Below are positions 1-43,381 of a stretch of DNA of 43,381 bases, in pieces (the first letter of the stretch is position 1; the number at the start of each line of letters is the position of its first letter). A model generated the notes under the pieces. It searched no databases and was not told the origin of the DNA. It was given only the letters and a program-made list of their open reading frames with translations. This DNA comes from a virus, in the IMG/VR virus record IMGVR_UViG_3300027851_000052, positions 1 through 43,381 of that record; one strand, 5' to 3'. Both the position numbers and the translations under genes were made by a program.

Positions 1-220
1 TAGGTTCCCTGGCATGTTCAGATATTTGTACTGTCTATGGCAGTAGTTCAATTATTTGTACTTATTGGTACTGGCCTGTTCTTACCTGTTCTTACCTGTT
101 CTTACCTGTTCTTACCTGTTCTTACCTATTCTTACCTGTTCTTACCTATTCTTACCTATTCTTACCTATTCTTACCTATTCTTACCTATTCTTACCTATT
201 CTTACCTATTCTTACCTATT
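1..220. repeat. Left copy of the terminal repeat (with 10-bp tandem array)
   Basis: The first 80 bases recur exactly at 43077-43156. They are followed by 14 units of the 10-mer CTTACCTRTT (81-220), with the variable base in the order GGGG A G then eight A. The right copy has at least 22 units in a different order. A sequence repeated at both contig ends is expected for the direct terminal repeats of T7-like phages. T7 itself carries short tandem repeats next to its terminal repeat, so an array here has precedent. The outer limits of the true repeat cannot be fixed, because the right copy ends inside the array. Confidence 0.85.
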
Positions 221-229
221 CTGGCCAGT

Positions 230-614
230 GTTTTCCGGGCTGTCTCTTGGCACTGGCTCGGAGTACCGTTCTTGGTACTCTTTCTTGGTCGCGGTGGATG
301 GATATCACTTTTATACTTTGATGCTCAAACAATCATCTTTTCAATCCATGCTATTCATCCATGCTATTCCATGCACTCTTTCCCTGCATCCTTGGCTATA
401 CCCGGTCCACGCCTAGGACGCCCTATTTCCTACTCTAGCACGTGTTCATAGCATGGTTGTCTGCATGGTTCCTCGTGCGCTCCATGCATCCTTCCATGCA
501 TCCTTCCCAGCCCAGCCCAGCCAGGGCAGGCCGCGCTGGAAAGGGTCGCGGGGGACGCGCGCGTTCATCGACCGTCGAGGCCCCCGCGCACAATTTTTTA
601 TCAATTTTTGAGAC
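230..614. other. Noncoding left end with short direct repeats and a GC-rich hairpin
   Basis: I see no credible gene here. The stretch holds direct repeats of CCATGCTATT (about 345-375) and of CCATGCATCCTT with CCCAG runs (about 481-515). It then becomes strongly GC-rich. CGCGGGGG near 547 can pair with CCCCCGCG near 583, leaving a loop of about 26 bases. A run of T follows on the plus strand, so the hairpin looks like a terminator for plus-strand transcription. For the minus strand, on which all the genes lie, only a poor T tract follows. It may end late transcripts leaving the o-spanin gene or act in both directions. Confidence 0.45.
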
Positions 615-896
615 CTACTCCTTAGCTAGTCTCTCAATCACATCAATGTACAGCAACAGGTGCTTAGCATCCTCTTCATGCATAAGCATCCACCTCTCGC
701 CCTCAGCTTCAAAGAACCTTAGTGTCCTTAGCTCCGGGCGAGGAGGCAGGGTCTTCTTCTGCTGCACTTGAGGCAGCACCTGAGGCTGCACTCGATTCAG
801 ACCTAGACCCGAACCTAGACAACCATGCAGACTCAGGGTCGTTATAAACAGCAGAGTTAAAAGCAGCCCATTCCAGTTCCTCTTTCTCCTTAGCAT
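615..896 (-). CDS. Outer-membrane spanin lipoprotein (Rz1-like)
   Basis: This 93-residue protein starts with a basic, hydrophobic signal sequence of about 25 residues ending in the lipobox LSLHGC, so it should be cleaved and lipidated at the Cys. The mature part is short, with a Pro/Gln-rich stretch (QVLPQVQQKKTLPPRPEL). This fits an outer-membrane spanin, which joins the inner-membrane spanin across the periplasm and helps fuse the membranes at lysis. About two thirds of the gene lies inside the preceding spanin gene in another frame, the usual embedded Rz/Rz1 layout. The ATG was chosen because GGAGG lies six bases upstream; a GTG one codon earlier is too close to it. The presence of spanins implies a Gram-negative host. 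Confidence 0.8.
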   Translation of the reverse strand: MLRRKRNWNGLLLTLLFITTLSLHGCLGSGLGLNRVQPQVLPQVQQKKTLPPRPELRTLRFFEAEGERWMLMHEEDAKHLLLYIDVIERLAKE

Positions 897-1014
897 CACG
901 AACCTCCTTAGCTATCCTATCTTCCCTCTCTGTCTGATACCTCATAGCCATATAGCTAAAGAGGCTCTGAGCTGCTGACCCGAGAGCAGCCAGCAGCTTA
1001 ATCAGAGCAGTCAT
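709..1014 (-). CDS. Putative inner-membrane spanin (Rz-like)
   Basis: A 101-residue protein with a moderately hydrophobic N-terminal segment (residues about 3-24), a charged helical stretch likely to form a coiled coil (QTEREDRIAKEVRDAKEKEE) and a low-complexity Ser/Ala/Glu tail. That order matches an inner-membrane spanin: membrane anchor, then periplasmic rod. It ends inside the o-spanin gene, and its simple tail is the part that shares DNA with it. AGGAGG lies four bases before the ATG. It follows the holin gene in the lysis cassette. The anchor is weaker than in lambda Rz, so the call rests partly on gene position. Confidence 0.65.
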   Translation of the reverse strand: MTALIKLLAALGSAAQSLFSYMAMRYQTEREDRIAKEVRDAKEKEELEWAAFNSAVYNDPESAWLSRFGSRSESSAASGAASSAAEEDPASSPGAKDTKVL

Positions 1015-1032
1015 GCAACCTCCTATTCCTTC

Positions 1033-1233
1033 TTACTTCTTCTCTTTAGAAGCCATGACTCTACCTACAATAGCCAGAGCACCACCTACGCCACCAGCTA
1101 CAACTACAGCAGCCTCAGCGAGAGAAGCCTGATCCTCGGGACTAACAACAATCCCGAATGCACCAGCTACAGCAGCAGCAATAGCGATGATCCCACCCCA
1201 GACACCCTTAGACATGTACCATGCTTTGTCCAT
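1033..1233 (-). CDS. Holin
   Basis: A 66-residue membrane protein with two hydrophobic segments, WGGIIAIAAAVAGAFGIVV and AAVVVAGGVGGALAIVGRV. They are joined by a short polar turn (SPEDQASLAE), and the tail is basic (ASKEKK). Two membrane helices and a charged C-terminus fit a small holin that opens the inner membrane and releases the endolysin encoded just upstream. Its ribosome site (AAGGAG) is strong. It lies between the endolysin and the spanin pair, so the window has a complete lysis cassette. Confidence 0.75.
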   Translation of the reverse strand: MDKAWYMSKGVWGGIIAIAAAVAGAFGIVVSPEDQASLAEAAVVVAGGVGGALAIVGRVMASKEKK

Positions 1234-1275
1234 TACTTAGTACTCCTTACTTTACTTACTCTTTACTCTTTACTC

Positions 1276-1314
1276 ATGCACTCTTTATGCACTCTTTATG
1301 CACTCTTTATGCAC
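1276..1314. repeat. 11-bp tandem repeat at the end of the endolysin gene
   Basis: Three copies of ATGCACTCTTT are followed by a partial copy. The repeat covers the last codons and stop of the endolysin gene, so its C-terminal HKECIKSA is encoded by repeat units, and it runs into the gap before the holin gene. Further ACTCTTT-like copies continue toward 1255. Slippage here could vary the end of the endolysin. Confidence 0.7.
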
Positions 1315-1821
1315 GTTAATCAACCTACGCATCCACCCTAGTCCGAACACCCTGAAGTTCTTGTTCTCGCTGTACCGTACTCCCCGCAGGGCCATGAACT
1401 CAGTCAGGATGCGGTCTGGGTTCTTCGCCAAGGCTCCAAGGGTCTGAGGTCCGAGAATCCCATCCTGGCGCACCTGAGCGGCCCGCTGAAGGGCTCGGCG
1501 GGTCCAAGTGACCCCTTGGTTCACCCCGGCGTCGAACGCAGCCAGGGCGATCTGGCGGGGCATCTCAGAGGCCCGGAGAGCGTCCCAGTAATCCTTCCGG
1601 TAAATACGTCCAGCCTGCTCCCTGGAAAGCAGGAGGATGGCATCTCGGCCTAACCAGGGGTAGCTCCGCAGGGAGATTCCCCAGTTCGTTAGACCGCCGG
1701 GATCAGCCGGGTGCTGAACCAGACCGCCTTCATGCTTCAGGATGAACTCAAGGACATCAGGAGGAAGGGGCTTAGTGTACCCATTCTCCGTTAGCATTCT
1801 ATCTATTGTACTCGGAGTCAT
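1285..1821 (-). CDS. Endolysin, GH108-type muramidase
   Basis: A 178-residue peptidoglycan hydrolase. Residues about 25-50 carry the glycoside hydrolase 108 signature EGG....PADPGGLTNWGI; the Glu of EGG is the expected catalytic acid. A second region (QDGILGPQTLGAL) resembles the peptidoglycan-binding part found in this family. No signal peptide is visible, so release should depend on the holin encoded next. The gene body (about 1380-1720) is more GC-rich than its surroundings and lacks the GTAC tetramers common elsewhere, which suggests a different recent history. Confidence 0.88.
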   Translation of the reverse strand: MTPSTIDRMLTENGYTKPLPPDVLEFILKHEGGLVQHPADPGGLTNWGISLRSYPWLGRDAILLLSREQAGRIYRKDYWDALRASEMPRQIALAAFDAGVNQGVTWTRRALQRAAQVRQDGILGPQTLGALAKNPDRILTEFMALRGVRYSENKNFRVFGLGWMRRLINVHKECIKSA

Positions 1822-1833
1822 CAGGTACCCTTG

Positions 1834-2160
1834 TTACTTAGAGTCGCTGGGTACATCCCCTTCAGGAGCATTAGTCCCATCAGCAAGACGATGCTGGAAC
1901 TTATGCTGGAACTTATGCTGGAACTTAGCTTTCTCAGCTTCACGAGCAGCACGCTTCTCCAGGTCACGCTTGATTTCAGCAAGACGATCCTCAAGGCACT
2001 CATCAGCGTACTTAAAGAGTACCTTCAATGTCTGTTTCACAGCTTTATGCTGAGACTCAGAACGAATATCCTGACATGCTTTCTTACCTACCTCTCTGAG
2101 CTTGAAGGTAATACCAGAGATGTCCTGCTCGAAAGGCAGTTCATTAGGATTCATAGCCAT
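1834..2160 (-). CDS. Small charged helical protein of unknown function
   Basis: I do not recognise this 108-residue protein. It is mostly charged and helical (residues about 25-80), then carries a short repeat, FQHKFQHKFQHR, encoded by three 12-bp units. It ends in an acidic polar tail. The start was placed at MAMNPNEL because AAGGAG lies just before it and its ATG overlaps the stop of the large terminase gene (TAATG), indicating coupled translation. It lies between terminase and endolysin. No membrane segment is visible, so it is not an obvious holin. Confidence 0.7.
   Translation of the reverse strand: MAMNPNELPFEQDISGITFKLREVGKKACQDIRSESQHKAVKQTLKVLFKYADECLEDRLAEIKRDLEKRAAREAEKAKFQHKFQHKFQHRLADGTNAPEGDVPSDSK
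1891..1926. repeat. 12-bp in-frame tandem repeat
   Basis: Three perfect copies of ATGCTGGAACTT (plus strand). On the coding strand each adds four residues (FQHK), so copy-number change would keep the frame. Confidence 0.85.
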
Positions 2161-3938
2161 TAACCTCTCCTTATACTTAGTCTTGAAGCTACATTGCATA
2201 GCTTACGTTTAATAAGGCCGTAATCCCGCCCGTCACCGAGAGGGTCTTTCATCCTCTTATTCCATTCACGAAGCTGCTCTTTCTGTCTGTTCTTCTCACC
2301 ATCCTGAGCCATAGCCTTTACCCAGTACAAACAGGACATAGCCAAGGCTTCAAGGCGGTCGTCATGCAACAGAGAGCCACGCTCCCTAGTCAATCTTATG
2401 AGCTGGTACAACCAAGAGTACTGCGCCTTCACAGCAGCTTCGTACTGCTGACACGTATTCCAGTCATGCTCAATACAATGCGAAGAGACCACTAGCTTGC
2501 TGTTACCAAGCAAGGGTTCCAGTGCTCCAATGATACGCTCTTCCTTCTGCCCTGAGTGCCACGGTTCTTCTAAGCCGCATTTATGAACCTTAAGGATTTT
2601 GGGCATAAGGACAGCAGCGTACATACCATTGCCGTAGTTCTTCTCAATACCTATAACATCAGGCTTCCACTTCTCGGCTACCTGTACCAGCTTATCTAAG
2701 CTCGCTTCATCAAGGCCACCAGGGACACCACCAACTTCTACAGCGTACACATAACCGTTAGCAGCCTTAGTGACGGCGTACCCAGTTTCGTCTGCATTCG
2801 CACCACCACCAGCGGGGTCTATGAACATATGACAACCAACGAAGTTCGTGAACTCGTCACTGGACTTGCTAGCCCTGTACACCCTAGCTTTAACTGGGAA
2901 GTCAAGAGGCAGACTGAATCGCTTATCCTCTGATGCAATGAAGTTCAACTCGCAAGGACTACGCTCTCCCAGATCAGCTACTATCAATCTCTCTGCCTTA
3001 AGTGGATACCGCATTGCATCCGACAGTCGTGTATCAAGCATGTGCTGAAGCTGGAAGTACGCTGCACCTTGGTCTAGTTCTTTCTTAGTAAGAGTGCCCT
3101 CGTCTAATATCACAGGGTCAGTGGGTCGTCCACGATCCTGCAATGGACCACCGCCTTCTCTAAGGCTAGGGTCAGACTGAACCCGCTTCAGGATACTTGG
3201 CGCGAGGAGTCCGTTGTAGTTCTCTTCTTCCTTGAAGGTAGGATACCGCCCAGGCCATACCCGTACAGTGTACCCACGTGACGGGAGGCTGTTATAAATA
3301 CTGTCGATACTCTGAGGTGTACCAAGATACACGATTCGACCAGTACTACAAATACTCGTGAACTCCTTAGTCAAGTACCTGAGAGTTTCACGCTGAGATT
3401 CAGTCTGGCTATTCTTAGGAGTCTCGATGTCATCTGCAATCAACAGGTCTGCACGATTGCCACTCAAGGAACCAGTAATAGGTCTGCACTTAATACTAGG
3501 AGACTTCTCCGGTCCCTTGAGTTCATGGTGAATGTCGAAAGCCTTCACGCTCTCCCTGTCACCCTTTGCCTTGTCTGGGCGCAAGCACTCCAGTTCAGGC
3601 ATCCCACGGATGATCTGGATAACCCAGTTACTTATCTCAGTAGCCATGTCATCTGTACTAGAGACAATTAGGACACGGCTTTGAGGATTATGAATTAAGC
3701 ACCATACAGCGTACGCAGCAGTGATCGTTGTCTTAGCCTGGCCACGCTGAGCCTGGATCATTATGTACAGAGGACCATGCTGCAAGAACGCGGCAATATC
3801 AAGCTGTAACCATGAGCAATTAAAGCCGAGTAGTTCTGTCATTACATCATGCAAGAACACTCTGAAGTCTTTGTAATGCTCCTGTAAGGCTACTAGGTCA
3901 CGCCACCGTTGTTCAGGAGTCATCTGTACAGCAGACAT
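2160..3938 (-). CDS. Terminase large subunit (T7 gp19-like packaging ATPase/nuclease)
   Basis: This 592-residue protein drives DNA into the prohead and cuts concatemers. The N-terminal ATPase shows the Walker A-like QRGQAKTT (about residues 63-70) and the Walker B ADLLIADDIE. The C-terminal nuclease region shows FIDPAGGG and, near the end, HDDRLEAL, which supply acidic metal-binding residues. Its length matches T7-type large terminases. Its ATG overlaps the stop of the small terminase gene by one base (TAATG). The T7-type terminase agrees with the direct terminal repeats seen at the contig ends. Confidence 0.93.
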   Translation of the reverse strand: MSAVQMTPEQRWRDLVALQEHYKDFRVFLHDVMTELLGFNCSWLQLDIAAFLQHGPLYIMIQAQRGQAKTTITAAYAVWCLIHNPQSRVLIVSSTDDMATEISNWVIQIIRGMPELECLRPDKAKGDRESVKAFDIHHELKGPEKSPSIKCRPITGSLSGNRADLLIADDIETPKNSQTESQRETLRYLTKEFTSICSTGRIVYLGTPQSIDSIYNSLPSRGYTVRVWPGRYPTFKEEENYNGLLAPSILKRVQSDPSLREGGGPLQDRGRPTDPVILDEGTLTKKELDQGAAYFQLQHMLDTRLSDAMRYPLKAERLIVADLGERSPCELNFIASEDKRFSLPLDFPVKARVYRASKSSDEFTNFVGCHMFIDPAGGGANADETGYAVTKAANGYVYAVEVGGVPGGLDEASLDKLVQVAEKWKPDVIGIEKNYGNGMYAAVLMPKILKVHKCGLEEPWHSGQKEERIIGALEPLLGNSKLVVSSHCIEHDWNTCQQYEAAVKAQYSWLYQLIRLTRERGSLLHDDRLEALAMSCLYWVKAMAQDGEKNRQKEQLREWNKRMKDPLGDGRDYGLIKRKLCNVASRLSIRRG

Positions 3939-4258
3939 TACTGACAGACCTCCTGCATGTCATCGAACTCAATAGCCGGGAGGGGCTTACCTGCACGCTT
4001 GAGCTTAGCTCTAAGCCGCTTCTCAGTGCTAGTAAGTTCATCGAGTTCACTCGGCTGACACGTGATGTCGTTGTTCTTCAGGAAAGTATTAATACTATTC
4101 AACAGCGCGGGAGATACAGCACTAGCCGCAATAGCTCTAGTCTGGGCATCATCTGAATCCAATGCACTCAAGATGGACTGCACGATCTTCAGGTACAGTT
4201 CAGTCTGGTATTTGTGCAGTTCAGCAAGCTCGTTCTCAGTACCTGCATTCTTTCTCAT
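3938..4258 (-). CDS. Terminase small subunit (DNA maturase A-like)
   Basis: A 106-residue, mainly helical protein directly upstream of the large terminase, with which it overlaps by one base. Its size, charge pattern and position match the small terminase of T7-like phages, which recognises the concatemer and regulates cutting. No diagnostic motif is visible, so the call depends mostly on synteny. An AGGA site precedes the ATG. Confidence 0.75.
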   Translation of the reverse strand: MRKNAGTENELAELHKYQTELYLKIVQSILSALDSDDAQTRAIAASAVSPALLNSINTFLKNNDITCQPSELDELTSTEKRLRAKLKRAGKPLPAIEFDDMQEVCQ

Positions 4259-4259
4259 A

Positions 4260-4532
4260 TTACATCCTATCCAAGTTAAAGTAAGCAGTTACCGCAGTTA
4301 GGACAAGCACCCAGATTACTCGCTCCATCCAATGATTCTTGTTCATGCTTGCCTCTAGTACACGGACACGCGCTTCTAGGTCGGTCTTAGCCTCTTCAAG
4401 ATTCTCTAATCGAATGTCGCAAGCAGCTCTGTTAATCATAAGATCACTCAACTGCGTTAATGTCTCGTTTATCCGACCTAACCACTCTTCAATGCGGTCA
4501 AACCGTGGGCCTTCACTACAATCATGCGCCAT
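4260..4532 (-). CDS. XhlA-like coiled-coil membrane protein
   Basis: A 90-residue protein with a long heptad-rich helix (residues about 10-65, LENLEEAKTDLEARVRVLEA) and one C-terminal membrane helix (VIWVLVLTAVTAYF). This design matches the haemolysin XhlA family, which often sits in phage lysis modules and assists membrane disruption. The gene lies just upstream of the terminase pair rather than next to the holin. It could instead serve another membrane role. Confidence 0.6.
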   Translation of the reverse strand: MAHDCSEGPRFDRIEEWLGRINETLTQLSDLMINRAACDIRLENLEEAKTDLEARVRVLEASMNKNHWMERVIWVLVLTAVTAYFNLDRM

Positions 4533-4774
4533 ACAGACTCCTTAATAAGTTATTACTTATATCGAGGCTACCTTGCAGCAGCCTCTAATAAACAAGAACT
4601 TAATCTAACTCTTTACTGCGCGTCCTTCTTGAAGTTCTCGTACGACATATTTACTCCTACTGATTACGAATAACTGAGCGGCCCCCCCTAGCTCTCACCT
4701 GAGCCGCTTTTCACCGTCAGATTTTCACCGATTTTCACCCCGCGCACCCGATAAAAAGGTGCGCAAAAGGTGCT
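4533..4774. other. Intergenic region after the tailspike gene
   Basis: Apart from the 11-codon frame annotated separately, I see no gene. Near the tailspike end there are repeats of TTTTCACCG (about 4718-4740) and two inverted repeats: GCGCACC/GGTGCGC (about 4742-4764) and AGCGGC/GCCGCT (about 4678-4710), the second followed by TTTT on the plus strand. These may act in ending transcripts. The GC-rich, GTAC-poor composition of the distal tailspike continues to about 4680 and then stops, which marks the likely edge of the exchanged segment. Confidence 0.45.
4613..4648 (-). CDS. Possible 11-residue mini-gene
   Basis: The frame MSYENFKKDAQ is preceded by a good ribosome site (AGGAG, seven bases before the ATG) in an otherwise empty gap. 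It could be a short translated peptide or the surviving start of a gene cut off when the tailspike segment was exchanged. Nothing indicates a function. Confidence 0.25.
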   Translation of the reverse strand: MSYENFKKDAQ

Positions 4775-6814
4775 CTATGCAGACGCCACCCAGTTGGCTG
4801 AAACCGACCCCCCGTTGGTCACACTGAAAAGTAAGATGTGACAACCGGCATCCGTGAGATTCTCGACTGCGTGCCCTACAATGCCGCCACCGGACACGGG
4901 GGTGACAATCACGCTCGGGGCCAGCCCCCCAAAATCAGCCGTGAAAGAAACGGCGATGATCGCCGCGTAGAGGCTACCGTATGCTGCGGACGCCGTCCCG
5001 CTGACAGTCCCCTTTTCGGCTGTCGGGCGCACCTGACGAAGCCCTGTAACCGTTGACAGGCCGCTGAACATGTCATCTATGCCTCGGTGCTGCTGGTCGA
5101 AGAGGAGCACGTTTGCGATGTCGGCGTTGAAGACGATGCCCCTCTCTGTGGTCCCAACGCCCAAGAAGGTGTTTGGTCCCAAGGTGAGATTGTTGATTTT
5201 GGTCAGGTTAATTCCTATGCCGTTGGTCGAGCCGACCTTGAAGGTGTTGCCTGAAATCAAGCAGGTGTCGATATATTTCCAGCTTTGACCCCGGCTTCCG
5301 AACGTGATACAGATGGGTGCGCCCGTGGGGTCTGCCCCCGAAAACTGGTTGTCGGTAATATTGAGGAAAGAAAACGTAGGCTTGTTGACTTCGTCCGCTT
5401 CTGTGTTGAACGCCAGCCCGGCGACGATAAAGTTCTCGAAAGAGTTTCCGTCGATGATGAGGATGGAAGTATTGCCGGGGGTAATGTCCGTCCCGGTCCA
5501 CGCATAGTCGCCGTTGAAATGCACAGCACCAGCCAGGAATTTGTTTCCGGTGAGTTTCAGCCCGCCCGAGTTAACCTGACTTATGTGTACAGTTCCCGTC
5601 TCTGCGCCTGCGTCAAAAGTGCATCCCGTGATGTTGTGATCACCGGCGTCATTCTCAATCGTGTTCTCAATCCGAACGCCGACAGAGATAATGCTTGCAA
5701 AATAACAGTTGTCGATTTTGAGGCTGACCCCGGTCTTTGAGGATATAGCAGTGTGCGCCTTTGAGAACGTAATCCGCTCGATTGTGGTGTGTTGATTGAC
5801 CAGGGCACTTTCTAGCAGGATGTACGCACCACCCGTCTGCGTGCCAGAGCTGTCCATGATAAAGTCTTCGATGACCACCGCGTTGCTTGTCGTGATGGTG
5901 ATTTTATTGGTCGAAAGGTTATTTGTGCGGAGAAAAGTCCTTCGCCCTGCACCGCGAAGGGTCACGGGCCTGTCGATGGTCAATGCGCTGTAAAGGTAGA
6001 CGCCAGCCGGAAAATTAACAACACCACCCCACTGCGCACTGACAGAGTTGATCGCCGCCTGTATCGCTGCTGTGACATCGAGACTCGCCGTCCCAGCCTT
6101 CACGTCGGCGATCTGTGCAGCCGTCATAAAGTCGAAAACGCTGACCGTTTCTCGCCCCTTGTCTTGTAGGGTGCGCTCAACCGCACCCGTCCCGTCTTGC
6201 AGGAACCCAACGAGCGCAGAGCCGCCACTTCCTTCAATAGCGTCCAGCCTGTCTTTCACGGACCCGCTACCGTAACCAACGAGGTCAGCCCCATCTGAAG
6301 TACCAAGAGTAACAAGTGCTTGTACATCTGCGCTGAATTCTCTTAGTTTCTCAAAAGTTACTACTGAAGTTGGATTAGTACTATCAGCCTTAACACCAAT
6401 AATATTGAATCCATGCATATCAATATCTGTGTAGATATTAGCAAGCCCGAACCCATCAAGCACTTCCTGCAAAGCCATCATGAGTTGCAAGTGGCTTTCG
6501 TCCAAAGAGGGATAGTCAAGAATACTGCCATTACTATACAGGTGCATCAGTAAGTCTTTTGGGATCACTCTACGAAACACAATAGACTCACCTACTCCAG
6601 GTACTGCCCCGCCAATCTGCACCATACCGGTATCGCCGGGCAAGAAAGTAAGTTCCCTGTAAATAGGATTCCCAATACCGTCTTCCTCACTGTTCACCTG
6701 ACACGTCACAAACGCTGGGCGTAAATACCCAAGGGTGAAGTTCACGGAGTACGTATCAGTGATTCCATCCCCTTTATACTCGATGTAACTATACCCTGTT
6801 CTTACTTCACTCAT
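4775..6814 (-). CDS. Tailspike: T7-type adaptor plus beta-helix depolymerase-like domain
   Basis: A 679-residue receptor-binding protein. Residues 1 to about 170 form the conserved virion-attachment part (start MSEVRTGYSYIEYKGDG, then FTLGYLRPAFVTCQV), as in T7 gp17 relatives. After a linker, residues about 215-600 have the look of a pectate-lyase-type right-handed beta-helix: a fold-leading stretch (ETVSVFDF) followed by many N/G/T-rich turns such as GNSFENF and GNTFKVG. Such spikes usually bind or cut surface polysaccharide; no catalytic residues can be assigned. DNA for the distal part (about 4680-6290) is GC-rich and nearly lacks GTAC, whereas the adaptor part is like the rest of the genome. 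This indicates domain exchange. A UNCG-loop hairpin and AAGGAG precede the start. Confidence 0.88.
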   Translation of the reverse strand: MSEVRTGYSYIEYKGDGITDTYSVNFTLGYLRPAFVTCQVNSEEDGIGNPIYRELTFLPGDTGMVQIGGAVPGVGESIVFRRVIPKDLLMHLYSNGSILDYPSLDESHLQLMMALQEVLDGFGLANIYTDIDMHGFNIIGVKADSTNPTSVVTFEKLREFSADVQALVTLGTSDGADLVGYGSGSVKDRLDAIEGSGGSALVGFLQDGTGAVERTLQDKGRETVSVFDFMTAAQIADVKAGTASLDVTAAIQAAINSVSAQWGGVVNFPAGVYLYSALTIDRPVTLRGAGRRTFLRTNNLSTNKITITTSNAVVIEDFIMDSSGTQTGGAYILLESALVNQHTTIERITFSKAHTAISSKTGVSLKIDNCYFASIISVGVRIENTIENDAGDHNITGCTFDAGAETGTVHISQVNSGGLKLTGNKFLAGAVHFNGDYAWTGTDITPGNTSILIIDGNSFENFIVAGLAFNTEADEVNKPTFSFLNITDNQFSGADPTGAPICITFGSRGQSWKYIDTCLISGNTFKVGSTNGIGINLTKINNLTLGPNTFLGVGTTERGIVFNADIANVLLFDQQHRGIDDMFSGLSTVTGLRQVRPTAEKGTVSGTASAAYGSLYAAIIAVSFTADFGGLAPSVIVTPVSGGGIVGHAVENLTDAGCHILLFSVTNGGSVSANWVASA

Positions 6815-6827
6815 ACAAGCTCCTTGT

Positions 6828-6845
6828 GGGGAGGCGGACCTCCCC
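6828..6845 (-). promoter_or_regulatory. UNCG-loop hairpin before the tailspike ribosome site
   Basis: On the minus strand GGGGAGG pairs with CCTCCCC around the tetraloop TCCG. The stem lies just upstream of the AAGGAG of the tailspike gene. There is no T tract, so it is not a clear terminator. It may protect the mRNA end or mark a processing site. Confidence 0.55.
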
Positions 6846-6865
6846 GTTAAGTTTTATCCTTAAAG

Positions 6866-7127
6866 CTAGGCTAAGCCAGCGTCAAACCAAATTGAAAGGC
6901 CCATACAGTCATCGCCGTTAGTGCCTAAGACTTTGCCGCTAATGTTAGGAACATCTATAGTAACCACAAACCTTTGCCAAGTGGTCGTTAGTGCCAACTT
7001 TCTCGTCCCACTTGGCAAGTTACATAACTACGCTTCAGTTCCCCAAGGGTGAATTGCAAAGGGAACACATTAGTTACCCGTCACCTTCAAAGATATACGT
7101 GCTAAAACCAGTGCGTATAGGTTCCAT
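6866..7127 (-). pseudogene. Remnant of a former tail fibre gene
   Basis: After a good site (AAGGAG) an ATG opens MEPIRTGFSTYIFEGDG and then stops. A shift of one base at about 7077 continues with VTNVFPLQFTLGELKRSYV and TCQVGRE. Together these parallel the start of the intact tailspike (MSEVRTGYSYIEYKGDG, then FTLGYLRPAFVTCQV). After a further break, another frame reads WQRFVVTIDVPNISGKVLG, TNGDDCMGLSIWFDAGLA and a stop at 6866, the style of a C-terminal carbohydrate-binding domain of tail fibres. So the two ends of an older fibre gene survive, with the middle deleted and frames broken. An 11-bp inverted repeat (6974-6984/7008-7018) sits at the junction. Confidence 0.75.
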
Positions 7128-7138
7128 TACATCTCCTT

Positions 7139-7162
7139 AGAGGGTACATTACTGCACCCTCT
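7139..7162 (-). promoter_or_regulatory. Hairpin before the fibre remnant
   Basis: AGAGGGT (7139-7145) pairs with ACCCTCT (7156-7162) around a 10-base loop. On the minus strand it directly precedes the ribosome site of the fibre remnant and follows the promoter-like motif near 7200, so it would lie in the 5' leader of the tail fibre transcript. Confidence 0.5.
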
Positions 7163-7192
7163 GTACTAGTTATTCTTATTAATCTTTCTACA

Positions 7193-7208
7193 CAAGTACG
7201 GGTTCATG
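7193..7208 (-). promoter_or_regulatory. Candidate phage promoter D (tail fibre/lysis block)
   Basis: The minus strand reads CATGAACCCGTACTTG. It matches the motif found near 17.6, 21.5 and 38.8 kb (TATAAACMCGTACTAG), and shares flanking GTGTAGA with the copy before the capsid gene. It lies between the large internal virion gene and the fibre genes. It is the most divergent of the four. Confidence 0.5.
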
Positions 7209-7224
7209 TACTAATCGACGTGTA

Positions 7225-10200
7225 CTAATCTGTGTTCACGAATTGTTCAAATAGCATACCCGTACCATACATTCGTCCAAATACAGGAATCACATGCAAA
7301 GCACGTTTGTCTTGCCTGTCGAACTCCATTCCAGGCAGCATACTTGCTATAGCTCCAGGCAAGTGCAAAGCATCCTGTGCTACACCAAGCATCGGGAGAC
7401 TAATTTCACCAGCATATCGACCACCCGGGGCTATCTCATCAATCCCCAGAATCGTAGCCGTCAAGTCGATACCAGTTGCCGCCCACGACAACGAGTTATT
7501 CAATGCAAAGGATCGCTTAGCTAATGTCTCAACATCCAGTTCTTGTCCTTCGACTGTAGCACGCACCATACTCGCAATACAGGCAGTTCCCATACCGTAC
7601 GCAATCAGAGCCTGCGCTGACCCGTCACCTCTAGCGAATGTACGTAAGAACTGCTTACGCATTGCCAGAAGCGGGAAGGATTGAAGATGTCCGAATATTG
7701 CTGTACTAGGAGCATGTAACCACTGCATACTTTCGCCAGGTAACGCCCTCTGTGTCATCGTGTAAGATACACGCAGTAATGCTCGTCCGTAGTCTTCTCG
7801 CAACTCGGGATTCCAGCGTTCAGGATTCATTCTATCTACATGCCCGAACTCATTGAACTCTATCGTCCCAGAATCCACCAACTTCTTTAATGCCCTGTAC
7901 GTCTCAGTATCAATACCTGCCGTACGTAACAGCGCGGATATGTCTGAACCATCCTTGATACTTCTGAATATCTTGTCAGTTACACTCAATGCGCCTAATC
8001 TTAACTGCCCTTCAAGAACGCGCGTGTATCCGGACAGTACACTCTGTACATGCTGGCCCTTAGCAAGCAAGTCATCAATAGTTCTCGTAACACTAGGCGC
8101 TGCTGTTACCATATCAAGTGCAGCGTCAGCAACCATGTCTGAACGCATCAATCCCTTTTCGTATCCCAGATTACCTACGCACCAGCCTAAATCTTCGCTG
8201 ACCTGTCGGATGTTTATTCCACCCAGGTCTTTGAACAAACTACGCATTAACTCTGAACTAGCTATGAAACTTTTGAATCCGGCAGTCGCAAGGATACCAG
8301 CAGTCTCTGCTACCTGAGTTAAACCAAGTTTAGACAACAAACTAAGGTTCGTCATCTGCTTAGCTCTGCGCATCCAAGGATTTATATGCTTGTTTACAGA
8401 CCCGGCCTCGAAGTACTCAAAGACATACGTCAGGAATCGCTTGTATGCCTCCATGTCCTCTTTAGGTATTACCTTTCCGGATTCTTCAGCAGCTTGTTGA
8501 ATCTCGTCAAGAACCTGATTCTTGATAGTCTCCATCTTGCTCTTGTTATCAATACCGTGTCTAGTCAACGCAATACGCTTAGACATACTGTCGTTGTACT
8601 GGAACATCACCTTGTTCAAGTCCTGCTCAACAAGATCAATAATCCGAATCCCCTCGTACTCACCAGCGAGATCAATGTCTGTTCTGCGCCTAGCGTAAGC
8701 TATTTTGCCTTTATCTCCCTCAGCAACAGTTAAACGGTTCAACACAGCGTCTGCTTGATCATCAGTCAAACCGTTCAACTTCATACTCTCTTTCAAGAAG
8801 GCTTTACCATCATCAGAAAGCAAGTACCCGAGGTTCATATCCATCCCAGCAGACTTCGTTAATTGTCTGTTCATCAATGCACCTGCTATTGTCCAGGCAA
8901 CGTCAGGATCAATGTCAGGTAAAGCCCGTTGGTACGCTTGGGATAATGCAGACTGTAAACGCTCTCGGCCAATCTTCCCTTTGCCAAGTTTAACGATTGC
9001 CGCTTGCATAGCCTCACCTGACCATACCAACGGGATATGCGCAGCTTGAGGCTTGATGTCAGCAAAACCGGGAACAACTCTAGCTCCTGCTTTCCCACCT
9101 TGAGCTTCATACAATATGTAATCAGCATTCCGCTTAATGGCATCAAGCATGAGCTTAGCATCGGGTTCTGGAGACACAGTTCTACCAAGTCTCATCTCAT
9201 TCGCGTATTCCATTACTCTGCGATTCAGGTCACGCTCGTACTGCGCCCTCTGTCTCCAATCTGCTAACGTGAACCCTCGCGATTTCCAACCATCAGCTAT
9301 AATAGCATCGCGTTCAGCAGCGAATCGTTTATAACCTTTATTAATAATATCCTCAGCTATAATAGCCCCAGACTTATTATTAATAACGAACCCCTCTGCA
9401 CTCTCGAATAGACTCACCGCCAATGCACGTGCAGTAGCAGAACCTGACTCCCATAGACGAGTGAAGTCATCAGCGAACGGCCCTTTCTTAAGCGCATCCC
9501 TGGCACTCTTTAACCACCCGCTCTGCAATGCTGAACTTGTCTTTACTTTATCTACAAGAGCCTGTGCCCTTGTTTTCATATTCCCCAGATCGAGTTCACC
9601 ACCGAACACACCGTCACCAGTGTACTCATTTAACACATCATCTATGGAGTTATCCAATCTACGTGTGAATTCAGGATCACGTACATGGTCCAAGAAAGCC
9701 TTAGCAGCGTTACCAGTTGGAAGCTCACGTGTGCTCAAACCAACAGGCAAACCAGCACTGGCGCGAATAGCTCCACCGAAAGCACCAGCCATGAGTATTC
9801 CCGCCGGGACATCAGACCATTGCGCAGTATCTCCAGTTGCAGCTAACAAAGGCTCAGTAACTAGCGCAGATTTTGTACCTAACTTAACCCCTTCCCAAAT
9901 ACTAGCAGCCTTAGATACATCTTCTGCACCTTCGGCTACAGTACCTAGTTTAGCTACATCTGCACCCTTCACTGCTAAGGCAGTACTAGCCACCTTCCTA
10001 GCACTAGCGGCTTTACCTAAGAATGGAAGTACAGCATCTACGTCAACAACAGAGGACAGTAACATAGCCGTTACGCCAGATACACCATTCTCACCAAGAA
10101 CTCGGAGATCGTCCAATTCCTTCTGGATACCTGCATGAATATCCCATGCTTCCGCTAAAGATTCTGCACGACTGAACTTTTCATGGTAAATGCTAGGGAT

Positions 10201-10512
10201 ACCTTGTGTAAGTTCAGTCCAGTGCGCTTTAACATCGAAGCCTTCTTCCGGTTCAAAGGAACTCTTACGTACCGTGTAATCAAACACACTCCGCAAAGCA
10301 TTCACAGTTCTAAAACCACGAGCTACTAGACTCGTGATGTCTTCTTCTTGTAACGCTTTTGTTTCAGTGTACAACTCCTCTTCACCAGTTCTTCCAGCCC
10401 CTAGGGATTGTGCAGGAGCTTGAAAGGGAGCCGCCGGAACAGACGGCTCCTTAGAACTAGTGAATACATCAGTTATTTGAGTTAATGTACTCCTCAGGTC
10501 TAATGTATCCAT
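7225..10512 (-). CDS. Internal virion protein, gp16-like ejection protein
   Basis: This 1095-residue protein is the third gene of the internal-core set downstream of the tail tubular genes, the position of T7 gp16. Such proteins leave the capsid at infection and form the channel carrying DNA across the envelope. Small-residue-rich hydrophobic segments (near residue 160, VTAMLLSSVVDVDAVLPFLG, and near 240, AGILMAGAFGGAI) could insert in membranes. I see no transglycosylase motif at the N-terminus, unlike T7 gp16. The ATG was chosen because AAGGA lies six bases before it; an in-frame TTG two codons earlier is less likely. Confidence 0.8.
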   Translation of the reverse strand: MDTLDLRSTLTQITDVFTSSKEPSVPAAPFQAPAQSLGAGRTGEEELYTETKALQEEDITSLVARGFRTVNALRSVFDYTVRKSSFEPEEGFDVKAHWTELTQGIPSIYHEKFSRAESLAEAWDIHAGIQKELDDLRVLGENGVSGVTAMLLSSVVDVDAVLPFLGKAASARKVASTALAVKGADVAKLGTVAEGAEDVSKAASIWEGVKLGTKSALVTEPLLAATGDTAQWSDVPAGILMAGAFGGAIRASAGLPVGLSTRELPTGNAAKAFLDHVRDPEFTRRLDNSIDDVLNEYTGDGVFGGELDLGNMKTRAQALVDKVKTSSALQSGWLKSARDALKKGPFADDFTRLWESGSATARALAVSLFESAEGFVINNKSGAIIAEDIINKGYKRFAAERDAIIADGWKSRGFTLADWRQRAQYERDLNRRVMEYANEMRLGRTVSPEPDAKLMLDAIKRNADYILYEAQGGKAGARVVPGFADIKPQAAHIPLVWSGEAMQAAIVKLGKGKIGRERLQSALSQAYQRALPDIDPDVAWTIAGALMNRQLTKSAGMDMNLGYLLSDDGKAFLKESMKLNGLTDDQADAVLNRLTVAEGDKGKIAYARRRTDIDLAGEYEGIRIIDLVEQDLNKVMFQYNDSMSKRIALTRHGIDNKSKMETIKNQVLDEIQQAAEESGKVIPKEDMEAYKRFLTYVFEYFEAGSVNKHINPWMRRAKQMTNLSLLSKLGLTQVAETAGILATAGFKSFIASSELMRSLFKDLGGINIRQVSEDLGWCVGNLGYEKGLMRSDMVADAALDMVTAAPSVTRTIDDLLAKGQHVQSVLSGYTRVLEGQLRLGALSVTDKIFRSIKDGSDISALLRTAGIDTETYRALKKLVDSGTIEFNEFGHVDRMNPERWNPELREDYGRALLRVSYTMTQRALPGESMQWLHAPSTAIFGHLQSFPLLAMRKQFLRTFARGDGSAQALIAYGMGTACIASMVRATVEGQELDVETLAKRSFALNNSLSWAATGIDLTATILGIDEIAPGGRYAGEISLPMLGVAQDALHLPGAIASMLPGMEFDRQDKRALHVIPVFGRMYGTGMLFEQFVNTD

Positions 10513-10521
10513 GTTCAATCC

Positions 10522-12930
10522 TTAATTATTCCGTTTCATACCAAATGGAGGGGACATCTCTCCGAATGGTGTATTCATATAGTCTAATACACTCCGTACT
10601 GATGTACCAACAGCCCTAGTTGTTGCATCTAAACCCTTACGAAGTACCCCTCGTTCTGAGTCCTCTTGCATTCGTAATTGTTTGTAGTACTCTCCAATTT
10701 TCTTAGCCGGGATAACAGCACTGTACTCAGAAGGTAAGCCATTGTTCAGTACAGGCGAGATCATAAAGACACCCTCACCGTTTTCAGTACCGTACCGCAC
10801 ATCTATTTCTGGAATGATCCCCATCGTTTCTTCGCGTTTCTTTGTCATCCAGTTCCCAATGCTCTCTTTCCACCCGACCCCTGGACGGAACATTGTTTTG
10901 TCGTACCACATCCGACCGAATTCTTTCTCACCATGTTTCTGTAAGTACATGGTGACAGCCTCGAATGGAACGCCGGATTCGGATTTATATGCCTCTAATC
11001 CCATAGCCTCATACAGCGTACCATGTCTAGGAACTATGTATGACCCATGCACGTACGCCCCACGTTCTTTAATATCCATGATTGCACGCGAGATCGCCTG
11101 CTCATCAGTCAATTTTGGATTTCGTACAAGGTGCGCCTTAACAGCAGCATTAACTTCTTTTAGCAAGCCACTATCTTCAGCAGCTTTTAGTACTTCAGTT
11201 GGTCGCCACTGCTTGAACTCTCCTCTGTCCGTACCACCGTACATCCAATCTCCAATGAATGAAAAACTCGGAGTTTCAGAGTACACAGCTTTCTTAACCT
11301 TTGCTGCTAGAGCTTCCTGTACTTCTACTTTACCAAGTCTATCTTGAAAATCTTGTGGACGTAGTTCAGCCTTCATGTTCTGCGCAGCTTGAGTCAAAGC
11401 AGCGGCATTAGACTCGCCTGTCTCAGATAGTTCAATAGCCATACTGAACATATCTTTGGCGTTCTGACTTTTCAAGTGCTGCATAGCTAATTGGGGATTC
11501 AACTTGTGCAACTCAACTAACTGCTCGTATCCGGCAAGCGTACTATCATACACCTTACCACTTGGATCAAGCACATTAGCGGATTGGAACACCGTTGTAA
11601 GTACCGCAGAAGTTTCTGGATCAACAACGCCGTGCTCATCAAGGACTTTTGCGTACTCCGTCTGCATAAAACGAATACTATCGGTGGCCTGTATCCGGCC
11701 ATCTTGAACCGCCTGTTCAGCAGCAGCTACAACATTATTCCGCAGCATCTGAATCGCAGCTTGCTGACCCTTAGTATCCAATGCTGCGATACGTTTTCCA
11801 GCTACGGCGAACGTTACATTCTCCATGAATGCCTGACGTTCAGCCGCCTCTTCTCTCGCTTTCTCAAGTTCTCGGTACGCACGCTCTTGGGCAGCAAGCC
11901 TCTCAGCTTCTATACGGTTCATATTCGCATTAGCTGCGCCCCATACATTATCTGCCAATGCGATCATAGTACGATTACCTTTACCGTACTTCTGTACAAT
12001 ACCTTCGGTAGCTTCAAGTCCTTGCTCGTACGTCAACCTACCTGTACGCACAGCGCGATACACCTGCATGAATTCGGTCTTCATTTCAGAGGACCATTGT
12101 GCTTCTGCCTGTGTCTCGAACTCATTGAATGCAGAGAGTACCTGAGATTCCTCAGCCGCAGTAGTACTAAAGCGTTCTCGGATACCATCAAGATTACCCA
12201 AGGCATCTAGTACTGCACGATCACCTTGCTTCAATCCCAGAATAGCAGCTTCTAAGTACACTTGTTTTTGGTCTTCAGGGCTAAGAGTACTTATAGGCCC
12301 CTCTGCACGCATAAGCATTCTGAACATCTCTTGATCTTCAGGCTCTGTTCCATGCACTTTACTCAACAGCATATCACGTGCTGCACTCTTAGTTTCCTGA
12401 ACCTTCCATGCTTCATGCGCCGTCACATGCGCCTGTGCTACCTTCCGGGCTAACGGTGCAGAGAGTTCAGTCAAGAAGTTATCAGTCATCTGGTCGCCTG
12501 TCAGCAACCCTGTGAACCTCTCGGCCATGATCTCACGGAACGTATCCGGATCAGTCTGGTACATCCCTTGTTCTATTTCCTGCACAAGTTCAGTGTACAA
12601 ATCATCCGTCATCTTTGCTGCATTCATTGACTGAAAGCCTGCAACTGATCCGTACGAAGCTCCAGATTCCAGTAGCTCTTGGTACGTCTTCCCTTGCTGG
12701 AAAGTCATCTGCCCCTTAATGAACTCCTTCTGCTGGTACTGCGCTCTCAGCTCCTGCCCAATAGCCCCGGCTTTCTGCGCCAGGACAGCCAGGGTGCGCC
12801 CTTCCCGCCCCGCCTCCTGAGCGGAAGCCGGGACTCGGGCACTCAGGCCCGGAGCCCCGGTTGCAGACACAGGCTGGCCCGGCTGGGCCTGCGTTACACT
12901 AACGACCTCACGCCGTTCCGATCCCTGCAT
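10522..12930 (-). CDS. Internal virion protein, gp15-like
   Basis: An 802-residue, mostly helical protein rich in Ala, Gln and Glu (for example ERAYRELEKAREEAAERQAF), in the slot of T7 gp15 between the gp14-like and gp16-like genes. T7 gp15 forms part of the ejection conduit across the periplasm. The first 60 residues are low in complexity (Ala/Pro/Gly/Gln), and their DNA (about 12740-12900) is sharply GC-rich. No catalytic motif is visible. Assignment is by order, size and composition. AGGAG precedes the ATG. Confidence 0.75.
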   Translation of the reverse strand: MQGSERREVVSVTQAQPGQPVSATGAPGLSARVPASAQEAGREGRTLAVLAQKAGAIGQELRAQYQQKEFIKGQMTFQQGKTYQELLESGASYGSVAGFQSMNAAKMTDDLYTELVQEIEQGMYQTDPDTFREIMAERFTGLLTGDQMTDNFLTELSAPLARKVAQAHVTAHEAWKVQETKSAARDMLLSKVHGTEPEDQEMFRMLMRAEGPISTLSPEDQKQVYLEAAILGLKQGDRAVLDALGNLDGIRERFSTTAAEESQVLSAFNEFETQAEAQWSSEMKTEFMQVYRAVRTGRLTYEQGLEATEGIVQKYGKGNRTMIALADNVWGAANANMNRIEAERLAAQERAYRELEKAREEAAERQAFMENVTFAVAGKRIAALDTKGQQAAIQMLRNNVVAAAEQAVQDGRIQATDSIRFMQTEYAKVLDEHGVVDPETSAVLTTVFQSANVLDPSGKVYDSTLAGYEQLVELHKLNPQLAMQHLKSQNAKDMFSMAIELSETGESNAAALTQAAQNMKAELRPQDFQDRLGKVEVQEALAAKVKKAVYSETPSFSFIGDWMYGGTDRGEFKQWRPTEVLKAAEDSGLLKEVNAAVKAHLVRNPKLTDEQAISRAIMDIKERGAYVHGSYIVPRHGTLYEAMGLEAYKSESGVPFEAVTMYLQKHGEKEFGRMWYDKTMFRPGVGWKESIGNWMTKKREETMGIIPEIDVRYGTENGEGVFMISPVLNNGLPSEYSAVIPAKKIGEYYKQLRMQEDSERGVLRKGLDATTRAVGTSVRSVLDYMNTPFGEMSPPFGMKRNN

Positions 12931-12938
12931 ATTATCTC

Positions 12939-13541
12939 CTAACTCTTGAATAACAAGTTACCTACATTAGACATTATACTTCCTCCACCAGCAGAGGCCC
13001 TAGCCCAATCAGACTTCAGTCCCTGCATACCTCCGATACCACCTTTCTCTTTAGACGAGAAGAACGTACCTGCCATATCCATGAGACTACTACCCACGAT
13101 TCCCATGTAATCAGGCTTCACTGAAGTACTGTCGTACTGCACCTGAGCTTGCAGCATAGCATTCGAGGCAGTCTCCAGATTCCCTTGGTACTGCTGGCGA
13201 AGCTCCTCTTGACGATAGAAGTCCTTAGTTGCCGCTACGCGATGCAAGTGACTAATACCCACATCGACACTCTTACCTTTGACACCTGCACTAGCAGCAG
13301 ATACCTCTGCTTCACCAACAGCCTGAACCCGCTCCTGCTGGATAATCTGCGCGACCTGCTGACTACGCTTGAAAGCAGAGACACTGTTCCGCACAGCAGC
13401 ATTCACGTTCTCAGAAGCTGTAAGCAGCAGTACTTTGTTCTGTGCTTTACGGACGCGATTCTGCATCTCCGCTTGCGACCGTGCTTCTTGTAAACCTCCA
13501 AGCATTTGTACAGCCTGGAGTCCTAGCATCCAATAGCTCAT
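12939..13541 (-). CDS. Internal virion protein, gp14-like
   Basis: A 200-residue protein with a mildly hydrophobic start (MSYWMLGLQAVQMLGGLQEA), a long Gln/Ala-rich helix and a Gly/Ser tail. Size and order match T7 gp14, which forms the outer-membrane part of the ejection channel. Its ATG overlaps the stop of the tail tubular B gene by four bases (ATGA). Confidence 0.75.
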   Translation of the reverse strand: MSYWMLGLQAVQMLGGLQEARSQAEMQNRVRKAQNKVLLLTASENVNAAVRNSVSAFKRSQQVAQIIQQERVQAVGEAEVSAASAGVKGKSVDVGISHLHRVAATKDFYRQEELRQQYQGNLETASNAMLQAQVQYDSTSVKPDYMGIVGSSLMDMAGTFFSSKEKGGIGGMQGLKSDWARASAGGGSIMSNVGNLLFKS

Positions 13542-15895
13542 AATCTAGTACCTCGTTTGCTGTACGCACCAGACCATTCAAGCTGAGTTAAGAACAACGG
13601 AGTGTGCTCGTTGCACTGTACAATCAAGTCAATGTAATCCGCATTATCTCCTGCATGTACGTACAAAGCATCACTGAATACAGGCTCAGCGCCAATGATG
13701 TTATTCAAGTCACCAATCATCCTGGCACTGAACTCTACTTCAGTATCCCCTGTGAATCTATTCCGCACTACTGTCTTGAATGATCCAGAATTATTAAAGG
13801 TTACTACCCAGTTACTAACAACAAGTTTAACCGTTAGTATCGGCTCAGCATCGCGGCCTCTGTGGTACGGACGAGTCGGACTCCATTGACTCATGTAAGT
13901 GAATCCACTGTACACAGTCCCACCTTGCATGTCTCTACTGAACACAACAGCAGTAGGTGTGCTAGATTCCACAACAGCAAGCATTCCGGGATTCGGACAC
14001 CCAGTACCTTGCACGTACACTCGCTTATCTGCTTCATCAACCAGTAATGTGGTGTTCACACCGGTGTGCTTCAGCTTTGAATCAAGATGTACCTGATACC
14101 CAATCCCATTGTCATCACTGCGCTCCAGAGGCATTACATGCATCTCGTACTTAGCACGTGCTTCGTTGTACTGTACTGACCACCAGTTGCTCTCAGCAAA
14201 GAAGTTGTACTTAACAAGATTCCTGAATATCCATTTGCTCCATGCAGCCTGGACACGCTCTGTCCCAAGTACTACGTACTGGTACACGTACAACTCGCTT
14301 TCATCTTCCTCTGTGCTAACAATCAGAATGTCGAAGTTACTAGAGGCAGCAAGACGCTTAGCTCTACCCACGATGTACTCTTTAATGTGCGTGGTTATAC
14401 TAGCGGAGTTCTGTGCATCCGAAGCAGCTTCTGTGTAGAATTCGCGGATACCGCTGTATCTACCGAAACTCTGTGCAAAGAAAACCGCTGCACCTGCTTC
14501 TACAGGATCGGCATTCAGGTCAGCATCGAACGCCACCGTGACAACCATACTAGCATTCTGCGGGGTTAAGGCAGTACGGCCAAAGATAATGAACTGAGCT
14601 TTGTCACTGAAGATCACGAGGTCACGGTTATGCATGACTGCGCGCTGCATAGTCACGCCGTACTTCACATTACTCTCAAAGTCTATGGTATCTGAGGCAG
14701 TCTCTTGTAATGCAGTCTTTCTCCAGAAGCTCGTCGGTATATTAGTTCTCGACATAATAACGGCACTCCCGGCCAGGAACACCAACCTACCTTGGAACAC
14801 TGCAATATCATTAATTGTGTGCCCAATAAAGGAAGGTAAAGGATTACTAAGATCATCCCCTACTTCCCTGTCGTCCCATGCACCGGGGCTGAAAGTGAAC
14901 TTATCTGCTGTTGCATCGTACGTGAGCACATGCGGCATTGTACTCGGATCAATCTGGTACTCTACGGTAGGATCAGGACACTCCCTCCACACACCAGTAC
15001 CTGCACTGAAGAACTGCCCATCTGCGGTATCAGTAGCAGTGAACTTCACGTAGTAGTCATCAGCCGATACCTCTACACCACGTACCTTTACCACATGCCC
15101 AACGTACGCAGTCCTAGCTAGGTCAGCAACCTTTGTTACTTCGGTACTGTACGCGGTTATGTTCTGGTTTCCTCGGCTGTCTGTTCCCGTCACCTGCAAA
15201 GTAGTAACGTCTGTACTCTTCCTTTTGAATCCAACAACCGCATCATGCTTGACAGCAGTGAAGTTAGTGTTGAAGTCCGTGTTCGCAATCAAAGCATTGT
15301 ACAACTCAGTAGCTATCTTTGAAGTCTGGATACCTGCGAAGTCCGCTACAGTACTCGCGTGCGGAGTAGTATAACTAACTGTCACAGTTTTATCTACACC
15401 AGACAACTTGAACTTAATAATCAAGCTGTACACAGAACTGTACTGTCCGCCGAGAATCTGGAATACTCCGTACCCTGTGTCTAATGTTCCAGTTGTATTC
15501 GGCAGCATAGCAGGAATCTTAGAAGTATTGCACATGTACGTTTCATCTTGCAGAGTAGCCAGTGCCATCCGCGCATCAGTTACGTACGACATATCCACCG
15601 GAAGGTTCACTGTCTTTTCTGCACCAGTGAACAAATCAAATACTCGGAGTTCACCTGCTTTGAATGCAAGAATGAATCTATGCGTTGGGGATACATCCAA
15701 GAATCTAAAACGCCACCCTGTGCCTGTTATCGGGAAGTCGAACTGCCGTTGTGTGCATTGCCGTCTGCATAAACCCAGTACAGGATCACTAGACATGTTC
15801 TCTTGGATGTTGCACTGCCCTTCAGTCCTAGTTTGCGGAGGCTGCTGAGATACGCCTTGCAGCAGACTACCATAACTAGAATCTACTCTTTTCAT
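13538..15895 (-). CDS. Tail tubular protein B (tail nozzle)
   Basis: A 785-residue, beta-rich structural protein. Its start (MKRVDSSYGSLLQGVSQQPP) is typical of T7 gp12-like nozzle proteins, including the GVSQQPP segment. It forms the distal tail tube through which DNA passes and to which fibres attach. Length matches the family. It follows tail tubular A with a short gap and has AAGGAG before the ATG. Confidence 0.9.
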   Translation of the reverse strand: MKRVDSSYGSLLQGVSQQPPQTRTEGQCNIQENMSSDPVLGLCRRQCTQRQFDFPITGTGWRFRFLDVSPTHRFILAFKAGELRVFDLFTGAEKTVNLPVDMSYVTDARMALATLQDETYMCNTSKIPAMLPNTTGTLDTGYGVFQILGGQYSSVYSLIIKFKLSGVDKTVTVSYTTPHASTVADFAGIQTSKIATELYNALIANTDFNTNFTAVKHDAVVGFKRKSTDVTTLQVTGTDSRGNQNITAYSTEVTKVADLARTAYVGHVVKVRGVEVSADDYYVKFTATDTADGQFFSAGTGVWRECPDPTVEYQIDPSTMPHVLTYDATADKFTFSPGAWDDREVGDDLSNPLPSFIGHTINDIAVFQGRLVFLAGSAVIMSRTNIPTSFWRKTALQETASDTIDFESNVKYGVTMQRAVMHNRDLVIFSDKAQFIIFGRTALTPQNASMVVTVAFDADLNADPVEAGAAVFFAQSFGRYSGIREFYTEAASDAQNSASITTHIKEYIVGRAKRLAASSNFDILIVSTEEDESELYVYQYVVLGTERVQAAWSKWIFRNLVKYNFFAESNWWSVQYNEARAKYEMHVMPLERSDDNGIGYQVHLDSKLKHTGVNTTLLVDEADKRVYVQGTGCPNPGMLAVVESSTPTAVVFSRDMQGGTVYSGFTYMSQWSPTRPYHRGRDAEPILTVKLVVSNWVVTFNNSGSFKTVVRNRFTGDTEVEFSARMIGDLNNIIGAEPVFSDALYVHAGDNADYIDLIVQCNEHTPLFLTQLEWSGAYSKRGTRL

Positions 15896-15914
15896 GTCGG
15901 CTCCTTAGTACCGC

Positions 15915-16493
15915 TTAGTACCGCTTGTACCTTAAGTTATGTCGCGGAGACAGGACACTCAAGGCACGCGGAGACTGCAATGCATTTGCACCACGCCATT
16001 TAATATCCTCTCTGTTCAGCATCCCGTACGCCTCAGTCTGAGCATTCTTCAGCACAGTGAGCTTATCCCCTTCACCGTCCTGCTGCACAAAGAACTCGTA
16101 CACAGCAGACGTCCGGATGTACTCCGCCGCCATTTCAGGCAGTGCCTCAATATCCAGTCTAGATACTACACGCACTGTTACAGGTCCAGTAAAGAACTGA
16201 GTGTTCCTTTGCATATCGTACAGCACCCGTCCTCTAGGTACTAGCTTCTGCTCGATGTCTTCGCTGTCAATGCTCAGTGCATTAGTCGGTACAATAATTT
16301 CATTCGCGGAGTTCGGCAGTAGAGTGAGGTTCCGTACTTCATTGAAGTACCATCCTCGTGCCTGGATGTACTTGTTCACTCGCTTTAATACATCACGAGC
16401 AGCAATAGCTGAAGGATGCAAAGACTCCACAGATGTGACCTTATTCACTCCGATCGCTGCAAGCATCGAATTAATTATCTCTAGTTCAGTCAT
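15915..16493 (-). CDS. Tail tubular protein A (gatekeeper)
   Basis: A 192-residue protein with the family-typical start MTELEIINSMLAAIGVNKV. It corresponds to T7 gp11, a ring that joins the portal to the nozzle. The short helical N-terminus followed by a beta-rich centre fits. AAGGAG lies five bases before the ATG, and the gene follows the capsid terminator. Confidence 0.88.
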   Translation of the reverse strand: MTELEIINSMLAAIGVNKVTSVESLHPSAIAARDVLKRVNKYIQARGWYFNEVRNLTLLPNSANEIIVPTNALSIDSEDIEQKLVPRGRVLYDMQRNTQFFTGPVTVRVVSRLDIEALPEMAAEYIRTSAVYEFFVQQDGEGDKLTVLKNAQTEAYGMLNREDIKWRGANALQSPRALSVLSPRHNLRYKRY

Positions 16494-16537
16494 AATGACT
16501 CCTTACTGACTCCTTGTTACTGCTCCTATTTTGAACC

Positions 16538-16572
16538 AAAAAAAGCCCCCTGCACCCGAAGGTACAGAGGGC
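16538..16572 (-). terminator. Intrinsic terminator after the capsid gene
   Basis: On the minus strand a 12-bp stem with two G-U pairs (GCCCTCTGTACC with GGTGCAGGGGGC) closes on a TTCG loop and is followed by seven T. It lies just past the capsid stop, the same place as T-phi in T7. Partial termination here would raise capsid mRNA relative to the tail genes. Confidence 0.88.
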
Positions 16573-16578
16573 ATACAA

Positions 16579-17517
16579 TTAAGCCTTCAGGAGCACACCG
16601 CACAGGTCATAGCGGTTAGCCGTGACTCCGTACGCCATCATGTTCTGAATGAACCAGCACAACTCTTCCTTGTTGTACCAGATGTCCGGGGTCATCGGGA
16701 TAGTCTCCGCAGCAAGCAGGGAGCGAGGATGCATGATAACAGCGCAAGCCTTAGCCATATTAGCATCGACGTTGTAGCTAGCACCAAGCAGGTGCGCGGC
16801 GTTCACGGCAGTGGGAATGCGGGTAGTCTCGACAATACGAGCACCCTCAATCATGGCGATACGACCCATAGCGTAGTCACCGTTACCAGCGGAGTAGTCC
16901 GCATTAATGAGCTTATCGGCATCCAGCAGGGTCTGGAACTCAGTAGGACGAACCCACACAAGCAGCTCATTCCGATCAACCTCATCCTCAGCGAACTGAG
17001 TAATCAGGCCACGAATACCCTTCACGAGCTTAGTAGGATCAAGCTCGTCACCAGGCAGGGCGAGCTTGTCGTTCTTGCCATTACCAAAAGCACCGTTCAG
17101 GGGAGCAGTCTCAGTAGCCAGCGCACCCTTAATGCACTGAATCAGGAAGCTCTCATCGAAGAACTTACCCATCTCCTTACCATGATCCTGAGCCAACTCC
17201 ATGCGGGCATTGAAGTCCGTCTGGAACTCATTCAGCAGAGTACGCTTATCACGGGCAAGCACAATCGTGTCAACCGTAACCTGCACCTTACCGAACTCAG
17301 TACCAGTAGCCGAGGGACGGCTGTTCTTGTTCGCGTCATTCACGGCCTGCAACGTGGTCCGGCCTGCACGACGATTCACAAGAGTATCAGTACCAGTAAG
17401 CGTGCGGAGCTTAACGTACTGACGCATAACAGAAGACTTAGCGAACTGGTTCTCCACTTCGCCGCCGTACTCAGCGATCATCTGAGCACGCAAAAGATCA
17501 GAAACTACATCAGGCAT
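16579..17517 (-). CDS. Major capsid protein
   Basis: A 312-residue protein located between the scaffold and tail tubular A genes, as in T7-like phages. Segments such as AGRTTLQAVNDANKNSRP and NELLVWVRPTEFQTLL resemble HK97-fold capsid proteins of this group. Codon choice is more uniform than in neighbours, as expected for a highly expressed gene. It has its own candidate promoter about 75 bases upstream and a strong terminator just downstream. GGAGAAAAGT precedes the ATG. Confidence 0.9.
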   Translation of the reverse strand: MPDVVSDLLRAQMIAEYGGEVENQFAKSSVMRQYVKLRTLTGTDTLVNRRAGRTTLQAVNDANKNSRPSATGTEFGKVQVTVDTIVLARDKRTLLNEFQTDFNARMELAQDHGKEMGKFFDESFLIQCIKGALATETAPLNGAFGNGKNDKLALPGDELDPTKLVKGIRGLITQFAEDEVDRNELLVWVRPTEFQTLLDADKLINADYSAGNGDYAMGRIAMIEGARIVETTRIPTAVNAAHLLGASYNVDANMAKACAVIMHPRSLLAAETIPMTPDIWYNKEELCWFIQNMMAYGVTANRYDLCGVLLKA

Positions 17518-17583
17518 ACTTTTCTCCTAAGTTTGATTAGCCAAGGACAGCGGCTTAGCATGAACTACGGCTTAATTAATTTT

Positions 17584-17618
17584 CTACACTAGTACGGGTT
17601 TATAGCACTAGTAACTAT
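17584..17618 (-). promoter_or_regulatory. Candidate phage promoter C (capsid)
   Basis: The minus strand carries TATAAACCCGTACTAG (17604-17589), preceded by AGTTACTAGTGC. About 30 bases around it match the copy downstream of the RNA polymerase gene with few changes. It lies in the gap between scaffold and capsid, where T7 has its strong phi10 promoter. The spacing of conserved blocks does not look like a sigma70 promoter. Confidence 0.7.
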
Positions 17619-18469
17619 ACAGGTTTAACCATGAACCTTCGGGTAACAAGATCAATAGCAGCCTGATCCTTAGAGTCCTGTGCTACTTTCATAGCATTCA
17701 CGTACTCCCGTCTATCCTTGAACGGAGTCAAGGTAGCACCTGCATTCGCCGGAAGATCAGGATTCACAATGCTGCTAGTACCTGTGGGGACACCGGCGTG
17801 CTGATGATACAAGTTCTTCAATGCATCCAACGCCAGATAACCAAGATGCCCACCAGCGTTCACTGCTTCAGCGTACTCCGCTACTACATCTCTCACAGTA
17901 GCAGGTGGCTCATGCACCCATGCCTTGAATGCTTCAAGCTGAGGTTCACCACCAAGCAGATGCACAGCAGTGTCATGCATCTTCTTCTGCTCAGCCTGAA
18001 CCTTCTGGTTGTACTGAGTAAGACTCTGCATAGCGAGCTTTGCACCCGATTCTCCCAGGTACTCTTTCAGCTTCGCCTGATCTATGTCTTCAAGATTACC
18101 AGACTGCACGCTTTTCTCGAACACTTCCTGCACCTGCTTGATCGTCAAGCCTTTCTCATGCAGCATTCCTTCAACCGTCTGCACAACCGGGTCTGGATGC
18201 TGTGGCGTGTACACGGCGTCCAGCGGGTCCGGCTGGGCCGGAGGAGGGGTCTGGTCAGCCGGGGCAGGAGGAGGCGTCACAGGAGGGGTCTGAGGCGGCG
18301 CGTCCTGCGTCGGTGGAGTAACCGAGGGCGTAACAGCCGGAGGCGTCTGCGGCGCAGCAGGAGGCGCGTCAGGAGCTACAGGAGGGGTCTGCGGGGCCTG
18401 ATCCCCGACTACCGGAGTAATCGGGGCGGCTGGGGTCTGGGTAACTGGGGTACTCGTTCCACTAATCAT
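17615..18469 (-). CDS. Capsid scaffolding protein
   Basis: A 284-residue protein in the scaffold slot between portal and capsid. The first 95 residues are a Pro-rich low-complexity region built from APQTPP-like repeats. The rest is acidic and helical (VQEVFEKSVQSGNLEDIDQA), and the final segment is basic (VTRRFMVKPV), as expected for a capsid-binding end. T7 gp9 has an acidic helical character but no comparable Pro-rich block. That block is GC-rich (about 18190-18460) and looks like repeat expansion. The ribosome site is weak (GTGAG). Confidence 0.82.
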   Translation of the reverse strand: MISGTSTPVTQTPAAPITPVVGDQAPQTPPVAPDAPPAAPQTPPAVTPSVTPPTQDAPPQTPPVTPPPAPADQTPPPAQPDPLDAVYTPQHPDPVVQTVEGMLHEKGLTIKQVQEVFEKSVQSGNLEDIDQAKLKEYLGESGAKLAMQSLTQYNQKVQAEQKKMHDTAVHLLGGEPQLEAFKAWVHEPPATVRDVVAEYAEAVNAGGHLGYLALDALKNLYHQHAGVPTGTSSIVNPDLPANAGATLTPFKDRREYVNAMKVAQDSKDQAAIDLVTRRFMVKPV

Positions 18470-18490
18470 TATGTTCTCACTTCTTGTTTG

Positions 18491-18533
18491 TTACTGTTCT
18501 GTACTGTTCTGTACTGTTCTGGATTACTGTTCT
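18491..18533. repeat. 10-bp repeats between portal and scaffold
   Basis: Three contiguous units of KTACTGTTCT (18491-18520) and a further copy at 18524-18533 that covers the portal stop. The unit shares CTGTTCT and the 10-bp period with the terminal arrays. It lies in the leader of the scaffold gene. Confidence 0.7.
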
Positions 18534-20086
18534 GTTCGCATAGCTTGTTCAGCTACCTTTGCTTGCATCTCAGCCTGCTGCATCTCAGCCTGCGCTTGCA
18601 TCCTTGCCTGATCTTCCTCAGCTACTACCTGAGCTTCCTTGAAGAGCTTATCAGGATCAATACCACGGTTCGCGCATGACATCTGCAAGTACTTCTCTTC
18701 ATCAAGCCAGCGCCCCCATGTTCCCAGATTCTGCGTAACAGCAAGATCATTGAACACAAGGTACACAGCTTCACTCTCTGCACTTCGGCTGAGCGCATCC
18801 ATACCTGTGATAATGAAAGGAGTTATGTCAAGATCAGGACCAAGCCCTGCATCGAACAGGATCAGCGTTGCCAATGGGAATTGCCACTCATCAGCGAACT
18901 TACTGTAGATACCACCATGCGACATTTCGAGTTCACGAATCTGCATCTTGATCTCTTCAGCAGTCACGCGCTCAGCTTGTCTGGTAGTAGCTGTACTCAG
19001 CATGAAGGCTGAGCCAAGCTCTTGCTCAATAGCTTGAATCCTAGAATGCACTGCTTGTATGTCGTACGCCTTCCCCATGTCGGGAGTCCAGATGTCATTC
19101 ATAGCAGCAGCATGATAAGTCCCAGGTGCAGAGTTATTCAACTCGTCGATATCCACAACAGAGGTAGGATTCACGAACCTCTTGATGTCGGACATGATTG
19201 CGACCATCTGATCCAAGGCAGTAGTCAAGGCCGAGTGCGCGTTAAAGCTGTACTCGTAATCCTCTACCAATCCTCTGCCGTAGTTCTCACCATGCTTTCT
19301 ATTCCATGTCAGTGCTACCCACGGAAGCAACTGCTTCGGGTACGTGATCTTCTCGTCAGTCTGCAAGTTCACATCATCAGCAGCTTGCCGTACGATGTAC
19401 CGCTGAGTATCAGCATCCCACTCGATCAGTGTGTACAGCGTGCAGAGTGTCTCGTCATTCACACCTTTCTTATTCGCCTTGATGATCTCCCGAGTCTTAG
19501 CATTGAATGCCTTGAGTTTCTTCGTGTCTCGGGTACAGAGTCTATAAATGCTTCCATCCCATGCACGCTGGACACTGTAGTTCCGAAGATCGTACATAGC
19601 CGCTTTACGGGTCTTAGTCTTTGGGTCTTCGTAGTAATACATGCAAGCATTCCCGGTGATAATCAGGTGCTTCATGGCATCTACTGCCCTGTTCCTGTGA
19701 CTCGCAATGTTCGTGCTTAGCTGAGACTCGTGTTCTATCCTAGCCAAGATACTTTGAAGATCAGACTCACGTAAACCCATCTGCTCACCCATAGCCTTAG
19801 TCTTATCTCCTACATGACTACGGTAGAACGGGCGATTCGCAGGGAACAGAATCTGCACGATATGGTTACTAAGATGATTCACGCATCTTGCTCCGATACT
19901 ACCACCAGACTTCGGCAGCACTTCAGCTACCGTTACATGCTCAGGTGGGAATATCCATGCAAGTGTCCATTCACTGTACAACTCGCATCTGTTCATAAGA
20001 GACAGCTTCTCTGTCTGCATCTCAGTCCAGATGTCAGCTATCTTTTTATCTGCTGTAATAGGTACAGCTTGAACTGGTTCTATCAC
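18524..20086 (-). CDS. Portal (head-tail connector) protein
   Basis: A 520-residue protein matching T7 gp8-like connectors in size and place. It forms the dodecameric ring through which DNA is packaged. Recognisable portal-like segments include MYDLRNYSVQRAWDGSIY and VTAEEIKMQIRELE. The C-terminus is a Gln/Met/Glu-rich helix. It starts with GTG, whose last two bases are shared with the stop of the upstream gene; GGAGG lies nine bases before it. Confidence 0.9.
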   Translation of the reverse strand: MIEPVQAVPITADKKIADIWTEMQTEKLSLMNRCELYSEWTLAWIFPPEHVTVAEVLPKSGGSIGARCVNHLSNHIVQILFPANRPFYRSHVGDKTKAMGEQMGLRESDLQSILARIEHESQLSTNIASHRNRAVDAMKHLIITGNACMYYYEDPKTKTRKAAMYDLRNYSVQRAWDGSIYRLCTRDTKKLKAFNAKTREIIKANKKGVNDETLCTLYTLIEWDADTQRYIVRQAADDVNLQTDEKITYPKQLLPWVALTWNRKHGENYGRGLVEDYEYSFNAHSALTTALDQMVAIMSDIKRFVNPTSVVDIDELNNSAPGTYHAAAMNDIWTPDMGKAYDIQAVHSRIQAIEQELGSAFMLSTATTRQAERVTAEEIKMQIRELEMSHGGIYSKFADEWQFPLATLILFDAGLGPDLDITPFIITGMDALSRSAESEAVYLVFNDLAVTQNLGTWGRWLDEEKYLQMSCANRGIDPDKLFKEAQVVAEEDQARMQAQAEMQQAEMQAKVAEQAMRTEQ

Positions 20087-20547
20087 AGCTGCAAGCCTCC
20101 TGCACCAAGTCCGGCTATACTGCTACTTGTACGCTTACCAGGGCCGCGTTTACCAGATGCACTTCTGAGTTCATCAGAAGCAGCACCAACTTCTACCAAC
20201 GCGCCTGTACCTGTAGGTGCAATAGCAGGAGGGGCAGGAATAGGGGCTTCTGGGATGTTCATGTCGATCTTAGGTTGACTCATAGATGATCCGAGCATAC
20301 CTACACCTGTTCCAATAGCACCACCAACAGCAGCACCACCGAGCATACCCATACCGCCCATAGACACGGGCAAACCCATACCACCTGTGAGCGCACCAAT
20401 CGCAGCACCAGCTAGTCCCGCAGTAATAGGGCTTTTCAGAATACCACTTACACCTTTAGTGATTCCTTTGAAAGCGCCACTAATCCCTTTACCTACACTC
20501 TTGAACGCCTTACTAACACCTTTGAAAATACCACCACCACCGCACAT
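20083..20547 (-). CDS. Gly-rich putative virion or membrane-active protein
   Basis: A 154-residue protein starting MCGGGGIFKGVSKAFKSVGK, with amphipathic basic repeats (KGISGAFKGITKGVSGILK). A long Gly/Ala/Met hydrophobic region follows (residues about 42-85) and then a Pro-rich tail. Similar short genes occur just before the portal gene in related phages, but I cannot name a function. The composition suggests contact with membranes or a small virion part. It overlaps the portal start by four bases. Confidence 0.65.
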   Translation of the reverse strand: MCGGGGIFKGVSKAFKSVGKGISGAFKGITKGVSGILKSPITAGLAGAAIGALTGGMGLPVSMGGMGMLGGAAVGGAIGTGVGMLGSSMSQPKIDMNIPEAPIPAPPAIAPTGTGALVEVGAASDELRSASGKRGPGKRTSSSIAGLGAGGLQL

Positions 20548-20555
20548 ACAGACTC

Positions 20556-20984
20556 CTATTCAAGTTTTAAAGTTTGCCCGAAGTCTTGAAAGCCTAGCTT
20601 GTGCAGCAGTCTAACGTACCTCGGATTCTGCATTGTGCTGATCCCCATGATAAGTCTCTTGCATCCACGTTCAACTTTCAGTCGCTTCAGTTCCTGGATT
20701 AAGTACCGCACTTGCATTGGGTTATCTGACACAACGAACTGTTCGTACATGTTCATGTCTGGGCACAGGAAAGTTTCTTGCGTCATAGCACACGCAGCAC
20801 CTTGTACAACTCCATCCTGCTCAGCTACGATAAGATCAACTGACGGTTCATCTAGTACAGCTAAGAGATTCTGCATGACGTACATAGGATCATGCGTTAC
20901 AGTCCTGTAGTTCGGAGACTCGAACAATGTTTCAAGTAACTCTGCTATTCTTGATACATCATAAGCATTAGCGAATCTTATCAT
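20556..20984 (-). CDS. GNAT-family N-acetyltransferase-like protein
   Basis: A 142-residue protein with the order of a GNAT fold: MIRFANAYDVSRIAELL at the start, a central strand pair (VDLIVAEQDGVVQGAACAM) and a final segment of the usual kind (NPRYVRLLHKLGFQDFG). GNAT enzymes transfer an acetyl group from acetyl-CoA; the substrate is unknown. It sits in the late gene block near the head genes. GGAGGATGT precedes the ATG, which lies 17 bases inside the previous gene. Confidence 0.7.
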   Translation of the reverse strand: MIRFANAYDVSRIAELLETLFESPNYRTVTHDPMYVMQNLLAVLDEPSVDLIVAEQDGVVQGAACAMTQETFLCPDMNMYEQFVVSDNPMQVRYLIQELKRLKVERGCKRLIMGISTMQNPRYVRLLHKLGFQDFGQTLKLE

Positions 20985-21267
20985 ACATCCTCCTACAGAA
21001 CATCTTGAGCTTATCCCACCATGTAAGGCTGAACTCCTCCCTGTACTCCTGATAGTACACCTTAGTACTACCAGTCAGTTGAAATCTAATCCATGCAAGT
21101 ACATGCTGTTCACCTGCGCTGTACTGAATATCTTGCATACTTGTCTTAGGAGTTACCTCCAATGGAGGAAAGGCTTTCATTAGCTTGTCGTAGAATTCTT
21201 GTGATACTCTTGAACTCTTGAGACTCGTCAAAGTACTCGTCACTGTTTTGGTATTCTGGGGATTCAT
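20968..21267 (-). CDS. Conserved small phage protein, unknown function
   Basis: A 99-residue protein. The central segment (FYDKLMKAFPPLEVTP, then QYSAGEQHVLAWI) resembles a small family seen just before portal genes in many podoviruses, from memory and without a search. A basic, aromatic tail follows. The ATG was chosen because GAGGA lies eight bases upstream. Its first 120 bases are shared in another frame with the preceding gene. Confidence 0.6.
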   Translation of the reverse strand: MNPQNTKTVTSTLTSLKSSRVSQEFYDKLMKAFPPLEVTPKTSMQDIQYSAGEQHVLAWIRFQLTGSTKVYYQEYREEFSLTWWDKLKMFCRRMYDKIR

Positions 21268-21385
21268 CACTTAGTTCCTCTAGTTTAGCATATAGTGCAG
21301 GAGGTAATGTACCACCTGTACTACCTGCTTGCTTTAATAGTTCTAGTAGTGTACTCTGAGGTACACCATCAAATACATTACTCAT
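21146..21385 (-). CDS. Small acidic protein, unknown function
   Basis: A 79-residue acidic protein (PEYQNSDEYFDESQEF). It is the first frame after the candidate promoter downstream of the RNA polymerase gene. It has a modest ribosome site (AGGTAGG) and overlaps the next gene by about 120 bases, so one of the two starts may be wrong. An in-frame GTG two codons upstream is an alternative. No known family is recognised. Confidence 0.45.
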   Translation of the reverse strand: MSNVFDGVPQSTLLELLKQAGSTGGTLPPALYAKLEELSDESPEYQNSDEYFDESQEFKSITRILRQANESLSSIGGNS

Positions 21386-21471
21386 ACTCACCTACCTAGT
21401 AAAGTAGAATACTAAGGACTACTAAGTACTAATATATTATACTATACTCTTACTAAGTATTCCCTAGTATT

Positions 21472-21508
21472 CTCTAACTTAGTACGTGTTTATAGCACAA
21501 GTAACTAT
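21472..21508 (-). promoter_or_regulatory. Candidate phage promoter B (structural genes)
   Basis: The minus strand carries TATAAACACGTACTAA, preceded by AGTTACTTGTGC. It is the closest match to the copy before the capsid gene. It lies immediately after the RNA polymerase stop, in a position to drive the late block from the small acidic gene onward. Confidence 0.7.
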
Positions 21509-23926
21509 CTAACCAAAGAAGTATTTACTCTTGAGTACTTCTCGTATATCAAGAGTACCGTACTCAGGTACTTCAGGTAACTCACAACCAGTCTCTCTTT
21601 CAATCTCAGCTTTCAACTCATGTAAAGGAGAATGATCTGTGTACATGTTAACGAACTGTTCTCTTATGATTCTTTGGAACTGTTCAGTATCACATGCATG
21701 AGTACCGAAGTCATCGTGAATACAAGCGAAGTCACGCATACCTTCCTGATAAGCTGCATTAACTGTCTTAACAAGATGACTAGCATCACAACTATGCACG
21801 AAATTAGGACTAGCACCATTACGCATACGGTAAGAGTTAATCCCTACACCATGATTAGCTATCAGTAGCTCTACTCTGTTCCCAAGCAGGAGTGTCTGAA
21901 TTACCTTAGTCTCTGGATTCGTGTAATGCTGGAACACTTTAAAGCCAGATGGAGCAGTCCAGATCATAGGCAATCCAGCAGACGACACAATACTAGCGCA
22001 CTTCCTGAGCCATGCCATAGCCTCTCTAGCAGCTACAACTACTTCTCCTATACTAGCCCAGATGATCTCAGTCAGGAATACACTAGCTTTGAATGGTTTA
22101 TGGAAGAAGTTCTGATCTTTCTCCATGATGAAGTCGTACACACTCTGGGTACATGCCTGTCTGGTACTACCGTACGGCATAGTCATAACAGGCTTCTTGC
22201 ATATCTTCCTGTCGATACCGAACTCCAACCACAACTGAGCAAGAGGATGCGGACTGAGCATAAGTTTCTTTATACACACATCAGCCACCCTCTGATAAAT
22301 ATCAGCAGGTACATCTGCATCAACGAGGTTAGTTGCCGCGCCACCAATAGGGTCACGGAGTACCGCAGAGAAATGCTGTAAACCATTACAACTACCATCC
22401 AGTGCAATCGGGATATGACTCTTGAAGCTAGACCCCTGATTACAGAAGTCCCTGAACTCATAGCACCATGCAAGGAACTGCCATGGTTTATCTGCATTAC
22501 CCCATAAATCTCGTGTCCCAATGGGGTCTTCAGGTACTCTGCACCAGTCATCGGCGTTCTGCTTAATGAACTCAGCACGCTTTTCGTAACTCAGTTTATC
22601 CTTCCCGAACATGTTCGCACCATGCACTAGGAACCAGTACTCACCAGTTGCACCAAGTGGTTTACCTTCTGCGAATTCCAGGATTCCTTTACCGAAGTTC
22701 GGACCCTGCGGAGACATGCCGCTAGGAACAGCGTACATCCGACCACGGGAATCTGTCTGGAAAGGGAAGTAAATCCTCTCTTCATGCTGGAACTCGTTCG
22801 CTAATGACATGGTACTGCTGAGCTGGAAGCACTTACTCATGCGCTCTTTGTCGTACCTGTAGCACTTGCTTGCTTCACGCTTCCATTTGTTAAAGACTTC
22901 AAGCTCCTCGTCAGTGAAGGTTGATTTGTCACGATCTCTAGGGAACGGGCACGGTGGAATTGGAGCAGGCTCTGTACTAGGCAAGCCGCACCCAAGGGAC
23001 TTCTGCCACACCTCGGCCAGTACATCCTTGACACGTTTATTCACCCGCCAGGGAGTCTTCTGCAAAGCATTACAGGCAGACATAGCCTGCGTCAAGTCGC
23101 TTCTCTTGACCTGTTCTTGATGTTCTTTTGTACGTACCTTTACGAACTTCACACGACTACGTATCTGTGGAGTCCAGTACCCACCACTGTCGTTAGCTAT
23201 CCAATCATCTGGTGGGATAACACATGGCAGCATCATAGGGCATAGCAACCCGGCAGTTTGCACTGCCTGCTGCGCCCACTGTACGAATGCCTCAGTAGGC
23301 TTAACGAACCACTGGGACTTCTTATTCTTCCATGCACGCTCGAATTCAATCACACCGCAGGATTCATTCAACAACTTCAGTAGAAGCACACCCATCTGCG
23401 CACGCTCAGTTGGGGTCCACTCTACCCATGTCAGGTCCATGTCATTCGCTTTCTTAGTCATAACTCTATGCATGTACCGGTAGTTCGTTGTACCTTTCTT
23501 CTTGAAGTCGCTCAATAGTTCATTCACGAGTTCATAGTTCTGCTTCTTGAAGGCATTGAACTTGATCTCATCCTCTACAATCCGGCCTATGGTCATACCC
23601 CACTTGGTCATAGTGCCGTCATGCCCTGCTTTATTCGTGTGCTTTAAGTACTTCAAGACAGTACTAATACAAATCAGTGCCGTCGTACCGGGGTCAAGAA
23701 TCCCAAGTAATTTAGTGTACTTAGCACTCCGACCCCGACGTGGGGTAGTCTTAATATGCTGCGTGATTGCCTCAGCTAAAGGCTCGACAACCTTCTTAAT
23801 AATCAAGCGTGCATAAACAGTTTGATGTCCTCTACCTGTTTTCTCGGCAGATTCAGCGGCGCGTTCAGCCCGTGCAAGTCCTGTTGCAACCATCCGTTCC
23901 TCCAACTCAATCTGCCGCTCCATCAT
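21509..23926 (-). CDS. Single-subunit phage RNA polymerase
   Basis: An 805-residue T7-family polymerase that should transcribe the middle and late genes. Matching catalytic blocks are visible: ALDGSCNGLQHFSAV (metal-binding Asp equivalent to T7 D537), KKPVMTMPYGSTRQ (Lys/Tyr of the O helix, T7 K631/Y639) and CIHDDFGTHA (T7 D812). The end is KYFFG, close to the FAFA-type C-terminus of T7. It is shorter than T7 RNAP (883 residues), mostly in the N-terminal promoter-binding part. The gene follows endonuclease VII with a four-base overlap, the phiKMV-like position. Confidence 0.95.
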   Translation of the reverse strand: MMERQIELEERMVATGLARAERAAESAEKTGRGHQTVYARLIIKKVVEPLAEAITQHIKTTPRRGRSAKYTKLLGILDPGTTALICISTVLKYLKHTNKAGHDGTMTKWGMTIGRIVEDEIKFNAFKKQNYELVNELLSDFKKKGTTNYRYMHRVMTKKANDMDLTWVEWTPTERAQMGVLLLKLLNESCGVIEFERAWKNKKSQWFVKPTEAFVQWAQQAVQTAGLLCPMMLPCVIPPDDWIANDSGGYWTPQIRSRVKFVKVRTKEHQEQVKRSDLTQAMSACNALQKTPWRVNKRVKDVLAEVWQKSLGCGLPSTEPAPIPPCPFPRDRDKSTFTDEELEVFNKWKREASKCYRYDKERMSKCFQLSSTMSLANEFQHEERIYFPFQTDSRGRMYAVPSGMSPQGPNFGKGILEFAEGKPLGATGEYWFLVHGANMFGKDKLSYEKRAEFIKQNADDWCRVPEDPIGTRDLWGNADKPWQFLAWCYEFRDFCNQGSSFKSHIPIALDGSCNGLQHFSAVLRDPIGGAATNLVDADVPADIYQRVADVCIKKLMLSPHPLAQLWLEFGIDRKICKKPVMTMPYGSTRQACTQSVYDFIMEKDQNFFHKPFKASVFLTEIIWASIGEVVVAAREAMAWLRKCASIVSSAGLPMIWTAPSGFKVFQHYTNPETKVIQTLLLGNRVELLIANHGVGINSYRMRNGASPNFVHSCDASHLVKTVNAAYQEGMRDFACIHDDFGTHACDTEQFQRIIREQFVNMYTDHSPLHELKAEIERETGCELPEVPEYGTLDIREVLKSKYFFG

Positions 23927-24339
23927 TTCTTGCGCTCCTTCTTGGCTTGTATAGTTCTTTCAGCTTTCCTGGCTGCTGTTCTTGCCCTTGCTTTCTTCAG
24001 TCGTTCTGCCTTCTTTTCTTCCTCGGTCTTGTGCGTTGGATGCAGAAGACCGGTCCTGTCAGTTGCGTGATACTCGTAGTACTTGAGTAACCTAGTCAAC
24101 CACTGCTGTACAGTGAGTCTCCTCTTAGCACGGTTAGCCAGGTTGTACACCTTACCCTCTATACCGTTGCAGTTCCTGCATAATACAGAGCGGATGCGCC
24201 CGGTCTTGTGATCGTGATCCAGTACACAGTTCTTATCTTCCTGTTCAGTTAGATCACAAAGACACAAGGCGCACACCTGCTTCTGCTTCACACGGAGCTG
24301 CTTAGTTACATTAGGTACATCTCGTGGACGCAGCCTCAC
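23923..24339 (-). CDS. Endonuclease VII (Holliday junction resolvase)
   Basis: A 138-residue protein of the T4 gp49/recombination endonuclease VII type. It has a zinc site formed by CALC and CRNC and the His-Asp block VLDHDHKTGRIRSVLC that carries the catalytic and metal-binding residues. It resolves branched DNA before packaging. The tail is a long basic helix (KARARTAARKAERTIQAKK). I place the start at a GTG that overlaps the exonuclease stop; GAGGAG lies five bases before it. Confidence 0.9.
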   Translation of the reverse strand: MRLRPRDVPNVTKQLRVKQKQVCALCLCDLTEQEDKNCVLDHDHKTGRIRSVLCRNCNGIEGKVYNLANRAKRRLTVQQWLTRLLKYYEYHATDRTGLLHPTHKTEEEKKAERLKKARARTAARKAERTIQAKKERKK

Positions 24340-25346
24340 ATGCACTCCTCTTTGATGAAGTTCTTGAAGTCCAAGATAGTCGGGTTTCGCTGCATCCATA
24401 ACAGCGCACCCTCAGATAAGAAAGCCTCCTGCGCTGTGATGTCTGCGCCTGTCCGGTAGTTCTTGAATCCAACAGTCCTGCTGTACAACTGGTACAAGTT
24501 CCATACTGTACTAAAGGCTTCCTTGTTGCTATGCACATCACGCAGTATCTCGTACGCCATGACTGGACCAACAGACTTAGGCTTACGCTGCATGAGCTTA
24601 GCCTTAGACTTCTCGCACCCAGCCTCAGCTTTTTGGATGTCTATGATAGTACTCGCAGTAGGAGCAATCCAATTCAGAACAGGCGGACACAACGCAGGCA
24701 GGCCACTAATGTTATCGGCTGTGTCTCCCATGAGCATTTGTGCCCAGAAGAACTTGTGTCCCCATCCTAACAGTTTCTTCGTGCTCGTAGTCTCGTCAAT
24801 CCAGATTGAACCGAACCCCTCGACATCCACAAGGCTAAGTGTCTTCGGGTCGAGGTGAAGCCCAGGGACCATACGCAAGTCCTTATCAGCAGACACGATA
24901 ACAGAGCGCATCCTCGTACCTGCTTTCTTGACGGCTTCGTAATTCTCTTGGGCCATGCCGTCGTCTGCCTCGCGGTCTTTCCAGTACCGTGCATTAAGCT
25001 CATCACGCATGAACCTCCGTACCTTCTCAAGTAGCTCAGGTTTCTCTCTATCTTTCCGTGTTTCTTGGTACGGCTTCAGTCTTGCAATATCGTACCTACC
25101 ACCCTTGTTACTACCGGATGCAGTGAGGTGCAGGGTGTAGAACTCGGCCCCGCATAAGTTCTTCTGTGTTTCAATGTTCACTTCAAGGTTATGCACCATC
25201 TCATCCCAGGTGTGGTCTTCCTTGTACGCAACTTGGTACGCAATGAAGTCTGCGTCTATGTGCGCAACTCTACCGGAGACTGTTGGAATAAACGCTTGTA
25301 CTTCGGTATCAATTAACTCGTCAAGAACTATTCCGTTGACTTGCAT
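24336..25346 (-). CDS. 5'-3' exonuclease (FEN-like, T7 gp6-type role)
   Basis: A 336-residue nuclease. Acidic metal-binding blocks are visible: AHIDADFIAYQ near residue 30, READDGMA, VSADKDLRMVPG and MGDTADNISGLP with the helix-hairpin-type region after it. It should remove RNA primers and degrade DNA ends during replication and recombination. The ATG chosen has AGGAGGAAGA before it and lies 19 bases inside the upstream gene; an earlier ATG has no such site. Confidence 0.9.
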   Translation of the reverse strand: MQVNGIVLDELIDTEVQAFIPTVSGRVAHIDADFIAYQVAYKEDHTWDEMVHNLEVNIETQKNLCGAEFYTLHLTASGSNKGGRYDIARLKPYQETRKDREKPELLEKVRRFMRDELNARYWKDREADDGMAQENYEAVKKAGTRMRSVIVSADKDLRMVPGLHLDPKTLSLVDVEGFGSIWIDETTSTKKLLGWGHKFFWAQMLMGDTADNISGLPALCPPVLNWIAPTASTIIDIQKAEAGCEKSKAKLMQRKPKSVGPVMAYEILRDVHSNKEAFSTVWNLYQLYSRTVGFKNYRTGADITAQEAFLSEGALLWMQRNPTILDFKNFIKEECM

Positions 25347-25909
25347 TCTTCCTCCTGAATCCAGTTGTAGTACCACAGGTCTTTCATGGCTGTACAAAAT
25401 ACATCCCATTCCTTCAGTTTGTGTCCAGCACGCTGGCGCAGGATGTTCCTAACAGTCTCATAACTACATGTCAGTACACGCCGCTGAAGAAATGACTGCG
25501 GGAGATGACGATTCACCCAATCAAAATCGCCATCGTCAATTCTCGCATTCAAATCTGCAAGCGTAAAGAGCATGATACCGCCTTCAAAATCAGCATCCGT
25601 GAGTCTCCGCTTCATCAAGGTGTGCATTGTGCTTTCACTTTGCGTGCATGTAGCTACCTTGTACTGATCCATTTGCTTCCACCAGTACAGCGGGGCTTTA
25701 ATATCTATCCAGATTTGCATCTGTCTAAGGAACTTATTATGCCCGTCACCCAGCTTAGCAAGTGCCTTTGCTCTTTTCATCAGACGATTACGCACGTCGC
25801 GCAAGTACAGTACAGTATCCATACCTTGGGCACTAGTCAATCCGTAAGACAATCCAAGCCCGTACAAGGCTTCATCAATACCAGCTTCGCGCAGAATATG
25901 AACTTCCAT
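25328..25909 (-). CDS. ThyX-like conserved phage protein
   Basis: A 193-residue protein starting MEVHILREAGIDEALYGLGL. Its core (WIDIKAPLYWWKQMDQYKV, then QSESTMHTLMKR, and LRQRAGHKLKEWDVF near the end) follows a pattern I associate with phage proteins distantly related to flavin-dependent thymidylate synthase. The canonical RHR..S motif is absent, so enzyme activity is doubtful. It lies between the ssDNA-binding candidate and exonuclease, near ribonucleotide reductase, so a nucleotide role is plausible. Confidence 0.5.
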   Translation of the reverse strand: MEVHILREAGIDEALYGLGLSYGLTSAQGMDTVLYLRDVRNRLMKRAKALAKLGDGHNKFLRQMQIWIDIKAPLYWWKQMDQYKVATCTQSESTMHTLMKRRLTDADFEGGIMLFTLADLNARIDDGDFDWVNRHLPQSFLQRRVLTCSYETVRNILRQRAGHKLKEWDVFCTAMKDLWYYNWIQEEECKSTE

Positions 25910-25923
25910 ATATCCTCCTTATA

Positions 25924-25941
25924 GGAGGGCCGAAGCCCTCC
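25924..25941 (-). promoter_or_regulatory. UUCG-loop hairpin before the ThyX-like gene
   Basis: On the minus strand GGAGGGC pairs with GCCCTCC around TTCG, one of the most stable RNA loops. It lies about 15 bases before the ATG, next to the AAGGAGG site, and no T tract follows. Likely roles are mRNA processing, 3'-end protection of the upstream message or partial termination. Confidence 0.6.
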
Positions 25942-25957
25942 GGTTCTATGAACTGCA

Positions 25958-26806
25958 TTACATAGCAAGCGGGTCGCTGTCGTCACCAAGCAGAGCAGCA
26001 CTAGCTGCGGCGTGCTCATCCGATGCACCCTGCAATCCTACCAACATCTGCTGCAAAGCGGAACCTTCGTAGTTCACAGCAGACAGGATGGTTTCCTGTA
26101 TGAAGTTCTTACTCTGCTGAGATACATTACCTTCCTTGTCCTTGACCTCTCTAGTACCTTCGATGAACAGACTATCCCAAGTCTCAACAGTCGGGTTATC
26201 CCAGAGGAAGATCTTCAGCGGAGAAGTTGCAGGCATAACCTTAACAGGCTTAACATCACCAGTTTCCGGGTCTTCAATCATCGGTGCAGCGAACGTCCAA
26301 TTCTTGCTGTCGGGTGTACCACTGAACAGGTTAATGTACTTACCTTCCTTCTTGTTCTCAGGTGTACACAGGTTCCCTTCTGCATCGACAACAGCCACCT
26401 TAACCAAGAAGGCTTCACCAAGCATCTGAGCCATGTGCTGCTTCCCACGTCCACGGTCAAGGCAATTCATGATCTTCTTGAAGTCACCCTTAGCCGACAG
26501 GGATTTATTCACAGTAATACTTACACGCTTCCCGACCTTCTTCGTGACCTCGCCAACTGTGATCTCTTCGATGTCATTCTTCCCGAGCAGTTCAAATGTC
26601 AGGCGTACCTTGTCCGCAGGAGGCTTAGCGCCGAACTTGCTTGGGCCTTTCTGTACATGCTTACCGAGTTCAATGTACTCGATGAATCTACAACCACGCA
26701 GGCCAGGAGTAGGCAGGGTACGTTCAAACCCCTTTACTTCCTTACTCTGATCTTCAGTCTCCGCAGCCTTGTTCGCCAATGCCAGTACATCAATTCCGTG
26801 TTCCAT
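25958..26806 (-). CDS. Putative single-stranded DNA-binding protein
   Basis: A 282-residue protein between ribonucleotide reductase and exonuclease genes. The body is compatible with a beta-rich fold, and the end is acidic (LLGDDSDPLAM). A protein of similar size follows the polymerase region in phiKMV-like genomes. The acidic C-terminus recalls ssDNA-binding proteins such as T7 gp2.5, which use it to contact replication partners. The last residues resemble those of another gene in this window (DELDPLSM). No domain can be proven by eye. Confidence 0.5.
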   Translation of the reverse strand: MEHGIDVLALANKAAETEDQSKEVKGFERTLPTPGLRGCRFIEYIELGKHVQKGPSKFGAKPPADKVRLTFELLGKNDIEEITVGEVTKKVGKRVSITVNKSLSAKGDFKKIMNCLDRGRGKQHMAQMLGEAFLVKVAVVDAEGNLCTPENKKEGKYINLFSGTPDSKNWTFAAPMIEDPETGDVKPVKVMPATSPLKIFLWDNPTVETWDSLFIEGTREVKDKEGNVSQQSKNFIQETILSAVNYEGSALQQMLVGLQGASDEHAAASAALLGDDSDPLAM

Positions 26807-26814
26807 AATTCCTC

Positions 26815-28710
26815 CTAGATAAGTTCACAACTTCCGCCAGTACAGGCGTATTCCTTACTACCTTTCGTGCTGTCTTCTGCCTCGAATTCAGCCAGTTCTT
26901 TGAAATCAAGTTCCGGCATCTGTGCTTTCAATTCAAGGTATTCTGCTTCTGTACACTCCTGGTACGGGGCGAGCTTGTACACTCCACCATCGTACGGCAA
27001 GAAGCTAATACCAGATATATAATCCCAATTCTGCTGAACCCACGCACCTACAGCAAGCCATTCATCATCCTTCACATAGATCGTACAACTAGGTTTATGT
27101 TCACAGTACTCTTCCTGTAGCATCTTCCAGTACTCAAGCTGCTCTAGTGCGGTTTCCTGATCTCTGAACACCGCAGTACTCGGGGCTTCAATCGGGAATT
27201 CAAATACCAGTGTGTTAGCGGAGTGCATCTCTTCACCAACTTCAGGATGCACAGGTACACCCTTCTGGATCAGGAACTGCGCCAAAGGATCAACAGCATC
27301 TACACGTACTCGTCTGATGTACCATCTACTGTACCGAGGATGCAACCCAGATGCAGAGTCTACAAGTTGAGACACAGTGCCTGATGGTTTAACGCATGTA
27401 ATTGCAGCAGGCATGTTAATACCAAGTATATCCGCCCATGCTTCCGCAGTCAGTACAGCCTCGTACTTCATTGCACGCAGCCAGCTTCTAGCTTCGTCAG
27501 ACACAGTACCGAGTACAGGATGATCTCTCAGTCCTGTCAATGACACACCAAGCAGTCTCTCTTCCTCGCAGTTCTGCTGCCACTCTTTAGACACGAACTT
27601 GAAATCAGTGAATGTACTTTGCACTATCCCAAGTATGGTAGCATGGTACATCTTGATAATCAAGTCATCTAAAGTATCCTCTGGGCGGACGACTACCTCT
27701 GTCAAGTTACACACTTCAGCAGAGCGGAGCAGTATCTCACTGCATGGGTTGCATCCGAACTCGTAATCTGGGTCACGCCTACCCGACTTTCCGGCTATGA
27801 TCTTAGCGGATTCCCTGTTGAAGATACCACGCTCCCCGGACTTACTCTTCATTAGGGCAAGCCACTCTTCCATGAAGCGTTCAGCATCTGGCTTTTCGGT
27901 GTACGCTACACTGTTGTTGCTGAGCATACGCTGAGGATTAGTATCCCAGAACATACCCGCTTTAGCATTAGCCATTCTGTCATCAGACAGATTACTCAAG
28001 CTAATACATGCACTCCTTCGTACACCACCCGCAACCACAATGTTCGCTATCTTGCAGGCTATGTCGTGCACTTCAAGGCTGTTCAGCTTCCGGCCTCGGG
28101 CCTGCTGGAACATCCGGGTCGTGAACTCAGCCAGCTCTAGGAGCGGCCCAGGACCGCTGGCGCGGCCTCCGAAGGTCTTCAGCTTGGCCCCCTTGGGCCG
28201 GACCCTGGACACGTTCAGAGGCCGGATAATGCCGTCATACAGGCCATGCAGGAGGCTCAGGTAAGCCCTGGCCCAGCCCTCCTTGGAATCTGGGACGATG
28301 ATCTCGTAATCGGACGCTGAGAGCGTGTCAGGGACAACCGGGAGGCGGTTGATAACCTGGCGCTCCACGGAGAATCCGACCCCGGTTCCGTTCATCAGGA
28401 CGTACAACATCTCAGCAAATGCACGCACTGAGTTCAACTCCCGGTACGCGCAATTGTATATGCACATGTTGTCGCGTTCTGCTGCTTTACCTGCTGTCCA
28501 CAAGGCACGCATACTTGGCATCACCTTCAAGTCGCGGATGCTCTTGCACGCCGCAGTGAAGTGCAGCTTGTATTCATCAGGTACTTTCTGGATAAAGAAA
28601 TCCATGTATCGGTTTACAGTTTCATGCCAGTCCTCTCTTCGTCCTTCTTTCTCAAGCCACCTAGCGTACGTACGCTTATAGATGAATTCTTGGTACACTG
28701 TGTTAAACAT
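26815..28710 (-). CDS. nrdJ: Class II (B12-dependent) ribonucleotide reductase
   Basis: A 631-residue monomeric adenosylcobalamin-dependent reductase, which would convert ribonucleoside triphosphates to deoxy forms without oxygen or a second subunit. Visible features: a Cys near residue 88 in CIYNCAYR, the active-site block FGCNPCSEILL (thiyl Cys and Glu), CVKPSGTVSQLVDSASG, and a C-terminal CTGGSC pair that would re-reduce the active site, as in the Lactobacillus enzyme. Its ATG overlaps the DNA polymerase stop by one base. A stretch in the 5' half (about 28080-28400) is GC-rich and GTAC-free, unlike the rest. Confidence 0.93.
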   Translation of the reverse strand: MFNTVYQEFIYKRTYARWLEKEGRREDWHETVNRYMDFFIQKVPDEYKLHFTAACKSIRDLKVMPSMRALWTAGKAAERDNMCIYNCAYRELNSVRAFAEMLYVLMNGTGVGFSVERQVINRLPVVPDTLSASDYEIIVPDSKEGWARAYLSLLHGLYDGIIRPLNVSRVRPKGAKLKTFGGRASGPGPLLELAEFTTRMFQQARGRKLNSLEVHDIACKIANIVVAGGVRRSACISLSNLSDDRMANAKAGMFWDTNPQRMLSNNSVAYTEKPDAERFMEEWLALMKSKSGERGIFNRESAKIIAGKSGRRDPDYEFGCNPCSEILLRSAEVCNLTEVVVRPEDTLDDLIIKMYHATILGIVQSTFTDFKFVSKEWQQNCEEERLLGVSLTGLRDHPVLGTVSDEARSWLRAMKYEAVLTAEAWADILGINMPAAITCVKPSGTVSQLVDSASGLHPRYSRWYIRRVRVDAVDPLAQFLIQKGVPVHPEVGEEMHSANTLVFEFPIEAPSTAVFRDQETALEQLEYWKMLQEEYCEHKPSCTIYVKDDEWLAVGAWVQQNWDYISGISFLPYDGGVYKLAPYQECTEAEYLELKAQMPELDFKELAEFEAEDSTKGSKEYACTGGSCELI

Positions 28711-29627
28711 CACTCTGCCTTGTAATGAGTTAAATTGTACATATCCGGCCCAACTTCTACCTCCACCGGGAACGGAACGTCAATCTGCATATCGAACGCT
28801 GTGTTGAATATCTCAGGCACACTCTCCATGATAGGCTGGATAACTTGCACCACTTCATGCAGTACATCCTTGTGACAGTCAATCCAGATACAGTCATGCA
28901 CAGTATTCACAAGCTCAGCTTTACCTTGCCAGAAGTCACGGCGGATGAACTCACGAATCAGTTTACCAAGTACAGCTTGTACGAACTCACCAGATGTACC
29001 TTGTACTGGATAGTTCTTCAGTTCAGTAGGCATGAAGCTATCTTTGATACCTTCGCGTTGCATCCACTTCGGAGCAGGGTACGTTCTGAATCCGTACAGT
29101 GTACCAGTTGGAGCTTGCCAGTACCCACGCCTGAACACAGACCCAAGTACAGGATCAAAGAACGGCTTAGCTGTGGCCTCTACTGCGCGTTGTACTGACT
29201 TATTGAATTCAACTACACCGGGGTACAGTCTATCTTCCGCTTCAATCATAGCTTCAACAGCTTCCTTGCTGATCCCTGTTGTTGCGCTGATCTTTGCAGC
29301 ACCTGCACCATAAGCCCTTTGAAAGCTAAAAACCTTGCATTCAGTTCTACGCTGCTTCCAGAGTTTGTAGTCAGGATCGGTTTCATCCTTGCACTTCTGC
29401 ACAGCCTCTTCGTACGTGCATCCGAATCGCGCTGACACACGCTTGCAGTGGAAGTCAACCTTGTTCTTCAAGTCCTGTCGCAGATGCAGGTCATTACTTA
29501 ACACACCCTGACCCACCACTTCAAGCTGGCTGTAGTCCGCCTCGATCATCACGCCGTCTTCACCGTACCGGGATACGAACATCTGTTTGACTTTCGATTT
29601 ATCCTTTCGTGGCAGGTTCTGCATGTT
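28710..29627 (-). CDS. DNA polymerase (family A), exon 2: polymerase domain
   Basis: This exon encodes the last 305 residues. It starts within the conserved block (NP)NMQNLP and carries motif A (VMIEADYSQLEVVGQG), motif B (RTECKVFSFQRAYGAG) and motif C (NTVHDCIWID). Motif B has Phe at the position of E. coli F762/T7 Y526. Motif C reads HDC rather than the more common HDE. The exon begins directly after the group I intron; an internal ATG at 29624 is not needed as a start once splicing is considered. The spliced protein has 767 residues. Confidence 0.9.
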   Translation of the reverse strand, partial: NMQNLPRKDKSKVKQMFVSRYGEDGVMIEADYSQLEVVGQGVLSNDLHLRQDLKNKVDFHCKRVSARFGCTYEEAVQKCKDETDPDYKLWKQRRTECKVFSFQRAYGAGAAKISATTGISKEAVEAMIEAEDRLYPGVVEFNKSVQRAVEATAKPFFDPVLGSVFRRGYWQAPTGTLYGFRTYPAPKWMQREGIKDSFMPTELKNYPVQGTSGEFVQAVLGKLIREFIRRDFWQGKAELVNTVHDCIWIDCHKDVLHEVVQVIQPIMESVPEIFNTAFDMQIDVPFPVEVEVGPDMYNLTHYKAE

Positions 29628-29683
29628 CCTTATATTCAGTTGAGGGCGTTAGTCTCAACCCGTCTTGCGACTGCTGTATATTC

Positions 29684-30229
29684 CTATACAGAGTAGACTA
29701 TATCATCTCTCCGAAATGGAGAGCCGTGCGCTTCCACCCACTTGAGTGTACTCTCTTTCGAGATAGTCGTTGCACCTTCTAATGAATGCAATCTCATATG
29801 GTCAGAGATTGTCATCAACACTAAGTTCTCGAACACATTGTTGTGTGGATTACCATCACAATGATGCACTACAAACCCGCTAGGAATTTGAGTTAAGCCA
29901 AGTGCTTCACACACTACAATATGGTGCACAAATACATGATGACTAGCTTTTCGTCCAGTGTACCAGTCTGGTTTAACGCGCATGAGATAGCCTTTCGAAT
30001 CAGACACATCCCCTATGTATCTAGGGTGCTCTGTACCCGTCTTACCCAACATAGGATTCTTACTTCCCAGCTTTGAATTGCGATACGTAGTACGTTTTCT
30101 TGCATCGCGTTCATCTTTAGTATAATGTTTTTGCACATACTTATGTACGTGTTTATATGGTATACCAAGATGGTTCGCTATATCCTGCATAGTCATCTCT
30201 GTTGTTTCATACAAGAACTTAATGTCCAT
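29684..30229 (-). CDS. Intron-encoded HNH homing endonuclease
   Basis: A 181-residue enzyme. The N-terminus looks like a helix-turn-helix (MTMQDIANHLGIPYKHVHKY). The nuclease centre is HHCDGNPHNN followed by FENLVLMT and DHMRLHS, an HNH motif. Such enzymes cut intron-less copies of the gene and spread the intron. It has its own ribosome site (AAGGAG, eight bases before the ATG). The last codons coincide with the ribozyme core, so that DNA serves both protein and RNA. A promoter-like match also lies inside this gene (30143-30157). Confidence 0.9.
   Translation of the reverse strand: MDIKFLYETTEMTMQDIANHLGIPYKHVHKYVQKHYTKDERDARKRTTYRNSKLGSKNPMLGKTGTEHPRYIGDVSDSKGYLMRVKPDWYTGRKASHHVFVHHIVVCEALGLTQIPSGFVVHHCDGNPHNNVFENLVLMTISDHMRLHSLEGATTISKESTLKWVEAHGSPFRRDDIVYSV
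30143..30157 (-). promoter_or_regulatory. Promoter-like match inside the HNH gene
   Basis: The minus strand reads TATAAACACGTAC, identical over 13 bases to the core of the intergenic promoter candidates. Here it encodes part of YKHVHKY. It may be chance, or an internal promoter that drives polymerase exon 2 and ribonucleotide reductase. Confidence 0.3.
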
Positions 30230-30321
30230 TTGGCACTCCTTAGTGCTGTTTGGTTAGCTTGGCTCAGGATTGTCCGGTCTGGATATTCCCTGAATTCACA
30301 CGGTTTTACAACCCCATGTTA

Positions 30322-31707
30322 AGGGTTAGAACTACTCAATCGGGTCGTGACTGTAAGGGTATGGTTCAGCATGTGATGCAAGATACTATCGGCTGGATCA
30401 ACCAGGGTGAGCATACCTACTGCTTCTCCATCCCCTTTATCCCGCCGATAGTACGTGCCTATCTCTTTCAACAGTGCAGCGTACCTACTCAAGTACTCAC
30501 AGAACGGAATACCTGAATGCTGAAGAGCTTCCATTTGCTCGTCACCAGTGCTGTACACTACATTACCTGCGCGGTCCGTAGTCTTGGTAGCCCAATCAGG
30601 ATCGGGCTGTACAATCTGCGGCAGGTGGAATAACTTATCGTACAGCTTAGTCTTCAGCTTCCCCTGTACTTCAACCTTCTTAGTCTTGTACTCCCCCTTC
30701 CGCTTACCTGACAAGAACGTATCGCACTCGTACACTACACCATTCTTAGACTTGAACTTACCTGGGGCGATAATCAGTTCAGGTGGTACAGGTCTTCCTT
30801 GCCACAAGTACCTATCTTCAGTAGCCTTAGTGTACGTACAGTTTCCTTCGTCATCCAAGATAGGACCACGCTCTTGGTAGTGCAGTGCTCCACCGAACAG
30901 GATAGCAGACTTCTGCCTATTGCTCCATGTCCATTCAATCTGCTCCGGCAAATCAGGAGGTAAGAACTCACTGAGCTTAGCAGTGATCGTATCTAGTTCA
31001 TCCTGCAATTCCACCAGCAGTTCTTCAGCTTTATTCAAGTCAACCTTGATACCGTTGAACTGCATCCTAGATGTGCAGAGCATCCCGTCCATGCGGAACA
31101 ACCATGCTTTGAACATCTTGAGCTTGTGCAGTTTCTCAACCTGCCCAGTGTACACCTTCAACGTATTCCCGATGTCACCGCCCTGCTTGTCATGTCCAAT
31201 CAAGTACTCAAGCATGAGGTCAACAGGTATCTCGTACGTCTTGATGCCTTGCTTCCACATCTCAGCAATAGCATCCACCTTTGTATCTCCACCGTACAAT
31301 GGAGCTACGTCATTCAAACTGCACATCTGTGCTTTCTGGTGCTGTGCTCTAAGCAGGTACTCTGCGTACTGGCAGTCATGCACTCGACCACCGCGCTTGA
31401 AGAACTCAATAAGCTGAGGGTCTTTCCACAAGTAATGCAGATCGTACCCGCAGATATTAAAGCCTACGAGTACATCTATGTTATCCAAGATACCATCAGG
31501 GAACCTACGAGGAAGCCCCGCAGGGTCAAGGGAGTACACCGCTTTATTCTCATCTTCATCGTACCGCCTGTACCCGAAGTAATACAAGCCGTTCTTGTAC
31601 TGTCCCGTTTCATCTTTTACAAATGGGTTAGACTTTCTCTTGAACGCTGCTTCTGTCCCGCACTCAAGGTCTATGATTAAGTACCGTCCAAGGTCATCCG
31701 ACTGCAT
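30322..31707 (-). CDS. DNA polymerase (family A), exon 1: proofreading and palm start
   Basis: This exon gives the first 462 residues. LIIDLECG is the Exo I motif and VGFNICGYDLHYLW the Exo II motif of a 3'-5' exonuclease, so proofreading appears intact. The exon ends in TVTTRLSSSNP, the conserved family A segment just before the active site, where the intron interrupts the gene. Without splicing the reading frame would stop one codon into the intron. The ATG chosen has AAGGAGGAACCTG before it and overlaps the ligase end by 14 bases. Confidence 0.92.
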
Positions 31708-32536
31708 CAGGTTCCTCCTTGTCATCATGCCATGCTTGGAACGTAGCCTGCCTGAGTGCTTTGTACCCAGGATCAGGCTTAGCTTTAACCTTGCAGATAC
31801 GTCCGATGTACCTGAAAGGATTCTGGAACATATCAGTACGCTCGTCGTGCTTCATCTTACCTGCACCGACCTTGAACTCTGCACCAGTGGCGTCACTGCA
31901 CCAGATAGCTCCAACCATCCCTTTAGGTTCACCGTACTTGTCAACAGCTTCTTCGTACGCAAGTACCTTCAGGTCGAGGGTATCCTCGAACACGTACTTC
32001 TGGCTGGCCCATGAGCGGGTCAGTGTGTACAAGCCATCGGTAGGCCGGATCATTGCACCCTCAACAGGTCTGAACTGCCTAGCTTTTTCCAAGTCCTGAA
32101 TCCACCGTTGCAATCCTTCAGGAGTTTCGTACAAGTACTGCGGCACTAGTTTAACAAAGCGCATGCATCCTCCAGGAAGATTGCACCACCATGTCTGCAA
32201 TGCTATAAGCCTAGCATGGAACGGTGTATTCGGGATGTCTGCATCGAACACCCAGAGTTCAGCATCTCGCCATGCTTCATCCTTCCTGCACTTACCTGAG
32301 ATAGTTCCGAAGTTCATCCCTGGCTTGTAATGCTCCCCAATAATAGGGAAGTCAGGCAGGAACGGTTTAATTTTATCATGTATCCACTGTACACCAAGCA
32401 AAGGCTTGCTCTGCCTACTCTGCATCTTCTCTTTAGTGTACACCCCAGGAACACCATCGAGTTTCTCACTGACGTACACAGGGAAGCTGCACTTACTTGG
32501 ATCGTAGTTCTTACTGAGCATCATAACTTCAGACAT
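31694..32536 (-). CDS. ATP-dependent DNA ligase
   Basis: A 280-residue ligase. The adenylated Lys lies in SEKLDGVPG (motif I). Other nucleotidyltransferase motifs are IIGEHY, EGAMIRP and LDLKVLAYEE, and a small OB-like tail follows. It should seal nicks between Okazaki fragments. It is shorter than T7 ligase (359 residues) but keeps the core. It directly follows a Cys-rich gene with no gap and precedes DNA polymerase. Confidence 0.92.
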   Translation of the reverse strand: MSEVMMLSKNYDPSKCSFPVYVSEKLDGVPGVYTKEKMQSRQSKPLLGVQWIHDKIKPFLPDFPIIGEHYKPGMNFGTISGKCRKDEAWRDAELWVFDADIPNTPFHARLIALQTWWCNLPGGCMRFVKLVPQYLYETPEGLQRWIQDLEKARQFRPVEGAMIRPTDGLYTLTRSWASQKYVFEDTLDLKVLAYEEAVDKYGEPKGMVGAIWCSDATGAEFKVGAGKMKHDERTDMFQNPFRYIGRICKVKAKPDPGYKALRQATFQAWHDDKEEPDAVG

Positions 32537-32743
32537 CTAGCACCTCTCATGCGGCTGAGGCCAGTACTCTTGATCTGCGTCCCGCTGAATGTACTTGCAT
32601 TCAGTCCCACCGATAGCAGCGCATACCTTGCATGGGTACAAGTAACCATCATTCTCACAGAACTTACAATCAAAGCAGCAAGACTCGTGATAGCACAGCT
32701 TAGCACTCGCTTCAAAATTAAAAGGACAATCGTACTTACTCAT
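32537..32743 (-). CDS. Small Cys-rich putative zinc-binding protein
   Basis: A 68-residue protein with 10 Cys. The centre, CCFDCKFCENDGYLYPCKVC, has two CxxC pairs split by about ten residues, typical of a zinc knuckle or small ribbon. Similar CxxC..PCxxC modules occur twice in the 337-residue early protein. Function is unknown. GGAGGA precedes the ATG, which lies eight bases inside the upstream gene. Confidence 0.75.
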   Translation of the reverse strand: MSKYDCPFNFEASAKLCYHESCCFDCKFCENDGYLYPCKVCAAIGGTECKYIQRDADQEYWPQPHERC

Positions 32744-33227
32744 CTTCCAATTCCTCCCAGTCTTCTACAGGCCAAAGGTCGTTAACCCCGATGCCACATT
32801 GCATGTACTCGTACAAGAACATTAAACTGCACAGTGCATGGTCGTAATGCGAGTTCCCTGATTCCGGGTCAATCAGTTCTCCCTGGCATGGTCCGAATAC
32901 AAGATGCCTGAGTGCAGCATCAAGAACGCGACTCCACTCCATACCCTCTTTCCAGTTGTTCCGGGTGTACTTCTGCATACCGTACACTAAGCCATTCGCA
33001 CATCCAGTAATAGCTTGGGTAGAGCCAAGGTACTCACGGAGTTGCGTGATACTGTACGCAATCATATTCATAGCGGAATTCGTGCAGTCCATGTGTCCTG
33101 CCCGGCTGATGCTCATAATAATTCCACGCAGTTCATGCGGCACACTACCAGGGATCAACAAATCGAGTACATCTGTACTAATCAAGCTAAGTTGAGGCTT
33201 CCCTTTGTCATGCTTAATCGCTGCCAT
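32736..33227 (-). CDS. dATP/dGTP diphosphohydrolase-like protein (DUF5664 type)
   Basis: A 163-residue protein with the sequence pattern of the phage family PF18909: KHDKGKPQLSLI at the start, GMQKYTRNNWKEGMEWSRVL, DAALRHL and GELIDPESGNSHYDHALC. Related proteins are linked to removal of dATP/dGTP in some phages, but activity here is inferred. The rest of a 2-aminoadenine (Z-DNA) pathway, such as PurZ, is not seen. The start was set at MAAIKHDKG, where GGAGGG lies before an ATG that overlaps the previous stop by one base (TAATG). Confidence 0.75.
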   Translation of the reverse strand: MAAIKHDKGKPQLSLISTDVLDLLIPGSVPHELRGIIMSISRAGHMDCTNSAMNMIAYSITQLREYLGSTQAITGCANGLVYGMQKYTRNNWKEGMEWSRVLDAALRHLVFGPCQGELIDPESGNSHYDHALCSLMFLYEYMQCGIGVNDLWPVEDWEELEDE

Positions 33228-34807
33228 TACGCCCTCCAATCTTCTCCGATACAGGTTACGATTGCACGCTTTCCATTCTTGTACTGCACAACATGACTAT
33301 GACTCCAATTACTCGGACCTCTGTTGTACTCAAGGTCAAGTTTACTTGTGACCCCTGCACTGAATACACCGTCACGAATACCTGCTGCATGCACATGCCC
33401 TATGGTACTCTTCACTCCGATCTTACCCAGGTTCTCAATGTTCCCTCGTGTACCATTCGGCCCAAGATGTCCGTGCATACCGAGCTCAATTTCATTATGC
33501 ATGAAACTATCACCCAAGGTCAGGAATTTAATACGCTTGTGCGCTGTGTCCTCTACATGCTTCAGTACCTGCCGCTGATACGTAATACTGCTGTATTCTG
33601 GTACATCGTGCTCGATAGCCATGCACATATCCAGGTTAGCTTCCAACCACAGTTTCATATTCACAGGATCACGAAAGCCAGCAGGGTCTTTAAGCCACTG
33701 GTAAAATGCGTAGTTGTGATTCGACGGTGCAACAATCAAGTACCCGGTATCAGGCATGTAAGTAACAAGGTTATCCAGTACCAATCCAGCAGACATGAAC
33801 TCAGCTTCAACAGTCTTGGCCCGTGCTCTGTACATGAAGTGCGGATCACTCTTGTTCCAATGACTGCGGCTATAGAAGTCTATCAAGTCATGCAGCACGA
33901 GGTACTTAGGTTGCAGCGCAGCTATCAGTTTCCTAGCAGCAGCGAGTGCCTGCTTAGATACACGAGGTGCATGAATATCCCCGAGGGTAATACTATCTGC
34001 ACTCAACCCATAGATGCATCCCTCGGCTGAGTAATGCGCATCTAGATCATAGAAGTCGCCCTGTTCATTCGCAACGAGTTGCCGGGCGAACCACTCGCCT
34101 GTGCTAGTAACCTCTACGTACAGTGCTCCGAATACATGGCAGAAGTCTGCTTTCTGTCCAGTCTTTCTAGGGATGTAGTTCCGCTGAGTAACTGCGCCTG
34201 TAGTGTACATGAACTTAGTGGGTGAACTCAAAGGTGTAGGTACACTTTGCATACATAACTTAGTATGCGGCACAATACCCGATGCGTCCCTAGTGTACGT
34301 TTCAAGTCCTGTCAATGGTCGCACTGCTGTTGGCAGAATATCGAGTTCCCCGCACCACACAAGAGGAGTACACCTAGCGCCACCCTTTGTAATCTCAGCG
34401 GCCTCGGACATGAAGTAATCTTCAAGCCGAGGATCATACCACAATCCTTCACGTGTCTTATCCAGATTCTGAAAGCCTTCCTTATTGTACGTAATCTTTG
34501 CTACCTTCAATCGTGCATCGTTCTTATTACAGAACACTTCCAGAGCACGGAGGAATCGCTCATGCACAGGTGTATTATTCTGTGCAGCAGTGAACACGAA
34601 TCTTCTACCGAACAGCTTGACTCTACGCTTATCGGGTGCTTCAATGCATCCCTGCTGGACAGGCAAGGCGTCATCGAATGCGCGATCAAGTCTTGATCTC
34701 CATCTTCGTACAGTCCGCTCTGATACCTGCAATGCAGCCGCTATCTTCTTAGTGTCTCTACCGTGCTCTTTGAATGCAGTAAGTATCTCGTCATGCGTGT
34801 ACGTCAT
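33227..34807 (-). CDS. HTH-metallophosphoesterase, T5 A1-like
   Basis: A 526-residue protein. Residues about 1-50 form a helix-turn-helix (KKIAAALQVSERTVRRWRSR). The C-terminal half carries calcineurin-type phosphoesterase motifs in order: GDIHAPR, LHDLIDF, APSNHNYAF, MHGHLGPNGTRG and GHVHAAGI, then GVTSKLDLEYNRGPSNW. The last part resembles T5 A1, a pre-early protein linked to host DNA breakdown and DNA transfer. It is likely a nuclease or phosphodiesterase targeted to DNA. The ATG used overlaps the upstream stop by four bases. Confidence 0.8.
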   Translation of the reverse strand: MTYTHDEILTAFKEHGRDTKKIAAALQVSERTVRRWRSRLDRAFDDALPVQQGCIEAPDKRRVKLFGRRFVFTAAQNNTPVHERFLRALEVFCNKNDARLKVAKITYNKEGFQNLDKTREGLWYDPRLEDYFMSEAAEITKGGARCTPLVWCGELDILPTAVRPLTGLETYTRDASGIVPHTKLCMQSVPTPLSSPTKFMYTTGAVTQRNYIPRKTGQKADFCHVFGALYVEVTSTGEWFARQLVANEQGDFYDLDAHYSAEGCIYGLSADSITLGDIHAPRVSKQALAAARKLIAALQPKYLVLHDLIDFYSRSHWNKSDPHFMYRARAKTVEAEFMSAGLVLDNLVTYMPDTGYLIVAPSNHNYAFYQWLKDPAGFRDPVNMKLWLEANLDMCMAIEHDVPEYSSITYQRQVLKHVEDTAHKRIKFLTLGDSFMHNEIELGMHGHLGPNGTRGNIENLGKIGVKSTIGHVHAAGIRDGVFSAGVTSKLDLEYNRGPSNWSHSHVVQYKNGKRAIVTCIGEDWRA

Positions 34808-35214
34808 ATTGCTATACCTACTACGATCTTGGGTACGTAATCCATACATGCTTTAGCCAGGGCGACGCGATCTTCTTTACGCTCTAATTGTAAGAGTTCA
34901 AGAGCACCGGAAAAGGCTACTGTACGCCAGTATAATTTAAAATCAGAAGTACAAATGTAATTATACAAACCTTCACGCGCAGTTATGAATTCTCCTGCAC
35001 TCTGGTACTCTTGTACTGTGCCACCGCATTCACGAACAAAAGAGACAGCAGCATCGTCATCCTCAAACAGGATACAATAGTCGATGTCTTTAGCATCTGT
35101 AGATTGCACAAGACAACTACCAGTTAGATGCGCATCAATAATACCTGACCTCCGCCAAGCGTGCTTTCTAAGGCGATCTGGTATTACCGTGCTCATAGTA
35201 AGTGTGCCACTCAT
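34804..35214 (-). CDS. Nucleotidyltransferase-like protein
   Basis: A 136-residue protein. HLTGSCLVQSTDAKDIDYCI has the GS...DxD arrangement of the pol-beta nucleotidyltransferase fold, where the two Asp hold the metal. The substrate is unknown: such phage proteins could modify RNA, proteins or nucleotides. It lies in the replication operon and overlaps the helicase stop by four bases. Confidence 0.65.
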   Translation of the reverse strand: MSGTLTMSTVIPDRLRKHAWRRSGIIDAHLTGSCLVQSTDAKDIDYCILFEDDDAAVSFVRECGGTVQEYQSAGEFITAREGLYNYICTSDFKLYWRTVAFSGALELLQLERKEDRVALAKACMDYVPKIVVGIAI

Positions 35215-36485
35215 AGTTCAATTCCTCCTTCTTCCTCGTTCTTTATGTCACTGAATTGGCATGTATCGCGTTGGAACATTATCTCGCAGCGCGGGTCGCC
35301 TGACGTACCCTCTCTCTGCATCTTAGTTTTAACCATTGACAAGCCACGTACACTTTCCATACCCGGTGTGTTAGATGTACCAAGCATAAGGATACCATCA
35401 CAAGCACCCTGTAACCCAGTCTTTGAATCTTTGAGCGCAGACATGGGAGGATAAAGTACACCCTCTGCCTCAGCGGAAAGCTGCCACGTAGCAATACCCA
35501 CTGCATCGTACTTAACGCTTCTTTCACGCGCCCATTGCGCAAGTGACTCCACATCCAAGTCATTTCTTTGAGCATGTTCAGTCACCTTTATGTTGTTCAG
35601 CATGTCGTACACTATAAGGCCAGGGTTATGCTGTTCAAGCAGCAGGTCCACCTGACTTGTACTCATACCATGAATGTCAAGTACTCTTATCCTATCCATC
35701 CGACCAACAGCAGCAGCGTACTCTGAGTGCAACTTACCTTGTGCATTCAACGCGAGCATTCCACGAATACCAGTCTTCAATGCACTCTGGTACAAGCGTG
35801 GATAAATCCGCTCTCCCTTCCCTTCATTGTTCAACCAAATAATGTTCAGCGGGGCCGGGAGCTGCCGAGCCCAGGCCGTGAGGAGGAAAGCCAGGAAGCT
35901 CGTTTTGCCCTTTCCTGGCCTCGCTGCTGCGATCAAGAAGTCGCCGGGACGTAAGGGCCGGGTCGTGGCTTCCAAGGCCAGGAGGGGCCAGTGCAGGCCC
36001 GATTCGTCCCGCTCCTGAGCCAAGTATCCCTCGATGTCAGGCTTCACCCAGACGTCTTCGGATACACCCTTGTCTAGCTTGTACTGTTCAAGGGCACGAG
36101 AGATCACGCCTGTTAGATCAGGCAAGTCGCCATCGTTCCACTTCTGTAAAGCGAACGCTGTTTGGTGCGCGAGTCTTAGCTCCCGCAGTTCAGCAAGTAA
36201 TCCTTCCCGAATACCATCGGGTATTTCTCCTTGCAGTGCAGTCCGCATAGTCTGACGGTACACTGCTTTCTGCTCCTCCTTCAGCTTAGGATGTTGGAAC
36301 TTCTCGAACCATGTTATGAATGTATCATAGTCAATGTCCGCGCCATCGAACTTTTGGAAGTACTCTGCGTAGTCGTCAAGGAGTACCTTAGTATGCGGGT
36401 CGAGTGCATGCACAGGTACGAACTGCCTTAAGGCGGAGAACTCTTTTCTAGTCCTGAGTACTTGTAGAATCCGTACATCAACCAT
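35211..36485 (-). CDS. DnaB-like replicative helicase
   Basis: A 424-residue helicase with Walker A ARPGKGKT near residue 190 and Walker B GLIVYDML near 290, followed by the expected Ser/Gln segment (VGIATWQLSAEAEG). It unwinds DNA ahead of the polymerase. Primase is a separate gene, as in phiKMV and unlike the fused T7 gp4. The Walker A region (about 35840-36020) is unusually GC-rich. AGGAGG lies four bases before the ATG, immediately after the foreign-looking block of three small genes. Confidence 0.92.
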   Translation of the reverse strand: MVDVRILQVLRTRKEFSALRQFVPVHALDPHTKVLLDDYAEYFQKFDGADIDYDTFITWFEKFQHPKLKEEQKAVYRQTMRTALQGEIPDGIREGLLAELRELRLAHQTAFALQKWNDGDLPDLTGVISRALEQYKLDKGVSEDVWVKPDIEGYLAQERDESGLHWPLLALEATTRPLRPGDFLIAAARPGKGKTSFLAFLLTAWARQLPAPLNIIWLNNEGKGERIYPRLYQSALKTGIRGMLALNAQGKLHSEYAAAVGRMDRIRVLDIHGMSTSQVDLLLEQHNPGLIVYDMLNNIKVTEHAQRNDLDVESLAQWARERSVKYDAVGIATWQLSAEAEGVLYPPMSALKDSKTGLQGACDGILMLGTSNTPGMESVRGLSMVKTKMQREGTSGDPRCEIMFQRDTCQFSDIKNEEEGGIEL

Positions 36486-36517
36486 CTAGCCTCCTGGTTA
36501 ATCAAGATCATGTTTCG

Positions 36518-36754
36518 TTATGCAATCAAGCGGTCCACCTCGGCGCGGGCGGCAACATAGTTTTTAAGCGACGGGGCCATCCTGTCATAAACGATGAATG
36601 TATTCGCCACCGCCTCAACCAGCGCGGTGTGGCGGGTGAGGAGGGCGGCGTAGTCGGAGTGGAGGACGTAATCGCCGTCTTCACACTCGTTCACGCTCAA
36701 TCGAGCCGAGTCGTAAAATGCATAGCAGTCAAAGTCGTATCTCTTCACGCTCAT
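36518..36754 (-). CDS. Small protein of the inserted block
   Basis: A 78-residue protein with a polar N-terminal half (DGDYVLHSDYAALLTRHTAL) and a helical C-terminal half. This DYVLxSDYxALL phrase is common in short phage and prophage proteins that travel with Lar-like genes; no function is known. It overlaps the Lar-like gene by four bases. Its DNA is GC-rich and lacks GTAC. Confidence 0.65.
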   Translation of the reverse strand: MSVKRYDFDCYAFYDSARLSVNECEDGDYVLHSDYAALLTRHTALVEAVANTFIVYDRMAPSLKNYVAARAEVDRLIA

Positions 36755-37008
36755 TTGAACACCTCCAAGACGTGCTTTATTTCAGCAGACGGACGTCCCC
36801 GATACATCATGCCCTTTCTGCGCTTTTCTTCTTCCGATACATAAGCATTCGCCAACTCCATAGCGGCGGCGTACTGGTTCCATGCCCTCACCGTGGTGAA
36901 AGCCGCTCCACAACATTCCGTTGCTTCTGGACAATATTCTGCTGGATCGAATGTCGGGAAAATAACAGGACTATTCCCGCACAGCGGACATTTCGCAATC
37001 TCGCTCAT
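36751..37008 (-). CDS. Lar-like restriction alleviation protein
   Basis: An 85-residue protein opening with a zinc ribbon: CPLCGNSPV, then CPEATECCGAAF, followed by VRAWNQYAAA. This CPxCG...C..C..AWN order is typical of the Lar family of Rac prophage, whose founding member modulates host type I restriction. Other members may have different roles. GGAGGAGAA precedes the ATG, and four bases overlap the upstream gene. Confidence 0.7.
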   Translation of the reverse strand: MSEIAKCPLCGNSPVIFPTFDPAEYCPEATECCGAAFTTVRAWNQYAAAMELANAYVSEEEKRRKGMMYRGRPSAEIKHVLEVFK

Positions 37009-37400
37009 TTCTCCTCCAGTGCGCGGCGGGCAATCTCGCATGGCCCCCAAGTTTGCTTATATGAAAACATCTGCGATACTCTCTCTTGCGCTCTTGTTAC
37101 GGTGCGGTAGTGCTCGTTGCAAAGTCCAGACGGAGGCCATTTGGCTTTCTTTGCGTGCTGACAGGCAGTGCAATTTTCAGACTCTTTGATAGCCGCCTCG
37201 CGAATTGCAATTATGTCGTCATCCGGGTGCTTGTAACAGTCATAGTCTCTGACCTTCTTCAGCGCCTCCTCCAGCCTCGCCACGCGGGCGCGGAGGGCGG
37301 CGTTTTCGGTCTGCAATTCGCACAATCCCGTCACGCATTCGTCAACAGAGAATCCATGCTCGCACGTTGCGGCTATGAGACTTGCGTTGGTCTCCATCAT
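37005..37400 (-). CDS. Coiled-coil small protein of the inserted block
   Basis: A 131-residue protein with a leucine-zipper-like helix (ENAALRARVARLEEALKKV) and a second part with a CTAC pair and further Cys/His (CNEHY) that could bind zinc. Proteins with this helix are frequent accessory genes in phages of Gram-negative bacteria; the function is unknown. It overlaps the primase stop by four bases and forms one translation unit with the next two genes. Confidence 0.65.
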   Translation of the reverse strand: MMETNASLIAATCEHGFSVDECVTGLCELQTENAALRARVARLEEALKKVRDYDCYKHPDDDIIAIREAAIKESENCTACQHAKKAKWPPSGLCNEHYRTVTRAQERVSQMFSYKQTWGPCEIARRALEEK

Positions 37401-38230
37401 TTTTCACCTCCGCAAATTTTATCAGTGGTTGTTTCCTTCATCCTTCCGCCTCCCCCCAGTAGTTCTTGTATTACTTGTTTACTGTACAACTTCGGGTCTT
37501 TGGGAGTCTTGACTGCATGTACCTCTGCACCCATGAGCTTTAGTACACGTATTAAATTTAACCTACCCTGCACTCCAGCTTTATCCCCATCTAACCACAC
37601 ATGCACAGGACACTTGAACTGCACTATACGATTAAGCACAGCAGGATTCACATGCGTCCCAAGGATGCACATACTCCTGTACCCTGAATCAGCTACACGA
37701 ATAGCGGAGAGTACATCCTCAACTACCACGAGTCCAGTCCCTTCACCGTACACAGGAGAGCAGAAGTTCTCTTTGTACTTCACGAAGTACTTAGGTCTTG
37801 GTCTAGGTACAGAGGTATCACGAGTGCATACCGCTTCAAGTACACCTTCCCAGTACAAAGGCATGACTACACGCTTTATACTGGGACTCCAGAAAATTTT
37901 TTCCTTCCATAATCTAGGTGTGATGCTAGCTTTACTGAGCCACACAATAGCATGACTAGGGAAATCATAATTCAAGTCAGGTAGAACTAAATCAGGATTG
38001 GATTCGTACGCAAGGACAGCTTGCCTATCTTGCAACAGTTCCTGCATACTAGGTTCCACCGGGATACACCCGTACTCGGAACAGCGAAAGCACTTGTACC
38101 TGATGCACTCTAGCTCTCTTGATAGCATGAGGCTTTTGTCCTGGCCGCAGCACTGCACCCTGAGCTTAGTCCCAACAGGCGCAGTCTTATAGCTCTCAGC
38201 TACTTCTCGTGCTTGTGTACTCTCGTGCAT
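37397..38230 (-). CDS. DNA primase
   Basis: A 277-residue primase. The N-terminal zinc site is formed by Cys 27/28 (VQCCG) and by YKCFRC (47, 50). The Toprim domain shows the catalytic Glu in LVVVEDVLSA (residue 171) and the DGD pair in HVWLDGDKAGVQGR (214, 216). It makes RNA primers for lagging-strand synthesis with the separately encoded helicase. The last 20 residues are low in complexity and lie at the edge of the inserted block, so the end may have been altered by it. AAGGAGGAGGGT precedes the ATG. Confidence 0.9.
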   Translation of the reverse strand: MHESTQAREVAESYKTAPVGTKLRVQCCGQDKSLMLSRELECIRYKCFRCSEYGCIPVEPSMQELLQDRQAVLAYESNPDLVLPDLNYDFPSHAIVWLSKASITPRLWKEKIFWSPSIKRVVMPLYWEGVLEAVCTRDTSVPRPRPKYFVKYKENFCSPVYGEGTGLVVVEDVLSAIRVADSGYRSMCILGTHVNPAVLNRIVQFKCPVHVWLDGDKAGVQGRLNLIRVLKLMGAEVHAVKTPKDPKLYSKQVIQELLGGGGRMKETTTDKICGGEK

Positions 38231-38248
38231 ACCCTCCTCCTTGAAGCG

Positions 38249-38278
38249 AAAAAAGGAGCACAGCGTTAGCTGCACCCC
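38249..38278 (-). terminator. Intrinsic terminator before the primase gene
   Basis: On the minus strand GGGGTGCAGC pairs with GCTGTGCTCC (three G-U pairs) around TAAC and is followed by six T. It would stop part of the transcription that starts at promoter A and so favour expression of the short acidic-tailed gene. Confidence 0.75.
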
Positions 38279-38282
38279 CTAG

Positions 38283-38383
38283 CGTAGCACTGCTACGAAA
38301 GAAAGACCGAAGAATGTACTCATGGGAGGACGGCACTTTCCACCCCTCAGCCCTTCTTTAGTAGCAGGGAGCCGAAGCTCCCT
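38283..38383 (-). promoter_or_regulatory. Two further intergenic hairpins
   Basis: CGTAGC/GCTACG (38283-38297) has a three-base loop. AGGGAGC/GCTCCCT (38366-38383) closes on TTCG when read on the minus strand. Both follow the acidic-tailed gene and precede the terminator at 38249-38278; neither has a T tract of its own. Confidence 0.55.
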
Positions 38384-38395
38384 ACTGAATTGTCG

Positions 38396-38749
38396 TTACA
38401 TGCTCAGCGGATCGAGTTCATCACCGACTTCGGTGTGGTCTTCATCCATAGCATCGGCAGCAGTGGGACCACCAGCAGGGCCGTACGTCTGCTTAGTGGG
38501 CTTGCTAATCAGACCACCAGCAACAGCCTTGTTCAGCCAAGCGCGGAACGTAGCGGCAGTGGGCAGCGGACCATAAGCACGAACGTACACGGCCATGACC
38601 TGAGTGATGTTCAGGGCAGACGGACATGCAGGATCGTTCAGGATGTCGGCCACGCGCTTAGCGTTCTCGGACACTTCACCAACGAACTTAGTTTTGATCT
38701 CTTCCGGCAGGTCATCGACATTCAGAAAATCGAAATTGAACTTAGACAT
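38396..38749 (-). CDS. Small acidic-tailed protein, likely abundant
   Basis: A 117-residue protein of unknown function. The body is helical (VGEVSENAKRVADILNDP), the middle has a TFRAWLNKAVAGGL segment, and the end is acidic (DEDHTEVGDELDPLSM). It lies alone between candidate promoter A and a terminator, has GGAGG before the ATG and uses few rare-looking codons, all consistent with high expression. The final DPLSM echoes the DPLAM end of the putative ssDNA-binding protein, so both may bind the same replication partner. It could itself bind nucleic acid. Confidence 0.7.
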   Translation of the reverse strand: MSKFNFDFLNVDDLPEEIKTKFVGEVSENAKRVADILNDPACPSALNITQVMAVYVRAYGPLPTAATFRAWLNKAVAGGLISKPTKQTYGPAGGPTAADAMDEDHTEVGDELDPLSM

Positions 38750-38800
38750 GGTTGCCTCCTAATGGCATTTGATTGTGCATAATTGCACTGTTGTACTACT

Positions 38801-38826
38801 CTAGTACGTGTTTATACCTTACTTAG
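38801..38826 (-). promoter_or_regulatory. Candidate phage promoter A (replication block)
   Basis: The minus strand reads TATAAACACGTACTAG (38816-38801), identical in the core to the copy after the RNA polymerase gene apart from the last base. It lies upstream of the acidic-tailed gene and the replication operon. Upstream flanks differ from copies B and C. Confidence 0.65.
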
Positions 38827-38831
38827 ATGAA

Positions 38832-38895
38832 CGAGTGCCTGTGTTCTTTGTACCTCTTGCGTCAATGTGCAGATACATACATTCACAGGCACTCG
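38832..38895. repeat. 12-bp perfect inverted repeat upstream of promoter A
   Basis: CGAGTGCCTGTG and CACAGGCACTCG are separated by 40 bases. The pair lies between the end of the 337-residue early gene and promoter A. No T tract follows. It could be an operator, a processing hairpin or an unusual terminator. Confidence 0.7.
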
Positions 38896-38915
38896 GATAC
38901 TACTTGTACTTCTTC

Positions 38916-39929
38916 CTATTGCTGAAGCACCTTAATAGCGTTCATGATCTTGCGTTCCGTTTCAGCCTTGTAATCGTCACGACCAATCGCTTGGCCTTTG
39001 CAATGCCCAACTTGGTACACAGTCGTCAAGGCGTACACGATATGCACGAACTTCGTGAGATTCTCTAAGGTGTCTGCTTCTGGCCAGCCGTAGCATTCAG
39101 ACGGCACATAGTCCATTTCAAGCGAATCTGGGCCTAATCCGATGTTATACAGGAGTTTCCAGGCATTCAAATCAAATTCACGGAACAGCAGACCACTCCT
39201 TCCCCGATCAGGTGTTACCCTAACCAAAAACCACCCACCCGGTTCTCCTTCGACTACGTACTTCACCGACTGAATGTACAGTACATCGCCAGGACGCAGT
39301 ACTTCTCCTGCGAGTTCTTCAGGACTGACGAATGTCCGTGGACCGGCTTCTACCTCATCGCCTTCTGTGTCGCATTCTGTGTCACGAATAAAACCGTACG
39401 CCGGGATGAAGGCGTTAAGACCTTCACAAGATTTGCATGGCGCTTGCTTGATATCGAAGTTCCAGAATACACAATTTCTGCACGACTGACCCCCGCTACC
39501 CTCCAGGAATTCCAGACGGTACAAAAGCCATTGTACGCACGCCGTAAGCCCTTTAGCGTCCCGATCCAGATCGTACTCAGGCCACTCGCCGTTGCACTTT
39601 GCGTCATCGCGCCCGAGAAACGCCTGCATAATCTGGGCACGTTTGTCGTACAAGCCAAGGTCCTCCCAGATACGCCCGTTTGATCCATGCAGGTTATGAA
39701 GCCATTCGTTCTGGACCATGTACAAGACCGAGCCGAACTGTACGTAATCCCCGTACTCAAGTACTTTGTCCTGCAATGTTCTGACATTCGCGAAAACACG
39801 TCCCGGTTTAATATCGTTGGGACGTTTAGTGAAGTTACACTTGTGATCCGTCCCAAAACACACGTTACACGGGAAGGTATCGGCGTGAACTTCCGAGTAC
39901 AACGTACAATTATAGCACATTCTTGACAT
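38916..39929 (-). CDS. Early zinc-type protein with internal duplication
   Basis: A 337-residue protein of unknown function. Each half begins with a Cys module: CYNC/PCNVC at residues 5-24 and CRNC/PCKSC at 150-168. Each then has a strand-rich piece (YGDYVQFGSVLYMV, RPGDVLYIQSVKYVV) and a helical piece (GEWPEYDLDRDAKGLTACVQ, YGWPEADTLENLTKFVHIVY). The halves look like diverged tandem copies. The Cys modules suggest zinc binding. The ATG was chosen because GGAGGA lies seven bases upstream; longer in-frame starts lack this. Confidence 0.7.
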   Translation of the reverse strand: MSRMCYNCTLYSEVHADTFPCNVCFGTDHKCNFTKRPNDIKPGRVFANVRTLQDKVLEYGDYVQFGSVLYMVQNEWLHNLHGSNGRIWEDLGLYDKRAQIMQAFLGRDDAKCNGEWPEYDLDRDAKGLTACVQWLLYRLEFLEGSGGQSCRNCVFWNFDIKQAPCKSCEGLNAFIPAYGFIRDTECDTEGDEVEAGPRTFVSPEELAGEVLRPGDVLYIQSVKYVVEGEPGGWFLVRVTPDRGRSGLLFREFDLNAWKLLYNIGLGPDSLEMDYVPSECYGWPEADTLENLTKFVHIVYALTTVYQVGHCKGQAIGRDDYKAETERKIMNAIKVLQQ

Positions 39930-39982
39930 AAAAATCCTCCAGGTTAAGGTTACGAGTATTGGTGTAATTAAATGCACGATAG

Positions 39983-40008
39983 AAGGTAGCAAGTCTCCCT
40001 GCTACCTT
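39983..40008 (-). promoter_or_regulatory. Intergenic hairpin
   Basis: AAGGTAGCA and TGCTACCTT form a perfect 9-bp stem with an 8-base loop between two early genes. There is no clear T tract, so it may act in mRNA processing rather than termination. Confidence 0.5.
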
Positions 40009-40038
40009 GTACGAGTACTCAATCTTATTCAATACTAT

Positions 40039-40467
40039 TCAATCTTGTATTTCCCAGTCCAAATCGAGCATCTCTCGGGCGTACTGACGACGCGCTTCTC
40101 GTGCATCTTCATCGGAATCGTACATATCTACATCGACTTCATCCCATTGATTGTACGGACTCATCCAGTGCGCGCAATAGAACGCTGATCTCTCGTAGCA
40201 CTCTTCAGGCCATTGAATAGGGCAGTGCTTGCAATGCGAACCCTGCGCGGTGCGTCCCCGATTCTGTCTCTGCGCCCATTCACAGGCATAGCACGAGTGC
40301 ATAGGAATACTAGCCGCCCGATGACTGAACCCATTCTTCAGAAAGAACTCGATCTTTTCTGACGCACCAGTTTCGTACATGTACTGCCATAGCGTGTAAT
40401 GCAAGTCCTGCATCTCGTACGATTGCAGTTCATTGCATGGTGTACTGTTGTACACTCTAGCATCCAT
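40039..40467 (-). CDS. Early Cys-rich protein, unknown function
   Basis: A 142-residue protein with a central cluster (HSCYACEWA, then SHCKHCPIQWPEEC and FYCAHW) that probably binds zinc; the CPxxWPxxC phrase recurs in small phage proteins. The C-terminal third is very acidic (DEVDVDMYDSDEDA). I start it at MDARVYN, where AGGAGG lies seven bases upstream; an ATG ten codons earlier would add a CTKC pair but has no such site. It overlaps the previous gene by 11 bases. Confidence 0.65.
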   Translation of the reverse strand: MDARVYNSTPCNELQSYEMQDLHYTLWQYMYETGASEKIEFFLKNGFSHRAASIPMHSCYACEWAQRQNRGRTAQGSHCKHCPIQWPEECYERSAFYCAHWMSPYNQWDEVDVDMYDSDEDAREARRQYAREMLDLDWEIQD

Positions 40468-40693
40468 AACGAGCCTCCTGCACTTCGTGCACTTCATTCC
40501 CTACACGATTTATACCATTTCGGAATTCGACTCTCCCAGATAGCAAATGAATTCCCGTTTCCCTGGAATCGACTTCGATGCAAGTACTCCCAACGCAAAC
40601 GAACCACGTTTGACGAGTACCGTCGAACATGTAGCCCACGTACCCCTTGCATGTACGATGCACGATGAACAGTTTACCTTGATTCCTTTTCAT
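40457..40693 (-). CDS. Early small protein, unknown function
   Basis: A 78-residue, probably beta-rich protein (KLFIVHRTCKGYVGYMF, TWFVCVGSTCIEVDS). It is not recognised. GGAGGG lies six bases before the ATG, which overlaps the stop of the 29-residue gene. It belongs to a tight run of early genes that overlap by a few bases. Confidence 0.6.
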   Translation of the reverse strand: MKRNQGKLFIVHRTCKGYVGYMFDGTRQTWFVCVGSTCIEVDSRETGIHLLSGRVEFRNGINRVGNEVHEVQEARYGC

Positions 40694-40779
40694 AATTTGC
40701 CCTCCAATGCTTGAACGCCGTACCATAGGAGCATGAACACAGGACTAGCCGAGACGATGATCCATGCGAGTGTTTTCAT
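40690..40779 (-). CDS. 29-residue membrane peptide
   Basis: A very short gene, MKTLAWIIVSASPVFMLLWY and on to LEGKL, with one membrane-spanning stretch (residues about 4-23). Its ATG overlaps the stop of the upstream gene by four bases, and its stop overlaps the next ATG by four bases. This precise fit on both sides is the main evidence. No strong ribosome site precedes it, so it should be translated by coupling. Phages often make such early membrane peptides to change host envelope functions. Confidence 0.6.
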   Translation of the reverse strand: MKTLAWIIVSASPVFMLLWYGVQALEGKL

Positions 40780-41195
40780 GCCGCCACCCACGCCTGCCCC
40801 TTGAAGTACGTGTAAGCCTCAGGTCTGTTTGGTCCATCGAATTCGACAGGAAACAAGTCTCTGCCTATGCGCTCAGGAGCACGAAAGGGTTGCGGGAAAT
40901 ACTGCATGTAGTACAAGTACACTCCGGAATCATCACGAAGCAGGACGCACTCCTGATCGTAGTACACACCAAGGCCGAGGATAGTCTTGATTGCAGACGC
41001 ATCCTGCACGACGACTACGAACGAGTGTTCAGACTCCCCCTGATAAAAGCCCAAGGCAGGACTGAATCGAATCTTGCCCTGTCTGGCGAGTACGTCAAGG
41101 TCATCCTGTAGCATCTTCTGACGGACGAAATTGGCCGCAACTCCCCTATCGGAACGAGCGGCACTGATAATCATAACAGTTTCACGAGTGCGCAT
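40776..41195 (-). CDS. Early protein, weakly DUF3293-like
   Basis: A 139-residue protein. The pattern TVMIISAARSDRGVAANF, then LGFYQGESEHSFVVV and LGLGVYYDQECVLL, recalls the DUF3293 family of unknown function, though the match is by eye. Early position suggests a role in host takeover. AGGAGG lies seven bases before the chosen ATG. Confidence 0.6.
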   Translation of the reverse strand: MRTRETVMIISAARSDRGVAANFVRQKMLQDDLDVLARQGKIRFSPALGFYQGESEHSFVVVVQDASAIKTILGLGVYYDQECVLLRDDSGVYLYYMQYFPQPFRAPERIGRDLFPVEFDGPNRPEAYTYFKGQAWVAA

Positions 41196-41196
41196 G

Positions 41197-41487
41197 TTAG
41201 ACCTCCTGACTTTCTTCAAGTTTATCCCACATGTACGACATTAGCATAGCAACGAATACTAGCACGAGTCCGGCAATGCCGAGCCCCTTAGCGAACGTCG
41301 CTGCATCATCGTAAAAAGGATACATGAACCAAACGAGCCAAAGCCAGCCCGATGCTTGCAATGCTACTCCGAGCATGCGCTGAACGCGCTTCGCTCGCCG
41401 CTGGCCGAGCCTAACTTCATCGCGCCAGCCCTGATCGACGGGCGCGGCTTCCCTATAAATTCGACGGTTTTTTCGTGTCCTTTGCAT
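41197..41487 (-). CDS. Early two-helix membrane protein
   Basis: A 96-residue protein with a strongly basic start (QRTRKNRRIYR and RRAKRVQR) and two membrane helices (SGWLWLVWFMYPFY and GLGIAGLVLVFVAMLMSYM). The tail is acidic. Positive charge at the N-terminus suggests it faces the cytoplasm. Function is unknown; small early membrane proteins can block superinfection or host processes. GGAGG lies five bases before the ATG. Confidence 0.65.
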   Translation of the reverse strand: MQRTRKNRRIYREAAPVDQGWRDEVRLGQRRAKRVQRMLGVALQASGWLWLVWFMYPFYDDAATFAKGLGIAGLVLVFVAMLMSYMWDKLEESQEV

Positions 41488-41521
41488 AGTGTCCTCCATG
41501 CTTTATAGTTAATCGAACCAC

Positions 41522-41553
41522 AAAAGGCCGGATACGATTATGCATCCGGCCTT
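41522..41553 (-). terminator. Early intrinsic terminator
   Basis: A perfect 10-bp stem (AAGGCCGGAT/ATCCGGCCTT) with a 10-base loop is followed on the minus strand by TTTTG. It lies just after the first early gene and separates it from the rest of the early operon. Confidence 0.75.
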
Positions 41554-41569
41554 CAAGGTAGGGTTAACT

Positions 41570-42169
41570 TTATTTCCGACCAGCCTCGAACACTTCTGAA
41601 CCAAGTTCCTTTACGATCAAAGACGTGATACTGTTCAATAGACGCTTTTCGTCTGCGGTTAACAGGGCATTTTCAGCATTATCAAGACGTTTAATTGCTT
41701 GGATGATGACATTGAACTTCACGGGCGGAGTTATTTTCTCCGGCTTCGCAATATCCCACCATGCTTTTTCTTCGCATTCCATTACCCATGCCTTGGACAC
41801 GAGTACCTTGTCCTTGTACGTTGTCTTTTCTTCACCCTTGAATTGCGTAGCATGGAACTTTACCTCTGTCCTACCGTCATCATGCTTTTTGATAGAGTAA
41901 CCGATCATCCCTTTGAAAGTTTTATCCTGACCACCAATTTTCAGGACAGCCTCGATTAAAGGCATTACTTGCATATTCTTAGTTTCATGTACTGCCTTTG
42001 CAAGCAAGTTCAATCCAGACAAGTTCCTATGCTCCGTTCCTGCTAATGCGACAGCTTGTTTCCATGCGCTGGCCCAATACATGTTCGCGGAGTTCTGGTG
42101 CTTAACAGCCTGGGAAATGACAACCTTTAAACTGCTCAAATTGTACTGCTTTTCAATCTGCTTTTCCAT
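41570..42169 (-). CDS. First early protein, unknown function
   Basis: A 199-residue protein of helical and mixed character (SLKVVISQAVKHQNSANMYW), with a central strand-rich part (GRTEVKFHATQFKG) and a helical end. I do not recognise it. It is the first gene to be read after entry and has its own terminator, so it probably acts on the host at once, in a role comparable to early T7 proteins but not homologous as far as I can see. A GAGG site lies about six bases before the chosen ATG. Confidence 0.7.
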   Translation of the reverse strand: MEKQIEKQYNLSSLKVVISQAVKHQNSANMYWASAWKQAVALAGTEHRNLSGLNLLAKAVHETKNMQVMPLIEAVLKIGGQDKTFKGMIGYSIKKHDDGRTEVKFHATQFKGEEKTTYKDKVLVSKAWVMECEEKAWWDIAKPEKITPPVKFNVIIQAIKRLDNAENALLTADEKRLLNSITSLIVKELGSEVFEAGRK

Positions 42170-42218
42170 GAATGTCCTCACACTTTTTAAGGGTTATTAG
42201 CTCCGGTATTGAAGCTTT

Positions 42219-42250
42219 AAAAGGGGCTACCTGCTAGTGCAGACAGCCCC
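42219..42250 (-). terminator. Terminator-like hairpin before the first early gene
   Basis: GGGGCT/AGCCCC with an inner CTGC/GCAG stem is followed on the minus strand by TTTT. It lies upstream of the first early gene, so it would stop a leader transcript or act as an attenuator. Confidence 0.6.
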
Positions 42251-42602
42251 GATAAAACGTCAATTTCCTAGGTCATCATGCTAGGTTCGTCATTGGATGA
42301 TATAAGCGTTGCTAATGCTTACAAGTCCATGACGCGTCGCGGTGTCGTTGATAATTCACCCTAGTTCCTGATTCCCGACCCAATGCATGTTCCCACCGTA
42401 TTCCGTTTCTAGCCGTGGCGGTTCCGCTTTCGCTTTCCCGTTGGAGCATGAAACGTTGTTTTGATACGTTGCTAGTCCTCGGAGCATGCACCCTTTGTTT
42501 TTCATGCTCGTTGTGTTCGCATTTTTGCAGTTATGTTGCATTGCAGGCAGTTCATTGGAACTATCGCTGATGAATTATCCCGCTTCTTTTCTCTGCTATG
42601 TA

Positions 42603-42716
42603 GAACACAATTTACTAACCTAGTGGCATGGTATCCTCTGGACTATCCCTTTCGGCATTAAGCCGGACTATCCGTAGGATACTAGGTCATGCTACCTAGC
42701 CCATTCAATTGTGTTC
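42603..42716. repeat. Long imperfect inverted repeat (structured RNA candidate)
   Basis: GAACACAATT (42603) pairs with AATTGTGTTC (42707). Nested inside are CTAG..GCATG with CATGC..CTAG, GTATCC with GGATAC, and CGGC with GCCG around ATTAA. GGACTATCC occurs twice within it (42640 and 42665). Such nested pairing over 114 bases in a noncoding region suggests a folded RNA or a protein-binding DNA site. It does not have tRNA features. Confidence 0.6.
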
Positions 42717-42872
42717 ATTTGTCAAAGATCATGTCGTCTTGAGGCCCCTTGTCTCAAACTCTGCATCCTTTGTCAAACACTTTTTTGCAGGTCGGGAAGT
42801 TTTTCTTCCCCTAGGCCTCGGTGTGAATCTGTCAAAGATATTTCCCTCTTTGCTAGTGCCGTGCCAAGGATG

Positions 42873-42922
42873 TGCTAGTTCCTGCTAGTTCCTGTTAATT
42901 CTTCTTAATTCATGCTTAACTA
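42873..42922. repeat. Degenerate 10-bp repeats near the right end
   Basis: TGCTAGTTCC occurs twice in tandem and is followed by TGTTAATTCT, TCTTAATTCA and TGCTTAACTA, which look like decayed units of the same 10-bp period. The terminal array also has this period. Confidence 0.5.
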
Positions 42923-43076
42923 TTTAACTTTATTAATGTTCTTTCTTGTGCCGTTCTTTTTGTCCTCTGTAGCCATGCCTTGCTGTTGGTTCAATTATTT
43001 GTACCATTGTTTTCCTATGTACTGCCCTGCTCGGTCGCGTCCGCTCCCTCGTTGGATGCTCAGCTGTTGCTAGGCC

Positions 43077-43381
43077 TAGGTTCCCTGGCATGTTCAGATA
43101 TTTGTACTGTCTATGGCAGTAGTTCAATTATTTGTACTTATTGGTACTGGCCTGTTCTTACCTGTTCTTACCTGTTCTTACCTGTTCTTACCTGTTCTTA
43201 CCTGTTCTTACCTGTTCTTACCTATTCTTACCTGTTCTTACCTATTCTTACCTGTTCTTACCTATTCTTACCTGTTCTTACCTGTTCTTACCTATTCTTA
43301 CCTGTTCTTACCTATTCTTACCTATTCTTACCTATTCTTACCTATTCTTACCTATTCTTACCTATTCTTACCTATTCTTAC
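43077..43381. repeat. Right copy of the terminal repeat (with 10-bp array)
   Basis: Bases 43077-43156 equal 1-80. After this come 22 full units of CTTACCTRTT and a partial unit. The variable base runs GGGGGG A G A G A GG A G then seven A, unlike the left copy. The contig ends inside the array, so the array may be longer in the virion. Confidence 0.85.

Follow-up and report, generated by a model that had tools for sequence, protein, structure and literature searches.

Swapping host-recognition proteins is a well-known habit of phages. In T7-like phages fibre and spike modules are exchanged horizontally at the fibre locus, and an anchor of about 140 residues is conserved (PMC6872550, PMC7693777). 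Of such exchanges of receptor-binding genes usually the outcome alone is seen, whereas at the locus described here one can still read the displaced gene, the promoter-like element that belongs to it and, with a border exact to the base, the incoming leader. The locus resembles the module exchange at gene 17 of T7 and K1F in its position, in a conserved T7-type N-terminal anchor and in a different distal receptor-binding part (PMC6872550, PMC7693777). It differs from it in that a fragment of the displaced gene, together with the leader of that gene, can still be seen, and in that the incoming unit appears to be a leader with a whole gene and not a distal module alone. A second group of comparable systems carries dual receptor-binding proteins, as in K1-5, KP32 group A and G7C, with a truncated first protein for example in phage 2044-307w (PMC6872550). 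These genomes likewise contain two fibre or spike gene starts, one of them truncated; however, both of their proteins are produced, or failing that an anchor carrying a docking domain, whereas the remnant studied here is frameshifted and unable to make an anchor protein. The locus is thus a further instance of the known fibre/spike exchange, set apart by the surviving remains of the displaced gene and by its base-exact borders. It would offer a concrete picture of whole-fibre replacement, in which a non-homologous join at the boundary of gp16 and fibre lets the resident promoter be reused and is followed by decay of the old gene.

The genome and its relatives

The window, that is the whole stretch of DNA analysed, is the virus contig IMGVR_UViG_3300027851_000052 of 43,381 bases. 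We consider the genome near complete because a terminal direct repeat is found at the contig ends (1-127 = 43077-43203). At either end the repeat passes into tandem repeats of 10 bp that are variable (1-222 and 43077-43381, arrays of the unit TTCTTACCTA/TTCTTACCTG), resembling the short repeats beside the terminal redundancies of T7. The gene set is T7-like and comprises a single-subunit RNA polymerase, head-tail connector, capsid, tail proteins, internal virion proteins, fibre, and small and large terminase, the identified genes all lying on the minus strand. An identical contig from another sample (L002) ends at 7525, near the fibre locus.

Gene order is colinear with IMG/VR contig 3300040971_000006 (L007, G002), with protein identities of 37-90%. 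This contig and two further related phages, L006 and the partial L008, come from one metagenome, 3300040971. Identity to L007 varies gene by gene on both sides of the fibre locus without a sharp step, which led us to reject a simple mosaic genome whose relatedness changes abruptly at the fibre. In the early region (40772-41575) the DNA is 86-89% identical to L007, compared with about 65-80% elsewhere, and includes an exact shared run of 61 bp at 41041-40981; this stretch represents either a strongly conserved gene or a recent exchange between the two lineages. L006 and L007 have a near-identical leader and anchor start with different distal fibre parts, and L008 is distally different too, so that fibre exchange seems active among the phages of this metagenome.

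A fibre-gene remnant between gp16 and the tailspike

The remnant occupies the position of T7 gene 17 on the minus strand, and its sequence was confirmed to the base. About 250 bases long (7127-6874), it encodes the opening ~40 codons of a fibre anchor of T7 type, followed by ~43 residues of a distal domain (Table 1). A one-base frameshift splits the anchor into pieces 1 and 2, and the anchor joins the distal-domain piece at about 7009-7003, which marks the junction of an internal deletion. Translation of the third frame from 7018 to 6866 gives MPSGTRKLALTTTWQRFVVTIDVPNISGKVLGTNGDDCMGLSIWFDAGLA and then a stop. Its last residues, LA*, already belong to the adjoining 62-bp block, and the fibre-derived part stops at about 6875/6874. 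With three frames, stops, an internal deletion and a lost C-terminus the reading frame is destroyed. A perfect 11-bp inverted repeat (7018-7008/6984-6974) has its arms in the anchor and distal-domain pieces and brackets the deletion junction; the repeat may have promoted the deletion or may be due to chance.

Table 1. Features of the fibre locus in the window.
Feature	Position	Strand	Evidence or remark
gp16-like internal virion protein, gene upstream of the fibre locus	7225..10518	-	phrog_342, internal virion protein with endolysin domain, E=5.7e-107
Promoter-like element (phage's own type) ahead of the remnant	7185..7213	-	core AACCCGTACTNGTGTAGAAA also present at 17609, ahead of the capsid gene
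Leader A hairpin, 10-bp stem, then RBS AAGGAG of the old fibre gene	7139..7162	-	RNA fold of 7126-7226, z=-2.8
Remnant piece 1, old fibre anchor start, ATG-initiated MEPIRTGFSTYIFEGDG, then TAA	7077..7127	-	preceded by TAAGGAGATGTA
Remnant piece 2, next frame, VTNVFPLQFTLGELKRSYVTCQV, anchor continued	7009..7077	-	18/26 identical to L007 fibre
Remnant piece 3, third frame, interior segment of distal carbohydrate-binding-like domain	6875..7009	-	phrog_4492, phrog_25042, RHph_TM40
Leader B, block of 62 bp that includes a hairpin (6845-6828), an RBS and the spike ATG	6812..6873	-	62/62 match in L006 and L007
Present tailspike, T7-type anchor and pectate-lyase-like body	4775..6814	-	PF03906 E=2.6e-10, PF12708 E=1.9e-7

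We compared the three frames with fibre proteins. Piece 1 scored 47 against the N-terminus of the L007 fibre and 46 against the present spike, piece 2 scored 96 and 70, and in neither case did any of 5000 permutations score as well. The remnant anchor is nearer to the L006/L007 fibre anchors than the anchor of the present spike is, and piece 2 is clearly closer to L007 than to the present spike. A Pfam search of the joined pieces gave no match, with just ~40 anchor residues remaining for PF03906; the anchors of the present spike and L007, to which the remnant aligns, are themselves T7-type. Piece 3 matched the PHROG tail-fibre families phrog_4492 (E=3.4e-10) and phrog_25042 (E=2.6e-8) as well as the tail fibre of Rhizobium phage RHph_TM40 (53% over 43 aa, tblastn 5e-11). 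The matches fall at profile positions 917-957 of 1096 and 439-483 of 632, placing the piece in the interior. Since full-length homologues run well past the point where the remnant stops, the C-terminus of the old fibre is missing. Both families contain the distal domain matched by piece 3; phrog_25042, a single profile that spans the T7-type anchor as well, matches just two places in the genome, the spike N-terminus and the remnant (6875-7009), the latter as a fragment lacking an open frame.

Because all three pieces resemble tail-fibre proteins beyond chance, derivation from a fibre gene is supported. An earlier note, made from the sequence, had drawn a parallel between the start of the remnant and the spike N-terminus across a one-base shift, and had assigned the remnant to a different tail-fibre gene; both proposals agree with the permutation scores and with the profile covering anchor and remnant domain. 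Its description of the end as the C-terminal carbohydrate-binding part of another fibre, so that the two ends of the older copy had been kept, was right as to the anchor and as to a tail-fibre domain absent from the spike, but the distal-domain piece comes from the interior of that domain and not from the C-terminus. The searches that it had suggested, of the three minus-strand frames and of related phages, returned tail-fibre similarity by PHROG and tblastn, and nearest relatives with a single fibre and no remnant at this place, so that the remnant is no conserved functional element.

The old gene had a different architecture, and its distal-domain piece was absent from the present spike and from L006/L007. 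As this piece is unmatched in the spike, we rejected a duplication of the present spike as the source of the remnant. No intact copy of the old fibre was found elsewhere in the near-complete genome, nor a T7-like phage with an intact relative of both halves. The remnant was also absent from L006, L007 and the other Autographiviridae loci checked, a comparison that includes few close relatives. An exact scan for the remnant sequence and one of genome contigs for the junction were empty, and DNA similarity searches of the region against phage records gave no match. Inspection by eye of the three frames downstream of the spike (4533-4774) revealed no recognisable C-terminus of the old fibre. This gap holds a tiny ORF, MSYENFKKDAQ, with a good RBS and several hairpins, where L007 has an ORF of ~106 aa, and is possibly another gene remnant.

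We also considered that the segment is not a passive relic but regulates the spike, be it as a functional leader, as a short ORF or as an RNA element. A good RBS does precede a 17-codon ORF, and none of 60 mononucleotide shuffles contained an inverted repeat as long as the one across the junction. Yet the sequence is in no relative, a separate leader and RBS serve the spike, folding of the whole remnant is unremarkable (z=-1.8), and protein similarity spread over three frames is the trace expected of a decayed gene. A regulatory role is therefore hardly credible.

Two gp16-fibre leaders in tandem

Upstream the feature reaches to about 7213 and includes a promoter-like element, a hairpin and an RBS, here called leader A. 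The promoter-like element lies at what we take to be the position of the T7 phi17 promoter. Weaker kin of its motif are found at 21499, 38821 and 455, all on the minus strand, and the L007 contig contained no close matches. The sites around TGCTATAAACACGTACTAG-GTAG, at about 453, 7211, 17607, 21497 and 38819 on the minus strand, are probably promoters of the phage's own RNA polymerase. Because its promoter-like element matches this phage's own type, leader A looks resident. Most Autographiviridae relatives checked also have a hairpin between gp16 and fibre.

Leader B starts exactly at the broken end of the remnant (6874). In L006 and L007 it begins with the gp16 stop codon, which forms its first three bases, and ends with the fibre ATG; a single fibre follows it directly, without a remnant in between. 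The window thus holds two complete gp16-fibre leaders in tandem. No exact match that the window shares with the L007 contig is longer than leader B. Among 2.9 million viral contigs its core occurs, besides the window, in L006 and L007 only. Since the block is single copy in all three and was found in no other viral contig, we rejected a repeated phage promoter. The complete identity and the start at the relatives' gp16 stop, set against flanking coding DNA that is about 70% identical between the window and L007, make leader B look imported.

The spike itself gave Pfam matches that both exceed the curated cut-off. Directly behind leader B, its anchor is only ~57% (aa) identical to L006/L007, which is within the range of other genes, and it is not unusually close to any sampled donor; import of the leader is favoured by its own identity over the background. 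The anchor value counts against the replacement proposed below: either the donor was not L006 or L007, or the leader moved separately, or the leader is extremely constrained. An unsampled member of the L006/L007 group as donor is one option that would account for an identical leader with a non-identical anchor. It is also conceivable, although rather unlikely, that leader B, at the boundary of gp16 and fibre, is a conserved joint for recombination or a leader under extreme constraint, and allows whole fibre genes to move between divergent phages as leader-plus-gene cassettes. The remnant would then be a trapped intermediate of cassette addition, as opposed to an ordinary homologous swap within the fibre gene.

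Order of events at the locus

We consider it likely that the remnant is a pseudogene fragment of a former tail-fibre gene, onto which a foreign leader and spike were joined non-homologously and which decayed afterwards. In a mixed infection the 3' part of the resident fibre gene would have been fused to the leader of another phage's spike gene, the join falling at the gp16 stop codon of the donor. The product would have carried in tandem a promoter, the truncated old fibre, the foreign leader and the new spike. With its job taken over, the truncated fibre would have lost most of its middle part and gained the frameshift, while the resident promoter may have been kept as it could still drive the spike through the remnant.

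The same arrangement could have arisen in reverse, with leader B and the spike being ancestral and a second fibre gene with leader A entering between gp16 and leader B, where it may have served for some time as an additional fibre before it decayed. In the nearest relatives gp16 is followed at once by leader B; the break coincides exactly with the gp16 stop boundary, a site at which inserted DNA would spare both genes; and the anchor identity to L006/L007 is unexceptional. Vertical descent would, however, require that a 62-bp non-coding block stayed unchanged while the TerL DNA differs by ~30%; moreover the resident-type promoter-like element sits in leader A, and right at the border the 3' end of the old gene is missing. 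We regard this order as doubtful.

An assembly chimera, formed from two co-occurring phages that differ in their fibres, is unlikely. A single metagenomic contig spans the junction, the identical contig L002 stops near the locus, and fibre loci are often polymorphic within a population. A chimera would nevertheless leave unaccounted for both the internal deletion and frameshift within one gene and the border exactly at the leader, and gp16 and spike are intact, the remaining genome being colinear with the relative.

The earlier note had left open whether two fibre genes were carried at once or one was swapped, and had proposed a host-range change. A swap, as in the replacement of a resident fibre by a foreign leader and spike, fits best. 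A change of host range resulting from it is plausible. A change of receptor would be likely, because a fibre with a carbohydrate-binding-like distal domain would have been replaced by a spike of the pectate-lyase type.

Follow-up and report, generated by a model that had tools for sequence, protein, structure and literature searches.

The window, the whole stretch of 43 381 nucleotides of IMG/VR virus record IMGVR_UViG_3300027851_000052 that was analysed, carries on its minus strand a DNA polymerase gene divided by a group IA2-type intron, within which lies an ORF for an HNH homing endonuclease (table 1).

A divided polymerase gene

The segment that hosts the intron is the conserved RLSSxxPNxQNxP of phage family A DNA polymerase, split at 30322/29627. 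The upstream part reads ...RLSSSNP, with 30322 as its last exon base, and its ORF (31728–30319) closes at the in-frame UAA that opens the intron; the downstream part begins NMQNLP, with motif A (DYSQ) approximately 30 residues further on. Removal of the intron in silico joined the exons to give RLSSSNPNMQNLP. The same polymerase segment was present in the nearest relative found (L040), at 82% amino-acid identity, colinear with the joined exons and insert-free across the site (RLSSSDPNMQNLP). Placement of the intron was based on the restored exon frame, a match to the Rfam model RF00028, covariation across 19 introns and the colinear intronless L040. The boundaries (30321 and 29628) and length (694 nt) given in the original prediction were correct on the minus strand, and the predicted restoration of SSSNPNMQNLP by splicing was borne out as RLSSSNP/NMQNLP. 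In the last exon bases before the intron (30322–30330), the window has TCTAACCCT where the intronless L040 has TCTGATCCG; the window version pairs better with the guide, perhaps as a remnant of exon co-conversion.

Table 1. Features of the intron and its host gene, in window coordinates and in order of transcription.
Feature	Position	Strand	Details
5' exon, family A DNA polymerase	30319–31728	minus	PHROG 9556 and 17; Pfam DNA_pol_A weak
Group IA2-type intron	29628–30321	minus	694 nt; first base U (30321), last base G (29628)
P1	30310–30327	minus	exon AACCCU 30327–30322 with guide GGGGUU 30315–30310; read directly
P3 5' strand CCGUGUG	30297–30303	minus	outside ORF; partner 29730–29724
P4/P5	30264–30293	minus	UCAGG 30293–30289 with CCUGA 30268–30264; P5 enclosed
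P6b hairpin GCACU-AAGG-AGUGC	30233–30246	minus	contains ribosome-binding site AAGGAG of HNH ORF
HNH homing endonuclease ORF, 181 aa	29684–30229	minus	PF13392 HNH_3 E 1.4e-11; PHROG 7545 E 1.3e-49
P6a 3' (UUAG), P6 3' (GG), R and P7 5' GACUA (29768–29764)	29764–29782	minus	within ORF
P7.1 and P7.2, group IA helices	29731–29763	minus	within ORF
P3 3' strand CGCACGG	29724–29730	minus	within ORF; coevolves with 30303–30297
P8 hairpin CUCUCC/GGAGAG	29707–29723	minus	within ORF
S element and P7 3' strand UAGUC (29700–29696)	29696–29706	minus	within ORF; invariant in 19 introns
P9 hairpin CUGUAUA-GGAA-UAUACAG	29674–29691	minus	contains ORF stop UAG (29686–29684)
3' exon, DNA polymerase	28710–29627	minus	Pfam DNA_pol_A E 8.8e-27; begins NMQNLP

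The ribozyme core and its covariation

Helices P1, P3, P4, P5, P6, P6a, P7, P7.1, P7.2, P8 and P9 could all be placed. The core contains the P3, P4, P6, P7 and P8 of a group I intron together with the P, Q, R and S elements, and both P7.1 and P7.2 are present between P7 and P3', which defines subgroup IA2; the link between these two helices is GUAC, likened to the G-U-A link described in PMC3428280. A U·G pair occupies the splice site in P1, with the in-frame UAA at 30321–30319, and this pair, P4 (UCAGG/CCUGA) and P7 (GACUA/UAGUC) were legible just as predicted. The internal guide also pairs with altered exon sequences in most relatives. The 3' splice site reads ...AUAAGG/AACAUG, the terminal intron base being G. 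P10, the pairing of the guide with the 3' exon, is weak at best; a possible CAUG/CAUG pairing was seen by eye and would compete with P1.

For covariation analysis, the ORF-free parts of 19 related introns were aligned (alignment A1), with 500 shuffles as control. In the named structure, standard pairs filled 95.1% of cells (83.9% when shuffled), 23 pairs were changed on both sides (13.4 when shuffled) and 117 cells were changed on both sides (29.5 when shuffled); 0 of 500 shuffles reached any of these values. When the partner strand was slid by 1 to 3 columns, pairing was only 29–46%. P3 is the key helix, since one of its strands is coding and the other non-coding: three of its seven pairs were altered on both sides, so that the strand outside the ORF coevolves with the strand inside it. 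Both sides were also altered in five of six pairs of P8, which lies wholly in the ORF, in five of seven pairs of P9, in all four pairs of P6a, in one pair each of P7.1 and P7.2, and in four pairs of P4/P5, where every cell was paired. P7 and P6 were invariant across the 19 introns and thus give no covariation evidence either way. A hand-drawn P6b pairing (54% paired in A1) was rejected as misaligned, and the RNAalifold placement was used instead.

The Infernal search with Rfam models that accompanied the original prediction as its check gave a divided answer: a permissive local search of 1.4 kb matched RF00028 at 33.7 bits (E 1.6e-6), whereas an Rfam scan of the whole window at the default gathering threshold (gathering score 50 for RF00028) gave no match. 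With the same model, the Pf-WMP3 intron, the splicing of which is published, scored 31.9 bits, a relative with most of its ORF deleted (L012) scored 72.5 bits, and the intronless L040 gave no match at E 0.01. By these controls, the low score in the window is accounted for by the ORF splitting the core. The ORF also caused the P7 5' strand to be misplaced in the Rfam alignment; that position, approximately 360 bases too early, was rejected, R at 29768–29764 being supported by the relatives. Standard Rfam thresholds should therefore be used with caution, as they overlook such introns when a large ORF divides the core.

The endonuclease ORF, related introns and translation

The HNH ORF begins in the P6 extension, downstream of the P6a 5' strand, and stops at the UAG in P9. 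Its HNH catalytic domain was recognized by PF13392 at 44.2 bits against a cutoff of 24.8. ORF and core overlap by approximately 99 nt. R and S were confirmed to fall within the final 32 codons of the endonuclease gene (ORF 30229–29684), as had been predicted, but that account understated the overlap, which also takes in P6a 3', P6 3', the whole of both P7 strands, P7.1, P7.2, P3', P8 and half of P9. The ORF stops of relatives vary: some lie in P7.1/P7.2, others upstream of, within or downstream of S, and others again in P9 or past it.

This is a known design, with published precedents in Pf-WMP3, PhiI, W31 and T4 td, and the larger overlap here is a difference of degree. The intron of the cyanophage Pf-WMP3 (group IA2, L030) is spliced in vivo and in vitro, with guanosine-dependent self-splicing on record, and its endonuclease I-PfoP3I, active in vitro, nicks at the same Pro/Asn site (PMC3428280). 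It shares with the window intron the Pro/Asn insertion point, the UAA start, P7.1/P7.2, an HNH ORF in P6a that enters the core and a ribosome-binding site in a P6b hairpin (PMC3428280); its ORF, however, ends within P7.2 (PMC3428280), whereas the ORF described here extends further, across P3', P8 and S, and ends in P9. The introns of PhiI and W31 (I-TslI; Bonocora and Shub 2004), as they are presented in PMC3428280, are likewise IA2 introns of a T7-like polymerase with HNH in P6a, but are inserted elsewhere, at site 881 as numbered in that paper. A homologous polymerase intron, annotated as such, is present in Escherichia phages PhAPEC7 and PhAPEC5 (L015; approx. 69% nucleotide identity, HNH protein 62% amino-acid identity); there the ORF stops just before S, and the host phage is N4-like (Schitoviridae). 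In T4 td, as here, the ORF (I-TevI) lies in the P6 loop with its 3' end in P6a/P7 and its ribosome-binding site in a hairpin, but the nuclease is GIY-YIG and the overlap is 20 nt (PMC3073962). SPO1 I-HmuI and Bastille I-BasI are also HNH nucleases of introns in phage DNA polymerase genes, although the SPO1 ORF lies at P8 and overlaps by 9 nt (PMC3073962, Table 1).

Two polymerase insertion points 6 nt apart, NP/N (30322/29627 in the window) and NPNL/Q, were found in a set comprising the window and relatives L002, L009, L016, L018–L020, L027 and L028. The target contains the near-repeat AACCCN-AACCTN, and the guide could therefore slip by one unit; an HNH protein tree did not settle whether the two sites had a single or a repeated origin. 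The L012 intron (L012:2890–3260), which is the same intron with most of the HNH ORF deleted, lies at DPNL/QK in a phage gene that by eye is coat-protein-like. The resemblance of this site to NPNL/Q suggests ectopic spread into a capsid gene by target similarity. Further introns were noted as follows: in Staphylococcus phage SSP49 (L038:459–1309), three group I matches (34.5, 103.7 and 97.3 bits) in 850 bases that are nearly unannotated; in DSS3_VP1 (L036:279–2299), a large terminase gene interrupted by an endonuclease VII ORF together with a core of the same kind; and in Klebsiella phage vB_Kp_Z1 (L035:585–1296), a related core and an HNH ORF, which stops before R, between the parts of a DNA primase/helicase gene.

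Taken together, the locus is very probably a self-splicing, mobile group IA2 intron of the polymerase gene, with an HNH protein that serves homing, a passenger protein tail and ribosomes kept off the core. The pre-mRNA would fold as a ribozyme, be cut after the exon end ...AACCCU under guidance of GGGGUU, and have this end ligated to AACAUG... to give an uninterrupted polymerase. The HNH protein would nick or cut intronless polymerase alleles, into which the intron would be copied via repair. The ORF would first have been inserted at the P6 extension and then have lengthened through the core to the stop in P9; RNA pairing would hold the core sequence, with the C-terminal tail mostly a passenger. 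Two elements would exclude ribosomes from the core, namely the UAA of the 5' splice site and the hairpin that encloses the ribosome-binding site of the ORF.

This hairpin (P6b) has a folding energy of −5.7 kcal/mol in the window, and the hairpin at its position covaries in most relatives (seven sequences with two-sided changes at each of two pairs). In T4 td, occupancy of the core by ribosomes impairs splicing, and opening of the ribosome-binding-site hairpin leads to a splicing defect (PMC3073962). By analogy, the splice-site UAA and the hairpin suggest that translation of the core is damped and splicing protected, which we favour over a polymerase-level switch. Such a switch, in which translation of the full ORF would unfold P7, P3 and P8, block splicing and so set the level of polymerase, is unlikely. 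The ORF does run through P7, P3', P8 and S, and the impairment of td by ribosomes within its core (PMC3073962) fits such an effect, but the conserved features are ones that prevent the conflict. Nor do the relatives point to a conserved switch: the length of the overlap differs widely among them, and in many introns that share the core it is free of any ORF.

Constraint in the shared sequence

Among relatives, identical residues were encoded by the same codon in 210 of 217 cases (97%) at residues 154–168, compared with 33–45% at residues 1–148. Protein selection alone does not freeze codons, and the freezing in the overlap therefore points to selection at the RNA level. The core was also kept where it is non-coding: of the 93 distinct introns in which the 22-base core is matched exactly, 55 lack an ORF across R, and relatives L035, L038 and L039 retain the core as non-coding sequence. 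From the frozen codons and these non-coding copies, it follows that the RNA sets the constraint in the overlap. The C-terminal protein tail is probably a passenger of 'core creep', which was proposed by Edgell et al. 2011 as extension of an ORF into RNA that is already fixed (PMC3073962); the variable extension length that this entails was found among the relatives. With stop positions that vary, and with the active homologue I-PfoP3I ending within P7.2, the tail looks dispensable. The original prediction of a group I intron with an HNH ORF and DNA in dual use is thus supported by RF00028, HNH_3 (PF13392), covariation and frozen codons; of its statement that the stretch is constrained both as protein and as catalytic RNA, the RNA half holds through the frozen codons and the non-coding cores, but the protein tail appears not to be needed.

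In the remaining 38 of the 93 introns, an ORF of at least 80 codons reaches R, and 36 of these 38 ORFs do so in one frame, reading TTISKES, in several nuclease families (loci L054–L168). The TTISKES frame is open around R in 75 of the 93 introns, compared with 32 and 50 for the other two frames, and part of the frame bias is therefore mechanical. The remaining bias comes from approximately five to six sequence clusters and is no more than suggestive; the shared frame possibly goes back to common descent of these clusters.

It is distinctly improbable that the core-encoded tail is itself functional, for example in target binding or in maturase-like help with splicing, and held by selection on its amino acids. 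Such a role would agree with GATTISKESTLKWVEAHG being 97% identical at residues 154–168 and with the occurrence of TTISKES in a single frame common to at least several nuclease families, but codons and not just residues are frozen, which requires selection on the RNA, the identical letters are retained in non-coding copies, and I-PfoP3I is active with an ORF that stops within P7.2 (PMC3428280). Conservation of the tail for its own sake was rejected on the frozen synonymous codons and the core kept where it is non-coding. An intron-free reading, in which the polymerase would consist of two separately made proteins encoded on either side of an HNH gene, accords with several records in which a pair of polymerase ORFs and an HNH gene of its own are annotated. 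It is scarcely credible, however, in the face of a complete covarying ribozyme, exons in frame, the colinear intronless L040 and the splicing published for the homologous Pf-WMP3 intron (PMC3428280).

The reading as a mobile self-splicing intron with a passenger tail draws directly on this intron for its structure, its covariation, its frozen codons and its intronless relative. Splicing, nuclease activity, homing and translational damping would, by analogy, be as in its relatives.

A further, doubtful proposal is that the frozen P7–P7.1 core (...TTISKES, in fixed frame) acts as a 'landing strip' at which introns would repeatedly swap nucleases by recombination. It would be the tail common to several unrelated phage endonuclease families, namely HNH_3 with HTH, NUMOD4/HNH, HNH_2, endonuclease VII and families without a Pfam match. 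If this were true, mobile introns would owe their modular evolution to the overlap itself.

The intron offers a clean and quantifiable case in which a single stretch of DNA is both protein and ribozyme and in which, judged by the sequences, the RNA bears the constraint. Its relatives, with their differing extension lengths and with the same core occurring without coding, back the core-creep idea of 2011.
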